A stretch of 64,000 nt of DNA, taken from contig NZ_JARBTM010000001.1 of the NCBI RefSeq assembly GCF_029240175.1, forward strand, positions 1 through 64,000. The letters are read 5' to 3'. Below the pieces are notes generated by a model that was given only the letters and a program-made list of their open reading frames with translations, had not been told where the DNA came from and ran no database searches. A program made the translations under genes and the position numbers. The DNA is from Anaerosolibacter sp. (GTDB lineage Bacteria; Bacillota; Clostridia; Peptostreptococcales; Thermotaleaceae). Of the stretch, positions 1 to 64,000 are shown one piece after another (position 1 is the stretch's first letter; the number at the start of each line of letters is the position of its first letter).

Positions 1-261
1 TGTGATTGCACAGTATTTTATATTCTTTAAAGCCTTTACAGATAATTCCGAGAAAGCTTTGTTCTTATCAATATAGCTTAAAAGTTTTAAAGTTTGATAC
101 AGAGCAAAGAAATACGATATCGCCGTTGCATACACACCGATTAAAATGGGGTAAGGTAAGTAATTTACAAATCCAGGCACCCAAAATATGCACAGAGCAA
201 GAACCGGAATTGCAATAAGAAAAACTACTACCTTTAAAAAGAGTGTTGAAACTTGTTTCAC
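1..261 (-). CDS. DUF2975-family membrane protein (partial, N-terminal part)
   Basis: Reading the minus strand from a GTG at 261 gives 87 codons that run off the left edge. The protein begins VKQVSTLFLKVVVFLIAIPV and holds two hydrophobic spans separated by a short loop with a PGF..YLPYP segment, then a YIDKNKAFSELSVKALKNIKY stretch, which is the typical start of DUF2975 membrane proteins. A GAGGTG ribosome binding site lies at 268-273, six bases before the GTG, which decides the start. These proteins are often followed by a small XRE-type regulator, which would be outside the window. Function is unknown; family assignment is by pattern recognition. Confidence 0.72.
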   Translation of the reverse strand, partial: MKQVSTLFLKVVVFLIAIPVLALCIFWVPGFVNYLPYPILIGVYATAISYFFALYQTLKLLSYIDKNKAFSELSVKALKNIKYCAIT

Positions 262-425
262 ATTAAGCACCTCACTTATTTTTTGATAATTTGATTCTAA
301 CATGTTTTTTATCGTTTATCAATATATTTTTCTTTCTATTCGATATGTTCGTATCGATATGCATTGTGTTTTTTAATAAAAGGGTTAATAAAAAGGTGTA
401 TCTATTGGTAAAAAGGCAGAAAACT

Positions 426-455
426 AGAAGGGCAAGTTTAGTGACCTGCCCTTCT
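426..455 (-). terminator. Hairpin, possible terminator
   Basis: Perfect 9-bp stem AGAAGGGCA/TGCCCTTCT with a 12-base loop. Read on the minus strand it is followed by AGTTTTCTGCCTTTTT, a broken T-run, so a minus-strand terminator is possible, but no minus-strand gene is seen just upstream of it. Confidence 0.4.
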
Positions 456-520
456 ACAGTACTTTTCCAAATATATCCCATTAAAACATGTAGTATCAAT
501 ACTTAGCTTTAAAACGACCC

Positions 521-567
521 TTACTTATGGTATGGTTCACCTTATCACTGTAAATACAGTTTTTTCA
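521..567 (+). repeat. Dispersed intergenic motif, copy A
   Basis: Shares TTATGGTA, then TATC.CTGTAA and a CAGT/CGGT-TTTT end with copies at 6678-6726 (plus) and 26591-26632 (minus). This is the most diverged of the three copies. Confidence 0.4.
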
Positions 568-743
568 GCATCCAAAGGGTGAAAAGGATGTCAGACCTAT
601 GCAAATAACCGTATAAACGTCATATCTATCACCAGCATTTCCCAATTTATTCTGAATATGAGAGTATTTAACACCATAAAAGCAATTAGTTTGGTTAAAC
701 TATTAAAGCATCCTATTCACAACAAAGCATGGAGGTAGTTTCC

Positions 744-1223
744 ATGGTTTTACTATATATATTAACAATTACATTTTTACTTCTTGCAATTCTCTTGTTC
801 ACCGTAGCTTCAAAAATTATTGTTCATTTTAATTCTACTTCTTCAGATTTAAATGTGACATTATTATGGCTTTATCCTGTTCTAAGGTCAGTGGTTTCAT
901 CAGAAAATGACAGCTTTGTTCTAAGTATTTATCTTTTTAATAAAAGAATTCTTAAAAGACAGTTGACAATCAGCAAAATAAACCTGCAAAACAGGAAATA
1001 TTTTAGCAAGATTCATCCTACTGATATTCATATAAGTGCCCAGTATGGTTTTAAAGATCCTTCTTTTACAGGCTTAGTTTTTGGGGGAATCAACATGATT
1101 TCTAGGTTTTTCACATTGGAATCTTTATACCAAAGTCCAAACTTTTTAGCAAATGATGATTTTATAAATATCGACGCCAGTGCAAAATTAAATCTTGGCC
1201 GTTCTTTATTGAAATTCGTATAA
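744..1223 (+). CDS. DUF2953 domain protein (YtfI-like), partner of GerW
   Basis: About 159 residues with one N-terminal membrane segment (residues ~2-22, MVLLYILTITFLLLAILLF) and a soluble remainder ending in an INIDASAKLNLGRSLLKFV-like tail, the DUF2953 pattern. It lies 36 bp before the GerW-family gene on the same strand; in Bacillus subtilis ytfI and ytfJ (gerW) are neighbours in the same order, which supports the assignment. An upstream in-frame ATG at 729 overlaps the GGAGG at 731-735, so the ATG at 744, eight bases after that site, is the better start. Its molecular role is not established; probably a membrane-associated sporulation protein. Confidence 0.75.
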   Translation: MVLLYILTITFLLLAILLFTVASKIIVHFNSTSSDLNVTLLWLYPVLRSVVSSENDSFVLSIYLFNKRILKRQLTISKINLQNRKYFSKIHPTDIHISAQYGFKDPSFTGLVFGGINMISRFFTLESLYQSPNFLANDDFINIDASAKLNLGRSLLKFV

Positions 1224-1259
1224 AAACAATACTATATAAAATTTAAGGGAGGAATTAAC

Positions 1260-1691
1260 ATGGATATAAATAATACGATGGAACAAAATGTTACTACTTT
1301 GTTTTCAAATATTGAAAGCTTCGCTCAACAGGAAGGTACCCTCGGAAGACCAATATCAGTGGAAGATAAAACACTTATTCCCGTCATTTCAGTTTCCATC
1401 GGATATGGTGGCGGCAACTCATCAGGCAAGCTTACTCAAGGTAGTACCGCTGCATCCCAGGGATCGTCAAATACTGGCATGGATGCCCTAGGCTTGGGCG
1501 CAAGAATATCTACTGATGCTGTGTTGATTGTAGACCAAGGCAATATATCTGCTATATCAATAAATCCTACCGCTGGAGCAATTGGACAAATAATGAATAA
1601 GATCCCTCAAATTATGGGCATGGGTCAAAACGCTCAGCAGCAGGGTCAGCAACAAGGCCAGCAACAGCAGGGACAGCAGCAAAATCAATAA
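1260..1691 (+). CDS. gerW: GerW/YtfJ family sporulation protein
   Basis: 143 residues. The central part (about 35-110) has the family's glycine-rich core: VISVSIGYGGG, a GLGARISTDAVLIVDQGNIS strand pair and a C-terminal helix (IGQIMNKIPQIMGMG). The last 20 residues are a Q/G-rich tail (QQQGQQQ), common in clostridial members. In B. subtilis GerW is made in the sporulating cell and is needed for normal germination with some nutrients. A GGGAGG site lies 8 bases before the ATG. With the DUF2953 gene in front it forms the conserved two-gene sporulation unit, and it indicates that the host makes spores. Confidence 0.9.
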   Translation: MDINNTMEQNVTTLFSNIESFAQQEGTLGRPISVEDKTLIPVISVSIGYGGGNSSGKLTQGSTAASQGSSNTGMDALGLGARISTDAVLIVDQGNISAISINPTAGAIGQIMNKIPQIMGMGQNAQQQGQQQGQQQQGQQQNQ

Positions 1692-1713
1692 TATTGTATT
1701 CTTTTAACAATAA

Positions 1714-1771
1714 GTGCTAGGTACCAAAGTTATACAGTTATTAGAATGTATATAACTTTAGTGCCTAGCAC
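1714..1771. repeat. Long inverted repeat with GTGCCTAGCAC ends
   Basis: 21-base arms (1714-1734 and 1751-1771) match at 19 of 21 positions; both differences become G-U pairs when transcribed from one strand. The loop is 16 bases. The outer ends read GTGCTAGG/CCTAGCAC. It sits just after gerW and before a minus-strand pseudogene, so it may act as a two-way terminator or be a REP-like element. No clear T-run follows. Confidence 0.65.
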
Positions 1772-1863
1772 CAAATTTATTTGCTTTGTGCTTATCTATG
1801 ATATACATCACTACAAATAATCCGACGTAAATTTTACTAGATGCGGAGTTGGTCGGTAAGTCG

Positions 1864-2723
1864 TTATAGCTTCAGCAATGTTTCCCACATTTCCTCGTTT
1901 ACGGGAATATTTTTTCTCATATTTTCTGCCCGCTCTCTGGCAGCCCTTTCTCCTGGGTAAAGGATATCGGTAAAGCCTTCCGCCTTTGCTGATGTCTTAA
2001 TATACTCTGACATATTTTCTATATAAGCATCCGCATAATCCTCACCTGCATATCGGTAGGAAGAACCTCACCACCATCTAATATAGCATTGGGGTCGTCA
2101 GTAAGATTTCCATCTTTATCATAGCCTCCCGTAACCGGCAGCTTCTTTCCAGCAAGGGAGTATGTCTGCAGCTTTCCGAAGGAAAACTGAGACTGAGCCA
2201 TGTCCAATAACACGTGCTCTCCACTTTTTTGTGGAATAGCTATAATAAAGGGATTGTTTCCTATACGCTTTTCCGTACCACCCCATGGTGGCATATTTGG
2301 AAATGTATTTGTCATGCAAATACCAATACATCCTGCATCGGCAGCCCTCAATCCATAAGTACCTCCACGAAGCCAGTGATTCGTATTTTTTAGAGCAACA
2401 CATCCTAAACCGTATTGCCCCGCTAATTCAATAGCCCTGTCCATGGCAATACTCGCATTTATTGGACCGAAGCCTAGCTGTCCATCCCATTGTTCAAGGG
2501 CTCCGACACCATTCAATTTTACTGGATGCCTATGGGGATTAATTGCACCTTCATCTATAAATTTGACAATAGCAGGAAACCTATTTAAGCCATGGGAAGG
2601 TACGCCATCACGGCTGTTGTCTGCTATTATGGACGCGCCAATCTCCGCAGCTTCCGGTTCAAATCCTCTACTTATAAGAACTCTTTTAAGTTCACTTTTC
2701 AGCTCATCATAAGATACACGCAT
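1864..2723 (-). pseudogene. Malate/L-lactate dehydrogenase family (YiaK/ComC type) oxidoreductase, decayed
   Basis: From the ATG at 2723 (AGGAGG at 2731-2736) the frame reads as a normal member of this NAD(P)-dependent 2-oxoacid reductase family: SRDGVPSHGLNRFP, GPINASIAMDRAIELA, NTNHWLRGGTYG, TNTFPNMPPWGGTEKRIGNNP. After GGEVLP (about residue 223) the frame changes and stops at 2019-2021. The true C-terminus continues in another frame: YAGEDYADAYIENM, then YPGERAARERAENM and the closing helix, ending at the stop at 1864-1866. The segment that normally follows EVLP (roughly 45-60 residues with the substrate-domain helices) is missing, so there was an internal deletion with a frame change. The product should be inactive. 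Confidence 0.85.
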
Positions 2724-2791
2724 TAGTAATCCTCCTTTATTTATTTTAAAAAGCAAGTATTTAAATCTGTTCGCTAGTAAGAATTTTAAGC

Positions 2792-3295
2792 TTACCTTGA
2801 TTTAGCATTGTTAAACCATTCAATAGTTGCTTTACTATGCTCTTCAGGAATCTTATTTTTTACTTGCTCATGCAGCCATGCTAAAGTCTTATTATTCAGA
2901 TACTGTCTCATCTGATCTTCGGCTTCTAACATTACCACTTTTATTAAACAAGGACATTTTGTATAGGTATCAGGTAGGTTATTTTTATCTAGCAGTAGCT
3001 CCTTTTGCCTAATCTCTACACACTGAAATAATGGTGAAGTCCCTTCGATAGCTTCAATAATATCCCAAAATGTTATATTTTCTGGTGAACGTGCTAATTC
3101 ATATCCTCCATTAACACCTGGAATCGACTTCACAATACCTGATTTTCTTAGCTTTGTATATACTTTTGATAGATAAGTCTCAGACACGCCTTGATAAGTT
3201 GCTAAGTCTTTAATCCCAACGGATTTTCCAGATGGCATATCTACCATATATAGTAAACAATGTAACGCATACTCTACTCCCACAGAAAATTGCAA
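2792..3295 (-). CDS. Rrf2 family transcriptional regulator
   Basis: About 167 residues. The N-terminal winged helix is typical of Rrf2 proteins: QFSVGVEYALHCLLYM, then VGIKDLATYQGVSETYLSKVYTKLRKSGIV and the wing GVNGGYELARSPENITFWDIIEAIEG. Three cysteines follow (one in LFQCVEIR, two in KCPCLIKV); the spacing differs from IscR/NsrR, so iron-sulfur binding is possible but not shown. The best start is the TTG at 3295, preceded by AGGAAGGTGA at 3301-3310; an in-frame ATG at 3319 lacks this. It is divergent from the FMN-barrel gene at 3509 and likely binds the two palindromes between them, repressing both. Confidence 0.88.
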   Translation of the reverse strand: MQFSVGVEYALHCLLYMVDMPSGKSVGIKDLATYQGVSETYLSKVYTKLRKSGIVKSIPGVNGGYELARSPENITFWDIIEAIEGTSPLFQCVEIRQKELLLDKNNLPDTYTKCPCLIKVVMLEAEDQMRQYLNNKTLAWLHEQVKNKIPEEHSKATIEWFNNAKSR

Positions 3296-3363
3296 CAGAA
3301 TCACCTTCCTAAATAACAATATAATCTTCCCACATAGTACTTCATTATTTTTTATTAGTCAAT

Positions 3364-3388
3364 ATTATAGACAAAAATTATCTATAAT
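3364..3388. promoter_or_regulatory. Palindromic operator 1 (likely Rrf2 site)
   Basis: ATTATAGACAA and TTATCTATAAT form an inverted repeat with 10 of 11 matching positions and 3 bases between. It is the near twin of the palindrome at 3432-3456 and lies on the regulator-gene side. Confidence 0.7.
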
Positions 3389-3401
3389 ATATTTGATTGT
3401 G

Positions 3402-3430
3402 TTGACATTATAAAAACATAATCGTATACT
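3402..3430 (+). promoter_or_regulatory. Consensus sigma-A promoter of the FMN-barrel gene
   Basis: TTGACA at 3402-3407 and TATACT at 3425-3430 with a 17-base spacer. Operator 1 lies upstream of the -35 and operator 2 begins two bases after the -10, covering the likely start site. Confidence 0.8.
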
Positions 3431-3431
3431 A

Positions 3432-3456
3432 ATTATAGATAATATATATCTATAAT
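3432..3456. promoter_or_regulatory. Palindromic operator 2 (likely Rrf2 site)
   Basis: ATTATAGATA and TATCTATAAT are perfect 10-base arms with 5 bases between them. Its position right after the -10 box is that of a repressor site. Confidence 0.75.
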
Positions 3457-3508
3457 ATATTTAATACTCATTTGTATTATCTAATACACTTTTAGGAGGA
3501 GATGTACA

Positions 3509-3883
3509 ATGCTTACACAAAAGTTTTATGATGTATTAAAAAATGAAGGTGTAGTTTCGATCGTATCATGGGGAGAAGGTGCACCACACATCGTTAACAC
3601 TTGGAACTCATACTTAGTTCTAACACCCGATGAAAGAATCTTAATCCCTGCATATGCAATGCGAAGAACTGAAAAAAATGCTGATCAAAATAATAAAGTA
3701 AAGATGGCTTTAGGCAGTAAAGAGGTCTTAGGTTATAACGATTACCAAGGAACAGGCTTTGTAGTTGAAGGAACTGCAAAGTTTCTTGAATCTGGTGCAG
3801 AATTTGATATGATGAAAGAAAAATTTTCATTTTTAACGAGAGTATTGGAGATAACAGTTTCATCTGCAAAACAAATGCTTTAG
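3509..3883 (+). CDS. Pyridoxamine 5'-phosphate oxidase family (FMN-binding split barrel) protein
   Basis: 124 residues, a short single-domain split-barrel protein: VVSIVSWGEGAPHIVNTWNSYLVLTPDERILIPAYAMRRTEKN, then KVKMALGSKEV and GTGFVVEGTAKFLESG. Members bind FMN or a related flavin and reduce or sense small substrates; the exact substrate cannot be read from the sequence. A GGAGGAG site precedes the ATG and a strong terminator follows, so it is a single-gene transcript. Divergent placement against an Rrf2 regulator and two operator copies suggest induction by redox, nitrosative or metal stress. It is not expected to be the true PdxH, which is larger. Confidence 0.8.
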   Translation: MLTQKFYDVLKNEGVVSIVSWGEGAPHIVNTWNSYLVLTPDERILIPAYAMRRTEKNADQNNKVKMALGSKEVLGYNDYQGTGFVVEGTAKFLESGAEFDMMKEKFSFLTRVLEITVSSAKQML

Positions 3884-3894
3884 ATTTTCAATTA

Positions 3895-3935
3895 AGAAGG
3901 AGAATCTCATTTTCTTGAGAATCTCCTTCTTTTTC
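3895..3935 (+). terminator. Rho-independent terminator
   Basis: 15-base arms (3895-3909 and 3916-3930) with one mismatch and a 6-base loop, followed by a run of T. It ends the FMN-barrel transcript. Confidence 0.9.
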
Positions 3936-4024
3936 ATAATTCACTTCGAAGCTTATGAGATCCTTAAACAATTCCTACGATCAGACACTATCCATGCAAT
4001 TTGAAGCTTGCTGAACAATAACGA

Positions 4025-4219
4025 TTATCGTCTTACTGCCATAATGAGTAATATCACTGCAATGAAACTAAATATAACCGATGTTATCCCTATATTCATG
4101 TGGAAGTTTAACGAGCTCACATCTGTTACTTTATTTGACCTTATCCACAACCCACATACCAAAGTAGAAACCAAAAGCAAAGCTGTAATAATAGCTATAA
4201 CAAGTGAAAAAACCTTCAT
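4025..4219 (-). CDS. Small two-span membrane protein
   Basis: 64 residues with two hydrophobic helices (about 4-25 and 42-60) and a short polar loop RSNKVTDVSSLNFHMN between them. A clear AAAGGAGAG site lies six bases before the ATG, and the composition is that of a real membrane protein, so it is kept despite its size. Similar short proteins occur in Bacillota, but no function is known. It lies alone between a plus-strand terminator and the hydrolase gene. Confidence 0.65.
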   Translation of the reverse strand: MKVFSLVIAIITALLLVSTLVCGLWIRSNKVTDVSSLNFHMNIGITSVIFSFIAVILLIMAVRR

Positions 4220-4346
4220 TTTATGCTCTCCTTTCTATTATTTGTTCTACAGTACTAAAGAAAAATACTATTTCGCCAACTACTCCAATGATTCTGATTT
4301 ATCCCTATATCAACTTGAGCTTTAGGAACATCAGACTTTGTAACAA

Positions 4347-5357
4347 TTAAAATTTGTTATTATCAATTACCATTTTTCCTTCGCCATGGCTGGTAAAATT
4401 TTTTTCAATAAATTCCTCTGAAAGTCTTCTCATATCGTGCATATGTCCAAGAAGCATATGACCTCCAAACCTTACAGTTATAAGCTTACTGTTGTGAATA
4501 TTTTTTGCCGTATACTTACTCCAAGCATGTGGTGCAAACGTATCATCCTCTGCTCCGATGATGAGGGTAGGTGCTTTAATCCTATCGAGAGACATTTCCT
4601 CCAGCTTGTTAATGTTCTCTGCATCTTTATTCCATCCTTGATATCGTTTAGAGACAGGCATTAAAGCCCACCCCATTTTGTCCATAAGCTCAAGTTCTTC
4701 CTTACTGCAGTTGTTCTTTAAATTATCAGAAGCACCTATGATACTATGCACTGTTGATGGTGATACTTTCAGCATTGCCCAAAAAATATAGTCGTTCTTC
4801 AGTAGCGCATCATATACGAAACCTGGTATCGGAAGATTTTGGGCTTTGAACTCCGAAGGTGGAGAATAGGCTACAGTAGATATCAATATCAGGCTGGAGA
4901 TTCTTTCTGGATGTCGAATAGCAAACTGGATTGCAGGTACTCCTCCTGCTGACGTTCCAGCAATCACGGCCTTATCTATACCTAATTGGTCAAGTAAATA
5001 TGCATAACTATCTGCCTGCGCTTCAAATGAGTCATCAGATGGAATTGAAGACTGCAGGTAACCAAAACGAGAGGGAATAATTAACCGGTAATTCCCGCTT
5101 AAAAAGCCCTGTGCAGTCAAAAGGCCAAAATCATATCCCCCCATGGTACCATGAGAAATCAAAACTGGCTTTCCCTCACCTATATCAACAAATTCAATAG
5201 TTCCATAGGGAGAATCAATAGTTTTGCTTCTTTCTTTAAGCGTTTTATTCAATCGAGACATGTCATGAAAATAAAATGGCAGCGATATCAATATACCCAG
5301 AACAATTATGCCTATCAAAAGACCTGCTGCCTTAAGTGATATTTCCTTAAAATTCAT
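4347..5357 (-). CDS. Membrane-anchored alpha/beta hydrolase
   Basis: 336 residues from the ATG at 5357, which has AAGGAGG eight bases upstream; an earlier in-frame ATG at 5450 has no such site. Residues ~8-30 form a membrane anchor. The fold markers are ISHGTMGGYDFG (oxyanion region), AGTSAGGVPAIQFAIRHPERISSLILIS (nucleophile Ser in GTSAGG), APTLIIGAEDDTFAPH (acid) and FGGHMLLGH (His), so the triad is complete. Likely an extracellular-face esterase or lipase-like enzyme; substrate unknown. The next gene upstream codes for a membrane LuxR-type regulator in the same orientation, separated by a terminator. Confidence 0.85.
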   Translation of the reverse strand: MNFKEISLKAAGLLIGIIVLGILISLPFYFHDMSRLNKTLKERSKTIDSPYGTIEFVDIGEGKPVLISHGTMGGYDFGLLTAQGFLSGNYRLIIPSRFGYLQSSIPSDDSFEAQADSYAYLLDQLGIDKAVIAGTSAGGVPAIQFAIRHPERISSLILISTVAYSPPSEFKAQNLPIPGFVYDALLKNDYIFWAMLKVSPSTVHSIIGASDNLKNNCSKEELELMDKMGWALMPVSKRYQGWNKDAENINKLEEMSLDRIKAPTLIIGAEDDTFAPHAWSKYTAKNIHNSKLITVRFGGHMLLGHMHDMRRLSEEFIEKNFTSHGEGKMVIDNNKF

Positions 5358-5660
5358 ACAAATAACCTCCTTGGATTTAAACTTTTTTAATCCCACGATT
5401 TCCTTTGTAAATCTCACCATTGCACTAGTATTTGTTTTTGGAAATCTCATGTTTTCATTTTAGTCCATATGAAGCTTTTCGTGCATCGCGCAAATGTATG
5501 AAAAAGCATCAGATACATGTATGATTTGGGAGGGAATTTATATACTACATTTGTATGAGACCACTTAAAACCCTTATAAATCCTTGATTACAGCAAAAAA
5601 ATAATACTGTCTGATTTTGGACAGTATTACCATGGGTATCTTTCTATTTCAATGTCTAAG
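5358..5660. other. Hydrolase promoter region and regulator terminator
   Basis: No gene seen. The stretch holds the leader of the hydrolase gene and the minus-strand terminator of the LuxR-type regulator (5594-5629). Confidence 0.6.
5594..5629 (-). terminator. Rho-independent terminator of the LuxR-type regulator gene
   Basis: Perfect 10-bp stem TAATACTGTC/GACAGTATTA (5602-5611 and 5620-5629), 8-base loop, and on the minus strand a T-run (TATTTTTT). Confidence 0.88.
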
Positions 5661-6605
5661 TTAGTGATTTTGTTTCATGAGATTGATCAGTTCAATTTTG
5701 TTCCTGACCCCTGCTTTCTGATATATATTATAACCGTGTGTCCTGGCAGTCGTGAACGAGATGACCAGTTCTTCACTTATCATTTTATAACTGTAACCTT
5801 TAACCAGCAATTGAATAACTTCCCTTTCCCTATTCGTAAATTTATATCTTTCAAAAAAGGCGTTTTCTAACTTATCCTCTTCCAGGGTCTCTTCGAAGCC
5901 GTCCTTTTGCTCCTTTTCGACCAGAGAGTGAACAAAATTATCTAAATAGTTAAACCCAAAATAGAGGCTAAAAAAATTCCATACAAAATAAAAAATCGGT
6001 AGCGACAGTAATCCATAAGGAAAAGTATTCTGAAAAACCGGTACCTCTTGCAGCCTAAAATCGATAAACATAAGCGGAATCCAGAAACCGAATATAATTA
6101 AGAAGGTTTTTATGATTTTCCTTGTCGCAGGTAACTTCACTGACTTCATGAGAATTACGCCAAGACACAGACAATACAACAGAGTAATGAAAATTATTAA
6201 ATTTATAACATTGAGGATGATAATTTTGTATGGGAGGGTGTAGTATAATACCAGTGAAATAATCGGGAGGAACGCCAGTAGGCTGAATATAAGCTTTTTT
6301 CCTTCTGATAGATTCAACTGAAGCAACTCATATGTAAAAAGAGGTAGGGAATACATCAAAAGACCGCTCCCAAGACAGGAGATTACCCACAATATCACGC
6401 TGAGATATTCACCATCAAGTACACTCACCAGTTGGTAATACATGATAGTTCTTTCCATAAGAATGGCCAACATTGAAATTAAGAATAATGTGAAGTACTT
6501 TATCAACCTACTGTTATATTTGAGATATGACAAGATCGATAAAACGATCGTGACACAGCCAAACATGAAGGATATGACATGTATAAAGAAAACTATATGT
6601 TTCAT
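5661..6605 (-). CDS. Membrane-bound LuxR-type transcriptional regulator
   Basis: 314 residues. The first ~215 residues hold about seven hydrophobic segments with little between them. After a charged linker (EKEQKDGFEETLEEDKLENAFFERY) comes a classic LuxR/GerE helix-turn-helix, about residues 250-314: FTNREREVIQLLVKGYSYKMISEELVISFTTARTHGYNIYQKAGVRNKIELINL. The protein should sit in the membrane and carry a cytoplasmic DNA-binding tail, so it could sense an extracellular or membrane signal directly. No histidine-kinase or receiver domain is present. The alpha/beta hydrolase gene downstream is a plausible target. Confidence 0.85.
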   Translation of the reverse strand: MKHIVFFIHVISFMFGCVTIVLSILSYLKYNSRLIKYFTLFLISMLAILMERTIMYYQLVSVLDGEYLSVILWVISCLGSGLLMYSLPLFTYELLQLNLSEGKKLIFSLLAFLPIISLVLYYTLPYKIIILNVINLIIFITLLYCLCLGVILMKSVKLPATRKIIKTFLIIFGFWIPLMFIDFRLQEVPVFQNTFPYGLLSLPIFYFVWNFFSLYFGFNYLDNFVHSLVEKEQKDGFEETLEEDKLENAFFERYKFTNREREVIQLLVKGYSYKMISEELVISFTTARTHGYNIYQKAGVRNKIELINLMKQNH

Positions 6606-6941
6606 AATTGTTCTCCCACAATTTTCTTGGTTTCTTAATTAAAATCTTACCTTTTGTTGTTTAAAAAGGCAAACCTTTTATTTATGGTAATACTCTCCGT
6701 ATCGCTGTAACTGCGGTCTTTAATAGCTACAACAGAAGCACTTCTACATTGTAAATTTAAAACGATTGAGTCTTTGGAATCGACATGATATAGTAGCACA
6801 AATTTCCAGCGACACAATAACTGGGCCATTGGAAAACAGACACGAAAAGAACAATGTGGAGAGCCACTCATATCTGAAGAGGCACACAAAACTTTGTTGG
6901 ACGAAGCTGCATTACTTTGTATTGTTATTAGATATTATGAT
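6606..6941. other. Intergenic stretch with a dispersed motif and a possible gene remnant
   Basis: Holds copy B of the dispersed motif (6678-6726). On the plus strand, a frame from about 6796 to the stop at 6960-6962 reads as protein-like (KEQCGEPLISEEAHKTLLDE, then a leucine/isoleucine-rich helix) but has no start codon with a ribosome site and an in-frame stop just upstream. It may be the tail of a decayed gene; no family was recognised. Confidence 0.35.
6678..6726 (+). repeat. Dispersed intergenic motif, copy B
   Basis: Reads TTATGGTA, then CGTATCGCTGTAACTGCGGT followed by CTTT. The core TATCGCT.TAACTGCGGT matches the reverse complement of 26591-26632. Confidence 0.45.
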
Positions 6942-7412
6942 TTACTTTATCGAGTCAGTTAATTTTATAATTTTTTCTAGCATTTCATCATTAAGGTCGT
7001 AATGAATATACGCTTGGGTTCTTTTGCCACTCTTCATCGTCTCAATATCATACATTATAAGATCTCCTGTTTTAAGTATCATTGCAGAACCTACAATATC
7101 CTTATTTGACATCAAAGAAATAAAATACATTATTTCAGCATTTTTCATTAAAACATTTTCCTGCTCGGCAGTTAGTTCTTGCATTTCTATGCCATGTAAG
7201 AATTCATAAAGGTTACTAATCATCTCTCTATCTTGAGTTTGCTTTGCCCCTTGATTTTGATTATCTATTTGAGCCATATCAATATCTTCTAGTTTGGTAG
7301 TAATTAAATTCTCAGACATGATAGTGTGTGTATTATTTGTAGCACAGCCACTTAAAACAATTATAATTATCAATATGAGCAATGTTAACTGCCGGAACTT
7401 CAATTGCATCAT
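6942..7412 (-). CDS. Lipoprotein of unknown function
   Basis: About 156 residues with an N-terminal signal peptide (LTLLILIIIIVLSGC) whose lipobox LSGC marks the lipidated cysteine at about residue 22. The mature part is acidic and ends with two strand-rich stretches (VGSAMILKTGDLIMYDIETM and TQAYIHYDLNDEMLEKIIKL). Two ATGs lie side by side (7412 and 7409) after AGGGAGA; the second has the better spacing. No known family was recognised. It is the first of several small lipoprotein or single-span genes in this minus-strand region. Confidence 0.65.
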   Translation of the reverse strand: MMQLKFRQLTLLILIIIIVLSGCATNNTHTIMSENLITTKLEDIDMAQIDNQNQGAKQTQDREMISNLYEFLHGIEMQELTAEQENVLMKNAEIMYFISLMSNKDIVGSAMILKTGDLIMYDIETMKSGKRTQAYIHYDLNDEMLEKIIKLTDSIK

Positions 7413-7493
7413 TCTCCCTATATCAATTTACAATATACTTCTAAGTCATTGAAAGACATTTCTTTATGAGAAGAGCATTTTACTCTAACCTTA

Positions 7494-8075
7494 TTACTTC
7501 CTCCCCTTAAACACTTTCTGAATAATCAATAATTCTTCTTTCCCAACGTAATTTATCCCATCAAAATCAAGGCGAATTATATATGGCATAAAGTCTATAA
7601 TTCTTAGAAAATCATTACAGCAATAAGATGGGTCGAAATAATTTAAAATCGTACTGAGTGCTGTGCCATGGGTTCCAATTACTATTTTCTCACCTTTACG
7701 ATTATTTAAGATTTCTAACACTGCTTCAATATTACGACTCTGAACCATATTAAGCGATTCTCCATTCTCCTCATGAAAATCAAAGTTATCCCATCTTTTC
7801 TGAAGCATCTCTAAGCTGCTACCATTTAGGCCCTTTTCTCGTTCTCTAAATCTTTCATCCATGATAATATCAATACTATGTTCAAACGCAATTTCTTTTA
7901 TAGTATCTATGCTTCTTTTATAAGGACTTGACATATAGCAATCTATTTTATGATTTCTAAAGAATTCTATAATTTTTCTACTATCAGCTATTCCCTCATC
8001 AGTCAAAGGTCGTGTTCTATCATCTTCCCAATCATGGTCTGGTTCAGCGTGCCTGATAAAAAATATACTTGTCAT
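7494..8075 (-). CDS. Histidine phosphatase superfamily protein (phosphoglycerate mutase-like)
   Basis: 193 residues. The catalytic RHG-type motif is present as FFIRHAEPDHDWEDDRTRPLTDEG at residues ~5-27, with the phosphohistidine at residue 9. The second conserved part is SSPYKRSIDTIKEIA (arginine pocket), then ERFREREKG and IVIGTHGTALSTIL with the second catalytic histidine. RHA instead of RHG is common in small bacterial members such as CobC-like and YhfR-like phosphatases. Substrate cannot be named; not a glycolytic mutase by its length. An AGGGGGGAT site lies before the ATG. Confidence 0.85.
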   Translation of the reverse strand: MTSIFFIRHAEPDHDWEDDRTRPLTDEGIADSRKIIEFFRNHKIDCYMSSPYKRSIDTIKEIAFEHSIDIIMDERFREREKGLNGSSLEMLQKRWDNFDFHEENGESLNMVQSRNIEAVLEILNNRKGEKIVIGTHGTALSTILNYFDPSYCCNDFLRIIDFMPYIIRLDFDGINYVGKEELLIIQKVFKGRK

Positions 8076-8242
8076 ACTCTTTTATCCCCCCTAAAATTCT
8101 AATCTCAAAATACATGTATTCAAAAATCTGTACAATTACGGTATTAGAGTGGTTAATTGACTCTTACTTTGAAAAATGACTAATCTTTTTTAGTCTTCAT
8201 TTTCCACAATTCTTGAGTAAAGTGCTAATACTTTATCCAGCG

Positions 8243-8451
8243 TTAAAGCTCATCTAAATCAATAATAATCTTATTGCAATTTTTACATCTATAACAACTC
8301 ACCTTTGGATTCTCAGATATAAACTCTCCACCAAATACAGTGTATTTCTCGAACAGGCTCATATGTTCATTGTGCCATTAAAAGAGTACCGCCCACTGTC
8401 TATGAAACCTTTGATTAATTCATTCTTACAATATGGACATTCTAAGTGCAC
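8243..8451 (-). pseudogene. Zinc-ribbon protein (DUF6487/PF20097-like), frameshifted
   Basis: From a GTG at 8451 (AAGGGGAT upstream) the frame reads VHLECPYCKNELIKGFIDSGRYSFN, with the first CPYC knuckle. One base is out of phase at that point: the next frame continues WHNEHMSLFEKYTVFGGEFI and ends SCYRCKNCNKIIIDLDEL with the second knuckle CYRCKNC before the stop at 8243-8245. Together they match the layout of short zinc-ribbon proteins of about 70 residues with two Cys-x2-Cys pairs. A single base insertion or deletion near 8378 breaks the frame. Confidence 0.7.
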
Positions 8452-8479
8452 AGTTACATCCCCTTATCTTTACTATTTC

Positions 8480-8620
8480 TTAGTTATCTTTCTTTTGCAC
8501 TTCTTGATAGATTTTTTCTAATGTGTATAAGCCTGGACTTAGCACGCCAATAATTCCAAACAAATACATCCATATGCCAGCTCCAAACAGCCCCCTATAT
8601 TTTAGATACTATAGTCATTC
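8480..8620 (-). pseudogene. C-terminal remnant of a small membrane protein
   Basis: The frame ending at 8480-8482 reads GAGIWMYLFGIIGVLSPG then LYTLEKIYQEVQKKDN, a hydrophobic helix with a charged tail. An in-frame stop lies about 20 codons upstream of this and no ribosome site is seen, so this is probably a truncated gene. A 28-residue peptide starting at the internal ATG cannot be ruled out. Confidence 0.3.
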
Positions 8621-8644
8621 TACATTTTCCACTTATTTCCTCCT

Positions 8645-8676
8645 ACTAAAAATGAGTAGGAATAAATTCCTACTCA
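8645..8676 (-). terminator. Terminator of the methyltransferase gene
   Basis: Perfect 10-bp stem TGAGTAGGAA/TTCCTACTCA (8653-8662, 8667-8676) with a TAAA loop; on the minus strand TTTTT follows directly. Confidence 0.8.
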
Positions 8677-8728
8677 ACTTGATAATATTTGAATTATGAA
8701 ATAAAAAAATACTTGTTTATAGCTAATG

Positions 8729-9505
8729 CTATGGTTTTCGTGCTAGGTATAGGTCAACTGTATCATTAATAATTAATTCATTCCCCAATTCTTCGATTGC
8801 TGCCCTAACAGCATTAAAAAGCTTTGATTTTATTGATTTTTCTAAAGCTAAATGATCTGAATAAGTATTTAGCAATTCAATATATTCAATTCCAGTCATC
8901 TTCCTGATATTATGATATAACTTAAACTCAATATTAGTAAACCCATATTGTTCTAATTTATTTATTATGCTTGAATACCTTGATTTATCTTCATTATTGG
9001 TTACCTTGTAACTCCACTGTGGCAAAAGCTCAGTATAAATAGACTGAATTTTTTGATGCAGTGGATTATCCTTATGATTTGTGGATGGTTTATTCCAGAA
9101 TAAAGCAATCGTACCACCATTCTTTATTATCTTATATGCCTTTTTATACCCAATTTCATCAGGTATCCAATGGAAAGCAGTAGCTGAATACAACATATCA
9201 AAACTACTATTATCACACTCATAATCTTCAAAAGATGATTGAATAACTTCTAAATTTGAATAATCTCTAAATTTATTTCTTGTATATGAGGCAAGATTTT
9301 CACCTAATTCGACTGCTATTACTTTACATTTTGCCTCTAAAAACGGCTTTGTAGCTTGACCTGTTCCACAACCTACCTCTATCACTGACTTGTCCATAGT
9401 GATTTCCCCATATTTTATTATCTCTCTAAATAGCTCTGCTCCATAATTAGGGCGTCTTTTTTCGTAATTTAGAACAACTTCATCAAATAAGTATTTCATA
9501 TCCAA
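8729..9505 (-). CDS. Class I SAM-dependent methyltransferase
   Basis: About 258 residues. Motif I is VIEVGCGTGQATKPF (residues ~41-55), followed by VIAVELGENLASYTR (acidic residue at the end of strand 2), SFEDYECDNSSFDMLYSATAFHWI (motif post-I/II) and NGGTIALFWN. The SATAFHW signature is typical of small-molecule methyltransferases near the trans-aconitate/UbiE group. The start is a TTG at 9505 after GGAGATGATAAC; the next ATG, two codons on, is an alternative. Substrate unknown. Confidence 0.85.
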   Translation of the reverse strand: MDMKYLFDEVVLNYEKRRPNYGAELFREIIKYGEITMDKSVIEVGCGTGQATKPFLEAKCKVIAVELGENLASYTRNKFRDYSNLEVIQSSFEDYECDNSSFDMLYSATAFHWIPDEIGYKKAYKIIKNGGTIALFWNKPSTNHKDNPLHQKIQSIYTELLPQWSYKVTNNEDKSRYSSIINKLEQYGFTNIEFKLYHNIRKMTGIEYIELLNTYSDHLALEKSIKSKLFNAVRAAIEELGNELIINDTVDLYLARKP

Positions 9506-9543
9506 GTTATCATCTCCACTCTCAATACATTCTTTCGATACTG

Positions 9544-10062
9544 TTATCGTAATGGCTGTATTTTTAGGTGTGTGAATGGTGCTTTATGGATTGAATAGAA
9601 CAACCTCCCTTTGCCTGATATGTCTAGCTCCCTTTCTTGCCCATCCCCTGACAGAACTACACTTTTAATGGTATTATCGCAGACTCTTCCTATTACCACT
9701 GAAATTTCTTGCTTTCTTGGAGTCTTAATATTTGTACCTGCTAGCATATAGTCACTATCAGTAGCTTCAAAACCAAAATAGGCCGAAGGTCTATACCAGC
9801 TGTAACTGTGATTATTCTCTTTAATGATAGCAATACCAAATGCACTAAGATTCTCTGCTTCCATATACATCTCATAAAAGATAATCGTCTCACCATTGAT
9901 TTCTTCAACAGCCAAAATGGCTGATTTGTCGAGACCTTCTTTTTCTATTCCATTTTCTATAGCACTTTCTTTTGATTGATACCACTCGATATGATCTTCT
10001 ATATTGGTACAACCCTGTAAGAATACTATTCCTATTAAAAGTATTAATACGATTTTTTTCAT
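9544..10062 (-). CDS. Lipoprotein of unknown function
   Basis: 172 residues. Signal peptide MKKIVLILLIGIVFLQGC with lipobox LQGC (Cys18). The mature part begins with an IEWYQSKESAIENGIEKEGLDKSAILAVEEINGETIIFYEM segment and has alternating strands, a pattern seen in many small Bacillota surface lipoproteins. It lacks any motif that would name a function. It precedes the methyltransferase by 38 bases on the same strand and may share its transcript. Confidence 0.65.
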   Translation of the reverse strand: MKKIVLILLIGIVFLQGCTNIEDHIEWYQSKESAIENGIEKEGLDKSAILAVEEINGETIIFYEMYMEAENLSAFGIAIIKENNHSYSWYRPSAYFGFEATDSDYMLAGTNIKTPRKQEISVVIGRVCDNTIKSVVLSGDGQERELDISGKGRLFYSIHKAPFTHLKIQPLR

Positions 10063-10163
10063 TTTCTATCTCCTTATGGCGCACCTATGGCAAAAGTACG
10101 AATTCATTTTTCCATGGGATAACGATAGTATTTTGAAAATCTATGTGCCGTTCACTCGTTTTA

Positions 10164-10658
10164 TCAATTAGTACTTCTTAACGATTCATAAAAATTTTTC
10201 AAAACCTTTATATCAAATTTATTCCCTGAAACCTTATATAATGACCATGCTCCATCCTTATCTATAACCGAAAGATATTTGTCTCCTCTAACTGCTGTTC
10301 GAAAAACTTCTTCTCCATTATTTTCTATCTTGATAATGAAATACTCAACATTATCAAGCTTTCTATAACTTGTATTTGTTCTCCTATATTTATAAGATTT
10401 TAGGTAATCTAATACTTCCTTTGCGTGATTTTCACTATAACTCTCAGCAGTAGACCCATCATCCAGAATGGAATTACGGTTAGTCACTGTTAAATGTACA
10501 TTTGAATCAATAACAGGCTCTTTTCCAATGATGCTAATTAGGTCCCTAGGATAAAATAAAAATAAGTACACACATAGCATGACAAATCCTATAATCATTG
10601 TAGTAGAAACCGCGAGTTTTCTCTTTGGAAAAAAATCTGAAGTAGTCACATTCCTCAC
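10164..10658 (-). CDS. Single-span membrane protein with a DUF5301-like outer domain
   Basis: 164 residues: a short cytoplasmic N-terminus, one membrane helix (about 16-36) and an extracellular domain with VHLTVTNRNSILDDGSTAESYSENHAKEVLDYLKSYKYRRT, then VEYFIIKIENNGEEVFRTAV and a YLSVIDKDGAWSLYKVS strand pair. The mix of a 'dependence on a residue setting' loop and paired strands resembles DUF5301 domains, which is a loose assignment. Function unknown. Confidence 0.6.
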   Translation of the reverse strand: MRNVTTSDFFPKRKLAVSTTMIIGFVMLCVYLFLFYPRDLISIIGKEPVIDSNVHLTVTNRNSILDDGSTAESYSENHAKEVLDYLKSYKYRRTNTSYRKLDNVEYFIIKIENNGEEVFRTAVRGDKYLSVIDKDGAWSLYKVSGNKFDIKVLKNFYESLRSTN

Positions 10659-10694
10659 CCCTTTATACGAATAACAGTAAATAAGAAGATCGTT

Positions 10695-10958
10695 CTAACC
10701 TACATTTCTAGTAATAAACACCACAAAGTTGAAAATTGCTACTACATATAGAAAATACCCATATTTATTTTTCTTCGCAATAATATTTTGCGTACCTAGT
10801 AATAGCATGAATGCACTCATAAATAATTGTTGTAGATTTAATAATAAAGCATCACTTGGATTGGTCATTAGCGCAACTATTGCTGAGGTCATCGTAATAA
10901 TAGCAGTTATTGGTAGTCCAACCTTATATACATTTGATTTTTCATTCTTTAAGTCCAT
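10695..10958 (-). CDS. DUF3953-like small membrane protein
   Basis: 87 residues with three hydrophobic segments (about 13-33, 41-59 and 68-84) and a central LLLGTQNIIAKKNKYGYFLYVVAIFNFVVF motif, where a small positively charged loop followed by GY.LYVVAIF is the hallmark of DUF3953 proteins. Function unknown. It precedes the DUF5301-like gene on the same strand by 36 bases, so they may be co-transcribed. Confidence 0.65.
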   Translation of the reverse strand: MDLKNEKSNVYKVGLPITAIITMTSAIVALMTNPSDALLLNLQQLFMSAFMLLLGTQNIIAKKNKYGYFLYVVAIFNFVVFITRNVG

Positions 10959-11031
10959 ATTTCAGCCTCCAATATTTCCATTAAAACCACCCTTGATTCT
11001 AAAACTTTATAAGAATTACTTAATTAACTAA

Positions 11032-11811
11032 TCAATTCGCAAATAGCTCTAATGTATGATGAACCAACTTTATATCTCCCCATTTACCGTGTCCTGGGAT
11101 AACAACTTCTGCATTTGAATATTTTTCTAACACCATTTCTACTGATAATGGCCATTGTTCTATATTGGCATCAGTCACACTCCCTAAATCCTGAGATTCC
11201 ATTGACTTTATCAAACACCCTCCAAATAATACCTTATCGTCTGAAAGCCATACTGTAATATTGTCTACAGCGTGCCCTTCCCCTGGATAAAAGATTTCAA
11301 AATTCTTATCTCCTATTAGGATAGTTTGTTCTGAAGTCAATTTAGGTTGTGGCGTTGCGAATCCGTTCTTCTCCGCATCCTGAGCAGTTTGACTTGTACT
11401 TAGAACATCAATTCCATTATCTATCAAGGTATCAATCCCACCGATTCTATCAACATGTGCATGGGTTATGATCGCTGTAGTAATCTCTTCATTAAATATT
11501 TTCTTGCTTAATTTCAATAGTTCTTTCATCTGTCCATTATTCCATGGTGTGTCGATTAACACTATGCCCTCTGCCGTAATTACCAACATACCGTTAGAAG
11601 GTGTTCTATAGCCATTATAATTTTCATAGCTGGTATGAACCCAAATATCGTCCTTCACCTTAGATAATTCTATATAATTTTGATCATTCGAACCACTCTT
11701 GTAGCTGCCCTCATCAACTTTAGGATAGCTATTAACATCAAGATTGCTTGAACAAGCAATCATACTAAGGGTAATAATCATAATAACGAATAACAGATAA
11801 ATTTTTTTCAT
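11032..11811 (-). CDS. Subclass B1 metallo-beta-lactamase, lipoprotein form
   Basis: 259 residues. Signal peptide with lipobox IAC (Cys20), so a membrane-tethered lipoprotein. All six B1 zinc ligands are visible: His117, His119 and Asp121 in THAHVDRIGG, His180 in GEGHAVDN, Cys199 in FGGCLIKS and His241 in IPGHGKWG. The lysine two residues after the cysteine (LIKS) is the substrate carboxylate contact of B1 enzymes such as BcII. ID-TPW and the WVHTSYENYNGYRTPSNGMLV strand pair also fit. Hydrolysis of penicillins, cephalosporins or carbapenems is expected, but the spectrum cannot be read from sequence. No mobile element flanks it. Confidence 0.88.
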   Translation of the reverse strand: MKKIYLLFVIMIITLSMIACSSNLDVNSYPKVDEGSYKSGSNDQNYIELSKVKDDIWVHTSYENYNGYRTPSNGMLVITAEGIVLIDTPWNNGQMKELLKLSKKIFNEEITTAIITHAHVDRIGGIDTLIDNGIDVLSTSQTAQDAEKNGFATPQPKLTSEQTILIGDKNFEIFYPGEGHAVDNITVWLSDDKVLFGGCLIKSMESQDLGSVTDANIEQWPLSVEMVLEKYSNAEVVIPGHGKWGDIKLVHHTLELFAN

Positions 11812-12124
11812 AAGAAGTCTCCCAACCTGTGTAGATTTTGATTTGATATAACCTTTTTTAAAATTAACACTTAATCTTATTACTCATTAGACCTAGTCTG
11901 CACCTTTACCTGTAGTAGGCAGGCGCATATATTGGTACTCACATTTCTTATATTATTCTCTATTTTCCATTAATTTCCTCTAAAATAAAAACTAGGCAAA
12001 TTAAATTTCCTAGTTTTTGGTATTCTATCCTAATATCATTTCTTGTGGTCTCTTGATAGTCATAAAAAGAATTATCCTTCTGCCCTAAGGTGTCCTCCAA
12101 GACTTTCAAAAGGGGTGCATTATC
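11812..12124. other. Intergenic region between the lactamase and beta-helix genes
   Basis: No gene was found. It holds the promoter region of the lactamase gene and the terminator at 11987-12018. Confidence 0.6.
11987..12018 (-). terminator. Two-way terminator
   Basis: Stem AAAAACTAGG/CCTAGTTTTT with an inner AAATT/AATTT pair; T-runs are present on both strands. It lies 107 bases downstream of the beta-helix gene and probably ends that transcript. Confidence 0.78.
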
Positions 12125-14137
12125 CTATTGTATTCTTCTCTCAGGTCGTTTTTGTTCTCCTTCAAAGGCAGTACCATTAGGTGGCCCTGGCCTTGTGCTT
12201 CTAGCGGTTGTTACTCCTGTTTCCGATAGCCATGTGACAGAATTTGTCATCGCAAATTCAACTATTTTTGTTCCCCCCTGGTACTCACCATCGGCATACA
12301 GACCATCAGCCTCACTTCCTGTTGAAGTACCACCAGTGTAAAGTGTATAACTAGCATCTTTTTCTAGTTCAGGTGCGCTGATAACCACCGTTTGATAATC
12401 CTTTTTCGGTGCAAAAGTTGCTACTGTATTGCCTTTGCTATCTTTTAAATGAACGATTGTACCTGCTTTCTGTGTCTGTGAATAATTCATGCTGATAGCG
12501 TACTGGGTTGATTCTTCAGAGGGTGCTTGTGCCATTCCTGAACTTCCTACAGCGATAAGAAACCCTCCCGTCATTTCAAAAGTCCGATCATAGTCCAGTG
12601 CTCCATTGTTACCTGCTGTTGGGCCATTTACCAATACTGTACCGCCACTCATATAAATCGATCCATTTGCATCCAATCCATCCCCAGAGGAATCCACAGA
12701 AATATATCCACCATTTATATTAAGCTTTGTATTTTCTGATGGGCTAAAATGGTTTTCTCCAGGGCGTCCATTTACAGCTGATCCATCGTTGCCTCCTGCC
12801 ACATTGATGCCATCATCACTGGCAGTGACATGAATTTCTCCGCCACCAACCGTCACCTCTGTACCTTCTATACCTTCATAGCTTTTTGTTATATTGATTT
12901 TTCCGCTATCTATTTTTACAACTGTGTCTGCATGAATTCCATCGTCACCCGAAGCAATAGAGATATCACCTCCATTGATAGTAACATTGGTATTGCTGTG
13001 TATGGCATCATCGGCAGAATCTATATGAACGGTGCCTCCTCCAATCGAAATATCTATGGCTGCCTTTATTCCTTTTTTGCTTTCCGCTTCAGTTACGCTT
13101 GTATTCGTAGTTATTGGCTGAGGTTGGGATGCCGGTGTAGGCGGAGTTGGAGGAGCCGATGCGCTTGTATCTCGATTGCCTTTAGGATTTCTCCATTGGC
13201 CTTTGGCTTGAGCATCGACTTTTACTGTACCCTTTGTATTGCCGCCTCCTGAAAAAATGTTATATGTCCCATCACTTATCAACAGGGATGTTTCTGCTTG
13301 CATTCCGTCTTTTTCTGATTTTATGTCAAAGCTTCCTCCCTCAAGGGCTATAAATCCTTTGGAAGCATCGGTGTCATTGGTGGATTTGATGCCATCACCA
13401 CCAGCTTCTATGGTGATATTGCCTTCTTTTACTGCCACCATATCTCTTCCTATTAGTCCATCATCCTTGGAATAAATTTGAATATTCCCTCCGGTGATTT
13501 TTAGGTCATCTTTACTGGTAATACCATCATTGAAATTTCCTCGTACAGTTACTGTACCGCTTCCGTTTATGGTAAGACTGACTTTGCTAAATATGGCAGC
13601 GTTCGGTTCATCTGATGAAGCATCTGCCAGTATATATTCTGCTCCATCCGATATGAAGTTCTCCGTTCCTTCTTGTAAAGTAATGATGGTTTTTCCAGCA
13701 TTCTTTACATAGATTGGTGCATTGTCAGCACTATTTATCTCTACACCATTTAAAATCAGTTTAACTGTACCTTTGTCTTGGACGTCTACGATGATTTGTC
13801 CGTTATCCAACTTACCGCTAAATGCATATACCCCTGCTGCTGTAATCGTGACTTTACCACTCTTTACGTCCACACCTGAAGCATTTACATTGGCATTCGT
13901 TCCATTTAGTTCAATATAACTTGGATTTTCGTTTTTCCAATCACTGTAATCATCATCCCTTTCATAGCTAACCATCTGGCTTATGACAGAACTGATATTT
14001 TCTACCCCAGCAGCATTTGTACTTAATTGTTCTGTTACTAAATCTATCTGGGATTTAGCATTGGTACTGCAGGCAAGTAATAAACTTGTACATAATAATA
14101 AGGTTAATAGCTTTAAATATAGTTGTTTCCTGTTCAT
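12125..14137 (-). CDS. Cthe_2159-like carbohydrate-binding beta-helix lipoprotein
   Basis: 670 residues. Signal peptide with lipobox LLAC (Cys23). A leading segment with SYIELNGTNANVNASGVDVKSGKVTITAAGVYAFSG is followed by repeated right-handed helix coils such as ISGGTVHIDSADDAIHSNTNVTINGG and ISIASGDDGIHADTVVKIDSG, rich in the pattern D-D-G/A-I-x-(A/S/G)-D/N. These coils and the length match Cthe_2159-type proteins, calcium-binding surface beta-helices reported to bind cellulose or pectic polymers. A proline/threonine linker (about 325-345) splits the coil region. It is divergent from a VTC-type gene, a common partner in Clostridia. Confidence 0.85.
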   Translation of the reverse strand: MNRKQLYLKLLTLLLCTSLLLACSTNAKSQIDLVTEQLSTNAAGVENISSVISQMVSYERDDDYSDWKNENPSYIELNGTNANVNASGVDVKSGKVTITAAGVYAFSGKLDNGQIIVDVQDKGTVKLILNGVEINSADNAPIYVKNAGKTIITLQEGTENFISDGAEYILADASSDEPNAAIFSKVSLTINGSGTVTVRGNFNDGITSKDDLKITGGNIQIYSKDDGLIGRDMVAVKEGNITIEAGGDGIKSTNDTDASKGFIALEGGSFDIKSEKDGMQAETSLLISDGTYNIFSGGGNTKGTVKVDAQAKGQWRNPKGNRDTSASAPPTPPTPASQPQPITTNTSVTEAESKKGIKAAIDISIGGGTVHIDSADDAIHSNTNVTINGGDISIASGDDGIHADTVVKIDSGKINITKSYEGIEGTEVTVGGGEIHVTASDDGINVAGGNDGSAVNGRPGENHFSPSENTKLNINGGYISVDSSGDGLDANGSIYMSGGTVLVNGPTAGNNGALDYDRTFEMTGGFLIAVGSSGMAQAPSEESTQYAISMNYSQTQKAGTIVHLKDSKGNTVATFAPKKDYQTVVISAPELEKDASYTLYTGGTSTGSEADGLYADGEYQGGTKIVEFAMTNSVTWLSETGVTTARSTRPGPPNGTAFEGEQKRPERRIQ

Positions 14138-14217
14138 TATTCAATCCTCCCTAATTTTGATCATTTCTCTTGTTGCACGATTTTGTTTGCTTTCATGTTT
14201 CTATTTTACAAATGAAA

Positions 14218-14291
14218 GCTTAAACAAACCTTAAATATGAGGGATTTATGAATTATAACATTCACTTAAAATATTTAAGCTTACTTTAAGG
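14218..14291. promoter_or_regulatory. Twin 11-bp-period direct repeats in a divergent promoter
   Basis: On the plus strand 14274-14291 reads TTTAAGCTTACTTTAAGG: TTTAAGC and TTTAAGG start 11 bases apart. On the minus strand 14235-14218 reads TTTAAGGTTTGTTTAAGC, again 11 bases apart. The two sites face outward toward the beta-helix and VTC genes. A period of 11 bases is typical of OmpR/PhoB-family response regulators. Confidence 0.55.
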
Positions 14292-14350
14292 TTGCATCCT
14301 TAGAATAAAATTAAAGAGAAAAATCAAAGGTTATGAGAGGAGAAATTACC

Positions 14351-15139
14351 ATGGCAATAGAGGTTTTTAGCAGGCATGAAAGCAAATTTTTACTAAATAA
14401 AGATACCTATGAAAAAATTCAGGACAGATTACTGGATTATATGGAGCCAGACAAAAACAATTTAAGCAATGGGTTTTATACCATAAGCAATATCTATCTA
14501 GATACAAGGGATCATCATTTGATCAGAACATCCTTATCCAAGCCCAAATACAAAGAAAAACTTCGCATAAGGGCCTACGGGGTGCCCCAAAATGATGAAA
14601 AGGTATATTTAGAAATCAAAAAAAAAGTGTGCGGTCTTGTGAATAAAAGAAGAACGACACTAAAGCTTGATGAAGCCTATGATTTTGTATCTTCAGGAAT
14701 AAAACCAGTGTATAGGGAATACATGAATAGACAGGTGATCAACGAAATTGCATATATGTTAACGATATACGATTTAGAGCCTAAGCTATATTTGGCTTAC
14801 GACAGAAAGGGTCTTTTCGCCAGGGAAAATAAGGATTTACGAGTAACCCTTGATACAAATATTCGAACAAGAAGGTATGATCTGCGGCTGGAAAACGGTG
14901 ATCACGGAGAACCTTTGCTTACGAAAGATCAGTGGTTGATGGAAATAAAGGCAGAAAACAGCATACCCTTATGGTTGTCAAAGCTGCTTTCAGAATACAA
15001 ATTTTATAAAACAAGTTTTTCAAAATATGGTTTAGAACACCAAAAGATGATATTAAAAAATCAAAAACTGAAAGGAGAAAGAAAACCATACTCAAAACAA
15101 TATTCAATACAACATCAGCTAATGCCTCAATATCTTTAA
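14351..15139 (+). CDS. VTC domain polyphosphate polymerase-like protein
   Basis: 262 residues from the ATG at 14351, preceded by GAGGAG; an ATG at 14333 overlaps this site and is less likely. The VTC tunnel-fold residues are present: FSRHESKFLL (the E-x-K motif), SNIYLDTRDHHLIR, KPKYKEKLRIRAYG (basic strand), VYLEIKKKVCGLVNKRR (E-x-K pair and RR), then LYLAYDRKGLF, LRVTLDTNIRTRR and LMEIKAE. Family members make polyphosphate from ATP or bind it. In Clostridia this gene often stands with DUF4956, CotH and Cthe_2159-like genes; here only the last is present. Confidence 0.85.
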   Translation: MAIEVFSRHESKFLLNKDTYEKIQDRLLDYMEPDKNNLSNGFYTISNIYLDTRDHHLIRTSLSKPKYKEKLRIRAYGVPQNDEKVYLEIKKKVCGLVNKRRTTLKLDEAYDFVSSGIKPVYREYMNRQVINEIAYMLTIYDLEPKLYLAYDRKGLFARENKDLRVTLDTNIRTRRYDLRLENGDHGEPLLTKDQWLMEIKAENSIPLWLSKLLSEYKFYKTSFSKYGLEHQKMILKNQKLKGERKPYSKQYSIQHQLMPQYL

Positions 15140-15224
15140 CAAACTGAACATATTAGGGTAGTACTGATTAATAACCTTTTATGCTATACTGAAGTGGTAA
15201 CTAAACGCAAAAGGGTGTGACGTA

Positions 15225-16136
15225 ATGGGGGCAATGCTGGTAAAAGCTATTTCATTAATTCTAATAATCGTGATTGGGTATACCATCAAGGGAGTTGGCT
15301 GGGTGAGCCTCAGTGATTTTCCTAAATTCTCAAAAATCGTCCTATGGATAACCTTGCCATGTGCGCTGGCTACTAGCTTTAATAAGTTTGAAATATCATA
15401 CAATCTACTGTTTTTAGTCGCAATTGGTATTGGCGTTAACCTTATCCAGCAGTTTGCCGGTTATTTAGCCAATCGCCACACCGATGCCAAGGAGCAGGCC
15501 TTTGGCATTCTCAACATCGGCAGCTACAATATCGGTGCCTTTGCCATGCCCTATATTTCAGGATTTATTGGCTCAGAATCAATAATTTTCGCCTCATTGT
15601 TTGATGTGGGCAATGCCATTGGAGCGGCAGGAATCGGCTACGGCTGTGCACTGTCGATTACCAATGAAAACGAAAAGACCACCATTGGACGCTTTCTAAA
15701 GAATATGTTACGCTCACCAGTGTTTGACACCTATTTATTTTTACTTATTATTCGCTTGATGGATTTGCATCTTCCAAACGCGGTGATTACCTTTACCTCA
15801 ACAGTTGGCAGTGCCAATACCTTTATGGCAATGCTTATGATTGGGATCGGGTTAGAACTACATTTGGATCAGAAGAAATTTAGGATGGCTTTCAAGTACC
15901 TAGGAATGCGCTATGGCTTTGCCCTGATATTTACTATAATCGTGGCCTTTTTCATACCCTTTCCCCACCAGGTTAAGACTGTTTTATGTATGCTGTTCTT
16001 TTCACCGATTGCATCTATGATAGCCGGCTTTACCAGCGATGTGAAGGGTGATGTGGAAACCTCAGCTTTTATGACCTCCTTCTCCATCATCATGGGGATC
16101 GTCTTAATGCCTATGGTTCTAATGATTATGGGTTAG
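15225..16136 (+). CDS. AEC family (auxin efflux carrier-type) transporter
   Basis: 303 residues with about ten membrane segments arranged in two halves. The family pattern is clear: LIIVIGYTIKGVGWVSLSDFPKFSKIVLWITLPCALATSF at the start, GSYNIGAFAMPYISGFIG and FASLFDVGNAIGAAG in the middle, and FFSPIASMIAGFTSDVKGDVETSAFMTSFSIIMGI at the end. Bacterial AEC proteins move dicarboxylates such as malate, or other organic anions. It ends 9 bases from the end of the convergent lyase gene, with no terminator between, so transcripts may overlap. Confidence 0.85.
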   Translation: MGAMLVKAISLILIIVIGYTIKGVGWVSLSDFPKFSKIVLWITLPCALATSFNKFEISYNLLFLVAIGIGVNLIQQFAGYLANRHTDAKEQAFGILNIGSYNIGAFAMPYISGFIGSESIIFASLFDVGNAIGAAGIGYGCALSITNENEKTTIGRFLKNMLRSPVFDTYLFLLIIRLMDLHLPNAVITFTSTVGSANTFMAMLMIGIGLELHLDQKKFRMAFKYLGMRYGFALIFTIIVAFFIPFPHQVKTVLCMLFFSPIASMIAGFTSDVKGDVETSAFMTSFSIIMGIVLMPMVLMIMG

Positions 16137-16145
16137 GCTCAATGA

Positions 16146-17666
16146 TCAACGAATGACTTTCTCTACAGAATCTAATATTTTTCTAGATTTAATCAACTTG
16201 TAGATCTTACGGATATCCTCAGATAGATTTCTATCTTGATCTAGGAATGGTATTTCTGAACGAATCACATCATACGCAGCCTTTGTCCCGACCCCTAATC
16301 TCGTGGCTTTTCGTAGATCTATAGCCTGTACCGCATGCATTGCCTCTATTCCCAATATATATATCAAATTGTCTACTATTCTTGCAGTTTTCTGTACCAC
16401 ATAAGGGGAGTTGTTTGCATGATCTTCTATATCTCCTGCCACTGAGAAATAATCCGCTGTAGCTGGATTAGATAAATGTCTGATTTCAGTATCCAAGGAG
16501 GTAAATGTCTTTTGAATGGTTGCGTATGCCAAAACTCTGCCGTCTGCAGGCGTTAAAAACCTTGATAGTCCAGTGAACTTTGGTGTGGCCAGCTTTATCG
16601 TTCTAAAGCATGCATTCCTTGAAAGATGGCTTAATGCCAGCCCTAGCATTTCGAAGCCCAATGTCCAAGTAGGAACTTCATAGTTTGCACAAGAAATAAT
16701 CCTATTTTCATCCATTATTAAGCATGGGTTATCGTCGGAGGAATTCAATTGAATGAGCATATGATTTTTAACATACCCTAGGGAATCCCGCACTGCCCCA
16801 TGGATTTGACAAGACCCCCTTAAGCTTAAAGGATCCTGCAAAGAATCCGTCACTCCTGGTAGCCATAAATAGCTTCCTTCCAATAGCTTTCGAACCCTGC
16901 TTGCACTAATGCTCTGTCCTTGATAAGGTCTAACGCTGTAAGCTGCTTCATCTAAGGGTGTTACATTCCCCTTAAAACCCTCCAAAGTCAATGCATACAC
17001 CACATCTGCCAAATCAACCAAATCTTCAATATCTTTCAGTACAAGGGCACCTTCTCCTGCTGATAAAGCATTGGAGCTAACAATCGCCAGCCCATCCTTA
17101 GGTCCAAGAACAATAGGCTCCATACCTGCTTTCTTAAAGGCTTCAGAGGCTTTCATTCTTTCTCCGTTATAGTTCACTTCTCCCTCTCCAATCATGGCCA
17201 GCCCTATATGGGAAAGAACCGTGATATCCCCTTCTCCAACGGAACCCCTTTGAGGAATGACAGGGTGAATTTTATTGTTTATCATATTCATATACATGGT
17301 GGCCACAGCTGGTTGTACACCTGTGCATCCAACAAGCAAGGTATTCAATCTCGCCAGCATTATGGCTCTAACATCATCTTCTTTTGCTTCCGGTTCAACA
17401 CCAAGACAATGGGATAGAATAAGATTTCTATTATATTCCTGATAATATCGAGCCACAACCTGTCGATCCTTATTCTCCCCTACGCCTCTTGTAAAGCCAT
17501 AAACCGGTATATCACTGTTCGCCATATCATAAACCATTTGTCTTCCCTGTTCCAGCTTCTTCATTGACTCACTGCTGATTCCAACTTGAGCCCCTTCTCT
17601 GGCAACCTTTGCCACCTCATGGATCGTAAGACTATTTCCATCCAGCATGATCATTTCTTGAATCAT
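16146..17666 (-). CDS. MIO-less aromatic-amino-acid-lyase homologue, candidate ergothionase
   Basis: 506 residues; the ATG at 17666 follows AGGGGGGAT. The lyase fold is clear: VYGFTRGVGENKD (56-67, in place of YGVNTGFG), PQRGSVGEGDITVLSHIG (138-155), SSNALSAGEGA, QDPLSLRGSCQIHGAVRD (278-294), NSSDDNPCLI and the ANYEVPTWTLGFEMLG helix. The key point is 141-148, GSVGEGDI: classic HAL/PAL enzymes have GSVGASGD, and Ala-Ser-Gly forms the MIO cofactor. Here the serine is absent, so MIO cannot form; reading the DNA excludes a frameshift. Known MIO-less relatives are ergothionases, which split ergothioneine into thiourocanate and trimethylamine by acid-base chemistry. The betaine transporter nearby supports a trimethylammonium substrate; hercynine-like betaines are the alternative. 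Confidence 0.8.
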   Translation of the reverse strand: MIQEMIMLDGNSLTIHEVAKVAREGAQVGISSESMKKLEQGRQMVYDMANSDIPVYGFTRGVGENKDRQVVARYYQEYNRNLILSHCLGVEPEAKEDDVRAIMLARLNTLLVGCTGVQPAVATMYMNMINNKIHPVIPQRGSVGEGDITVLSHIGLAMIGEGEVNYNGERMKASEAFKKAGMEPIVLGPKDGLAIVSSNALSAGEGALVLKDIEDLVDLADVVYALTLEGFKGNVTPLDEAAYSVRPYQGQSISASRVRKLLEGSYLWLPGVTDSLQDPLSLRGSCQIHGAVRDSLGYVKNHMLIQLNSSDDNPCLIMDENRIISCANYEVPTWTLGFEMLGLALSHLSRNACFRTIKLATPKFTGLSRFLTPADGRVLAYATIQKTFTSLDTEIRHLSNPATADYFSVAGDIEDHANNSPYVVQKTARIVDNLIYILGIEAMHAVQAIDLRKATRLGVGTKAAYDVIRSEIPFLDQDRNLSEDIRKIYKLIKSRKILDSVEKVIR

Positions 17667-17728
17667 ATAAATCCCCCCCTAATAGCTATCAGTAGACAAA
17701 TCATCAACAAACCATTTAGTATAACAAT

Positions 17729-19963
17729 TTACTTTTCGTGCAATGCTTTAATAATTTTTTCAGGTGTAACTGGCAAAGATGTAATATTTATATCCAAAGC
17801 AGCGTTAATGGCATTTACAATAGCTGGTGCAATGGCACATGTACTAATTTCACCTATACTCTTCGCTCCAAAGGGACCATGTTCTTCCCCTTCCTCTATA
17901 AGCAATACCTTAACATCAGGCATACTAGGCGCATTGATTACATGGTATTTGCTAAACTTATCTCCACTTATCTTTCCGTTACGATCCACTTTGATTTCTT
18001 CTGAAAGAGCAAATCCAATGCCCATTTGTATAGCCCCTTGCACCTGTCCCTCCACAAATCCAGGATTTATAGCCTTTCCTATATCATGGACAGCCAATAC
18101 ATCTAATACTTTTACAAGTCCTGTTAAAGTATCTACCTCTACCTCAACAAAATTTGCAGCATATACGCCAGGATTAGCTGGCGAAGTATACGTATAAGAC
18201 ACACTGATATCATCCTGGAACTTAGATTGAATGTCTGTTATCATTTTTCCATAGGAATACTTAACAGTCTCACTTGTAGAGGACCATACTTCCCCAGCCT
18301 CCATAACAACCTCCTCTGGAGAGCATTGAAGTATTTTGGAAGCACAACCAATAAACTTTTCTTTTACTTGCTCTGCCACCTTCATGGCACAGGAACCACA
18401 AACAAAGGTAACTCTACTGGCTTGTGTACCTGCTACATCAAAGGGACTTACTAAAGTATCCCCTTCTGGCGCCAGTATCTTATCTATTTCAACGTCAAGA
18501 ACCTCGGCTACAATCTGCTTCATGGTCATTACGGTTCCACACCCTAAGTCATGGATACCAGAGTTCAGAAACACCCCGCCATCCTCTGTCATTCTCAAAG
18601 ACATGGTAATAAAATCCTGATACCCCCCATGATATCCGTTACCATGGGTAGCACATGCCATGCCGACACCCCTGACGATACGGCCTGAGGTTTTGGGTCT
18701 TAACCGTTTTTGCTTCCAGTCAAAAACCTTCATTCCTTCTGTCACACAATCGATGGCTCTTGCATTTCCTAAATCGGGTCCATTTATAGGATCTTTGTCA
18801 AAGGGGTGAACCAAATTTCTCAATCTTAGCTCAGCTGGGTCCATCCCCAGTCTTCTCGCCACATTGTCCATATTTATTTCTGATAGGACATGAATCTGAG
18901 GAGAACCGTAACCTCTACAGGCTCCACCGATTGGCGTATTCGTATACACCACATCTCCAACAAACCGCTGATCCTTTATTTTATATAAGCGAAATGCCTT
19001 CTTCGCCATGGCCATGGTTACAGCATCCCCATTTGTATAGTAGGCACCAGTATCTACCAGCATATGGATATCTCTACCAAGTATCGTTCCATCTTCACTC
19101 ACTGCAGTTTTAATGGTTCCACGGGTAGCAGTTCTCGTTCTTGTACCAATGATACTCTCTGTACGATCCATTTGAAGCTTAACCGGCGCATTCATCGCCT
19201 TAGCTAAAAAGGCACACACAGGTTCTAAAACCGGTTGGCCTTTTCCTCCAAAGGAGCCTCCCATACTGGCTTTGATAGCTCTAACCTTGTTTAATGGCAT
19301 ACCCAATACTTCTGCCACTATCAGCCTTACTTGAAAAACTACTTGGCAAGGGGTCCATACAGTAACATCTCCATGGATACCCGGTGAAGCTACACATACA
19401 TGGGTTTCCATGGCAGCATGATGAATTTTAGGTGTTTCAACACTGTCCTCTATAATGATTGAAGCCTTAGAAAAAACATCATGCACACTGCCACTTTCTA
19501 TCTTCTTTTGGCCTATATAATAATCCTCTAAGTTTATGGCTTCCTCAGGGTCAACCACAACAGAAAGTTCTTCATATCCAATTTCAATTAGGTTAACTGC
19601 CCTCTCAGCAGTAAATCTATCCTTGGCTACAACTGCAGCAATTCTATCTCCCACAAACTTCACATGGTCTGTAAATAGTCGCTCATCCTTCGTTATCTCC
19701 ATACCTACAAACCATTTATGGGAATTATAGAGGGTATTCGGAGAATTTTCATGGGTAAAAATTTTCACTACACCTTCTAGCGCCTCTGCCTTCGATACAT
19801 CAATCTTTTTTATTCTTCCATGGGCCACGGAACTTAGCAAAAGTTTTCCATGAAGCATTCCAGGCAGCTGCATGTCAGCGGCATATTTCAACTTACCTGA
19901 TACCTTCTCTTTTACATCATGGATTGGAATAGATTTGCCAACATATTTAAGATCATTTTTCAT
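17729..19963 (-). CDS. Molybdenum hydroxylase large subunit (xanthine dehydrogenase family)
   Basis: 744 residues from the ATG at 19963 (GGAGG seven bases upstream); an in-frame ATG at 19990 is less likely. It has the Ald_Xan_dh_C domain (VSGKLKYAADMQLPGMLHGKLLLSSVAHGRI) and the molybdopterin domain: MGGSFGGKGQPVLEPV, GGACRGYGSPQIHVLSE (substrate arginine region) and GPFGAKSIGE with the catalytic glutamate. With the FAD and 2Fe-2S subunits it forms an LMS-type hydroxylase that adds oxygen from water to an N-heterocycle or aldehyde. The start overlaps the FAD-subunit stop by 11 bases. The true substrate is open; the downstream lyase hints at an imidazole product. Confidence 0.88.
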   Translation of the reverse strand: MKNDLKYVGKSIPIHDVKEKVSGKLKYAADMQLPGMLHGKLLLSSVAHGRIKKIDVSKAEALEGVVKIFTHENSPNTLYNSHKWFVGMEITKDERLFTDHVKFVGDRIAAVVAKDRFTAERAVNLIEIGYEELSVVVDPEEAINLEDYYIGQKKIESGSVHDVFSKASIIIEDSVETPKIHHAAMETHVCVASPGIHGDVTVWTPCQVVFQVRLIVAEVLGMPLNKVRAIKASMGGSFGGKGQPVLEPVCAFLAKAMNAPVKLQMDRTESIIGTRTRTATRGTIKTAVSEDGTILGRDIHMLVDTGAYYTNGDAVTMAMAKKAFRLYKIKDQRFVGDVVYTNTPIGGACRGYGSPQIHVLSEINMDNVARRLGMDPAELRLRNLVHPFDKDPINGPDLGNARAIDCVTEGMKVFDWKQKRLRPKTSGRIVRGVGMACATHGNGYHGGYQDFITMSLRMTEDGGVFLNSGIHDLGCGTVMTMKQIVAEVLDVEIDKILAPEGDTLVSPFDVAGTQASRVTFVCGSCAMKVAEQVKEKFIGCASKILQCSPEEVVMEAGEVWSSTSETVKYSYGKMITDIQSKFQDDISVSYTYTSPANPGVYAANFVEVEVDTLTGLVKVLDVLAVHDIGKAINPGFVEGQVQGAIQMGIGFALSEEIKVDRNGKISGDKFSKYHVINAPSMPDVKVLLIEEGEEHGPFGAKSIGEISTCAIAPAIVNAINAALDINITSLPVTPEKIIKALHEK

Positions 19964-20846
19964 TGTTACACCTCCAGGCTGGACTTCCAAACAAGTTGCT
20001 AAATGCGTCCTCAGATAAAGCTTTAACAGCCTCTCTTTTATATGGCCTAGAACTTCTTCCTGCTATGGAAATGTCAATCTGCGTTATTAGTGCCTTTTCA
20101 AATTCCGTTTGTAGTGAATCTGTTATATACTTTCCTACAAGCTCTATCTCTACCAAGTCAGATCGAAAAGCCTTTGGTCCAAGTGATCCCAATACCACTC
20201 TAGCGTCTTCAATAACACCGGTTTCATGATTATTTTTTACTACCACAGCCATATTCAGTTTCGCAATCGTTACTCTTTCTCTGCTTCCAACCTTTCCAAA
20301 GAAAGATTTATATCCATGACCTAAAACTGGTGCGATAACTTCAGTAATGACTTCATCCTTATGGAGGCTATTTTTCCCTGATCCTATAACGACCTCATCT
20401 ATATCCTTAAGAAAAAACTCTCCTTTAGCATTCATCATCTTAACTTTGACTCCCATGGCTATAAGCGCTGGAATTGCATCTGCCCCCGCAAATGCATTGG
20501 CAATATTCCCTCCAATAGTTGCAGCGTTTCTTATTTGAGTTGAACCAATTTGTTCAGCAGCTTGAACCAAGCACGGAGCATTCTTTATTAATATTTCACT
20601 ATGAATCATTTCAGTGAATGTAGTATTCGCACCAATGCAGATCGTTTGCTCTATTTGTCGTATATAATTTAATTCCTGGATACCTTTTAAATCAATAATT
20701 GTGCCGGAATATATTTTCTTTTCACGCAGCTTAATAATTAAATCAGTTCCTCCACTAATTAGATAGGTTTTCTCATCTGCATTGTCTAAATTCAATGCTA
20801 ATTCGTTTAAGGATGCTGGCATTTTAAAATTCATTTCATTCATCAT
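19953..20846 (-). CDS. Molybdenum hydroxylase FAD-binding subunit
   Basis: 297 residues of the CoxM/XdhB type. The FAD signatures are ISGGTDLIIKLREK (residues ~31-44), IGANTTFTEMIHS and the AEQIGSTQIRNAATIGGNIANAFAGADAIPALIAMG block, followed by a C-terminal domain with GRSSRPYKREAVKALSEDAF. It moves electrons from the iron-sulfur centres to an acceptor. It is the middle gene of the three-subunit operon: the 2Fe-2S gene ends 19 bases upstream and the molybdenum subunit overlaps its end. No second iron-sulfur insertion, of the kind seen in hydroxybenzoyl-CoA reductase, is evident. Confidence 0.88.
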   Translation of the reverse strand: MMNEMNFKMPASLNELALNLDNADEKTYLISGGTDLIIKLREKKIYSGTIIDLKGIQELNYIRQIEQTICIGANTTFTEMIHSEILIKNAPCLVQAAEQIGSTQIRNAATIGGNIANAFAGADAIPALIAMGVKVKMMNAKGEFFLKDIDEVVIGSGKNSLHKDEVITEVIAPVLGHGYKSFFGKVGSRERVTIAKLNMAVVVKNNHETGVIEDARVVLGSLGPKAFRSDLVEIELVGKYITDSLQTEFEKALITQIDISIAGRSSRPYKREAVKALSEDAFSNLFGSPAWRCNNEK

Positions 20847-20865
20847 AGTCTAACCCTCTCATCAT

Positions 20866-21324
20866 CTATTGGTTTTGAATAGCTTCTTTGACAGCCCGAA
20901 CTATTTTGATATACCCTGTACACCTGCAAAGATTTCCTTCTATCGCAATTTTTATTTCTTCGTCTGTTGGATTTGGATTGTTCATAAGTAGCGCTTTACA
21001 GGACATGAGCATTCCAGGTGTACAATAACCACATTGAACTGCTCCATTGTTAATGAATGCCTCCTGTAATCGGTCCATCTCCCCATCCTGCTCCAGGGCT
21101 TCCACAGTAATGATCTTCTTTCCTCTTGCCTGATGGGCAAGGACCATACAGGAATTTATAGCCAAGCCATCCATAATGATTGTACAGGCCCCACATTCAC
21201 CTTCTCCACATCCTTCTTTTGCACCCGTCAACCCTAAATTTTCCCTTAGTACATCCAGCAATCTCATTCTTGGATTCACGTCCAGCTTATATTCTATGTC
21301 ATTTACGTTTATGATTAATTCCAT
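20866..21324 (-). CDS. Molybdenum hydroxylase 2Fe-2S subunit
   Basis: 152 residues from the ATG at 21324, which follows AAAGGGAG; a longer frame from 21360 is not supported. The plant-type cluster is CGEGECGACTIIMDGLAINSC (N-terminal, four cysteines) and the second cluster is in QCGYCTPGMLMSC with EGNLCRCTGYIKIVRAV. This is the usual small subunit of xanthine dehydrogenase-like enzymes. It is the first gene of the enzyme operon; the upstream BCCT gene is separated by a hairpin at 21447-21479. Confidence 0.9.
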   Translation of the reverse strand: MELIINVNDIEYKLDVNPRMRLLDVLRENLGLTGAKEGCGEGECGACTIIMDGLAINSCMVLAHQARGKKIITVEALEQDGEMDRLQEAFINNGAVQCGYCTPGMLMSCKALLMNNPNPTDEEIKIAIEGNLCRCTGYIKIVRAVKEAIQNQ

Positions 21325-21446
21325 CTTCCGACTCCCTTTCTTTAAACGTTTACCCCTCATATTTATTCTTCATATTTATCGTATACTATTTAAGTCAATA
21401 AAAAGTCAAGAAAGAACAAAGAACCTCTCATCTAATGCCTATGATA

Positions 21447-21479
21447 TTTAAAGTCCATCTAAAATAGATGGACTTTAAA
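21447..21479. terminator. Perfect 15-bp hairpin after the BCCT gene
   Basis: Arms 21447-21461 and 21465-21479 are perfectly complementary (core AAGTCCATCTA) with an AAA loop. It sits 12 bases after the BCCT stop. No long T-run follows on the minus strand, so it may be a weak terminator that lets some reading through into the hydroxylase operon. Confidence 0.6.
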
Positions 21480-21490
21480 CTCATATATAT

Positions 21491-23083
21491 CTATTCAGCT
21501 TCTGACAATACTTCTTCATCGATGATTGCTGTTTCAGGACAATTCACCACATCATACTTCTCTTGTTTAATGATCATGTACATAGACGTAAAGGCCATAA
21601 CCACCATAAGGAATAAAATTGGGAAACCTGCCACTGTAGAAATCTGTTTGGTCGCATCTATACCACTGATCTTACCCCCTGCAGCCAATAAGTTTATGAT
21701 TGCTAAGGATGACATCACCACTCCCCAGAATATCTTAACCTTTCCTGGGGGCTCAACCTCGGCAGAATTAAAGGCTGTGGTTGAAAGGGAGGATATAGTG
21801 GAAGTCATGGAATCTGCTAGTGTAACGATGGAAACATATATGGCTATTATGTATATAACACTTGTAAGCCCTGATAATGGAAAATTTTTAAGGAATGAGA
21901 ACACAGCTACTTCATTTCCACTTGCCTGCATTGCTTCAAATATACCTGCACCATTCATTTGAAGATTTACCGCTGCTCCTCCAAATACGGAGAACCATAT
22001 TAATCCAAATGTAGCCGGAAGGACTAGATTCACCATCATAAACTGTTTGATTGTACGCCCCTTTGAGATTCTAGCGAAGAACATACCTGACAGCGGTGCA
22101 TAAGCCAACCAAATTGCCCAGTAGTAAATAGGCCACCATCTTGGCCATGGCGAACCATCAATTGGACTCAAGTAATGGGTTCTCTCAAAGAAGTTTTGAA
22201 TAAAATGTCCTGTTGATTGTGTTCCAAAGTTTAGAATGAATCTTGTAGGGCCAAATATGAAAACAAACACTAACATTACCATAAATAACTTGGCGTTATT
22301 GTCTGATAACCATCGGATACCTCTTTGTAGGCCTGTATAGCTTGAAATGATATAGGTTGCCACGATAACACCTACAATACCAATCCATAAAGCTTTACCA
22401 GTTTGAATTCCAGTTAGTATATTCAAGCCACTTCCAATTTGCATTGTTCCTACACCAAGAATAGCTGCAACACCCCCTGCAATAGCAAATAAACAAATAT
22501 TATCAACTACTGCACCAACTGTACCTTTGATTCTCTTACCAAACAAAGGATATAACATAGAGCTAACCTGAAATGGAAGCTTTGCATTATAAACAGCAAA
22601 GGCAATACCAATACCAGCTATGGCATACATAGCATATGGAATATAAGTCCAGTGAATTAATGTTTGTGTCATAGAAAACATTGCTGCTGCTTCACTTCCA
22701 GGCGTAAGGCCTAGAAAATCAGGTGGTGCATACATATGGGTTAACGGTTCAACAACACCCCAGAATAAAATTCCTGTTCCTATGCCTGCACATAGGGAAA
22801 TTGCAAACCAATTCCAATAGGAAAGCTCCGGCTTTGCATCCTTGCCTCCTAATTTGATATCTCCATATTTAGAAAACATTAGGTAAATACACATAAACAA
22901 AAAGATATTCCCTGAGATTTGGAACAACCATCCAAAGTTAACAAATGCAAATTCGGCAATCTTGTTTTCTGCATTAAAAAAGGCTTCCGGAGCAACCAAA
23001 CCCGTGACAATGGCAAGTATGAAAATAATAGACATTGGTATAAATATGGACATCCTCAAGTTTGCTTTGTTGATTTTAGACAT
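21491..23083 (-). CDS. BCCT family betaine/carnitine/choline transporter
   Basis: 530 residues with 12 membrane segments. Family landmarks: GWLFQISGNIFLFMCIYLMFSKYGDIKLGGKDAKPELSYWNWFAISLCAGIGTGILFWGVVEP (segments 2-3), WTYIPYAMYAIAGIGIAF, the aromatic box region PIYYWAIWLAYAPLSGMFFARISKGRTIKQF (segment 8) and the FARISKGRT loop. Uptake of a quaternary ammonium compound by ion coupling or exchange is expected. The regulator gene upstream ends with its own terminator, so BCCT has a separate promoter. Its place next to a MIO-less lyase fits import of ergothioneine or a similar trimethylammonium acid. Confidence 0.9.
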   Translation of the reverse strand: MSKINKANLRMSIFIPMSIIFILAIVTGLVAPEAFFNAENKIAEFAFVNFGWLFQISGNIFLFMCIYLMFSKYGDIKLGGKDAKPELSYWNWFAISLCAGIGTGILFWGVVEPLTHMYAPPDFLGLTPGSEAAAMFSMTQTLIHWTYIPYAMYAIAGIGIAFAVYNAKLPFQVSSMLYPLFGKRIKGTVGAVVDNICLFAIAGGVAAILGVGTMQIGSGLNILTGIQTGKALWIGIVGVIVATYIISSYTGLQRGIRWLSDNNAKLFMVMLVFVFIFGPTRFILNFGTQSTGHFIQNFFERTHYLSPIDGSPWPRWWPIYYWAIWLAYAPLSGMFFARISKGRTIKQFMMVNLVLPATFGLIWFSVFGGAAVNLQMNGAGIFEAMQASGNEVAVFSFLKNFPLSGLTSVIYIIAIYVSIVTLADSMTSTISSLSTTAFNSAEVEPPGKVKIFWGVVMSSLAIINLLAAGGKISGIDATKQISTVAGFPILFLMVVMAFTSMYMIIKQEKYDVVNCPETAIIDEEVLSEAE

Positions 23084-23280
23084 TTTTTAACCCCCCCTGT
23101 TTTTTTATGTGAATCGTAGAGTACTCAGAAAATTCTTAGTAAATGTTTTTTAACACATATGATTGCATGTTGGATTTTGAATTTTCAAAATATTCTACAG
23201 TTCTGTTATTATTGTAACAATAAATCGTCAATAAAAAGTCAGTGGATTTCTAGATTTTTCAAACAAATTTATATAAAAAT

Positions 23281-23306
23281 TAACGCCTGATTTATATCAG
23301 ACGTTA
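23281..23306 (-). terminator. Terminator of the BTAD/ATPase regulator gene
   Basis: Stem AACGCCTGA/TCAGACGTT with one G-U pair and a 6-base loop, overlapping the stop codon of the regulator, followed on the minus strand by AATTTTTAT. Confidence 0.75.
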
Positions 23307-26300
23307 GTTTTTATCTGTTTTTCTTAATTCTTTTAATCGTTCTACTTCATAGCATCCTTGTAGATCTTTAAACATATTCATTGCTTCATTGCAGTATTCC
23401 TTTATATCCCTCTCCAAATATCCTTCGAAGATCCTATTTAATCTAGGTATCTTATCCATTAAGGCTCTTATCTCCGCCTTTGCCTTCAAGACCAGCCCTA
23501 ACTCGTAGGGACTTTTAAGTTTTTTTGCATCTGTTTCTGCATCAACAAGCTGTTTTAAGGCACTCTCATATTTCTTTTCCTCGATGAAAAGGAGAGCTGT
23601 ATAAGCCTTTGCAGTAGACCGCCCCCAAAGAAAATCCAGCTGAGAATAATAACCTAGGGACTTTGTCAGAAAAAATCTTGCGCCCTCGTAATCTCCCTTA
23701 TCAAAAGCAGCTTGTCCAGCATTTGTATAAAAAATGGTTACTCCCCGAAGAACACTACTCTCTTCACATATGGTTATCGCCTTGCTATAATACTCAATAG
23801 CTTCATCAAATTTACACTGATGACGTTTACTTTCACCAATGAAGTTATAGCAAGCTGCAATATTCAAAACATAATAGTTGTGATCATTTAACATCTTGAA
23901 AACAAAGATAGCTTGCTCAAGTAGAGATTCAGCCTCAGCATATTTTGCCTCCATAATCTTTAGATAGCCTTTGAGTCTCAGGAGAATGGCCATCTCTCCT
24001 TTTTCTCCACTAATTTCCGTTATCTCCAATGCCTTAGATAAATATTCTCCCATCTCCCCAGTATTTTGCGTGTTTATACAATAGTATATCAACTGTCTAT
24101 AACCCTTTAGTACATAACCCCAATTATTGGTCTCCACAGCCTTTGGAATAATCTCCCTAATGATATCTAAACCCTTCCCATACTCTCCCTGGGTTATATG
24201 AAATCTTCCTATCATCAGAAGGTATAATAACTCCAGCTCATCAATAGTGTCCTGTCCTTCCTCTACTTCTTCTTTCACCTCTTGTAATAGGATATTCAGC
24301 TCCTTTAATTGTCTTAGGGCTTCTTCCGGTTTTAGATAAAGATATTGACTCTGCTTAAGACCTGTACTGCTTAACACAGGAAATATCTCATGGCTAAAAT
24401 GAAGACACTCTTCAAGGTTCTTGATGCTATACTTTAGGGCAGCTAATTTATTGCCCCCATTCACAAAATGATAAATAAGCTTTGAATATAGCTCTCTATC
24501 AGATTTCTTATTCTTAAGACTTCCTTCTAAAATCGCTGCAGCCCTATTGTGAAGAATTCTCCTGCGAGAGTGGGAAAGTTCATTGTAAATATATTCCCTT
24601 AGTTTTTGGTGAGTAAAAACAAAGCCTACTTCATTGCCAAGGACTACCTCTTTGATCAGACGCTTATTTCGAAGCTCATCCATGATGTCCATAAGCTCCA
24701 ATTCATTCTTGCCACTTAATTCATACAGGCTTTGATAATATACTTTATCAAAATAGATTGAAGCGATATTTAGGATTTTTTGCCCTTCTTCTGACACATT
24801 TAATATTCTATTCTTCAAAATATCCTTCATTTTAGGTGTAATTGTATCCATGTGAAGGTTGTGCTTAATATTATTCAAATACTCAACAAGAAAAAATGTA
24901 TTTCCTTCTGTTTCGTTATAAATGATTTCCTTTTGCTCCTCTGGAATGCTTTGAGATAACAGGGCCTCAGCAAACTCATACACTTCACTTCGGTTAAATC
25001 GGCCAACCTCAAGTTTTCTTAGTAAGCCATAACATAACATATCGCTTAAGAAACGTTCCACCTTATGGGCATATGCATCTCTGCAAGTGGCCATTATTAT
25101 AATTGACTCATTCTGTGTTTCCTGGAGAATAGTTCTGAGCAAGGATAAGCTTATGTCATCCGCCCATTGAAGGTCTTCAATATGTATGATGATTTTGGCT
25201 CGCTCTGCCACCTTTTTTAATATACTCACAATGGTCTTTTCTGCCACTTGAAACTTCAGTATGTCTATTTTTTCTACTGGATTTATATCAGCTGCCTTGG
25301 AATGTATATCAACCATAGGAAAGATATATCCTACGATATTCCTCCACAGCAAAGGGATCTCTATACTATATTCATTTATGTATTTAGATAAACTCTGAAA
25401 GATTCCGTTCCAGGGCTTTAACAAATATCTCTCTTCTGCTTCATAGCAGTACCCTGTAAAAATGGGGAGTTTATCATTGCTTCTCATGATAAACTGCTCC
25501 ATAAGTTTTGTTTTGCCTATCCCGGCTTCTCCGAGGATAATAATACTCGTCCCATGTTTGCCTTCTATAAACCTTTTATAGTTTTGGCTTAGTATATTCA
25601 GCTCTTTGCCTCTGCCATAAAAAAATTCATCGGCTTCATACTCTTTTATATTTTCTCGGAGGTTTTTTTCTTTAAGTAATGCATCAAAGGCTTCTTCCGT
25701 TTTAGCATCTGGCGGAATAGATAATTCTCTATTTAACACCTCTAGCAACCTATTATATGTCTCTATTCCTTTGTTGAAGAATCCTTGCATCCCATATATC
25801 TTCATTAAGCTTCTATAGGCTTCCTCATCCAATTCATCCGCTTTTATCAACAACTTACAGTAAGATTCTGCCTCTGTTAGCTTATTGGATGAGAAGTACT
25901 TCTTTATCGCCCTATGGAGCTTTTGAATATATAGATCTCTATAGCTTTCCCTGCTTTGAAACATCCACTGCTCAAAATTCTCAGCATCTTTCACTAACAA
26001 ACCGTGCAAGAACTCTCCTTGGTACACATCTATACTACCGATCTCATCATTATTAAAAAACTGTTCTATATCTGTTTCCCATGATATTTCTTCATTTAAA
26101 ACGACAATTGATCTTTGGGGAGATTGTACGATTTCTTCTTCAAAAACCCTGCGTAACATATATATGGCATTTCTTAAATTCTTTTTCGCTACGTTCTCAT
26201 CCAGTTCTGCCCATAACAGATTTACCAATTCATCCCGGGTAGCCTGTTTTCGTACCATCAGATAGTAGAATAAGGCCTCCGCCTTTTTAAATGGAAAGGT

Positions 26301-26363
26301 AACCAAATGACCATTGCATATCGTTTTCGGTGTTCCCAAAAGCAACACTTTTATTCTAATCAT
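23304..26363 (-). CDS. Large transcriptional regulator: winged helix, BTAD, ATPase and TPR
   Basis: 1019 residues from the ATG at 26363 (GGGGAGG upstream). Residues ~1-95 form a SARP/OmpR-like winged helix (TFPFKKAEALFYYLMVRKQATRDELVNLLWAEL...KKNLRNAIYMLRRVF); 96-240 are a BTAD domain ending ELSIPPDAKTEEAFDALL; 278-285 is a Walker A (GEAGIGKT) in a STAND-type ATPase with RAKIIIHIEDLQWADD as Walker B; after about residue 650 come TPR-like repeats (YAEAESLLEQAIFVF, FDEAIEYYSKAITI, YEGARFFLTKSLGYY). Such proteins switch on nearby catabolic operons when a ligand or partner binds the repeats. It most likely controls the BCCT, hydroxylase and lyase genes. Confidence 0.88.
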   Translation of the reverse strand: MIRIKVLLLGTPKTICNGHLVTFPFKKAEALFYYLMVRKQATRDELVNLLWAELDENVAKKNLRNAIYMLRRVFEEEIVQSPQRSIVVLNEEISWETDIEQFFNNDEIGSIDVYQGEFLHGLLVKDAENFEQWMFQSRESYRDLYIQKLHRAIKKYFSSNKLTEAESYCKLLIKADELDEEAYRSLMKIYGMQGFFNKGIETYNRLLEVLNRELSIPPDAKTEEAFDALLKEKNLRENIKEYEADEFFYGRGKELNILSQNYKRFIEGKHGTSIIILGEAGIGKTKLMEQFIMRSNDKLPIFTGYCYEAEERYLLKPWNGIFQSLSKYINEYSIEIPLLWRNIVGYIFPMVDIHSKAADINPVEKIDILKFQVAEKTIVSILKKVAERAKIIIHIEDLQWADDISLSLLRTILQETQNESIIIMATCRDAYAHKVERFLSDMLCYGLLRKLEVGRFNRSEVYEFAEALLSQSIPEEQKEIIYNETEGNTFFLVEYLNNIKHNLHMDTITPKMKDILKNRILNVSEEGQKILNIASIYFDKVYYQSLYELSGKNELELMDIMDELRNKRLIKEVVLGNEVGFVFTHQKLREYIYNELSHSRRRILHNRAAAILEGSLKNKKSDRELYSKLIYHFVNGGNKLAALKYSIKNLEECLHFSHEIFPVLSSTGLKQSQYLYLKPEEALRQLKELNILLQEVKEEVEEGQDTIDELELLYLLMIGRFHITQGEYGKGLDIIREIIPKAVETNNWGYVLKGYRQLIYYCINTQNTGEMGEYLSKALEITEISGEKGEMAILLRLKGYLKIMEAKYAEAESLLEQAIFVFKMLNDHNYYVLNIAACYNFIGESKRHQCKFDEAIEYYSKAITICEESSVLRGVTIFYTNAGQAAFDKGDYEGARFFLTKSLGYYSQLDFLWGRSTAKAYTALLFIEEKKYESALKQLVDAETDAKKLKSPYELGLVLKAKAEIRALMDKIPRLNRIFEGYLERDIKEYCNEAMNMFKDLQGCYEVERLKELRKTDKN

Positions 26364-26590
26364 ATAGTCCTCCCCATTTTTTCTCAAAACTTCAATTTAT
26401 TTGTCTCTTATGATTCCTTCGTCCATTACTTTTGTAGTAAAAAGCTTATGTACTATTCTGATTTATCTATATTTTACCATAAATTCAAACCACTATTAAA
26501 CTATAATTATCTTTGAAGTGTCATGCTTCACCGTCCATTTAATCTAGTTGTGATAACCCACGAAATGACTTGTGATTAGAAGCATACCCT

Positions 26591-26632
26591 ATAGAAAAAC
26601 CGCAGTTAGAGCGATACGATTCACCGTAACAT
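26591..26632 (-). repeat. Dispersed intergenic motif, copy C
   Basis: On the minus strand it reads GTTACGGTGAATCGTATCGC then TCTAACTGCGGTTTTTCTAT. It shares TATCGCT.TAACTGCGGT with copy B at 6678-6726. Confidence 0.45.
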
Positions 26633-26770
26633 CTTAGACCTCATACCCAATAATATTTATTCTTTTAAGATTAATTGTTAAATTAACCACTTGGTACATT
26701 AATATTGTATCAAGCTTGCTATCAGCTCCATAACTGCTAAATATTATTGTTGATTTTCTTTCAAAATTCA

Positions 26771-26792
26771 AGGAGGTGCAAATGCACCTCCT
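26771..26792. repeat. Perfect 10-bp hairpin with AA loop
   Basis: AGGAGGTGCA/TGCACCTCCT. No T-run is adjacent, so it is not a standard terminator. The AGGAGG in the stem is not followed by a start codon of an open frame. Confidence 0.5.
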
Positions 26793-26827
26793 GTATAGTC
26801 ATAAAAGATAAATGATGCGACATAATC

Positions 26828-26904
26828 GTAGGGAGCGGCCCCTGTGCCGTTCCGTTATGTTATTTCTCCGCGATAAACGGAAGGCCACAGGGGGCCTTCC
26901 CTAC
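26828..26904. repeat. Large GC-rich imperfect hairpin element
   Basis: 29-base arms (26828-26856 and 26876-26904) match at 24 positions; the ends read GTAGGGA and TCCCTAC, with a CCCCTGTG/CACAGGGG inner block. It is much more GC-rich than its surroundings. A smaller hairpin at 34064-34111 starts and ends with the same AGTAGGGA/CCCTACT bases. Confidence 0.6.
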
Positions 26905-27179
26905 ATAATGATTGCATAATCTTTTGTAGAGTCGGACGATCCTGTCATACCGATGGTGCTGTGTCGCATCTTCCTACAAGTTAAGCTGTTACTTCATCTG
27001 TGCAAAAAGTATTCATAATATGCACCTTGAAATAGAAAATTATTTCTCCTAAAACTCCTATACAAAGAAATAAAAAATAACTTGACTCATTTGCCTGAAG
27101 TTTCAAGATTATTGCCGATACAAAAAACACCGATTCGATATTATTTACGTATATGGAATCCGTGCTTCTCTGTTTTTAA

Positions 27180-27532
27180 TTAATATTTCCGAAAAATCTT
27201 ATCCATCGCTTTTCCCTTTGCTAACTCATCGATCAACTTATCCAAATAGCGAATTTTCCTCATAGTTGGTTCTTCGATATCTTCCACTCGGACACCGCAG
27301 ACCACACCTTTTATTAAAGCCCGCGAAGGATTCAGCTGGGGAGCCTCAGCAATGAAGTTCTCAAAGTCTGTCTGTTTTTCCAGTTGTTCTTCTAACTCTT
27401 CCTGGCTATATCCTGTCAACCAACGGATAACTTCATCAACTTCTGTTTTGGTACGCCCTTTGTTCTCCGCCTTCGTAACTAAAAGGGGGTAGACTCTTGC
27501 GAAACTCATTGTGAGATACGATGTTTTGTCAT
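27180..27532 (-). pseudogene. DUF2200 protein gene with a frameshift at its 5' end
   Basis: The main frame (open from 27590 to the stop at 27180) contains [62 protein letters not shown] and [19 protein letters not shown], which is the DUF2200 family almost end to end. The family normally starts M-x-K-H-R-I-Y-x-M-S-F-A. Here a GAGG-preceded ATG at 27532 reads MTKHRI in another frame and one base is missing just before MSFA, near 27512-27516. Either one base was lost, or the gene starts further down, at the MSFA methionine. The function of DUF2200 is unknown. Confidence 0.75.
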
Positions 27533-27670
27533 AATACATCCTCGCATACGTAATTTCCTTTATTGTATCACTAAAAATAGTCGGGTTCAAACGAAAGCTC
27601 CCTATACTTTTTATTACTCATACGCACAGCTTTTAATCCTTAATTTGCTATAAGAATACTGCCTATAGCG

Positions 27671-28207
27671 TTATTCCTGTCTTACATATTTTAATTGCAC
27701 CAATCCTGAATTAAAAACCTTACTCTCCACTAATTTAAGCCTGCTCTCTGTATCCGTTTCTTTAAATAACCGTATGCCTTTGCCCAGTAAGATCGGGATG
27801 ATTGAAATCACATATTCATCAATCAAATCTTTCTCCCTAAATGCACTTACTACCTCCGAACCTCCATCAATAAAAATGCCCTTGCCTTTTTGTGCCTTAA
27901 GCTTAGTTATTAAATCCTCTATATTGCCACTGAAAAATTGGACATTTTCGTCGGCTCCCTCCAATGTTTTTGAAAGTACATAGCACATCCTTCCTTTATG
28001 CGGAAATTCGATTCCAAAGCTTAATACCTTTTCATACGTTTTTCTTCCCATGAAAACAGTATCCACATTCTTAATAAAGGCATCATATCCGTAATCTTCA
28101 TTATCATGCTCTACCATGGATAACCAACTGATATCATTATTTTCTCTTGCAATATATCCATCAAGACTTTGAGCTATATATAAAACAACCTTTCTCTGAT
28201 TCTCCAT
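27671..28207 (-). CDS. Dihydrofolate reductase-like (RibD C-terminal) family protein
   Basis: 178 residues. Starts RKVVLYIAQSLDGYIARENNDISWL, then FIKNVDTVFMGRKTYEKVL, GRMCYVLSKTL, GIFIDGGSEVVSAF and IDEYVISIIPILLGKGIRLF. This is the YyaP/YwjB-like branch of RibD C-terminal domain proteins, which bind NADPH. They are not true dihydrofolate reductases and their substrates are mostly unknown. The start ATG follows a GGAGGAG site. It lies between the terminator of the BCAT gene and the DUF2200 gene. Confidence 0.85.
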   Translation of the reverse strand: MENQRKVVLYIAQSLDGYIARENNDISWLSMVEHDNEDYGYDAFIKNVDTVFMGRKTYEKVLSFGIEFPHKGRMCYVLSKTLEGADENVQFFSGNIEDLITKLKAQKGKGIFIDGGSEVVSAFREKDLIDEYVISIIPILLGKGIRLFKETDTESRLKLVESKVFNSGLVQLKYVRQE

Positions 28208-28244
28208 TCGATTTACTCCTCCACTTGTCTATGCTTACTGGTTT

Positions 28245-28300
28245 AAAAACCGCCGTTACTTATGCTACATTTCTCTGTATCACAAGTAACGGCGGTTTTT
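28245..28300 (-). terminator. Strong two-way terminator after the BCAT gene
   Basis: Perfect 17-base arms (28245-28261 and 28284-28300; core ACCGCCGTTACTT) with T-runs on both strands. It ends the branched-chain aminotransferase transcript. Confidence 0.92.
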
Positions 28301-28317
28301 ATCTTGTAATAGCTTAC

Positions 28318-29343
28318 TTATTTCACTTCCACGATCCAGCCTTCAGGGGCTTTCACATCTCCAAACTGAATTCCACAGAGGGTATCATAGAGTTTCCTAG
28401 TGACTGGCCCTACTTCCTTTTCACTATGGAATACATGTAGTTTATCATGATATTCTATACCACCGATAGGCGTAATAACTGCTGCAGTTCCACAAGCTCC
28501 GGCTTCTGCAAATTCATCCAGCTTATCGATCAGCACATCTCTTTCTTCAACTTCCATGCCCAAATATTCCTTTGCCACATGCATCAAAGAATACTTTGTG
28601 ATACTTGGGAGAATAGACTCAGATTTTGGTGTAACAAACTTATTGTCTTTGGTAATTCCAAAGAAGTTTGCAGCACCAACCTCTTCTATTTTGCTGTGCG
28701 TCAGTGGATCAAGATAAATACAGTCTGCAAAGCCTCTCTTTACTGCCACTTCATGGGGCATCAGACTTGCGGCATAGTTACCCCCTACCTTGGCGGCACC
28801 TGTTCCGTAGGGTGCTGCTCTGTCATATTCGGAAATCATAAAATTAACAGGAGTCATACCACCTTTAAAATAAGGTCCTACAGGAATGCAGAATACACCA
28901 AATATGTATTCAGGCGCAGGCTTTACACCGATATTGTCCCCAACGCCAATCACGAAAGGTCGAAGGTAGAGTGTAGCACCTATACCGTAAGGTGGTACAT
29001 AGTGCTCGTTAGCCTTTACAACCTGTACACAGGCATCAATGAATTTTTCTTCGGATACTTCAGGCATCAGGAGTCGTCTACAGCTGTCTTTCATACGCTT
29101 TGCGTTCTGATCCGGTCTAAACAGTTGTATCTTCCCATCCTTTGTTCTGTATGCCTTCAAGCCCTCGAAGCACTGCTGACCGTAATGAAGGGCAGCTGAA
29201 CCTTCGCTTATGGTTAAAGTATTCTCCTCGGTCAACTTCCCATCATCCCAGCTTCCAGCCTTCCATACAGAGATATAACGGTAATCGGTTTTTATGTAGC
29301 TAAAACCTAGTTTACCCCAATCGATATCCACAGCTTTTGTCAT
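28318..29343 (-). CDS. ilvE: Branched-chain amino acid aminotransferase
   Basis: About 341 residues. Fold type IV PLP enzyme: [37 protein letters not shown] near the N-terminus, [24 protein letters not shown], then [20 protein letters not shown] with the PLP lysine, and [12 protein letters not shown] and LPSITKYSL near the end. It exchanges amino groups between leucine, isoleucine or valine and 2-oxoglutarate. The first ATG (29349) sits directly after GGGAGAG; the second, 29343, has proper spacing and is preferred. It is a single-gene unit here, bounded by terminators. Confidence 0.92.
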
Positions 29344-29492
29344 ATACATCTCTCCCTCTTTACAATTTATGCTTTAAGAAAATTGTATCACTGCTATTGT
29401 ACGGTTTCAATGCTGTAAATCCATGTAGCACAATATTTACAAGATTATTATGTGCCTTTAACCGTTAAAGTACAGTAGAAAACAGAAAATAT

Positions 29493-29544
29493 AAAAGGGT
29501 CTGCCTTTACTGCATATTAAGATGCATATGGCTCAGACCCTTTT
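29493..29544 (-). terminator. Terminator of the DUF4153 gene
   Basis: Stem AAAAGGGTCTG/CAGACCCTTTT (29493-29503, 29534-29544), 30-base loop that has its own ATGCAT pairing, and T-runs on both sides. Confidence 0.8.
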
Positions 29545-29566
29545 ATTTAACTACAATATCAGTTCT

Positions 29567-31360
29567 TTACTTCGGTGTTGCGAATAAAACATAGAACCCA
29601 TAATCCATACCTGACTCTGTACCACTTCCAGAAGTATAGCTGATATTTTGGAAAATTATTTTTAACTTATACCCATTTTCTATCACATCAAAGCTCATCT
29701 CATTTGGCGATAACGCTTCCTTCGTCACGGTAGTCTCCCCAACGAGTCCCTCAGCAAATTCATTGAGACCGGTTCCAACAAGTTCTACACCTGATGAATC
29801 CAAGATCGAAACACGGACTTCATCATTAGAGATTCTATCTACTTTCAATCCATAAGTCTTACCCTCAAATTCAAAACCACGATTAACCATTTCTTTTTCA
29901 TTCATATATCTTCCTATGAAGGCATTGAGCAGAACATCATATCCCGAAACTGGCAAAGGCTGCTGCCCATCCAGTGACACATAGATATATCGTTGATTTC
30001 CACCTGTATAGGCAGGATATGTCGGTTCAAATCCAAAGGTTGGCTTCATATCATGATAGATTTCAAAATCCTCTGGCAGCCAATCAATATATTTCAACGA
30101 ACTGCTTCTTTCTAGGTAATATAAAATGTTCGTCGTCTCAACTTTCGTATACTCTGAAGCATCCTCTTTTTTGATTACTTTACCTTCAATAAGCATCCCT
30201 TCCTTTTCAAGGATAGATTCGATTCTGTTAATTTGACTGTGGCGGGAGACTGTAAAGGCATCTACAGGGGGAATGATTGAGATGATGGCGAAAGCAGCAG
30301 CAAGCAAAGCAATTCTTCCATTTTTGGAAACTGAGTTGAAGCTCAAAAGCACACCAGCAATGATAGAAAAGACACCAAATATTGCCACATAGTATCTTGA
30401 CTCGGTCACCCCATAGCTATTTAAACGAATACCTACAGAAATTAACTGCATGATAACAACAGGAATCAAAATTTTAGGAAATACTTTACGATAAAATAAA
30501 GCAAACCGATTTTCCAGTAAGCTTGATAAAATAAAAATCAGAAGACCCGCAATGGAGTAAACCAAGACCATTGGTCCAACCTGCCCAGACGGCCACGTCC
30601 TCGTGAAAACGATTTTTAGAAAATACGCGATCAATACCAGCGTATAGGCGCTGATCAAAGGAATTGCGATCTTTGAGACCAGAATATCAAGAAACTTCGG
30701 ATAACTGCTGGCATGTTCCATCATACTTTGGTCTGCTTCAGATTTCCCATTGAATCTAGGAAGCAGTGATAAATAATAGACAGGCGCAAACAGCACCCAT
30801 ATGACCGTCATGGCGTAAGCATACGTATCCTGATCCACGTTAAAAAGCAAAATATCAACAGTTCCAATGATGGCTGCAATTCCTGCTGAGAGAACACCTG
30901 AATAGAGCAAAGAAGTAAATACAGATTTAAAGTGAACCAGAGAAACCAAGTTAAAGTTAACTTCCGACTCATAGGGTGGAACCCATAGCACCATGCAAAT
31001 TAGGGCGAAGACTGCAACCAAACTTCTCACTGTGATCTCTGCACTTATTTCCGGTGCTGGCAATAAAATTAAAAAGTAACCCACAAGGAGTAATAATGCT
31101 ACCCCATAAACCAGCACTCTTTTACCAGAAAACTTCTGAAATCGTTCAACTGCGAATTGTACAGCCATACCTAAAACTGCGCCTACCACAAACGTAAAGA
31201 TAAGCTTTTGAAGCATCAGGGGCAGTGTACCATTAATCGCGATCAACCTAAAAATAATTGAAGCCGCAGCCAATAAGCTGACTATCGTCATTGGAAAACG
31301 AAATCCTGCTATAGAAATTCCCTTTATACTATTCGTTAAAACTTCCTTCAAACGTCCCAT
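29567..31360 (-). CDS. DUF4153 family membrane protein
   Basis: 597 residues: about 11 membrane segments in the first ~375 residues, then a C-terminal extracellular domain of ~220 residues with a strand-rich pattern (ILEKEGMLIEGKVIKKEDASEYTKVETTNILYYLE, DWLPEDFEIYHD, RYIYVSLDGQQPLPVSGYDVLL). The membrane part, with LLSALLYSGVLSAGIAAIIGTVDILLFNVDQ-like spans and ILSSLLENRF, is DUF4153. Proteins of this type are found in many Bacillota and Bacteroidota; their function is unknown. The gene is isolated, with a terminator after it. Confidence 0.8.
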   Translation of the reverse strand: MGRLKEVLTNSIKGISIAGFRFPMTIVSLLAAASIIFRLIAINGTLPLMLQKLIFTFVVGAVLGMAVQFAVERFQKFSGKRVLVYGVALLLLVGYFLILLPAPEISAEITVRSLVAVFALICMVLWVPPYESEVNFNLVSLVHFKSVFTSLLYSGVLSAGIAAIIGTVDILLFNVDQDTYAYAMTVIWVLFAPVYYLSLLPRFNGKSEADQSMMEHASSYPKFLDILVSKIAIPLISAYTLVLIAYFLKIVFTRTWPSGQVGPMVLVYSIAGLLIFILSSLLENRFALFYRKVFPKILIPVVIMQLISVGIRLNSYGVTESRYYVAIFGVFSIIAGVLLSFNSVSKNGRIALLAAAFAIISIIPPVDAFTVSRHSQINRIESILEKEGMLIEGKVIKKEDASEYTKVETTNILYYLERSSSLKYIDWLPEDFEIYHDMKPTFGFEPTYPAYTGGNQRYIYVSLDGQQPLPVSGYDVLLNAFIGRYMNEKEMVNRGFEFEGKTYGLKVDRISNDEVRVSILDSSGVELVGTGLNEFAEGLVGETTVTKEALSPNEMSFDVIENGYKLKIIFQNISYTSGSGTESGMDYGFYVLFATPK

Positions 31361-31645
31361 TACATTTCACCTCTCTTGTATGATTTGGTTATAACTTTCA
31401 CTACATCATTCTCGAATCCTTTCCATCATATCTACCTTATACCCTACAGCAGTTGTCTTTATAACTTTATCTTTTCAAAAAAACGCCTCTCTAAAACTAT
31501 ACTTATACATATATAGACGATTCAACTTTAAAAAAGTTTCATGTTTTTGTTTGATATTGTTTTGATATTGCTATTCTAAATAGTGTAAAATGAAAACAAT
31601 ATAAATGGCATAATTATTTGCAATCACTATAAATCATGGGGGGAA

Positions 31646-32539
31646 ATGATGGTGGAGACATTGGACGTTCAAGAAAAGGTACTGGAAAAAAGTGCATATC
31701 GAGATGACATGCTAAAGCTGCTGGCATTGGTAACAATGCTTGTTGATCATATTGGGTATATGTTTTTTCCAAATGAGATGTTTTTTAGGATCATAGGAAG
31801 ATTGGCATTTCCCATCTTTGCCTATCATATTGCCTTGGGCTATTCCCGAACATCGAATCCCAAAAAATATGTCTTAAGACTTTTTTTCTTTGCCCTAATA
31901 ACACAATTGCCTTATTCTTTTTTTAATCCCAGTCTTAAATTTAATCCTATTCATTTGAATATACTATTTACATTTCTAATGGCCATCGGATTGCTCTATG
32001 TCTATGATATGGGCATCTTGAAGATTAGAAATTTTATAAAGGACAAGAATTATGTACACCTTTTATGGGGTATGATGCTATTGGTTCTGGCCGTTATAAT
32101 CATCATTCTTCCCGAAGTAATAAGCTTTATGGTAAAAGGTTTTTATCTGGAGTATGGTTTGCTGGCACTGGTCTTAGTTTTGTTGTTTCACGTCTTTCAG
32201 GAAAAGACGGTAACTGCCGCCATAGGCATTGTACTATTATATCTACTCCATGGATATTACAGGGTTGCCCTATTCAACTCCGCATATTCATCAGCACTAT
32301 TTTGGCGTAACCTTTTCAATTTCAAATTTGTATGGAACAAGCTTGACTTTCAGAATGGATTATCACAACTGCAAAGATACTATTTGAACGGGTTGGGCAT
32401 TTTTGCATTAATTCCGATTTTTGGGTCAGCCCATATAGATTCAAGAACAATTACGCTTAATAAATATGTGGGTTATATCTTTTATCCTGCCCACATGACA
32501 CTTCTAATAATAATTGCAGTTCTACTGAAGTCTTATTAA
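31646..32539 (+). CDS. TraX family membrane protein
   Basis: 297 residues, about nine membrane segments. TraX signature: MLKLLALVTMLVDHIGYMFFPNEMFFRIIGRLAFPIFAYHIALGYSRTSNPKKYVLRLFFFALITQLPYSFF. TraX acetylates pilin in F plasmids, but most chromosomal members in Bacillota are unlinked to conjugation and probably act as acyltransferases on some surface molecule. No transfer genes lie nearby. Start follows GGGGGGAA; two ATGs in a row are possible. Confidence 0.85.
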   Translation: MMVETLDVQEKVLEKSAYRDDMLKLLALVTMLVDHIGYMFFPNEMFFRIIGRLAFPIFAYHIALGYSRTSNPKKYVLRLFFFALITQLPYSFFNPSLKFNPIHLNILFTFLMAIGLLYVYDMGILKIRNFIKDKNYVHLLWGMMLLVLAVIIIILPEVISFMVKGFYLEYGLLALVLVLLFHVFQEKTVTAAIGIVLLYLLHGYYRVALFNSAYSSALFWRNLFNFKFVWNKLDFQNGLSQLQRYYLNGLGIFALIPIFGSAHIDSRTITLNKYVGYIFYPAHMTLLIIIAVLLKSY

Positions 32540-32838
32540 TTCATATTTTTTTCTGCTCGTCCATATATAAGAGTAGAAGAACCACTTCATACAATCTTGG
32601 CCTTCTACTTTCTTTGCCTCTTCGTTTTCACTACCGCTGCTGCCATAAGTAACTGCCTTTTTCCGAAGCAAGAATAAACTGAACTGCTAGCCTATTTTTG
32701 ACTCAGTTTGCTTTTCTCAATTTCTTATTATAATATAATCTCACCCTCATTAAGACCCGGATGAAGAATACAATTCCTTTACTGGTTCATACTATTATTG
32801 GACTATGGTTTTCAAAAGATAAGGAGGCTTATATTACA

Positions 32839-34059
32839 ATGAATTTGCAATCAGGAAAGCTTTATTGGCGTACGACCATAAATAATCCTCGTATCTATGC
32901 TCCCCTTGAAGGCAACATTGAATGCGATGTGCTAATTATTGGGGGCGGCAGTTCAGGCGCCCAATGTGCCTATTACTTATGGGACAAGGGTTTGGATGTC
33001 GTTTTGATTGATAAACACAAAGTAGGTCATGGGAGTACTTCTTCAAATACTGCCCTTATACAGTATTCAGGAGACAAGATGTTTTATCAGCTGATTAATA
33101 GCTTCGGTGAGAATACTGCCGCTGACCATTTAAAGCTATGCGCAACAGCCATAGATGAAATCGAAAGCGTATGTAAATCATTAGATATAAGCCCCGATTT
33201 TACTCGTCGAGACAGCCTCTATTATGCAAGCTACCAAGAGGATGTGGTCACATTACAAAAAGAATACGATTATTTAAAGAAGCATGGGTTTGATGTAGAT
33301 TTCTTAACATCAAAAGAAATAGGACAGCTTTACCCCTTTACAAAACCAGCTGCCATATATTCTAGAAATGATGGAGAACTGAATCCATATAAATTTACCG
33401 TAGGACTTATTGAAAAAGCACATACCAAAGGAATTCGTGTTTTTGAAGAAACCCAGGTCCATGGAAAAAGAATTGAAAAAGATTATACATTGTTCCATAC
33501 AAAAAACAATAGTACCATTAAAGCCCGCCATGTAGTCATCGCTGCTGGTTATGAATGTCAAGAATTCAAGCAGGACAAAAACGTAACCTTTGTTAGCTCC
33601 TATGCTGTAGTAACGAACCCAGTGGACGACTTTTCATCCTGGTACAAAAGGACCTTAATTTGGGAAACGGCTCGTCCATATGTTTATATGCGTACTACGG
33701 CTGATCATCGTATCATCATAGGTGGATTGGATGAAAACACCACAAACCCTGAAAAACGTGATAGCATGTTGCCCCATAAAAAGCAGCAGCTAATCCAGGA
33801 GTTCAACAAACTATTTCCTAACATTCATGTGCAGCCTGAGTTTTATTTGGGTGCCTTTTATGGTGGTACCCATGATGGCATGCCTACTTTAGGAATCTAT
33901 GATGACTTCCCTAACTGGTACTTCTTAATGGGGTATGGGGATAATGGTATGGTTTACAGCATGATACTGGCGAAGATTATCGCCGATCAGATCACCACAG
34001 AGTCTAACGCCGATTTGAATATTTATCTACAAAATCGACCTCTGCTTACTTATAAATAA
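32839..34059 (+). CDS. FAD-dependent oxidoreductase (DAO/glycine oxidase-like)
   Basis: 406 residues. The ATG at 32839 is preceded by AAGGAGG (11 bases), while the upstream ATG at 32761 lacks a site. The Rossmann FAD motif is VLIIGGGSSGAQCAYYLWDKGLDVVLIDKHKVGHGSTSSNTALIQYSGD, typical of DAO-type oxidoreductases. A C-terminal DAO part has RIIIGGLDENTTNP and ILMGYGDNGMVY-like FAD contacts, with FLGAFYGGTHDGMPTLG. Likely oxidises a secondary or cyclic amine; substrate open. Preceded by an uneventful 220-base gap. Confidence 0.82.
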   Translation: MNLQSGKLYWRTTINNPRIYAPLEGNIECDVLIIGGGSSGAQCAYYLWDKGLDVVLIDKHKVGHGSTSSNTALIQYSGDKMFYQLINSFGENTAADHLKLCATAIDEIESVCKSLDISPDFTRRDSLYYASYQEDVVTLQKEYDYLKKHGFDVDFLTSKEIGQLYPFTKPAAIYSRNDGELNPYKFTVGLIEKAHTKGIRVFEETQVHGKRIEKDYTLFHTKNNSTIKARHVVIAAGYECQEFKQDKNVTFVSSYAVVTNPVDDFSSWYKRTLIWETARPYVYMRTTADHRIIIGGLDENTTNPEKRDSMLPHKKQQLIQEFNKLFPNIHVQPEFYLGAFYGGTHDGMPTLGIYDDFPNWYFLMGYGDNGMVYSMILAKIIADQITTESNADLNIYLQNRPLLTYK

Positions 34060-34063
34060 TTAT

Positions 34064-34111
34064 AGTAGGGAACGGTGTCTATCTTTAGCATATAGAACAT
34101 CGGACCCTACT
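34064..34111 (+). terminator. Hairpin after the oxidoreductase gene
   Basis: Outer stem AGTAGGG/CCCTACT (34064-34070 and 34105-34111) followed by TTTAATTATT; inner pairing is partial. The ends match those of the large hairpin at 26828-26904, so it may be a relic of the same element used as a terminator. Confidence 0.5.
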
Positions 34112-34141
34112 TTAATTATTAAAAGATCATGCTCAATCACA

Positions 34142-34396
34142 CTAATCTGGCATTATATAAACAATTTGCTGTAAGCGAACGTAGAATACCGTATCTTTAT
34201 CATAAGTCTTCACAACAATATGATCAGGCTTTACATCTGCTAATACCCCCTGAAGGTTTCCTCTGACGGTCTCAATAACCACTGATCGTCCTATGATCAT
34301 TCTAAGTGTTTCTATAACATAAGGGTCCACTAGTGTGGCATAATGTATTGGCTGCATATTTTGCATTATCGCTCTTTGATATAACGGGTAATTCAT
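34142..34396 (-). CDS. DUF2642/YuzF-like small protein
   Basis: 84 residues. The C-terminal half, VIETLRMIIGRSVVIETVRGNLQGVLADVKPDHIVVKTYDKDTVFYVRLQQIVYIMPD, is a small barrel of the DUF2642/YuzF type, with the G-x-L-x-D-V-K-P-D-H-I core resembling Sm-like folds. Members are found in spore-forming Bacillota and some are linked to spore coat. The N-terminus YQRAIMQNMQPIHYATLVDPY is variable. A GGGAG-like site precedes the ATG at 34396. Single-gene unit. Confidence 0.75.
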   Translation of the reverse strand: MNYPLYQRAIMQNMQPIHYATLVDPYVIETLRMIIGRSVVIETVRGNLQGVLADVKPDHIVVKTYDKDTVFYVRLQQIVYIMPD

Positions 34397-34469
34397 TCTC
34401 CCAACCCCCTACTACTCAATTTACTGCACTACCATCATATTTAATAAATCTATAGAAAGTTACAGAAAA

Positions 34470-34490
34470 AGATGGTCCCATAGACCATCT
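34470..34490 (-). terminator. Terminator of the marR-SDR operon
   Basis: Perfect 8-bp stem AGATGGTC/GACCATCT, CCATA loop, and on the minus strand TTTTTCT follows. Confidence 0.82.
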
Positions 34491-34528
34491 CTAGTCAGTA
34501 TTAATTTGTTTCTCCGTACCCTTATTCT

Positions 34529-35386
34529 TTAAACAAAGTATTTTAAGTTATCTCTTGCAAATTCCTCTAAGGTTCTGGGTTTTCTGCCTGTTAACTCAAA
34601 AAATCCGTTTGTCACTTCTTTGGCGGTGCCCATCCGTGTCATAAAATACAATGCCACGGTTACATTAACGTATCCCTTATCAAGCCCTCTTTTCTTGATG
34701 TAATAGCGCCTGTATCTCAAGTACCCAGGCTTAGCATAGGTAATCTTTCTTCCTGTCACACGGCTTAGTGTTTCTGCTACTTGATAATAATCTAGGGCCT
34801 CAGGTCCTGTAATTGTATGGGCAGTATTTTTATACTTTTCAGGACTGTGAAGCAAAACAGCAGTTGCAAGGCCAATATCAGCGGCATCAATAAAGCTCGT
34901 CTTGCTTTTTCCTGCAGGAACAAAAATCTCATTTTTTTCTTTGATTTCAACAGCGTGAACACCCGATAGATTCTGCATGAAAAAGCCTGGACGTACATGG
35001 GCATAAGGAATCCCAGCATTTTCAATATATTTCTCAATCTTATGATGGGGAGGTATTGTATTGTTCTCCACTCCCATTAAAGAAAGAAATGAAATCAATT
35101 TAATGTTATTGGCCTTCATTGCATCAATAAAAGGATACAAGTCCTCTGGCTTTCCAAGATGTGGAGGTCTCATAAGAAATACCCTATCTACATTTTCAAG
35201 GACTTTATCAAATGTATTTTTATCTGTAAAATCAAAGTATACTGGTTCTACTTGATTTTGAAACATTCGACCTAATTTTTGAATATCTGTACCTGCAGCA
35301 GCTACTTCCTCTCCCATCTTCACTAATTCATTTACAACATGACTCCCAACATTGCCCGATGCGCCCGTCACCAATACCTTCATCAT
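34529..35386 (-). CDS. NAD(P)H-binding SDR/NmrA-like oxidoreductase
   Basis: 285 residues. Rossmann start VLVTGASGNVGSHVVNELVKMGEEVAAAGTDIQKL; then DFTDKNTFDKVLENVDRVFLMRPPHLGKPEDLYPFIDAMK and the atypical-SDR pattern IPYAHVRPGFFMQNLSG with EIFVPAGKSKTSFIDAADIGLATAVLL. This fits the NmrA/quinone oxidoreductase 2 (YtfG-like) branch. The start overlaps the MarR stop by four bases, so the two genes are translationally coupled; the regulator probably controls its own operon. Substrate unknown, quinones or electrophiles are likely. Confidence 0.85.
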   Translation of the reverse strand: MMKVLVTGASGNVGSHVVNELVKMGEEVAAAGTDIQKLGRMFQNQVEPVYFDFTDKNTFDKVLENVDRVFLMRPPHLGKPEDLYPFIDAMKANNIKLISFLSLMGVENNTIPPHHKIEKYIENAGIPYAHVRPGFFMQNLSGVHAVEIKEKNEIFVPAGKSKTSFIDAADIGLATAVLLHSPEKYKNTAHTITGPEALDYYQVAETLSRVTGRKITYAKPGYLRYRRYYIKKRGLDKGYVNVTVALYFMTRMGTAKEVTNGFFELTGRKPRTLEEFARDNLKYFV

Positions 35387-35808
35387 TCCCTCTCCTCACT
35401 TAATACGCGATTTGCCTTTCCAATCAGTTGAATGAATAGTTCAAATTCGTGATATCCCATTTTTTCTTCCAGAAGTTCCATGGTCCTAAAATATTCACTA
35501 TAGGTGGATTCAACCAATTCATGTCCTTTTTGGGTAACTGATAGAGAATAACTTCTCTTGTCTGTTTGAGATAGGGTTTTGCTCAGATAATTGTTTTTAA
35601 GCAGCGCGTTAACCATATCCGTTACAGAAGGCTTTGATATCCCGAAGAAGTTACTGATCATCAACGGGGTGACGGGTACGTCGCTTTTTTCAACATAAAT
35701 CAAAACACCCATTTCACTGGAGCGAATAGGTATCTCCTTTTTTATATTCATTTGAAGACGACAAAATCTTGACACTGCATCAGCGCTAGCTATTATGCTC
35801 TCTCTCAT
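35383..35808 (-). CDS. MarR family transcriptional regulator
   Basis: 141 residues with the MarR fold: EIPIRSSEMGVLIYVEKSDVPVTPLMISNFFGISKPSVTDMVNALLKNNYLSKTLSQTDKRSYSLSVTQKGHELV. The recognition helix is SKPSVTDMVNALLKNN and the wing SQTDKRSYSL. GGAGGTG lies before the ATG at 35808, and a near-perfect palindrome at 35823-35841 covers its promoter, so autoregulation is likely. It is the first gene of an operon with the SDR gene. Confidence 0.88.
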   Translation of the reverse strand: MRESIIASADAVSRFCRLQMNIKKEIPIRSSEMGVLIYVEKSDVPVTPLMISNFFGISKPSVTDMVNALLKNNYLSKTLSQTDKRSYSLSVTQKGHELVESTYSEYFRTMELLEEKMGYHEFELFIQLIGKANRVLSEERE

Positions 35809-35822
35809 GTGGCACCTCCAGT

Positions 35823-35841
35823 TAGTTAGTTTAACTAACTA
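35823..35841. promoter_or_regulatory. MarR-type palindromic operator
   Basis: TAGTTAGTTTAACTAACTA is a perfect palindrome around a single centre base. It lies 15-33 bases before the MarR start codon, typical for an autoregulatory MarR site. Confidence 0.75.
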
Positions 35842-35931
35842 TATTTTACCCAATAAATACTGCAATGTCAAACTACGCTTTATACAAATATCCCCTCAAT
35901 GAGTTTGCCGAAATTTCAAGCTATATATAAA

Positions 35932-35964
35932 TAGAAGGTATATATTTCCAATACATACCTTCTA
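35932..35964 (-). terminator. Hairpin after the esterase gene
   Basis: Perfect 10-bp stem TAGAAGGTAT/ATACCTTCTA with TTT on the plus side and TTTATA on the minus side; a two-way terminator is likely. Confidence 0.7.
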
Positions 35965-36006
35965 TTTTACTAACTACATATTAATAATTTTCATACAAAA
36001 CAGTTA

Positions 36007-37218
36007 TTACTTATATATTTCAATCTGGGAGGTACGGCTTAGGCCTGTGGAGGTTTTGTAGGTTATATTTACCTTTCCTGGTTGCTTTGCAATGATTGTT
36101 CCAAAACCATCTATTTCAGCAATGCCCTCATCATCAATCCAATAACTTCCTGTAAAATCAGTTATTGTCATTCCGTTATCATAAGTAACCATAGGATTCA
36201 TATGGCGATATACCCCATTTGCTTGGCTTGAGATACTCACCTTATCGTTGGTAGTTAACTGAACATCCACGGGATTTCCTGTTCTTCCATAAAAATATAT
36301 GAGTATATCATCCACCCGCTGTGACCAAGACCCTTCTGAATGCTTTCCCTCTGGAAATTCAAGGATTGCGATTTCTTCCACAGGCTTATACCCCTGCTTA
36401 TGGAACGCCATTATTGCCCTCCTCATTACATCCATAAATTCATTTTCTCTAGCACCCATATCCATCCAAATCATTAAGTCCCTTTTGTCTTTGTACGCCC
36501 CTTCCCTTATTTCCTCCAGCAACTTTTCTTCTCCCCATCCTAAGTATGGAGACTGAAGGGCTATTTTAGAAAAAACATCTGGATGCCTCAACCCAATATT
36601 TAAACTAACAAATCCCCCTAGGGATGCGCCCATAATAGCAGTATTTTCTCTCCCCTGCTTAATCCTAAAATTCTTTTCTACAAAGGGCTTCACATCATTT
36701 ATTAAAAAGTCCTCATATAAAGCCCCCTTTGCTTCAATAAATCGTCCTCTATCAATTCCGTCCCAATGGGCAAATTCGCTATCCCTTTCATTTCCCATAT
36801 TACTGATCCCTACAACGATGATTTCTTCAATACTGCCTTTATTGATCAATTCGTCAGCTATCTTATCCATATTTAGGGATTCTTTTGACCAATCAGATAA
36901 GTAAAATACACCTTTTCCATCCTGAACGTATAACACGGGATACTTTTTAGATGTATCTTCATAGTAGCTTGGAGGAAGATATACATATATATCCCTAGTG
37001 TTGTTTAGCTTACTGGCACGGAAGTTTTCTACTGTTATAAGTCTTGGCTTTTCTTGAACAAACCGCTTGTCAACTGCCCCGTTTTTAAAATCACTTACAT
37101 TTATACTAAAGCTCTCTGTAGCTGTATGTTCATTAGTCTTCATTGGTAGAAATCGAACAAGTATCATTGCAAATATCAGCAATGATACGACCTTCAATAG
37201 TTCTTTACTACTCTTCAT
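36007..37218 (-). CDS. Secreted esterase (esterase D fold) with C-terminal BIG2-like domain
   Basis: 403 residues. N-terminal membrane anchor or signal (LLKVVSLLIFAMILVRFLPM). Catalytic part resembles enterochelin-esterase/esterase D: DIYVYLPPSYYEDTSKKYPVLYVQDGKGVFY, VGISNMGNERDSEFAHWDG, NTAIMGASLGGFVSLNIGLRHPDVFSKIALQSPYLGW (nucleophile in GASLGG) and a FPEGKHSEGSWSQR histidine. The last ~80 residues (VQLTTNDKVSISSQANGVYRHMNPMVTYDNGMTITDFTG to QPGKVNITYKTSTG) look like a bacterial Ig-like (BIG2) domain. It follows the PQQ-propeller gene by 100 bases, same strand, and may be co-transcribed. Confidence 0.82.
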   Translation of the reverse strand: MKSSKELLKVVSLLIFAMILVRFLPMKTNEHTATESFSINVSDFKNGAVDKRFVQEKPRLITVENFRASKLNNTRDIYVYLPPSYYEDTSKKYPVLYVQDGKGVFYLSDWSKESLNMDKIADELINKGSIEEIIVVGISNMGNERDSEFAHWDGIDRGRFIEAKGALYEDFLINDVKPFVEKNFRIKQGRENTAIMGASLGGFVSLNIGLRHPDVFSKIALQSPYLGWGEEKLLEEIREGAYKDKRDLMIWMDMGARENEFMDVMRRAIMAFHKQGYKPVEEIAILEFPEGKHSEGSWSQRVDDILIYFYGRTGNPVDVQLTTNDKVSISSQANGVYRHMNPMVTYDNGMTITDFTGSYWIDDEGIAEIDGFGTIIAKQPGKVNITYKTSTGLSRTSQIEIYK

Positions 37219-37318
37219 AACAGACGGCTCCCCCTATCTATCTCTCAACCAGAATATTTAAGGATTTTTTGTTCTTCATTTGTTCCAATAATTTATATAC
37301 CTTACCTAGGTTATATGG

Positions 37319-38554
37319 TTAGTCTGACAAAGCATATAGATGCCCATCATAACTTCCTACATAAACGATTCCATCTCTTACCGCTGCGGAAGACCCGATA
37401 GGTCCCTCAGCAGTAAATTTCCACTTCATTTCGCCAGTATGTATATCCAGTGCATAAAGATTTTTATCCCAACACCCTATATACAACAAATCACCTGCAA
37501 TCACAGGAGATGGAAAAAACCTTTGCTGATTATGTATCCAACTTCCTATATACAGATTACCAGCTGAATCCCTGATCGTTCGATCTCTATTCTGAAACTT
37601 CCACTTTATATTGCCATCTAGATCTACAGCACACACCCTTGGATTATGCCACCCAATGGTTCCATGGAATAATATACCCTCCTTATAAGCGATGGTTGAA
37701 TATATAGGCTGATCGGCAAAATACTTTGCCCACCTTTCTTTACCCGTTCTGCTATCCAGCGCATATATGGTATGATCGATGCCCCCAAAGTACACGATAT
37801 CATCATAAATCATAGGAGATGATTGTATTTCCCAGACAGGGCTATTCGGATGGGGTGGTATTTGGTACTTCCATTCCAAATTCCCAGCTTTAGCATCTAC
37901 ACAATACATGTGTCCATCAAAACTCCCAAAATAAACCTTTCCCTTATATAGGGCTGGAGAGCTTCTCACACTAGCTTCAGTTTTAAACTTCCATTTTAAT
38001 GCTCCTGTTTTTATATCCAATGCATACATATGCCCATCATAACTGCCAAAGAAAACCGTATCATTTTCTGCAGCAGGAGATGCACCAATGACAACGTCAT
38101 TTAATTGGTTTTTGGTTATACGCTTACCTGAAGCAGCATGCCACATTTTCTTACCTGTCTCTTTATTCAATGCATACATATTCCCATCTTCGCTGGAAAA
38201 AAAGAGCATTTTCCCATAAATGCAAGGAGTTGAGCGTATATCACCATTTGTCTTAAAGCTCCAGAATTCCTTTCCCGTTTCAATATTTAGCGCATATAAT
38301 CTATCATCATCACTTCCAATGTACACCTTATCTTCATCAACAATAGGTGCTGAATTTATCGATCCTCCTGTTTTATATTTCCACTTTAGCTTCTGAAAGT
38401 TCTTTACACCTTCAGTTTCATAGACTCCGGTATGCTGATTGTTACCTTGATACATTGCCACAGATACTATAGTTTTATCAGCATATATCCTTACATATAA
38501 CCCAAATCCTAAAGCAGCTACAATAAGCAGAGCAGGCATTACGTATTTTTTCAT
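37319..38554 (-). CDS. PQQ-like beta-propeller repeat protein, membrane-anchored
   Basis: 411 residues: an uncleaved signal or anchor (MKKYVMPALLIVAALGFGLYV), then seven or eight PQQ-type blades of about 40-45 residues, each with the pattern V-Y-x-G-S-x-D-x-x-x-Y-A-L-x-x-x-T-G-x-x-x-W-x-F/K (for example VYIGSDDDRLYALNIETGKEFWSFKTNGDI and VYFGSFDGHMYCVDAKAGNLEWKYQIPPHP). The tryptophan docking motif is intact. No dehydrogenase catalytic residues or PQQ pocket are evident, so it is more likely a scaffold or sugar/ligand-binding propeller than an enzyme. Confidence 0.85.
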   Translation of the reverse strand: MKKYVMPALLIVAALGFGLYVRIYADKTIVSVAMYQGNNQHTGVYETEGVKNFQKLKWKYKTGGSINSAPIVDEDKVYIGSDDDRLYALNIETGKEFWSFKTNGDIRSTPCIYGKMLFFSSEDGNMYALNKETGKKMWHAASGKRITKNQLNDVVIGASPAAENDTVFFGSYDGHMYALDIKTGALKWKFKTEASVRSSPALYKGKVYFGSFDGHMYCVDAKAGNLEWKYQIPPHPNSPVWEIQSSPMIYDDIVYFGGIDHTIYALDSRTGKERWAKYFADQPIYSTIAYKEGILFHGTIGWHNPRVCAVDLDGNIKWKFQNRDRTIRDSAGNLYIGSWIHNQQRFFPSPVIAGDLLYIGCWDKNLYALDIHTGEMKWKFTAEGPIGSSAAVRDGIVYVGSYDGHLYALSD

Positions 38555-39028
38555 AATCTCACACCCTTTACCATTATTGATATGTTACTGCTGTCATAAA
38601 ATGATTTCTAATTCCCATTTTTACTTTAAAAGTTATTCCATCGTATGGTCTTTTGAATTTCTTCTATTACCGCCAACGTAGTCTTTATTTCAGCTTCATA
38701 TAAGTATGCAGTCTCCCTTTTTACACTACTATATATATATAGTAGTATTATCGTGTAGCTATGTCAATAATTTTAGTGTTTGTTCACTCCAAAACAATCC
38801 TAAACATACTGTTCGCACAGTGGCCATTCCTCGATTTGATGCTCATTCCATGTCCTATTCTTAGATAAGTGAATGATTGTTCCTGTAATTTCACATAAAG
38901 TGATGTAAAAAATCATTCAATTCCTTATAATGGTTATAAGAAGTATCCAAATCTTATAAAGCTATGTTTGTATTTAGCATTGTTTTTTTAATAAAGCATC
39001 AAAAAAGATAGGGTAGGAGTGTGATCGA
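38555..39028. other. Intergenic region with the propeller gene promoter
   Basis: About 470 bases. Holds the promoter and operator at 38725-38767 and a 170-base leader for the propeller gene. A short minus-strand frame in the leader (KRETAYLYEAEIKTTLAVIEE) has no start site and is not called. Confidence 0.6.
38725..38767 (-). promoter_or_regulatory. Promoter with a perfect 22-bp palindrome
   Basis: Minus strand: TTGACA (38767-38762), a 17-base spacer, then TACTAT as -10 (38744-38739). A palindrome at 38725-38746, ACTACT, ten alternating A/T bases, then AGTAGT, covers the -10 and start region. This is the shape of a GntR- or BlaI-type operator; no matching regulator gene is adjacent. Confidence 0.6.
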
Positions 39029-40000
39029 ATGCGACTTCACAGGCTTTTAGGAATTATAATGATGATTGATTCGAGGGGCATAATGAAAGCACGGGATTTA
39101 GCTAAAATACTTGAAGCCTCGGAAAGAACCATCTATAGAGATATTGATATACTGTGTGAAGCGGGGATTCCTATTCTGTCAATTTCAGGCCCTAACGGAG
39201 GCTTTTCTTTTATGGAGGGCTACAAAATAAATGCAAATGTATTGGAAAGCAGCGATGCTGTTCATCTGTTGCTTTCAAGTATGGGGATCAGACCAGAAGA
39301 GAACACTGAAATGGCACAAAAACTCAAAAATGCCGTTATTAAGCTTGAAAACAGCGTATCACAGGAACATAAAGAAGAAATCATTAAGGCCAAAGAAAAG
39401 TTTTTTATTGATGCAGACCCTTGGTGGGGCAAAAGAATACAGCTTAAGAATATTGATATCATTAAAGACGCTGTCCTTCAAATGAAGAAATTAAAAGTGT
39501 GTTATAAAAAATATGATGGGGAAACATCAGAACGGATTATCAGGCCCTATGGTGCCGTGGTAAAAAATTCGGAGTGGTATGTGGCTGCTTTTTGTGAACT
39601 CAAAGATGAAATCAGAGTTTTTAAATGCAGCAGAATTGAAAATGTTGAAGTACTAGATGAAAGCTTCAACATGACTGAAAACTTCAACCTAGAAGAATTC
39701 TGGAAAAATAGTAAGCATCAATTTGTGAGACATGCCTCTCTTAAGACGGAGCAGGCTGCATATGCCGTAAAGATTAAGTTTTATCAAGAAAAGAAAAAAA
39801 TCCTTGAAGGCTTTGAGGTACGTTCGTCCAGCCATGAGAATAATTATTGGATTTATGTTATCGATATGATAAGTTTTCAAACAGCCTGCAATGCACTATT
39901 TCCCTTAAGTGATAGGATAGAGATTTTAGAGCCTATAGAACTTAGAGACCATATTATCGAAAAATGCAATAAAATCTTAAAAATGTATAAAGTCTTTTAA
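39029..40000 (+). CDS. YafY-type transcriptional regulator (HTH_11 plus WYL domain)
   Basis: 323 residues. The start is a DeoR/HTH_11 module MRLHRLLGIIMMIDSRGIMKARDLAKILEASERTIYRDIDILCEAGIPILSISGPNGGFSFMEGYKIN. The middle carries a WYL domain: RIIRPYGAVVKNSEWYVAAFCELKDEIRVFKCSRIENVEVLDESF, in which W-Y is changed to E-W-Y-V as in many YafY proteins. A C-terminal WCX-like part ends at position 40000. Ligand unknown. It precedes the GyrI-like gene by 73 bases and likely controls it. Confidence 0.85.
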   Translation: MRLHRLLGIIMMIDSRGIMKARDLAKILEASERTIYRDIDILCEAGIPILSISGPNGGFSFMEGYKINANVLESSDAVHLLLSSMGIRPEENTEMAQKLKNAVIKLENSVSQEHKEEIIKAKEKFFIDADPWWGKRIQLKNIDIIKDAVLQMKKLKVCYKKYDGETSERIIRPYGAVVKNSEWYVAAFCELKDEIRVFKCSRIENVEVLDESFNMTENFNLEEFWKNSKHQFVRHASLKTEQAAYAVKIKFYQEKKKILEGFEVRSSSHENNYWIYVIDMISFQTACNALFPLSDRIEILEPIELRDHIIEKCNKILKMYKVF

Positions 40001-40073
40001 ATTCCTGACATACTGTTGGCAACAATAGGTTGATATAATTACAATACCAAATAAATGAAGGGAGCGAATGATT

Positions 40074-40523
40074 ATGGAAGGTAAGATCGTAAACATTGAA
40101 GGATTCAAGGCTGTGGGTATCACTTATTTCGGGGATAATACGAACGGAGAAATACCTCGTCTTTGGGAGGTATTTAATAAAAGCTTCATGAACATCAAGC
40201 ACAAAAGTAACCCTATGCTGTTTTATGGTATATGTGATGGTGAAGTAGATTCTGATTGTAGGTTTCACTACACAGCCTGTGCAAAAGTCGACAGCTTTGA
40301 ATCTGTTCCAGAAAACATGGAGACAAAGGTTGTCCAAGGGGGTAAATACATCGTATATACTTATGGAGGCGCTATACAGGACTTGGGTGGATTTTACGAG
40401 AATATATTTACCCATTGGCTTCCAACTTCAGGGCATGAAATGGATTTTAGGCCACAACTAGAATTATACGATGGGAGATTTATGGTCAATGGGGAATTTG
40501 ACATATATATTCCCATCAAATAG
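40074..40523 (+). CDS. GyrI-like small-molecule-binding protein
   Basis: 149 residues from the ATG at 40074; an ATG at 40068 sits too close to AGGGAG. The SHS2 pair of the GyrI/effector-binding family is visible: IVNIEGFKAVGITYFGDNTNGEIPRLWEVFNKSF, then YGICDGEVDSDCRFHYTACAKVDSFESVPENMETKVVQGGKYIVYTYGGAIQDLGGFYENIFTHWLPTSGHEM and ELYDGRFMVNGEFDIYIPIK. This is the stand-alone form, which binds hydrophobic cations or drugs, and in some lineages hydrolyses or sequesters them. The YafY-type regulator is just upstream on the same strand. Confidence 0.82.
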   Translation: MEGKIVNIEGFKAVGITYFGDNTNGEIPRLWEVFNKSFMNIKHKSNPMLFYGICDGEVDSDCRFHYTACAKVDSFESVPENMETKVVQGGKYIVYTYGGAIQDLGGFYENIFTHWLPTSGHEMDFRPQLELYDGRFMVNGEFDIYIPIK

Positions 40524-40554
40524 ACGATAGTTATTTGATCATATAGTTATTATT

Positions 40555-40592
40555 AAAGATTCACCTAAATTATGTAAGGTGAATCTTTTTTT
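40555..40592 (+). terminator. Terminator of the GyrI-like gene
   Basis: Stem AAAGATTCACCT/AGGTGAATCTTT with a 10-base loop and a run of T. It lies 30 bases after the stop. Confidence 0.88.
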
Positions 40593-40702
40593 ATTTAAAT
40601 ACACATAATTTTACATTATTTACATAACTTAATTAACATAATTTAATTTTTCTGCTTTTCATGGGTTAGAATTTATGGTAAACTAGTCCTTGGCGCATAG
40701 TT

Positions 40703-40732
40703 TACTAGGACAAGCTGTCTAATACTAGGACA
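40703..40732 (+). promoter_or_regulatory. Direct repeat TACTAGGACA upstream of sstT
   Basis: TACTAGGACA at 40703-40712 and again at 40723-40732, 20 bases apart (two helical turns), 63 bases before the sstT start. An activator or attenuation-related site is possible. No riboswitch or T-box pattern was recognised. Confidence 0.4.
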
Positions 40733-40795
40733 TCTAAAGGTACTGTGCCCAGTCGCACTATTATCTATATTTTATCTATAGGAGGGAAAAAGACT

Positions 40796-42025
40796 ATGAA
40801 AAATCTATTGAACAAGTGGAATCAATTAAGTCTGGTAAAACGAATCTTTGTAGGTTTGATTATCGGTATCATTTTAGCTGTAACGATTCCAGAAACTGCA
40901 GGCCCAGTAGTAATCTTAGGTTCTTTATTTGTAGGTGCTTTGAAAGCGATTGCCCCGATGTTGGTTTTCTTCTTGGTTATGTCAGCCATCTCCCAGCATA
41001 AGAGTGGTCAGCAAACAAATATGAAATCCATCGTCGTGCTATATCTTTTAGGCACATTCCTAGCTGGATTTGTGGCGGTTATTGCAAGCTTTATGTTCCC
41101 TGTTAGCTTAACTCTTGTAGCTGGTGTTGAGAGTGTAACAGCACCTGGGGGTGTAACGGAAGTTCTTAAAGCATTATTATTAAACCTTGTTGATAACCCA
41201 GTAAAAGCATTATTTAATGCCAACTATATTGGTATATTATCATGGGCAGTACTTCTTGGATTGGCATTAAAAAATGCTCCTGATACAACAAAAACAATGA
41301 TTTCTAACTTTTCAGATGCAATTTCTCAAATGGTTAGATGGGTTATAAACTTTGCACCATTAGGAATCATGGGTCTTGTATTTGACTCTATTGCTACAAG
41401 CGGACTTGAGTCTTTACTAAGCTATGGACAATTACTTGCAGTTCTTATCGGTGTTATGATCTTCGTAGCTCTTGTAGTTAACCCAATTATTGCATTCGTA
41501 ATGATTCGTCAAAATCCATACCGTCTTGTATTTAAGTGTATCCGGGAAAGTGGTATCACAGCATTCTTTACTCGTAGCTCAGCTGCGAACATTCCTGTAA
41601 ATATGAGCTTATGTGAAAGATTAGGTTTGGACAAAGACACGTATTCAGTATCTATTCCATTAGGCGCAACAGTTAATATGGCTGGTGCAGCGGTTACTAT
41701 TTCTGTATTAACCCTTGCAGCGGTTCACACTCTTGGCATTCAAGTGGACATACCTACTGCAATCATCCTAAGTGTATTGTCTGCTGTTAGTGCTTGCGGT
41801 GCTTCTGGTGTAGCTGGTGGTTCATTATTATTGATTCCTCTAGCATGCAGCTTGTTCGGAATCCCGAATGAGATGGCTATGCAGGTAGTTGGTGTTGGAT
41901 TTATCGTAGGTGTTTTACAAGACTCCTTCGAAACAGCACTTAACTCATCAACAGACGTTCTATTTACTGCCGTAGCTGAATTTGCAGAATGGCGTAAAGA
42001 AGGAAAACAAATCGTTATTAAATAA
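40796..42025 (+). CDS. sstT: Serine/threonine:sodium symporter SstT
   Basis: 409 residues from the ATG at 40796, preceded by AGGAGGGA; an upstream ATG at 40745 has no such site. SstT of the DAACS family: [51 protein letters not shown], then [49 protein letters not shown] (the serine-rich SRSSA hairpin and NMDG-like loop) and [23 protein letters not shown]. Takes up serine and threonine with sodium. It is a one-gene unit bounded by terminators. Confidence 0.93.
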
Positions 42026-42030
42026 TTTAA

Positions 42031-42070
42031 AAAAGGAAGAACAAATGCATATACATTTGTTCTTCCTTTT
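42031..42070. terminator. Two-way terminator between sstT and potD
   Basis: Perfect 17-base arms (42031-42047 and 42054-42070; core GGAAGAACAAATG) with T-runs on both ends. It serves sstT on the plus strand and the pot operon on the minus strand. Confidence 0.9.
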
Positions 42071-42072
42071 TA

Positions 42073-43125
42073 CTATTTTGCCTTTATTTCCGTCCATACA
42101 CGATCATATTCTGTAGTAAATTCACCAAGATCAATAAAAACCTCACCCTTTTCCATGATATCTCCCTTTGGATAGGCCAATTCATCTTCAATCACGTCTT
42201 CAGAAAGCAACGCTTTTGCTGCTTCATTCGGTGTAGCATACATAACATACTCTGCACATTTTGCTGCCACCTCAGGCCGCAGCATATAGTCGATAAACAA
42301 CTCCGCTTCCCTTTTATGCTGACTGGTTGTGGGAATTGCCATGGCATCAAACCAAAGGTTTGTTCCTTCTTTAGGAATTACATACGCCAAGTCAGGATTT
42401 TCTTCAACCAACAGCATGGCATCACCAGACCATGTCAAGGCCATGGCAGCTTCCCCTGCGATCATCATATCCTTATAGGCATCCACTTCATAGGCCTTTA
42501 CCAAAGGCTTCTGGTTCATCAATTCCACTTTTGCTCTTTCCAACTCTTCAAGACTCCGTGTATTTAAAGAATACCCCAACCTCTTTAGAGCAATCCCGAT
42601 AGTATCTCTCGAGCTGTCTAACATCAGGATATCTCCCTTGTATTTTTCATCCCAAAGGATATTCCAACTATCCACTTGTCCCTCAACCTTTTTCGTATTG
42701 TAGATAATACCCATGGTTCCCCAAAAATAAGGTACTGAATATTTGTTGTCAGGATCATAGGGCAGATTCTTAAACTGTTCTCCAATGTTCTTCATATTGG
42801 GCAGATTGTTCATATCTAACGCTAAAAGCAACCCTTGTTTGATCATGGCTTCTACCATATATTCAGAAGGAAAAATCACATCATACTCTGTTCCTCCTGC
42901 TTGAATCTTTGCCAGCATTTCTTCATTATTGGCATAGTTCTCATAATTCACCTTGATTCCATACTCTTCTTCAAAGTCCTCTAACACTTGTGGATCAATG
43001 TAGTCTCCCCAATTATATACATTTAGCTTGTTATAATAGCCCTGTTCGTTGGTTTCTCCTTTTCCACATGCTGCAAGAGATAAAATCAATAGGCCAATCA
43101 TCAAAATGGATATTATTTTTTTCAT
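42073..43125 (-). CDS. potD: Spermidine/putrescine-binding lipoprotein PotD
   Basis: 350 residues from the ATG at 43125; an in-frame GTG at 43134 is also possible. Lipobox LAAC in the signal (LIGLLILSLAAC). The mature part starts YNKLNVYNWGDYIDPQVLEDFEEEYGIKVNYENYANNEEMLAKIQAGGTEYDVIFPSEYMVEAMIKQGLL, a near-copy of known PotD proteins, with FWGTMGIIYNTKKV and LTWSGDAMLL binding-site residues. It delivers polyamines to PotABC. It is the last gene of the pot operon, 13 bases after potC. Confidence 0.93.
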   Translation of the reverse strand: MKKIISILMIGLLILSLAACGKGETNEQGYYNKLNVYNWGDYIDPQVLEDFEEEYGIKVNYENYANNEEMLAKIQAGGTEYDVIFPSEYMVEAMIKQGLLLALDMNNLPNMKNIGEQFKNLPYDPDNKYSVPYFWGTMGIIYNTKKVEGQVDSWNILWDEKYKGDILMLDSSRDTIGIALKRLGYSLNTRSLEELERAKVELMNQKPLVKAYEVDAYKDMMIAGEAAMALTWSGDAMLLVEENPDLAYVIPKEGTNLWFDAMAIPTTSQHKREAELFIDYMLRPEVAAKCAEYVMYATPNEAAKALLSEDVIEDELAYPKGDIMEKGEVFIDLGEFTTEYDRVWTEIKAK

Positions 43126-43138
43126 CTTTATCACCCTT

Positions 43139-43912
43139 TCATTCTTTTATATTGCTTGCTCTTTGCTGAAGTATAATCAACAGGCTCAATACACCGATAA
43201 ACAGAATTGTCGATAATGCATTGATTTTGGGACTGACCCCTAGCTTTGTCATAGAGTATATTTTGATTGACAATGTATTTACCCCTGATCCTGTTGTAAA
43301 GAAGCTTACCATAAAATCATCCAATGACAGGGTAAATGCCAAGAGAAATCCTGTTACAACACCTGCCATAATCTCTGGCAAGATCACCTTAAAAAAGGCC
43401 TGCAGAGGTGTGGCACCTAAATCCAGGGCAGCTTCCTCCAAGTGGGGATTGAGCTGATAAATCTTAGGCAGAACGGCTAGAATCACATAAGGTATGTTGA
43501 ATGTAACATGGGCCAGTAATAAGGTTATATATCCCAGCTTAAACTTCAACCACACAAATAATGCAAGAAGCGAAATACCAATAACGATGTCTGGATTCAT
43601 TACGGGCAAATAGGTTATATTCATAAAAACAGCCTTTGCTCTTGGCTTCATATGATGAATGCCAATGGCAGCTGCCGTTCCAATGACTGTAGCTAATAAA
43701 GAAGCCAATATGGCGATGGTAAAAGTATTATAAAGGGCACTGATAATGGTACGATCTCTCATTAGTTCTTGATACCACCGCAGGGTAAATCCACTCCAAT
43801 TTCCTCGGTACTTTGAATCATTGAAAGAGTAGACGATCAAAACCAAAATCGGCAAATATAAAAACACGTAAATGATGCCAGCATATGCTGCCTTGCAGAG
43901 TTTCTTTACCAT
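43139..43912 (-). CDS. potC: Polyamine ABC transporter permease PotC
   Basis: 257 residues, six membrane segments. The ABC permease loop is EAALDLGATPLQAFFKVILPEIMAGVVTGFLLAF (EAA motif), and VFLYLPILVLIVYSFNDSKYRGNWSGFTLRWYQEL is typical of PotC. It starts seven bases before the end of potB and pairs with it to form the channel. Confidence 0.92.
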   Translation of the reverse strand: MVKKLCKAAYAGIIYVFLYLPILVLIVYSFNDSKYRGNWSGFTLRWYQELMRDRTIISALYNTFTIAILASLLATVIGTAAAIGIHHMKPRAKAVFMNITYLPVMNPDIVIGISLLALFVWLKFKLGYITLLLAHVTFNIPYVILAVLPKIYQLNPHLEEAALDLGATPLQAFFKVILPEIMAGVVTGFLLAFTLSLDDFMVSFFTTGSGVNTLSIKIYSMTKLGVSPKINALSTILFIGVLSLLIILQQRASNIKE

Positions 43913-44745
43913 AATTGTCTTCCCCCTCCTTCCCCTTGGTATTTCGATGTAATACCCATGGTAATCAAGATCATGATAATCATAATCATGGATATGGCTG
44001 ATCCAAACTGCCAGTTTCTCGCCACTAGAAACTGGTTCTGGATGAGGTTACCCAGAAGAACCGTTTGCCCCCCGCCCAATAAATCAGATATGACAAAGGT
44101 ACTGACGGCTGGCATAAATACCATGATAGCTCCTGAAATTACACCTGGGAGACTTAATGGGAAAATTACTTTCAAAAAGACTTGCCAAGGAGGTGCTCCT
44201 AAATCTTCAGCAGCTTCCACAAGACTGTTGTCTAGTTTGGACAATACTGAATAAATAGGTAATACCATAAAGGGAAGAAAGTTATAAACCATCCCCAGTA
44301 AAACAGCATTATGACTATATAACAGCTTTAGCGGTTCATCAATGATGCCTATGTATATAAGAAATTGGTTAATCACACCTTGATCTCTTAACAACACCAT
44401 CCAAGCATATGTTCTTAGTAAAAAATTGGTCCATAAGGGCAGCACAAACAACATGACCATGATATTTCTTTTTTTTATGGTACTCTTTGCAATAATCATT
44501 GCCATAGGATAACCTAGGATAAAACAAGCAAGAGTACTCTGGGTTGCCAGTAGAACAGAACGCCAAAGTACATTTATATAAATAGGTTCTAAGAATTTCC
44601 CATAGTTCTCTGCCGTAAATTCATAAATAATGTTTCCATAGGCAGAACGGCTGCAAAAACTATAAACAGCGATGATAAGGATCGGTGCTATACTAAATAC
44701 AAGGGCCCATATGCCATAGGGTACGGATAGCCATTGTTTTTTCAT
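43906..44745 (-). CDS. potB: Polyamine ABC transporter permease PotB
   Basis: 279 residues, six membrane segments. Hallmarks: LLRTYAWMVLLRDQGVINQFLIYIGIIDEPLKLLYSHNAVLLGMVYNFLPFMVLPIYSVLSKLDNSLVEAAEDLGAPPWQVFLKVIFPLSLPGVISGAIMVFMPAVSTFVISDLLGGG, with the EAA loop to PotA. It starts two bases after potA and overlaps potC by seven bases. Confidence 0.92.
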   Translation of the reverse strand: MKKQWLSVPYGIWALVFSIAPILIIAVYSFCSRSAYGNIIYEFTAENYGKFLEPIYINVLWRSVLLATQSTLACFILGYPMAMIIAKSTIKKRNIMVMLFVLPLWTNFLLRTYAWMVLLRDQGVINQFLIYIGIIDEPLKLLYSHNAVLLGMVYNFLPFMVLPIYSVLSKLDNSLVEAAEDLGAPPWQVFLKVIFPLSLPGVISGAIMVFMPAVSTFVISDLLGGGQTVLLGNLIQNQFLVARNWQFGSAISMIMIIMILITMGITSKYQGEGGGRQLW

Positions 44746-44747
44746 CT

Positions 44748-45791
44748 CTATCCCACCTTCTTCATGATATGGATAGCATCAGGACCAATTTCCATCCCTA
44801 TGGCTTGCCCCACTTTCACCATGTGTATATCATGGATCATCCAGGTCATTTCTGATTCGTCCCGTACCAAAATCTCATAGTGAACCCCTTTAAACACCAC
44901 CGACTCTACCACGCCCTTGAGCATCCCCTTATTGGCTTCAACGATTTGGATATCCTCTGGCCGTACCAGCACTTCTACCACTTCATTTGAGCCAAATCCC
45001 TTATCTATACAGGTAAAGCTTCTCCCTTCTATCTTCACCTTAAAATCCTCTTCCATAATGCCATCAAGGATATTCCCTTCGCCTATAAAATCAGCCACAA
45101 ACCGATTTACCGGCTCATTATAAATATCTTCAGGTGTTCCGATCTGCTGAATCTCTCCCTCACTCATTACCACAACCCGGTCTGACATGGTCAACGCTTC
45201 TTCTTGATCATGGGTAACATATATAAAGGTAATTCCTACTCTTTGCTGCATATTTTTCAGCTCTAGCTGCATTTCTTTTCGAAGCTTCAAATCTAAAGCG
45301 CCCAATGGTTCATCTAGCAAAAGCACCTTGGGTTCATTCACCAACGCCCTGGCAATAGCCACCCGCTGCTGCTGTCCTCCGCTCAAAGATTGAACCTTTC
45401 GCTTCCCAAAGCCCTCTAGATTCACCAGTTTAAGCATATAAGCTACTTTTTCTTCAATTGCCCCTTGATCCAGCTTTTTTAGCCTGAGACCAAAGGCAAT
45501 GTTGTCAAACACGTTTAGATGGGGAAATAACGCATACTTCTGAAATACCGTATTAATTTGTCTCTGATAGGGAGGCACTTCATTAATTTGCTTGCCCTCA
45601 AAAATAACATCCCCTGCAGTTGGCTCTTCAAATCCACCGATAATCCGCAGGGTTGTCGTCTTCCCACATCCGCTGGGTCCCAGCAGTGTGACAAACTCCT
45701 TTGGTTTTATTTTTAAATCAATTCCGCAAAGAGCCTCTTTTTCCATGAATTTTTTTGTCAATCGGCTCAGTTCAATAATATATTCTTCCAT
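44748..45791 (-). CDS. potA: Polyamine ABC transporter ATPase PotA
   Basis: 347 residues from the ATG at 45791 (GGAGGGG upstream). Walker [26 protein letters not shown]-loop [18 protein letters not shown], signature [32 protein letters not shown], and H-loop [22 protein letters not shown]. The C-terminal TOBE-like domain ([42 protein letters not shown]) is usual for PotA. It is the first gene of potABCD; no XRE regulator of the PuuR type precedes it. Confidence 0.94.
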
Positions 45792-45996
45792 AGGACCCCT
45801 CCTCACCTATCATCTATATCGCTGTCATTTAAAATGAATTATTTGCTTTAACCAATTTAGTGTCTGTAAGCTTGAATATTGATGAGATTAAATCGACTTA
45901 ATTATATTTTTTTTGTTACCTTTTGTCAATGTCATGAATTTTCAAAAAATGCCTGTCTTCCTTATCATACCTGAATAACGCTAGCAAAAAATAGTA

Positions 45997-46020
45997 ATAC
46001 AGGGGCCTAAACCCCTGTAT
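45997..46020 (-). terminator. Terminator of the MFS gene
   Basis: Perfect 9-bp stem ATACAGGGG/CCCCTGTAT with a 6-base loop, then TACTATTTTTT on the minus strand. Confidence 0.85.
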
Positions 46021-46095
46021 ATTACATAATAAAATTTTTGTTTTATATTTTATAAAAATTCATCCTCGTTATCAGCACACAATGCTAAGACTATT

Positions 46096-47319
46096 TTAGC
46101 TGATTCTACCTTTTGGCTTTCCTGCTTCAACGAGATCTTTACTGCCAATGAGGAAAAAGCTCTGGATGAATAGTAGAAAACCCGTTCCTATTAACAACAG
46201 TTCTATTTGAATCACATCTGCCATCGGTCCAAATACGAGCATTCCCAATGGCATCATAGAACTTGAAATCATCCCCATTACACCGAATACTCTTCCCAAG
46301 TAATCTGGATCAACTTTTTCCTGGAGCAGAACGGTTGAAGGGGTATTGAAAAATGGCATGGCTATACCAACAATTCCCATGATCAATAGATAAAGCCAGA
46401 AAATAGGCACTACACCCAGGGCTAGCGTGCAAATGCCAATGACAAAGCTGGAAAGGGTCATGGTAAATACCTTGTTGCTAAAACCGCCCCAAGAAGCCAT
46501 AATAACCCCACCTAGCATCATTCCCACGGAAAAGGTGATTTCAATGGCAGTTAATCGCCATACATCCTCCCCAAAACTCCTGGTGACCTGAAGCGGAGTT
46601 AAAAATGCAACGGGCGCTACTAGGAAAAAGAAGAAGGCACAGAATACAAAAAACTTTCTCACATAAGCTTGGTTTCTAATATAGATGATGCCTGCCTGCA
46701 AGTCCTTGAAATAATCGATTTTCTCTTGATTTTGGGCCTTGGTATGTGCTGGCACTTTTAGAAAGAAAAGCAGTACCAAAACGGCAATAGCAGCTGTAAA
46801 CACATCAATAAAAAAGATAGTTTCGATGGTCGCCATGGTAAGAAGAGCACCGCTGAGCATCGGTGAAATTAACATTACCATTGCCTGAATACTGCCGTTA
46901 ATTCCATTGACCCTTGTTAACTGATCCTCTGGCACTATTTGAGGAATAAATGCTCCAATGGCCGGTGTCTGAATACCAGAACCAATTGCTCTAAAAGCAG
47001 ACATAACAAAGAGTAGTCCCAAAGAATCATAGCCTAATAAAAATAATATGGCTAGTAAAAGTGTTGCTATGGCAATGAATGCATCAGAAAGCATGATAAG
47101 GATTTTCCGATTATATCGATCGGCCCACACCCCTGCAAAGGGCGAAAGGAAAAAGGTCGGCACAAAACCGCAGATAATTGAAATCGTCATCATAACACCT
47201 GATTTGGTATTGAGTGTGATATACCACATAATTGCATACTGAACCAATGAAGAACCAAATAAAGATAGTGTTTGACTTACTAAAAACAAAACCACATTTT
47301 TTTTCCAGTTGTTTATCAT
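46096..47319 (-). CDS. MFS exporter (MFS_3/MefA-like)
   Basis: 407 residues, twelve membrane segments. The MFS motif appears as GFVPTFFLSPFAGVWADRYNRKILIMLSDAFIAIATL, and VMSAFRAIGSGIQTPAIGAFIPQIVPEDQLTRVNGINGSIQAM is typical of the macrolide-efflux/EntS-like branch. Export of a lipophilic drug or siderophore is likely; the substrate cannot be named. It is one gene, between a P-type ATPase and the pot operon. Confidence 0.85.
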   Translation of the reverse strand: MINNWKKNVVLFLVSQTLSLFGSSLVQYAIMWYITLNTKSGVMMTISIICGFVPTFFLSPFAGVWADRYNRKILIMLSDAFIAIATLLLAILFLLGYDSLGLLFVMSAFRAIGSGIQTPAIGAFIPQIVPEDQLTRVNGINGSIQAMVMLISPMLSGALLTMATIETIFFIDVFTAAIAVLVLLFFLKVPAHTKAQNQEKIDYFKDLQAGIIYIRNQAYVRKFFVFCAFFFFLVAPVAFLTPLQVTRSFGEDVWRLTAIEITFSVGMMLGGVIMASWGGFSNKVFTMTLSSFVIGICTLALGVVPIFWLYLLIMGIVGIAMPFFNTPSTVLLQEKVDPDYLGRVFGVMGMISSSMMPLGMLVFGPMADVIQIELLLIGTGFLLFIQSFFLIGSKDLVEAGKPKGRIS

Positions 47320-47475
47320 ACTTGATTTGTCACTCCGATCAATTATACTTTTTCATCTTTGAATATTTCCTATATAACATCTGAGAATCCACACAACCTT
47401 CAACTTATATAAGAAATATACCACGAAAAGGCATCTAATAACCACCTCAGAATAATTAGGATTTTTTTTGCGCAA

Positions 47476-47512
47476 AAAGGTTGCAAATGATCATAATCCA
47501 TCTGCAACCTTT
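47476..47512 (-). terminator. Terminator of the P-type ATPase gene
   Basis: Perfect 10-bp stem AAAGGTTGCA/TGCAACCTTT, 17-base loop, and on the minus strand TTTTTGCGC follows. Confidence 0.78.
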
Positions 47513-47536
47513 CTTTGATCAGAATACCTTTTTCAA

Positions 47537-49423
47537 TTAGATAATCGCTTTATATTTTATCAATGTTGCAGAACTCATAACTACTAATATAGAACCTAAA
47601 TTATGTATCAACGCACCAATGATTGGATCTATCATCCCTAACGCAGCCAGAAGAATTGCGCCAAAGTTAATTGCCATAGACAGAGCTATATTAAACTTTA
47701 CTGTACGAAGTACCTTTCTAGCCAGTACGAATAGTTCAGGAATTTTGCTTATATCATCAGACATTAGTGCAATGTCAGCTGTTTCTACAGCAACATCTGC
47801 CCCTAATGCACCCATGGCAATGCCCACATCTGCTCTCGCTAGAGCTGGCGCATCATTTATGCCATCCCCTATCATACATACCCTTTTGCCCGCTCTTATT
47901 TGTGACTCAACAACAGCAACCTTATCTTCTGGTAGCTGCTCTGCATATATTTCATTAATACCAGCATGGCCTGCTACCCAGGAGGCAGTGTTTTTGTTAT
48001 CGCCTGTCAGAAGAAGAATATGCTTTATACCTAGACCTAAATTTTTAATATTGGAAATCGATTCTTTGACATTGTCTTTCATTCGATCCGCCACATTTAT
48101 CAGTCCAATAATAGTATTTTCTATCGTTACAATCATAACTGTTTTTCCTTGACGCTCATGATATGATATCTTCTCCATATATTCATTTGTAATTTCAATA
48201 TTGTTTTCTTTAAGAAGTTTCAGGTTGCCTACCATTACTTTCTTTCCATTAATTATAGAGATGACACCTTGCCCTAGATGAATAGTAAATTCTTGTGGAT
48301 CAGAAATACTTAAAGAAGCGTCTATAGCTTTTTTATAGATCACTTTACCAAGGGGATGTTCAGAGAATTTTTCAGCTATTGCAGCTAATTGTAGTACATC
48401 ACTTTCTCCATGTTCCTTACTAAGACTTATGATTTCAGTGACTTCAGGTCTACCATGGGTGATCGTACCAGTTTTATCAAAGGTTATTGTATCAATTTTT
48501 CCTATGTTCTCCATCACTTCGCCACTTTTTATAAGAATACCGTTCCTTGCAGCATTTCCGATACCTGCCATGATGGCAGTAGGAGTAGCTAGCACCAATG
48601 CACATGGACAAAATACAACAAGAATAGTAACTGCCCTGGTAATGTCCTTCGTAACTAGATATGTGATGATAGACAAAATCAATGCTAAAGGAACGATAAC
48701 CGTTGCCATTTTATCTGCTAATCTGACTACAGGTGCTTTCTTATTCTCGGCTTCTTTCACTAGTCGTATTAATTTAGACAAGGACGTATCCATTCCAACC
48801 TTTGTTGCCTGTACTTCAATTGCTCCCAGCTGGTTTAAGGTACCCACGAATACTTCGTCTCCAACGGTTTTATCTACTGGCATAGATTCCCCGGTAATAA
48901 TGGATTGGTTAATGGTTGATTTACCACTAATTATTACGCCATCTATTGGGATTGCTTCACCGGGTTTAATAAGAAGAATATCCCCTACCTTTATTTCATC
49001 AACTGCAACCTTCTTCTCACCTGATGCCGTTCTAATCCTTCCGGTTTCAGGAGATAGCTGAATTAATCTTTTTATACCTTCTTGTGCCTTCCTAACAGTT
49101 CTATTTTCTAATATTTCACCAAGCATCATGATAAACGCCACTTCACCCGCTGCGAAATACTCTCCTATTACGATTGAAGCGACAAGGGCTATACTAACAA
49201 GTAGCCCTGCCTTTATATCATGTCTTACAAAAAGTCCAATCAAAGCACCACGAATAATTGGGGTACCGCTAATAATAATACTAAACCAAGCAACATCAAA
49301 TGGCAGCATACCGCTAAGCCAGCCGAACCAACTTATCACTAAGAATATACCAGATAAAACAGTCAAGGCAATGGTTCGATGTTCCTCATCGACAAAATAT
49401 CTTTTAATACTAAATGTATTCAT
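47537..49423 (-). CDS. Heavy-metal P1B-type ATPase without an N-terminal metal-binding domain
   Basis: 628 residues. Core motifs: GESMPVDKTVGDEVFVGTLN, VFCPCALVLATPTAIMAG (CPC in membrane segment 6), FDKTGTITHGRPE (phosphorylated Asp), SEHPLGKVI and GDGINDAPALARADVGIAMG. The N-terminus (SIKRYFVDEEHRTIALTVLSG) leads directly to the first membrane helix, so there is no HMA domain. The last helix reads IGALIHNLGSILVVMSSATLIKY, an HN-x-x-S pattern closer to CtpC-like manganese/zinc pumps than to the usual Cd/Zn pattern, so the metal is uncertain. It lies 65 bases downstream of an AdcR-like MarR gene. Confidence 0.88.
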   Translation of the reverse strand: MNTFSIKRYFVDEEHRTIALTVLSGIFLVISWFGWLSGMLPFDVAWFSIIISGTPIIRGALIGLFVRHDIKAGLLVSIALVASIVIGEYFAAGEVAFIMMLGEILENRTVRKAQEGIKRLIQLSPETGRIRTASGEKKVAVDEIKVGDILLIKPGEAIPIDGVIISGKSTINQSIITGESMPVDKTVGDEVFVGTLNQLGAIEVQATKVGMDTSLSKLIRLVKEAENKKAPVVRLADKMATVIVPLALILSIITYLVTKDITRAVTILVVFCPCALVLATPTAIMAGIGNAARNGILIKSGEVMENIGKIDTITFDKTGTITHGRPEVTEIISLSKEHGESDVLQLAAIAEKFSEHPLGKVIYKKAIDASLSISDPQEFTIHLGQGVISIINGKKVMVGNLKLLKENNIEITNEYMEKISYHERQGKTVMIVTIENTIIGLINVADRMKDNVKESISNIKNLGLGIKHILLLTGDNKNTASWVAGHAGINEIYAEQLPEDKVAVVESQIRAGKRVCMIGDGINDAPALARADVGIAMGALGADVAVETADIALMSDDISKIPELFVLARKVLRTVKFNIALSMAINFGAILLAALGMIDPIIGALIHNLGSILVVMSSATLIKYKAII

Positions 49424-49488
49424 ATTTTCTCACCCACAAATTCTTTCATTTATATTTTCAAATATCGTGCTCAACGTATTACAATATT

Positions 49489-49920
49489 TTAGAAGGTATC
49501 TTTGTTTATTTTTTTTAGAATATTATATAGCTGTTCTATTTCATCTGCTGAAAGAGAGGACATCATTTGCTCTGTTAAATCAATATGATATTTATGATGT
49601 TCTTCAGCTGCTTCAATTCCCTTTTCAGTTAAACGAATCAAAATTACCCGTCGATCTTCCTTTGTAGATTCCCTTTGGGCATATTTCTTTTTTTCTAACC
49701 TATCTACTGTAACAGTGGTTGTTCCCGTTGTTACCCCTAGTTTTTGGGCTAACTCTTTCATATTCATTTTCCCATACTGTCCTAAAACTTCAATTGCATG
49801 GGCTTCAGAAACAGTTAATTCACTACTCTTGATTACAGAGCTTTCCCACGATGAAAACCCGTTAAAGAAATATAGCAATTCATCTGTTAACTCTTTTGTA
49901 ATTTCATCAGTTGATTTCAT
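49489..49920 (-). CDS. MarR-family regulator, AdcR/ZitR-like
   Basis: 143 residues from the ATG at 49920; the AAAGGAG site is 12 bases upstream and an in-frame TTG at 49932 overlaps it. MarR core: LTVSEAHAIEVLGQYGKMNMKELAQKLGVTTGTTTVTVDRLEKKKYAQRESTKEDRRVILIRLTEKG, then EEHHKYHIDLTEQMMSSL. The His in SEAHAIEV and the His pair in HHKYH sit where AdcR/ZitR zinc ligands are placed, and an acidic N-terminal residue is available, so zinc sensing is plausible. The metal ATPase is next on the same strand. Direct repeats at 49938-49966 cover its promoter. Confidence 0.85.
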   Translation of the reverse strand: MKSTDEITKELTDELLYFFNGFSSWESSVIKSSELTVSEAHAIEVLGQYGKMNMKELAQKLGVTTGTTTVTVDRLEKKKYAQRESTKEDRRVILIRLTEKGIEAAEEHHKYHIDLTEQMMSSLSADEIEQLYNILKKINKDTF

Positions 49921-49937
49921 ATTGACCAGCAACTCCT

Positions 49938-49966
49938 TTTGATATTAATAATATTTGATATTAATA
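49938..49966. promoter_or_regulatory. Direct repeat TTTGATATTAATA before the AdcR-like gene
   Basis: TTTGATATTAATA occurs at 49938-49950 and 49954-49966, spaced 16 bases apart; each copy holds an inner near-palindrome (ATATTAATAT). Likely operator of the MarR-type regulator. Confidence 0.5.
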
Positions 49967-50100
49967 TATTTTGAATTTCAAACTAATATTACCATAAATA
50001 TCTCCTCTTGCCAATATACATTTGATCGTGAAGATACCGAGCAAAAAGAAATAAAACACTCTATCATTAGATGTGTTTTATTTGCTTAATTTTATTCTGT

Positions 50101-50496
50101 TCAACATGCATGGCTGCATTTGCCATAAATTTTTACTGTAGCACTTCTTATGGCAAAACCGTAATCCTTGTAAATCTTTTGATAAAGTGTAATTTCTTTA
50201 TTGATTTCTAACTGCTCTTTTCTTCCACACTTTCCACATACCAAAGTACAATAATTACCTTCTGCTAATTTATATTTTCTCGTACCCTTTACTACATCAT
50301 TACATGTTATCCTTCCGATTGCCATTAATCTTTCAACCGCTCTATACGCAGTTCTTTGACTCATCATCGGGGCATCTTTGTTAATGTCCTCAAGCAGCAT
50401 GATTACATCAAAGATTTCAAATGGTTTCGCCTGAAATACTTGCAGCACTAATTCAACATTTCTGGTTAATTTCTGATCAAAATTAAGTTCTTTCAT
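50101..50496 (-). CDS. Divergent Fur-family protein
   Basis: 131 residues. N-terminal winged helix: RNVELVLQVFQAKPFEIFDVIMLLEDINKDAPMMSQRTAYRAVERLMAIGRITCNDVVKGTRKYKLA. The C-terminal part has CTLVCGKCGRKEQLEINKEITLYQKIYKDYGFAIRSATVKIYGKCSHAC, with the CxxC structural zinc pair and a second C-x3-C pair at the tail. The histidine-rich HHxHxxC motif of the Fur metal site is missing (GNYCTLVC instead), so iron sensing may be lost or changed. It lies downstream of feo but separated by a terminator. Confidence 0.78.
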   Translation of the reverse strand: MKELNFDQKLTRNVELVLQVFQAKPFEIFDVIMLLEDINKDAPMMSQRTAYRAVERLMAIGRITCNDVVKGTRKYKLAEGNYCTLVCGKCGRKEQLEINKEITLYQKIYKDYGFAIRSATVKIYGKCSHAC

Positions 50497-50593
50497 ATAG
50501 CCGCCCTCTTATAGTTTCTTCTTTACCAATGAAAATAAAATTGTATTTCTAAATAAGCACTTTCTTCAATAATTGAGAATATAATGAAGAAGG

Positions 50594-50626
50594 AAAAAAT
50601 CCGATTAATTTCTACTCGGATTTTTT
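50594..50626 (-). terminator. Terminator of the feo operon
   Basis: Perfect 11-bp stem AAAAAATCCGA/TCGGATTTTTT with an 11-base loop and T-runs on both strands. Confidence 0.9.
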
Positions 50627-50648
50627 ATCACTTGTTTTCAATTGTCTA

Positions 50649-50801
50649 CTACTTATGAGTGTTACAGCCACAATTGCTTTTACTTGTTCCACCAGAAGGA
50701 CAGCCAATACATTTGGCTCCTTTTTTCTTTTCAATAACAATCTTTGCGATAGCAGCTCCTACTATTGCTAATATAACTAGGATTACAATTATATTTGACA
50801 T
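50649..50801 (-). CDS. FeoB-associated Cys-rich membrane protein
   Basis: 50 residues: MSNIIVILVILAIVGAAIAKI (one membrane helix), a basic KKKGAK and a cysteine cluster CIGCPSGG then NCGCNTHK. This is the FeoB-associated PF12669 pattern. The ATG at 50801 follows a GGAGGG site and the gene begins 10 bases after the feoB stop. Its role is unknown; it may help FeoB with iron handling. Confidence 0.85.
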   Translation of the reverse strand: MSNIIVILVILAIVGAAIAKIVIEKKKGAKCIGCPSGGTSKSNCGCNTHK

Positions 50802-50810
50802 AATTCCCTC

Positions 50811-52829
50811 CTATATGCTTACAGCAAGCTTTTCTTGCGCTCTTTTATTACCTTTTCTCACAAGATATACAACAATACCAATTAATGCAGCTACAACAAC
50901 TAACCCTGGTATGAATCCAGTGCCCACTGCACCTGTTGTGATCAATGTTCCTACCTGATAAGTAATAAATGCCACAACGTAGCCCATACCAAATTGGAAC
51001 CCTATACCACTCCACAGCCACTTCTTATCTTCCATCTCTGAGTTCATGGCACCAATAGCGGCGAAACAAGGTGGTGTGAACAAGTTAAACATCAAGTATG
51101 CCAATGCCGCTACTGAGGTTAAGCCCATTATTTGAGCAACATCTGAGCCACCTGAAACAAGAGCTAATTCCTCTGTATCAATAAAGTTTGAAATACTATA
51201 TACTACAGCTAATGTTCCAACTACATTCTCTTTTGCTATGAAACCTGTAATTGCAGCGGCTGCCAATTGCCATACACCAAAACCTAATGGTACCAATAAA
51301 ATTGCAAATGGTGATGCGATACTTGCTAAAATACTTGTATTTTCTGCACCTTCAGCAACCACTTGGAATTGCCAGTTGAATGTTTGCATGATTTGTACTG
51401 CCGCGTTACAAAGAAGTATGATTGTACCAGCCTTAATAATAAATGCTTTACCTCTTGAAAGCATAGATATAGTGGCTCTTTTGATACTTGGAAATCTATA
51501 TTCTGGTAACTCCATGATGAAGAATGATCTTGCATGTTTCTCACCGGTTATTCTTACTACGATTAGGGCTCCTGCAATGATAATTGCAATACCAAGGAAG
51601 TACATAGTCGTTCCTACCCATGCTGCATCATCAAAGAACACGCCAGCAAATAATGCGATAACAGGCAGCTTGGCGCCACAGGGCATAAAAGGTGTTAACA
51701 TTGCAGTTGTTCTTCTTTGCCTTTCGTTCTTAATGGTTCTCGTTGCCATAACCCCTGGAATAGCACAACCTGTACCAATAATCATAGGGATGATTGATTT
51801 ACCTGATAAGCCCACTCGCTTGAAGAAGCGATCCATCACCACTGCAACGCGAGCCATATACCCACAGTCTTCAAGCAATGCCAATAAGAAAAATAATACC
51901 ATAATCAATGGTAGGAAACCAACAACGGCTCCAACGCCTCCGATAATACCATCCAATAAAATTGAAGAAAGTACAGGTGATACACCTTCACCAAGGGATC
52001 CTTCTACCCAAGCATAGAATGAATCAATCCAGCCAACAAAAGTATCTGCTAAAAATGGTCCTAAATGGGTTTGTGAAATTGAGAAAACCGCCCACATAAC
52101 CACTGCAAAAATAGGGATACCCAGCCATTTATGGGCTAAAATTCTGTCAGCAGCATCCTGCTTCGTTTGACTACTACTATTTACCTGTCTATTCTCTACC
52201 TTTGCAACAATTCCTTTGACAAACGCATATCGTTTTTTGTCTGAAGCTTCAACGGAGCTTTTATCTGACATATTTACACCTTTACTATCAAATGGTGCCG
52301 TTTGCGTCTTACCCTTCACCCCTACTACTGTAGAAATAAGCTTTTCTAAACCATTGTCACTCCCTTTTGTTGACACTGTTTCAATGACAGGACAACCCAA
52401 TAGTTTAGATAACCCGTCCACATCTATCGTTGTCTTTTTCTTCATGGTTAAGTCGCTCTTATTTAGTGCAACAACAACTGGTATTCCTATTTCAAGAAGC
52501 TGCGTCGTAAAGAATAAGCTTCTACTTAAATTCGTTGCATCAACGATATTAATAATAACGTCCGGATTTTCATTTTTAACGAAAGCACTTGTAATGCTTT
52601 CCTCAGAAGTGAACGGAGACATTGAATATGCCCCTGGAAGATCTACAGCTGTAACTTGTACATTTGTCTTATTAAGGCTTTTCTTAATCTCACCTTCTTT
52701 TTTCTCAATGGTTACGCCTGCCCAGTTACCTACTTGTTCAACGCTTCCTGTTATTGCATTAAATAACGTTGTTTTTCCACTATTGGGGTTTCCCGTTAGC
52801 GCTACTTTCATGTGCCCCTCCATATTCAT
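50811..52829 (-). CDS. feoB: Ferrous iron transporter FeoB
   Basis: 672 residues. G domain: ALTGNPNSGKTTLFNAITG (G1), VAVDLPGAYSMSPFTSEE (G3 DLPG), LNKSDL (G4), then IETVSTKGSDNG. The membrane part has two Gate motifs, FFLLALLEDCGYMARVAVVMDRFFKRVGLSGKSIIPMIIGTGCAIPGVMATRTI and MPCGAKLPVI, followed by FFMELPEYRFPSI and a closing helix with VYLVRKGNKRAQEKL. The start at 52829 has AAGGAGG eight bases upstream; an inner ATG at 52811 is possible. Takes up Fe(II) driven by GTP. No feoC gene follows. Confidence 0.93.
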   Translation of the reverse strand: MNMEGHMKVALTGNPNSGKTTLFNAITGSVEQVGNWAGVTIEKKEGEIKKSLNKTNVQVTAVDLPGAYSMSPFTSEESITSAFVKNENPDVIINIVDATNLSRSLFFTTQLLEIGIPVVVALNKSDLTMKKKTTIDVDGLSKLLGCPVIETVSTKGSDNGLEKLISTVVGVKGKTQTAPFDSKGVNMSDKSSVEASDKKRYAFVKGIVAKVENRQVNSSSQTKQDAADRILAHKWLGIPIFAVVMWAVFSISQTHLGPFLADTFVGWIDSFYAWVEGSLGEGVSPVLSSILLDGIIGGVGAVVGFLPLIMVLFFLLALLEDCGYMARVAVVMDRFFKRVGLSGKSIIPMIIGTGCAIPGVMATRTIKNERQRRTTAMLTPFMPCGAKLPVIALFAGVFFDDAAWVGTTMYFLGIAIIIAGALIVVRITGEKHARSFFIMELPEYRFPSIKRATISMLSRGKAFIIKAGTIILLCNAAVQIMQTFNWQFQVVAEGAENTSILASIASPFAILLVPLGFGVWQLAAAAITGFIAKENVVGTLAVVYSISNFIDTEELALVSGGSDVAQIMGLTSVAALAYLMFNLFTPPCFAAIGAMNSEMEDKKWLWSGIGFQFGMGYVVAFITYQVGTLITTGAVGTGFIPGLVVVAALIGIVVYLVRKGNKRAQEKLAVSI

Positions 52830-52854
52830 GGATATTGACCTCCTTTTTATGATT

Positions 52855-52936
52855 GTTAGGTTTACCTAACTTTTCAAGAATAAAAACTCTCTTGAAAATA
52901 TATTATTTTTATGTAAAGTTAACCTCGGTTAACTTT
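52855..52936. promoter_or_regulatory. Three inverted repeats between feoA and feoB
   Basis: First, GTTAGGTTTACCTAAC at 52855-52870 (perfect 7-2-7). Second, a 9-bp stem TTTTCAAGA/TCTTGAAAA at 52871-52898. Third, AAAGTTAACC/GGTTAACTTT at 52915-52936 (perfect 10-2-10). The first and third share TTAGG/GGTTA-type half sites like those of DtxR/IdeR/MntR operators. The third has T only on the plus strand, so it is not a terminator for the feo direction. Confidence 0.6.
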
Positions 52937-52951
52937 TTACCCAATAAAAAG

Positions 52952-53236
52952 CTATATGATAATAGCTTCAGCCAAATCTTTATCAATACTGTATCTTGCA
53001 TCCTTTACTGTAATAACATAATTCTCTGCAAGAATAGATATCACAGTTATTGATTCTCCTTCATAACAACCCAATGTAAATAAGAAGTTCTTAAGCTCTT
53101 CATCATTTGTCTTAATGTCCTTAATAATATATTCTGTATTAATCCTTCCTTGTGCTAAATTCATCAGTAGACTATCCAATCTTTCTGTTTTGTTTAAAGT
53201 TCTAGCCATAGATTTATTACCTATAATACTCTCCAT
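52952..53236 (-). CDS. feoA: FeoA protein
   Basis: 94 residues from the ATG at 53236, preceded by GGGAGG; an ATG at 53269 in the same frame lacks this. FeoA SH3-like fold: LAQGRINTEYIIKDIKTNDEELKNFLFTLGCYEGESITVISILAENYVITVKDARYSIDKDLAEAIII, with the GCYEGE and ITVISI strands. It supports FeoB. It follows the DtxR-like gene by 22 bases and precedes feoB by 122 bases, a gap with palindromes. Confidence 0.88.
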   Translation of the reverse strand: MESIIGNKSMARTLNKTERLDSLLMNLAQGRINTEYIIKDIKTNDEELKNFLFTLGCYEGESITVISILAENYVITVKDARYSIDKDLAEAIII

Positions 53237-53258
53237 ATACACACCTCCCAAGTTTGTG

Positions 53259-53645
53259 CTACCTATCAATACTTACATTGTTTTTGTATAAGTATGTTTT
53301 CATAGCTTCTAGAATATCATCACTTAGCACATGCTCCATTCTACATGCATTTTTATCGGCTTCCTCTGCAGTCAACTCAAGAGAATGTTCGAGAAATAGT
53401 GATATCAATTGATGATTCGCGAATATTTGCTTTGAGAACTCTTTACCCTTTTTTGTTAATGTAATGGTTCCATAGGCTTCTTTATTCACTAAACCCTTTC
53501 CTTTAAGATAATTCGTTGCCTGTGATACACTTGGCTTTGATACCCCTAGACGTTTTGCGATCTCAACAACATGGGCATGACCATAACTTTTCTCTAATAT
53601 ATGGATTGTTTCTAAATACATTTCCATTGACTCACTATTTTTCAT
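53259..53645 (-). CDS. DtxR/MntR-family metalloregulator
   Basis: 128 residues from the ATG at 53645 (CGGAG upstream). The HTH is HILEKSYGHAHVVEIAKRLGVSKPSVSQATNYLKGKGLVNKEAYGTITLTKKGKEFSKQIFANHQLISLFL, then a metal-binding helix with CRMEHVLSDDILEAMKTYL, matching the H-E-H-type ligand positions of MntR (HEL..., EGIEHHL). No C-terminal SH3 domain is present, so it is MntR-sized. First gene of dtxR-feoA-feoB; it likely controls the cluster together with the Fur box upstream. Iron rather than manganese is suggested by the neighbours. Confidence 0.86.
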   Translation of the reverse strand: MKNSESMEMYLETIHILEKSYGHAHVVEIAKRLGVSKPSVSQATNYLKGKGLVNKEAYGTITLTKKGKEFSKQIFANHQLISLFLEHSLELTAEEADKNACRMEHVLSDDILEAMKTYLYKNNVSIDR

Positions 53646-53728
53646 TTTATCACTCCGTTTAAATGTCACTTTATATTACGAAGTCTTTGGTAAACATTTA
53701 TTAATGCCTATTGTTTTAATTTGTCTCT

Positions 53729-53743
53729 TGATAATAATTATCA
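53729..53743. promoter_or_regulatory. Perfect 7-1-7 Fur box before the dtxR-feo operon
   Basis: TGATAATAATTATCA is exactly the 7-1-7 core of Bacillota Fur boxes, 84 bases before the DtxR-like start codon. It predicts iron-dependent repression by a Fur protein. Confidence 0.8.
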
Positions 53744-54011
53744 TTATATATAATATCATCTATATTCTAACAGTACAATGGCTTTTTATCATTTATTGTT
53801 ATTTTCTAACAATATAACACTTACATTATATGGAATATACTCTACCACTGGATGCAGGGATGCTCCCATTGCCCCTTCTTACTGATAAAGAATATCATTT
53901 CCAAACATCATTGTCAATAGATTGAGAATTAAAATCAATGATAAATAATCTTTTTTATCACTTATTAGCTATTCTAATTCTATTTTCATGGGGTTAAATT
54001 TATTCTACTTA
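53744..54011. other. Intergenic region between two iron operons
   Basis: No protein-like frame found. It is very AT-rich and contains the upstream part of the feo promoter. No obvious terminator for the siderophore permease operon could be identified. Confidence 0.5.
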
Positions 54012-55022
54012 TTAAGATTTCTTCACTAATAGATATAGAAAATAGGGTGCACCGATTAACGCCACCATAATACCCGCTGGAATCCCATTAGGTTCAACCA
54101 TATGACGACCTACTGTATCTGCAAATAATAGGAACCATCCGCCTATTAAAACAGCAATAGGGATAAATAATTGATTTCTTGGTCCTATCATTGCTTTGGC
54201 CATATGGGGAGCTATTAGGCCAATAAATGAAATCCCTCCTGTGACAGATACTGCAGATGCCGCAAGGGCAACGGATGTCAACAGAAGCTGAATACGCTCT
54301 CTTTCAAGTGAAATACCTACCCCAATAGCCATAGGTTCACTCAAGCCAAGTATGTTCAATTGATTTGCCTTGTACAAGGTAAACGGAATCAAAATCATTA
54401 ACCATGGAAGAATTGCCAAAATAAACGGCCAATCTGCACCCCAGATACTTCCAGATAGCCATTTGGCTATAAAGTCTACTTTCGTACGCTCACTAGAGGA
54501 AATAAGGACAATCATCAATCCCGAAAGTGCCGTTGAGCAACCAACACTCACAAGAACCATCCTAGCGGGTTGAATTCCTTCACCTCTGTGATAGGAAAAT
54601 AGATAGATGATACATGCTGTGATGAGTGCTCCCACAAAAGCAACGAGGGGAAGTATCATAGCAAAAGCACCTGAATGAATAGGGAAAAACAGAAAGAAAA
54701 TGGTAATCGCGACACCAGCCCCAGCATTAATCCCTAACATCCCAGGATCAGCTAAATCATTCCGTGTAACCCCTTGGAGTATTGCTCCAGATAGCGAAAG
54801 AGCCATACCCGCAAGCAGTGTGATGAAAATACGCGGTAAACGTATAGAAAATAAAACAAATTCCTCCTTTATAGTACCATTCCCTAGAATTGTTGAAATC
54901 AATCTATCGTAAGATAGGGACGCAGTACCCATTCCCATGCCAATAGCAATGGTTATAATGATGAGAACAAATAAACTACATAAAATCAATTGCTGTTTTT
55001 TTATTAAGGCTGGTTGGATCAT
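54012..55022 (-). CDS. Iron-siderophore ABC transporter permease (FecCD family), second
   Basis: 336 residues, about nine to ten membrane segments. FecCD core: FSIRLPRIFITLLAGMALSLSGAILQGVTRNDLADPGMLGINAGAGVAITIFF, then FIGLIAPHMAKAMIGPRNQLFIPIAVLIGGWFLLFADTVGRHMVEPNGIPAGIMVALIGAPYFLYLL. Start overlaps the stop of the first permease by four bases. Works with the ATPase at 57.0 kb and the binding lipoprotein at 56.1 kb. It is the last gene of the operon. Confidence 0.9.
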   Translation of the reverse strand: MIQPALIKKQQLILCSLFVLIIITIAIGMGMGTASLSYDRLISTILGNGTIKEEFVLFSIRLPRIFITLLAGMALSLSGAILQGVTRNDLADPGMLGINAGAGVAITIFFLFFPIHSGAFAMILPLVAFVGALITACIIYLFSYHRGEGIQPARMVLVSVGCSTALSGLMIVLISSSERTKVDFIAKWLSGSIWGADWPFILAILPWLMILIPFTLYKANQLNILGLSEPMAIGVGISLERERIQLLLTSVALAASAVSVTGGISFIGLIAPHMAKAMIGPRNQLFIPIAVLIGGWFLLFADTVGRHMVEPNGIPAGIMVALIGAPYFLYLLVKKS

Positions 55023-56029
55023 GAGAGTATTTTTCCTCCTTTCCCCACAATGAATAAGAAAAATGGCAATCCCAGCATAGAAACAATGGCTGCCACCGGT
55101 GTTTCATAGGGTGCGTTGCTTGTACGACCAAGAATATCAGCAAAAATCATGAAAGCAGCTCCTAAAAAAACGGATATGGGTATCACAAATCGATAATCAC
55201 TTCCGATTATTCCTCGAACCACGTGGGGAATGAGTAGGCCTATGAAGACCATATTTCCAGCAAGAGCAACAGAAGCCCCGGAAAGTAAAACAATTACCAT
55301 GAAAAGTATCATTTTTATTTGCGTTGTTTTTTGTCCTAAACCCACTGCCACTTCTTCACTTAAACTCAGGATCGTAAGCTGTTTTGAAAGTAAAACGGCT
55401 ATCAGTATGCCAATAGAAATAATAGGAACAATTGCTTGAAGCTGACTCCATGTCGTACCAATTAATCCACCAGCTGTCCACATGGATACTTCCTTTGAGA
55501 TTTTATAATAAATACCAATGCCTTCTGCTACTGCGTAAAGGAATGTTGAAACAGCAGCACCAGCTATCACAATGCGGTAAGGAGTAAACCCACCTTTTCT
55601 TGCCATATTGACGCCCAAAACCAATAGCACCCCCACAGCTGAACCAATAAAACATGCAATGATGATTCCAAAATAACTCATTGAAGGAAAGAACACCATA
55701 GCGATAGCCAATGCTGCATTTGCTCCAGCAGTTAGTCCCAGCAGCCCTGGGTCAGCCATAGGGTTTCTTGTAATTCCCTGCATAATAGCCCCCGACACTG
55801 CCAGTGCAGCACCAACAAAAGCTGCTGCAATGCCGCGAGGCAAGCGGATCTCGCGGATGATCAAGATTTTATCTCCAGCTGCATCAGTGACAACCGCTGC
55901 CCAAACATCCCTGACGGATATATCTGCAGCTCCTAGCACCATGGCCATAACAAACATACCTACGAATAAAAGAATTGCAGCCATTAATTTAATGACAAAA
56001 GAGATCGAATATCGACTTTTTTCCATCAT
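55019..56029 (-). CDS. Iron-siderophore ABC transporter permease (FecCD family), first
   Basis: About 336 residues from the ATG at 56029 (TTAGGAGA upstream; the next codon is also ATG). FecCD pattern: IREIRLPRGIAAAFVGAALAVSGAIMQGITRNPMADPGLLGLTAGANAALAIAMVFFPSMSYFG, then MVFIGLLIPHVVRGIIGSDYRFVIPISVFLGAAFMIFADILGRTSNAPYETPVAAIVSMLGLPFFLFIV. Pairs with the next permease to form the channel. It follows the binding protein by 70 bases. Confidence 0.9.
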   Translation of the reverse strand: MMEKSRYSISFVIKLMAAILLFVGMFVMAMVLGAADISVRDVWAAVVTDAAGDKILIIREIRLPRGIAAAFVGAALAVSGAIMQGITRNPMADPGLLGLTAGANAALAIAMVFFPSMSYFGIIIACFIGSAVGVLLVLGVNMARKGGFTPYRIVIAGAAVSTFLYAVAEGIGIYYKISKEVSMWTAGGLIGTTWSQLQAIVPIISIGILIAVLLSKQLTILSLSEEVAVGLGQKTTQIKMILFMVIVLLSGASVALAGNMVFIGLLIPHVVRGIIGSDYRFVIPISVFLGAAFMIFADILGRTSNAPYETPVAAIVSMLGLPFFLFIVGKGGKILS

Positions 56030-56099
56030 CAGTCTCCTAACTTTCGGTTTATCACGCAAAGGAAAGAGGAACTCTTGGGTTAAGAATTCCTCTACCTTG

Positions 56100-57026
56100 C
56101 TAGTTTCCTAGTAAACTTTTTCTAAAGAAATCTAATTGATACTCTAATGTAATTGGATCATTATAATAGAATTCTTTAGAATCTGCCTCGAACACCCGAT
56201 TATTTTTTACTGCAGGAATATTTTTGTAAGTATCCGTTTCTTGGAATGAATTATCTGCATCTCGATCTTTGCTGAAAATTATATAGTCTCCAGCGTACTC
56301 CGGCAGAATTTCTGATGATAATGCATAGTAACCATCTTTCAAGGCCATTTCCTTTACTTTCTCCGGCATTTTCAATTTCATTTCTTGATAAAGAATTTCT
56401 GTTCCCCGTCCCCAATTATCTCCAAATACATAAAGTTGTTTTTCGAAGCTTTCGATCACAGAAATCGTTGCATCGGCACCAATTTTCTCCTTGATCTCTT
56501 CTCCAGATTTTTGAGCTCTTCCTTTAAAATCATCAATCCATGTCTGGGCTTCTTTTTCTTTGTTCATCAGCTTGCCAACTTCTAGAAATTGTGTCAAATA
56601 ATCAACTTTGCCATATGTATAGGTGACAGTGGGAGCAATTTCTTTTAGTTTATCGATGTTATTGGCCGTTGATGGCGCAATAATCAAGTCTGGTTCTAAT
56701 TCAATAATTTTTTCCAAACTTTCTTCCGATACTTCTACGGCATCTTTTATATATTGTTCATATCTCGGATTCATTTTAGACCATGAGTCTACGCCAACAA
56801 TATTGCCATCTAAGGCCATAACATTACCAGAAATAAAAGCACTTAATACAACGATACGCTTTGGCTCAGCTGGTACTTCAATAGGTCCATTCTCGGACTC
56901 GTATACAATTGTTTCTGGTTGAGCTTCCTGCGCTGATGAGACTTTCTCTTTTCCCGTGGTTTGATTGCTACAAGCACTAATAATTAGCACAAACACTAGA
57001 AGGATAGGGATTAATATTTTTTTCAT
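56100..57026 (-). CDS. Iron-siderophore binding lipoprotein (FecB/FhuD family)
   Basis: 308 residues. Signal with lipobox ISAC (Cys19). Periplasmic-binding fold: PKRIVVLSAFISGNVMALDGNIVGVDSWSKMNPRY, IIELEPDLIIAPSTANNIDKLKEIAPTVTYTYGKVDYLTQFLEVGKLMN, and a C-terminal lobe with NNRVFEADSKEFYYNDPITLEYQLDFF. It captures ferric siderophore outside the cell. The start codon lies 50 bases inside the upstream ATPase gene. Confidence 0.88.
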   Translation of the reverse strand: MKKILIPILLVFVLIISACSNQTTGKEKVSSAQEAQPETIVYESENGPIEVPAEPKRIVVLSAFISGNVMALDGNIVGVDSWSKMNPRYEQYIKDAVEVSEESLEKIIELEPDLIIAPSTANNIDKLKEIAPTVTYTYGKVDYLTQFLEVGKLMNKEKEAQTWIDDFKGRAQKSGEEIKEKIGADATISVIESFEKQLYVFGDNWGRGTEILYQEMKLKMPEKVKEMALKDGYYALSSEILPEYAGDYIIFSKDRDADNSFQETDTYKNIPAVKNNRVFEADSKEFYYNDPITLEYQLDFFRKSLLGN

Positions 57027-57822
57027 TGTTCGATTCTCCTTTTAAAATGTTATAGGTAATACACATTGGTTTATTGGTTCGCGGGTCTCTGCCGATCTCA
57101 GCATCAATATGAAATACTTCTTTCAGCACATCCTGACGAATTACCTCATCACAGTTTCCTGCCTTTACAACAGTTCCACTTTTTAGGGCAATAATATAAT
57201 CTGCAAACCGTGCTGCTTGATTTAGATCATGAAGCACCATCACAATCGTGCGTCCCTGTTCAACGTTTAGCTTTTTCAGAAGCTCTAAAACTTCCAGCTG
57301 ATGGGCCATATCCAAATAGGTTGTAGGTTCATCAAGAAAGATAATTTCAGTCTCTTGGGCAAGGGCCATGGCAATCCACACCCGCTGCCGTTGACCTCCT
57401 GACAGGGCATCTATAGTCCGATACTTGTAATCTTTTGTTCCAGTAACTTCTAGTGCCCAATCAATTACTTCATAGTCTTTTTGCGTCAACCGCCCAAATC
57501 CTTTTTGATAAGGAAAGCGTCCATAGGATACAAGTTCACTGACTGTTAATTCACTTAAACTCTCAGGGGTTTGTGGAAGAATGGCTATTTTCTTAGCCAG
57601 CGTCTTCGTGTTTTCTCTTATAATGTTTTTTCCATCCAATATAACGGTGCCAGATTGATGGGAAATAATACGGGTGATTGCTTTTAATAGGGTAGACTTT
57701 CCACAACCATTGGAACCAATAATAGTTGTAATTTTTTTGTCTGGAATCTCCACGCTGAGACCCTTTACAATCAACTGTTCTCCATAGCCAACGCTTAAGC
57801 TCTCTGTATAAAGACGCCCCAT
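56977..57822 (-). CDS. Iron-siderophore ABC transporter ATP-binding protein (FecE family)
   Basis: 281 residues. Walker A IIGSNGCGKSTLLKAI, Q-loop ILPQTPESLSELTVSELVSYGRFPYQ, signature LSGGQRQRVWIAMALAQETEIIFLDEPTTYLDMAHQLEVLELL and H-loop VLHDLNQAARFADYIIALKSG, all of the FecE/FhuC type. The last ~16 residues overlap the start of the binding-protein gene. It is the first gene of the operon, with a near-perfect Fur box 37 bases upstream. Confidence 0.92.
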   Translation of the reverse strand: MGRLYTESLSVGYGEQLIVKGLSVEIPDKKITTIIGSNGCGKSTLLKAITRIISHQSGTVILDGKNIIRENTKTLAKKIAILPQTPESLSELTVSELVSYGRFPYQKGFGRLTQKDYEVIDWALEVTGTKDYKYRTIDALSGGQRQRVWIAMALAQETEIIFLDEPTTYLDMAHQLEVLELLKKLNVEQGRTIVMVLHDLNQAARFADYIIALKSGTVVKAGNCDEVIRQDVLKEVFHIDAEIGRDPRTNKPMCITYNILKGESNNEKNINPYPSSVCANY

Positions 57823-57858
57823 AATTCAACCTCCATTCCTCAAAAACTCATTTATAAA

Positions 57859-57873
57859 TAGTAATGATTATCA
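57859..57873 (-). promoter_or_regulatory. Fur box before the siderophore operon
   Basis: On the minus strand TGATAATCATTACTA matches the TGATAATNATTATCA consensus at 12 of the 14 fixed positions. It lies in the promoter region of the ATPase gene. Confidence 0.68.
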
Positions 57874-57956
57874 ATATCAACATTACCTATTATAGTTTCA
57901 TCTTCACTTACTGTCAATAGATATTGTGATCGTTATCTCGTTTCCTTTGAAGACAT

Positions 57957-58007
57957 AAAAATCCAACAAAGTAGATTATCGTGGATCAACTACTTTGTTG
58001 GATTTTT
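57957..58007 (-). terminator. Terminator of the manA unit
   Basis: Perfect stem of 17 or more bases (57957-57974 with 57990-58007; core ATCCAACAAAGTAG) with a 15-base loop and T-runs on both strands. Confidence 0.88.
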
Positions 58008-58077
58008 ATGGAAGATATGGGCCATAAACTTTATAAAAGGCCCCTATACAAATATTTTGTGAGTAATTTGCTTTTTC

Positions 58078-59007
58078 CTAAACATGGGAAATGATTAGTT
58101 CCAAATTTCCTACGAAGGTTAATGGACCATAATTAGAGGGAATGATAAAATGATCCCCTTTTTTAATATCTACACCGTCAATACTGCCTGAACCTTTCAA
58201 AATATTTATTATTTTAAATTTATTATTGTGGTCAAAGTTCACTTTCCCATCTGCATACAGTCTATATACAGAAAAATATTTTTCTTCTATTAAGTTTTCT
58301 TTATATCCATTTTCGAATTCTTGAATATGCCTAACGATTTCATGATCTCTATGGGGCACAGTGGTTACATCAATACTTTTGTGGATATGTAATTCTCTAG
58401 GTTTACCATTCTCTAAACGATCATAATCATATACTCTATAGGTTATATCACTGGATTGTTGTATTTCTAAAAGTAATGTCCCTTTTCCAATTGCATGCAT
58501 TGTACCTGCAGGAATATAGTAGAAGTCTCCTGGTTTAATTGGGACTTTTCTGAGTAAATCTTCCCAGTTACCTTGATTTATCATTTCTTCCATTTCTCTT
58601 TTACTTTTTGCATGATGTCCTAGGATTAATTCTGCTTTGTCGTCACAGTCAATGATATACCAGCATTCCGTTTTGCCTAACTCACCATTTTCATATTCAT
58701 AGGCATAATAATCATCCGGATGTACCTGAACACTGAGATCATCACTGGCATCAATTATTTTCGTAAGTAGGGGAAACCTATCGCCTTCTAGATTTCCGAA
58801 AATTTCTCTTTTGTTTTCCCACATCCAGCTTAAAGTTTTATCTTTATGTTCACCATTTACGATCTTACAATCCCCGTTCTGATGGGCGCTTACCGTCCAA
58901 CATTCCCCTATATTTTCACTATCTATAGAATAATCAAAATATGTTTTCACCCTATTTCCGCCCCAGATCTTTTCATGAAAAACTCCATCTAAAAACAATA
59001 GTTCCAT
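58078..59007 (-). CDS. manA: Mannose-6-phosphate isomerase, class I
   Basis: 309 residues of the short, Bacillus-like ManA type. Zinc-site and cupin parts: ENIGECWTVSAHQNGDCKIVNGEH, FPLLTKIIDASDDLSVQVHPDDYYAYEYENGELGKTECWYIIDCD, then KPGDFYYIPAGTMHAIGKGTLLLEIQQSSDITYRVYDYDR and a closing cupin with NILKGSGSIDGVDIKKGDHFIIPSNYGPLTF. Converts mannose 6-phosphate to fructose 6-phosphate. A terminator separates it from the ROK gene upstream, so it has its own promoter. Confidence 0.93.
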   Translation of the reverse strand: MELLFLDGVFHEKIWGGNRVKTYFDYSIDSENIGECWTVSAHQNGDCKIVNGEHKDKTLSWMWENKREIFGNLEGDRFPLLTKIIDASDDLSVQVHPDDYYAYEYENGELGKTECWYIIDCDDKAELILGHHAKSKREMEEMINQGNWEDLLRKVPIKPGDFYYIPAGTMHAIGKGTLLLEIQQSSDITYRVYDYDRLENGKPRELHIHKSIDVTTVPHRDHEIVRHIQEFENGYKENLIEEKYFSVYRLYADGKVNFDHNNKFKIINILKGSGSIDGVDIKKGDHFIIPSNYGPLTFVGNLELIISHV

Positions 59008-59092
59008 CTGTCTCCCCCTTTTAATACTTTATAAACAATAATGATTACAGTATTAAAATATGACAGCTAAACATGGATATATAACTCTCTCC

Positions 59093-59136
59093 AAAAAAAT
59101 CAAAGGAATGAAATCCTGTTAAGCTTCATTCCTTTG
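59093..59136 (-). terminator. Terminator after the ROK fructokinase-like gene
   Basis: Perfect 12-bp stem CAAAGGAATGAA/TTCATTCCTTTG, overlapping the last codons of the kinase gene, followed by ATTTTTTT on the minus strand. Confidence 0.88.
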
Positions 59137-60007
59137 CAAAATTTATATCCGATAGACTTCGATGGGCTAATATGAATCCTCCCGTAATTCCTGCATTATT
59201 TCCTAGGGCAGGTGTTACAATGTAGGAAACCAAATCCGGGGTTTCAACATAGTTTGCCAATAACAATGAAAACTCTTCCCTTACGAAATCGATCATCCTA
59301 GGCTGATCCATCACGCCGCCCCCCAAGATAATCTTTTCCGGTCTTAGTATTAGTGTATAATTCACCAGGGCTTGGGCTAGATAATAAGCAATGATCCTCC
59401 AAATCCTGTGATCAGCACCTAAATTTTGTGCTTTTACACCATATCGCTTTTCAATAGATGGACCCGCTGCAAGTCCTTCAAGACAATTTTTATGGTAAGG
59501 ACACACGCCTTCAAAATCATCATCAGTATGATTTCTTATGATAATATGACCCATTTCTGTATGCCCGAACCCTTCTACAATCTTTCCATCTAGTATTGCA
59601 CCCCCGCCTATTCCAGTACCCACCGTCAGATAAATGCAGCTATTATTCGCTGAAGCACTTCCAACTTGATATTCCCCTAAACAGGCTGCGTTTACATCGG
59701 TGGTCCATCCAATGGGTATGCTGTAATGCTTTTTTATCTCACCTAGAAGATTAAAGTTTCTCCAGTTTTTTTTCGGTGTAGAGGTAATATACCCATATGT
59801 TTCTGACTTTTTATTTGTACCAATAGGCCCAAAGGAACCTATTCCCATGGCCTTCAGATTCCTATACCCATCGAAAAAGTTAAAAATTTTTTGCAGTGTT
59901 CCCTCTGGATATGTGGTAGGAATAGAAGTCTTATCTACTATTTGAAATTTCTCATCTCCCACTGCACAAACAAATTTTGTACCACCTGCTTCTATGGCAC
60001 CGAACAT
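59126..60007 (-). CDS. ROK family sugar kinase (fructokinase-like)
   Basis: 293 residues from the ATG at 60007 (TTGGGAG upstream); an in-frame TTG at 60022 is less likely. MFGAIEAGGTKFVCAVG (phosphate 1), LKAMGIGSFGPIGTNKKSETYGYITSTPKKNWRNFNLLG, WTTDVNAACLGEYQVGSASANNSCIYLTVGTGIGGGAIL, then GHTEMGHIIIRNHTDDDFEGVCPYHKNCLEGLAAGPSIEKR with the C-P-Y-H-x3-C zinc site. These features match Bacillus-type fructokinases (GmuE/YdhR). It should phosphorylate fructose or a related ketose; ManA next door fits a mannose/fructose branch. Confidence 0.88.
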   Translation of the reverse strand: MFGAIEAGGTKFVCAVGDEKFQIVDKTSIPTTYPEGTLQKIFNFFDGYRNLKAMGIGSFGPIGTNKKSETYGYITSTPKKNWRNFNLLGEIKKHYSIPIGWTTDVNAACLGEYQVGSASANNSCIYLTVGTGIGGGAILDGKIVEGFGHTEMGHIIIRNHTDDDFEGVCPYHKNCLEGLAAGPSIEKRYGVKAQNLGADHRIWRIIAYYLAQALVNYTLILRPEKIILGGGVMDQPRMIDFVREEFSLLLANYVETPDLVSYIVTPALGNNAGITGGFILAHRSLSDINFAKE

Positions 60008-60037
60008 GGCTTTCACTCCCAACCCAAAACAATTTAT

Positions 60038-60988
60038 TTATACAATAGCTGTGACTATCGCCCCATAATCTCCGATTCTTTCACCTAATTGTGCCGGAAC
60101 GATTTTGACAGCCTTTCTAGAACGCTCTAGAGCTTGTTTTTCAATCTCTCTGTACATTTCTTCATCTAAGAACTTTCCTGCCCGTGCATATATGCTGCCC
60201 ACAATGATGATTTCAGGATTTAAGATATCTATAAGGATGGATAATCCTCTGCCAAAGTACTTTCCTGAAATCCTAAATACATCCAGTGCATCTCCGTATC
60301 CAGCTTCAGCAGCTTCAGCCACATCCTTCGTTGTGATGTGGTGTATTGAACTCTTCATAAATGATGCTTTTGTACCTTGTTCTTCTAATTCATGGGCTTT
60401 TAATTTGGCTATTTGGGCAATACCGCCTCCACTACAAAACCCTTCAAAGCTCCCATGCTTTCCATGGCCTACTGGCCCATCGATCTCTAAAGATATATGT
60501 CCCACTTCTCCAGCCATGTTGCAGGCACCTGTATATAAACCTCCATTAAGAATCAGACCTGCCCCTAATCCCGTACCAAATGTAAGAAAGATTAAATTTT
60601 CATGACCTCTTCCAGCCCCATATTTCCATTCTGCCAAAGCACAGGCGTCAGCATCATTTTGGAGCTTTCCTTTAACACCTAATTTACCATGGAGATACTC
60701 AATAATGGGGACATGATCCCACCCTGGGAGGTTTGGTGGTGATTGAATAATGCCCTCCTTGCTGTCAAGGGGACCTCCGCAGGAAACACCGATTTTAAAG
60801 TTCTCATCTTTTTTACCGCTGATCTCTAGCATATGCATTCCTGCCAGGATTAACTGATCCATTATTTCCTTCCAGTTTGTTGTAGTCTCTATCTCTTTTC
60901 TACCAAGAAAATGAATCCTGTCATTGAATACTTCTGCTAGGATGACAGCCGATTTCGTTCCTCCAATGTCAAATCCTAAAACAATCAT
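60038..60988 (-). CDS. ROK family sugar kinase
   Basis: 316 residues from the ATG at 60988 (TTGGAGG upstream); longer frames to 61087 are not supported. VLGFDIGGTKSAVILAEV, GVSCGGPLDSKEGIIQSPPNLPGWDHVPI, LQNDADACALAEWKYGAGRGHENLIFLTFGTGLGAGLILNGGLYTGACNMAGEVGHISLE (the E-x-G-H motif) and FEGFCSGGGIAQIA with a reduced zinc site. Substrate unknown, possibly a hexose or aminosugar from the ABC transporter. It overlaps the SIS gene by 20 bases, showing co-translation. Confidence 0.85.
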   Translation of the reverse strand: MIVLGFDIGGTKSAVILAEVFNDRIHFLGRKEIETTTNWKEIMDQLILAGMHMLEISGKKDENFKIGVSCGGPLDSKEGIIQSPPNLPGWDHVPIIEYLHGKLGVKGKLQNDADACALAEWKYGAGRGHENLIFLTFGTGLGAGLILNGGLYTGACNMAGEVGHISLEIDGPVGHGKHGSFEGFCSGGGIAQIAKLKAHELEEQGTKASFMKSSIHHITTKDVAEAAEAGYGDALDVFRISGKYFGRGLSILIDILNPEIIIVGSIYARAGKFLDEEMYREIEKQALERSRKAVKIVPAQLGERIGDYGAIVTAIV

Positions 60989-61640
60989 AAATTCCTCCAA
61001 AGATTTCATATTCGAGAGCTCTACAAATAAAATGGTATAAAGGAAGATGGTATTCCTGTACCATAAATGTCTCCTGGACAGGAACATTTAACAAAATATC
61101 ACTTAGTTTTTTAAGCTCTCCCCCGGTTTCTCCAGTAAGGGAAACCACAAAAATATCTTTTGCCTTCGCTACCTTTGCAGCATAGCAAACATTTTGGGCA
61201 TTTCCCGATGTGGATAATCCTATAAGGACATCATTTTTTTCCCCATAGGCATATACTTGCTGCGCATAAGCCATATCAAAACTTACGTCATTCCCATAAG
61301 CTGTTAGAAATCCTGTCTGTGATACCAGAGACACTGCAGGTATTGCCCCTTGAATACAACCCGTTATATATTCGTAGTCTTTGTCATATCCACAGGCCTT
61401 AAGCCTTTCTTTGAAGTTTTCATCCACTGGTCGCTTTATGTAAAATTCTTTCAAAAGCTCTCCCACGATATGTTCACTATCGGCGGCACTTCCACCATTT
61501 CCACAAACAAGGATTTTCCCTCCATTTTTTATTCTATATACGATTTGATCTATTAAGGCTCTAATGTTGTTTTCAAGGTAATCCATCATGGGATACTTCT
61601 CTATAAATTCTTTTAATATATGATCTATTTTGTTTTTCAA
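60969..61640 (-). CDS. SIS-domain sugar isomerase-like protein
   Basis: 223 residues. IKNGGKILVCGNGGSAADSEHIVGELLKEFYIKRPVDENFKERL is the GmhA-like SIS start, then VLIGLSTSGNAQNVCYAAKVAKAKDIFVVSLTGETGGELKKLSDILLNVPVQETFMVQEYHLPLYHFICRALE. The family of about 200 residues includes sedoheptulose-7-phosphate isomerase, but in this sugar operon it may isomerise another phosphosugar. The C-terminus overlaps the ROK gene. First enzyme gene after the binding-protein gene of the transporter. Confidence 0.85.
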   Translation of the reverse strand: MKNKIDHILKEFIEKYPMMDYLENNIRALIDQIVYRIKNGGKILVCGNGGSAADSEHIVGELLKEFYIKRPVDENFKERLKACGYDKDYEYITGCIQGAIPAVSLVSQTGFLTAYGNDVSFDMAYAQQVYAYGEKNDVLIGLSTSGNAQNVCYAAKVAKAKDIFVVSLTGETGGELKKLSDILLNVPVQETFMVQEYHLPLYHFICRALEYEIFGGIYDCFRI

Positions 61641-61691
61641 ATGATATCACCCTTACACTATAAGTACGATGAATGCTGATATGATTTTAAA

Positions 61692-61709
61692 GGGTTACCT
61701 AAGTAACCC
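61692..61709 (-). terminator. Short hairpin between transporter and enzyme genes
   Basis: GGGTTAC/GTAACCC with a 4-base loop, then TTTAAAAT on the minus strand. Probably a partial terminator that keeps the binding-protein gene more highly expressed than the enzyme genes. Confidence 0.6.
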
Positions 61710-61725
61710 CTTAATAAACATCTTT

Positions 61726-62661
61726 CTATAGAGACTCCTTTGTGATTACAGAAACACCTGTATCCACATAGTCCTTATCAACAGTACCGCCTTCGAGTAC
61801 TTTCACAGCGGTCTTCATACCTTCATATCCCATCACATCAGGATTTTGTGACATTGTGGCTAAAAGATGGTCTTCTTTAATAAGCTGTAAAATCATATCG
61901 GATTTGTCAAAGCCTACACCTATAACTTCTCCACCTGCTTCTTTGATTGCATTTCCTGTTCCTACGGTTGACCCTTCATTTCCTCCAAATATACCTACAA
62001 CGCCTTCCGTAATATAGTTGGCTGCTATATCCTTTGATTTTGCTGCATCTCCATCTCCATACTGTGTCTCAAGAATCTCAAAACCTTTGCCTTCAAAGGC
62101 TGCTCTAAATCCCTTTTCTCTTGCTACAGTTGATGCGGTTGACGCATTTACATTGACAATACCAATCTTGCCAGATGTAACACCCTTACCCCCTAAGGCT
62201 TTAAGCATTTCTTCTCCTGCTGTTTTACCAGCGGCTTCATTGTCTGTCGCCAATGTTTGTTCTGCTGGAAAATCAGCTGGTGAGTCTACGTATACAATCT
62301 TAATTCCTGCTGCCTCTGCTTCTTTCAGTGCTGATGTTACGGCTGTTGGCCCATTGGCTGCTAAAAGAATTGCATCGGCTCCACCTGCGATGGCATTATT
62401 GATACTTTCGATCTGCTTTGCATCATCTTTCACATCCGGGGCAAGCCATTTGTAGTCTACATTCCCAAGCTCATCTGCAGCCTTTTTTGCGCCTGCATCA
62501 ACCGTTACCCAGTGCTGATCCATTTGGTCCATGGTGATCAAATACACCTGATACTTATCAGTCTCACCACCGCCGCTGCTTACATCCGTATTGCTTGAAC
62601 ATCCTGCCATTGAAAGAATAAGTGTTAAAGCTAAAATCACTGCAAAAATCTTTTTCTTCAC
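61726..62661 (-). CDS. Sugar ABC transporter substrate-binding lipoprotein (RbsB-like)
   Basis: 311 residues. Signal with lipobox MAGC (Cys21). Mature part: YQVYLITMDQMDQHWVTVDAGAKKAADELGNVDYKWLAPDVKDDAKQIESINNAIAGGADAILLAANGPTAV, then VYVDSPADFPAEQTLATDNEAAGKTAGEEML and GGEVIGVGFDKSDMILQLIKEDHLLATMSQNPDVMGYEGMKTAVKVL. Family of ribose, allose, inositol or galactofuranose binders; the ligand cannot be named. It is followed by a weak hairpin and the SIS gene. Confidence 0.9.
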   Translation of the reverse strand: MKKKIFAVILALTLILSMAGCSSNTDVSSGGGETDKYQVYLITMDQMDQHWVTVDAGAKKAADELGNVDYKWLAPDVKDDAKQIESINNAIAGGADAILLAANGPTAVTSALKEAEAAGIKIVYVDSPADFPAEQTLATDNEAAGKTAGEEMLKALGGKGVTSGKIGIVNVNASTASTVAREKGFRAAFEGKGFEILETQYGDGDAAKSKDIAANYITEGVVGIFGGNEGSTVGTGNAIKEAGGEVIGVGFDKSDMILQLIKEDHLLATMSQNPDVMGYEGMKTAVKVLEGGTVDKDYVDTGVSVITKESL

Positions 62662-62716
62662 AACAATCCCCCCATTTTTTTATTTATAAAGCTTTCGCTT
62701 TAATAACTTCTGTAGG

Positions 62717-63733
62717 CTATACCTTGGCTCGGGCCTTTATTTTTGCCTTGTTTTTATTTGCCCTTACAATAATATCCAGGAGCACCGAGATGATCACAAT
62801 AATGCCTATGACGATATTTCTGATGGCCACAGGTGCACCGGCAAATTGAAGGCCGTTCTGTAATACACCCCAAATGGACGCTCCTACTATGGTTCCCAGG
62901 AGAATCCCTTGTCCGCCAAGGGTACTGACTCCGCCTATAACTGACGCTGCCACTGCATAAAGTTCATAGGTTGTTCCTGCATCCATGGTCCCCATTCCGC
63001 TGGTAGCTGTAATCACAAGGCCTACGGTGGCAGAACATACTGCACTTACCAAATAGGTCTTAGTGACTGTACTTGCAATATTTACCCCGGAAAGGTGGGC
63101 CGCATGGATATTACTTCCTACCGCATAAATATGTCTTCCTGTTCTCGTTTTGCTGAGTATGAAATTAAACACCACCCAAATCCCAAGGGCAATCCATATG
63201 GTGTTATAGAGTCCAAAGGTTTTTCCATAATAAAAGAAATTTCTAAATCCTTCTGCTGCTTCCCCTATGGAATCGGTATTGTAGTTATTGTTAACAATCT
63301 GTGCGATACCCCTTGCGATGGTCATGGTACCAAGGGTTGCGATAAAGGCTGGCAGCTTAGCCTTTGATATCAACTGTCCATTTAATACGCCTATGATGAG
63401 GGCCGTTATATAGGTAATACCTACAGCGAGCCATGGGTTCATCCCTTTTGTCATGAGTGTCGCTGAAATCATACAACTCATCCCCACAACAGAGCCTATG
63501 GACAAATCAATATTTCCTGTGATGAGGACATAGGACTGGCCAATCCCGATCAATATAATCGGAGCAATCTGTCTTAACAGGTTAGAAATATTCCTATTGG
63601 AAAAAAAGTTAGGATTTAATATGCCAAACACCACAATCAGCACCAAAAGTCCGATGGTCACAGTAACAACTTGCCCCATTCCTCTTTTGGAAAAGAGCTT
63701 CATGAATTTGTTTGGCTCATTTATGTTTTCCAT
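62717..63733 (-). CDS. Sugar ABC transporter permease (RbsC-like)
   Basis: 338 residues from the ATG at 63733 (GGGGGAG upstream). About nine to ten membrane segments. Hallmarks: FSNRNISNLLRQIAPIILIGIGQSYVLITGNIDLSIGSVVGMSCMISATLMTKG, LPAFIATLGTMTIARGIAQIVNNN, GRHIYAVGSNIHAAHLSGVNIASTVTKTYLVSAVCSATVGLVITA and ASVIGGVSTLGGQGILLGTIVGASIWGVLQNGLQ. Single permease acting as a homodimer. The ATPase gene upstream overlaps or abuts it. Confidence 0.92.
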   Translation of the reverse strand: MENINEPNKFMKLFSKRGMGQVVTVTIGLLVLIVVFGILNPNFFSNRNISNLLRQIAPIILIGIGQSYVLITGNIDLSIGSVVGMSCMISATLMTKGMNPWLAVGITYITALIIGVLNGQLISKAKLPAFIATLGTMTIARGIAQIVNNNYNTDSIGEAAEGFRNFFYYGKTFGLYNTIWIALGIWVVFNFILSKTRTGRHIYAVGSNIHAAHLSGVNIASTVTKTYLVSAVCSATVGLVITATSGMGTMDAGTTYELYAVAASVIGGVSTLGGQGILLGTIVGASIWGVLQNGLQFAGAPVAIRNIVIGIIVIISVLLDIIVRANKNKAKIKARAKV

Positions 63734-63756
63734 ATGATAATCTCCCCCATCTCTTC

Positions 63757-64000
63757 TCAAGCCCCTTTGCCTTCTTTCATCTTATTATCAAATTTGGTGG
63801 CATATTCAAGAATAATGTCCTGTGTGGCTTCTTGGATATCAAGCTCTTTTGTGATTCTTCCATCTGCCATGACAAGTATTCTGTCACTGATACCTAGGAT
63901 CTCTGGCATTTCCGATGAAACGAACAGCACACCAATCCCCTGGCTTTTTAATTCATTCATGAGATTATAGATTTCCACCTTTGAGGCCACATCGATTCCC
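63757..64000 (-). CDS. Sugar ABC transporter ATP-binding protein (RbsA-like), C-terminal part
   Basis: The minus-strand frame runs off the right edge. Visible are GIDVASKVEIYNLMNELKSQGIGVLFVSSEMPEILGISDRILVMADGRITKELDIQEATQDIILEYAT, the end of the second ATPase domain of an RbsA/MglA-type fused protein. The domains with the Walker motifs lie outside the window. It ends 23 bases before the permease start and belongs to the same operon. Confidence 0.88.
   Translation of the reverse strand, partial: GIDVASKVEIYNLMNELKSQGIGVLFVSSEMPEILGISDRILVMADGRITKELDIQEATQDIILEYATKFDNKMKEGKGA

Follow-up and report, generated by a model that had tools for sequence, protein, structure and literature searches.

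The lyase gene lies on the reverse strand of the window, the stretch of 64,000 nucleotides from Anaerosolibacter sp. that was analysed here. Upstream of it, on the same strand, are the genes of a three-subunit molybdenum enzyme and those for a BCCT transporter and a BTAD-AAA-TPR regulator (Table 1). A gene at 15225-16136 (+), convergent with the lyase gene, encodes a 303-aa membrane transporter-like protein whose match to the SBF family is weak and below threshold. Elsewhere in the window, the protein encoded on the reverse strand at 11032-11811 scores above the cut-off of the NCBIfam model for subclass B1 metallo-beta-lactamases (269.9 versus 200).

Table 1. Features of the lyase gene and of the genes upstream of it, in window coordinates.
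Feature	Position	Strand	Basis
Ergothionase-family lyase, 506 aa, PF00221 fold, without MIO triad	16146..17666	-	Identity to 6s7j, model, tree
Leu280, aligned to MIO-linked Tyr280 of P. putida HAL	16827..16829	-	
Ser197, aligned to MIO-linked Asn195 of P. putida HAL	17076..17078	-	
GSVGEGDI loop, residues 141-148; Glu-Gly replaces MIO-forming Ala-Ser-Gly, one residue shorter	17223..17246	-	
Front motif YGFTRGVGENKD, residues 56-67, with clade-invariant Tyr56 and Asn65-Lys66-Asp67	17466..17501	-	
Mo-binding subunit, xanthine-dehydrogenase-like; candidate reductive thiourocanate desulfhydrase	17729..19990	-	PF02738, PF20256, PF01315
FAD-binding subunit of xanthine-dehydrogenase-like Mo enzyme	19953..20846	-	PF00941, PF03450
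[2Fe-2S] subunit of xanthine-dehydrogenase-like Mo enzyme	20866..21360	-	PF01799, PF00111
BCCT-family betaine-type transporter, candidate ergothioneine importer	21491..23083	-	PF02028 (E 3e-145); adjoins lyase in many related loci
Large BTAD/AAA/TPR regulator, candidate operon regulator	23304..26387	-	PF03704, PF13191, PF13424; homologues in related loci

The loop that carries the MIO-forming triad reads GS(V/L)G-ASG-D in HAL, PAL and TAL enzymes and GSVG-EG-DI in the window lyase. When the protein was aligned with the genome's own canonical HutH, whose loop is GSLGASGDLAPL, the window loop was one residue shorter and lacked the serine. In the alignment with HutH and P. putida HAL, a gap stands where the MIO-forming Ser143 would be, and Glu-Gly occupies the place of Ala-Gly. 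A first-pass annotation made from the letters alone had reported just this, a replaced triad with the serine gone and the loop shortened by one residue, and its interval (17222-17252) includes the loop. It had named an alternative triad in a corrected alignment as the outcome that would speak against it; a scan with the pattern [ASTCG][SC]G found no triad in the whole 506-aa protein. The front motif, also noted there as changed, is indeed YGFTRGVGENKD. The open reading frame is intact. Compared with its closest homologue, which is from Thermotalea and 79% identical, dN is 0.14 and dS is saturated, so that dN/dS is not computable. These values argue against decay, in agreement with the first reading, and this explanation was rejected. 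Judged from its sequence, the lyase is intact and under constraint.

The altered loop is accompanied by changes at the residues that surround the MIO group. Asn195 and Tyr280 of HAL are the partners of MIO. Both were kept in all 17 MIO lyases of our alignment and replaced in all 63 triad-less proteins, indicating that MIO and the residues known to partner it were lost together. Compared with P. putida HAL (1b8f), the window lyase shares the fold and keeps Tyr53, His83, Arg283 and Glu414 but has no Ala-Ser-Gly, and carries Ser for Asn195, Leu for Tyr280 and Glu for His330. In favour of an ordinary HAL, or another aromatic amino acid ammonia-lyase, that builds its MIO from an unusual triad there is little beyond the PF00221 fold and an identity of 37% to the HutH of this genome. 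With no triad to hide and both partner residues replaced, with scores under the cut-offs of the NCBIfam HutH models (393.9 versus 524 and 380 versus 539.15), and with a separate canonical HutH in the genome, this proposal is barely credible, and a HAL with a hidden triad was dropped from consideration. The name "histidine ammonia-lyase" would thus be wrong, as had been suspected. The accompanying expectation that an annotation pipeline would nevertheless assign it does not apply to the curated models: because the scores fall well under the cut-offs, a pipeline built on them would assign nothing more specific than a generic lyase name. Nor did the protein match any ergothionase model in NCBIfam.

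Searches against solved structures pointed to a different enzyme. The best match of the window lyase was the ergothionase of T. denticola (6s7j, 6s7q), with an E-value of 1.1e-156 and 49% identity over the full length, and the next best was a HAL (E 4.9e-69). Since a single-sequence AF2 model was unusable (pLDDT 32.6), the structure was predicted from a 48-row alignment of relatives (pLDDT 90.9, pTM 0.92). The resulting model matched 6s7j best (Z 49.2, rmsd 2.0 over 496 residues, TM 0.93/0.95), ahead of T. acidophilum HAL (Z 46.0) and P. putida HAL (Z 43.8, rmsd 1.8), so that ergothionase, which the first-pass annotation had suggested for an overlay, was the right comparison. Besides the fold, the two proteins have in common a triad-less loop (SSIGEGDIT in T. 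denticola, GSVGEGDIT here), the RGVGxNKD motif (the T. denticola front motif is YGLNRGVGWNKD) and the replacement of both Asn195 and Tyr280. They differ in the residues before the loop (SSI versus GSV) and at two positions of the front motif, where Asn and Trp of the T. denticola enzyme correspond to Thr59 and Glu64, and they belong to different sub-branches of the clade.

In order to place the protein among its relatives, contigs were scanned with an alignment of the window lyase and the T. denticola ergothionase, with patterns that included RGVG[EW]NKD. This gave 56 loci, and 40 related genomes that were searched as well yielded further relatives. In the tree built from 90 lyases, a branch with a support of 100 set apart the 63 triad-less short-loop proteins, including those of T. 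denticola and both copies of [Clostridium] symbiosum, and the split remained at 100/100 when more MIO outgroups were added. The triad-less state was found in 63/63 ergothionase-like proteins and 0/17 MIO lyases, a distribution that excludes chance. The window lyase groups beside relatives from Thermotalea and Alkaliphilus, between the T. denticola group and a Paenibacillus group. The loop had been put forward as a possible clade marker in the form GSVGE-D-I; the triad-less loop does mark the clade, while its exact wording varies, the first position being E, A, D, Q or M and the second A, G, D or S.

Apart from the missing serine, the invariant features of the clade are Tyr56, Asn65-Lys66-Asp67, Asp147, Asp191, Leu280, Arg283 and Glu414, all of which the window lyase has; the count for Asn-Lys-Asp is inflated by the search pattern RGVG[EW]NKD, but six proteins from the search of 40 genomes (L060-L065) were found without it. 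Such conservation bears on whether the protein could be a catalytically dead lyase retained for structure or regulation, as the loss of the canonical catalytic group might suggest. Clade-wide invariance of Tyr56, Asn65-Lys66-Asp67, Asp147, Asp191, Arg283 and Glu414, the low dN against a saturated dS, and the fact that a characterised enzyme, that of T. denticola, shares the loop make this very improbable, and a dead enzyme was likewise rejected. A degenerate DNA pattern for RGVGxNKD, also run on 198 genomes from the order, allows neither CGN arginine codons nor most residues at position 64; genomes known to carry the gene escaped it, and it is therefore uninformative on frequency. One match in a genome of the same family (G013:C8:90232-91740, L064) is ergothionase-like and was listed with one TAA within the matched range, although a 504-aa open frame was recovered there.

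Together, the loss of the triad, Asn195 and Tyr280, the loop and NKD motif, the predicted fold, the clade and the operon are the basis on which we call the window lyase an ergothionase. It is very probably an MIO-less lyase of the HAL fold that converts the antioxidant ergothioneine, a betaine of 2-thiol-histidine, to thiourocanate and trimethylamine. The loss of MIO had been regarded as an anomaly. The same loop occurs, however, in the T. denticola ergothionase of solved structure, and a 2026 paper (PMC13405746) states that ergothionase lacks the MIO cofactor, citing the structure paper of Maurer 2019. The most striking point of the finding is therefore already known: the window lyase belongs to an enzyme family already described, its gene lies in a recognisable catabolic operon, and its lack of MIO is not new. 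In the proposed mechanism, the enzyme would take the beta proton and expel trimethylamine by acid/base catalysis, for which Tyr56, Lys66, Asp147, Lys190/Asp191 and Glu414 are candidate residues. The MIO electrophile, which ammonia-lyases require, would be dispensable because the quaternary trimethylammonium group leaves readily.

The substrate range could be shifted, since Thr59 and Glu64 replace the Asn and Trp of most relatives. These departures from the T. denticola enzyme might even indicate an MIO-less betaine lyase for a relative of ergothioneine, such as ergothioneine sulfonate, S-methyl-ergothioneine or hercynine. NCBIfam separates S-methyl-thiourocanate from thiourocanate enzymes, which implies that such substrates exist, and the clade varies, one deep sub-branch having xLKDAHT in place of GPKDGL. 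The window lyase, however, retains GPKDGL, Asp311 and the other features of the T. denticola pattern. Its position in the tree is thus between two groups tied to ergothioneine, as the Paenibacillus group has neighbours that score as thiourocanate and thiohydantoin enzymes, and the adjoining molybdenum enzyme suits the removal of sulfur. We regard a relative of ergothioneine as an unlikely substrate. The deep sub-branch itself (L045:9578, L046:802, L047:9989, L048:10241, L049:9935 and L050:9569) also has Ser for Asp311, and its members may act on another substrate.

The genes upstream of the lyase are consistent with an ergothionase. Through the BCCT transporter and the molybdenum enzyme of its operon, the lyase is linked to the import and degradation of a thio-imidazole betaine, and the molybdenum enzyme's Mo, FAD and Fe-S subunits are of the xanthine-oxidase family. 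Both neighbours recur with the lyase, the Mo subunit family in 32 and the BCCT family in 29 of 54 related loci, many of them from anaerobes, and molybdenum cofactor genes (MobA-like, XdhC-type, MoaC and MoCF-type) lie near some of these loci. The Mo subunit scores under every NCBIfam equivalog cut-off, and its nearest solved relative is the alpha subunit of 4-hydroxybenzoyl-CoA reductase. That enzyme is a reductive member of the xanthine-dehydrogenase-like family.

In gut ergothioneine catabolism, a xanthine-oxidase homologue cleaves the C-S bond reductively (Feng et al., JACS 2025, as reported in PMC12771579 and PMC13405746). The window shares with that pathway, as there described, a three-subunit xanthine-dehydrogenase-like molybdenum enzyme directly upstream of the lyase, and a similar arrangement is seen in many related anaerobes, including [Clostridium] symbiosum (L039). 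By this analogy, the window operon appears to fit the gut pathway. The molybdenum enzyme probably performs the reductive desulfurization of thiourocanate, although it could act on another heterocycle instead.

There is a second, aerobic-type route, by thiourocanate hydratase and thiohydantoin desulfurase (NCBIfam NF058530 and NF058529), whose first enzyme in Paenibacillus and Bacillaceae loci is a lyase that belongs to the clade of the window lyase; the window operon differs in that it carries the molybdenum enzyme instead. Beside these sister-group lyases, in the loci sampled, one neighbour scored as thiourocanate hydratase (L010) and one as thiohydantoin desulfurase (L008), both above cut-off, whereas neither the molybdenum enzyme nor the BCCT transporter was present in the Paenibacillus and Bacillaceae loci within the stretch examined. 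Paenibacillus and Bacillaceae relatives (L008-L010, L012-L017, L021 and L055-L057) have an Ala-Ala-Asp loop, and in their loci an OpuAC-type ABC transporter and genes of the urocanase and thiohydantoin-desulfurase types replace those for BCCT and molybdenum enzyme. The window genome has a single urocanase, an ordinary HutU (445 versus a cut-off of 375) that is far under the cut-off for thiourocanate hydratase (314 versus 930). It is encoded away from the lyase as part of hutU-ftcD-hutI.

The most likely route thus leads from ergothioneine to thiourocanate and trimethylamine, then to urocanate and H2S, and then through the Hut enzymes. The BCCT transporter would import ergothioneine, and the lyase would act on it as proposed above. 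The molybdenum enzyme would then reductively desulfurize thiourocanate to urocanate and H2S, with electrons supplied through the FAD and Fe-S subunits, and HutU, FtcD and HutI would carry urocanate on to glutamate. Use of the trimethylamine through MttB was considered and dropped, as no member of that family was found in the window genome, which is 96.5% complete.

In these proteins, what looks like a lost catalytic group is what distinguishes a defined family of enzymes. A 2026 paper found ergothionase in a few genera, by BLAST with the Burkholderia sequence. The operon of BCCT transporter, molybdenum enzyme and ergothionase is spread over anaerobic Firmicutes, well beyond those few genera, which bears on the amount of ergothioneine converted to trimethylamine and H2S. 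As no NCBIfam ergothionase model was matched, such genes probably bear generic names.

A second group of MIO-less lyases, with the loop GSVGY---L, may be a more novel lead than the window lyase. It comprises 18 proteins, namely eleven copies in nine related loci (two in L046) and one in each of seven stretches from genomes of the window's family, among them L082:4968-6518, L043:13253-14794, L035:12688-14241(-) and L011:13394-14920. Tyr280 is replaced by Leu in all 18 and Asn195 by Ser in 16, and an acidic residue stands in place of His330 in every one, a feature common to this clade and the ergothionases. The GSVGY---L lyases form one clade (100/100), which the best tree places among the MIO lyases and away from the ergothionases. 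A single origin of both MIO-less clades was set aside on the strength of that tree, although grouping the two together is not rejected (p-AU 0.132). No solved structure of the GSVGY---L clade was found, the nearest solved relatives being MIO HALs, and the literature searched yielded no paper on a hercynine lyase of this kind. L082 passes the NCBIfam histidine ammonia-lyase cut-off (526.2 versus 524), so that the concern about a wrong name, raised for the window lyase, applies to this clade.

Several GSVGY---L lyases adjoin a BCCT transporter of their own. From the transporter and the parallel losses, our guess is that the clade consists of betaine trimethylamine-lyases. More broadly, we tentatively raise the possibility, though doubtful, that the HAL fold has lost MIO at least twice, that this loss marks lyases of quaternary ammonium betaines generally, and that the GSVGY---L proteins are an unrecognised trimethylamine-lyase for another betaine, for example hercynine. 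Whether quaternary leaving groups do away with the need for MIO could be tested directly on this clade. A partial copy is also present in the window's own genome, where contig C1 ends (G000:C1:1-408, L088); it stops at KEGSV, just before the loop, and adjoins a BCCT transporter and a sigma-54 activator.
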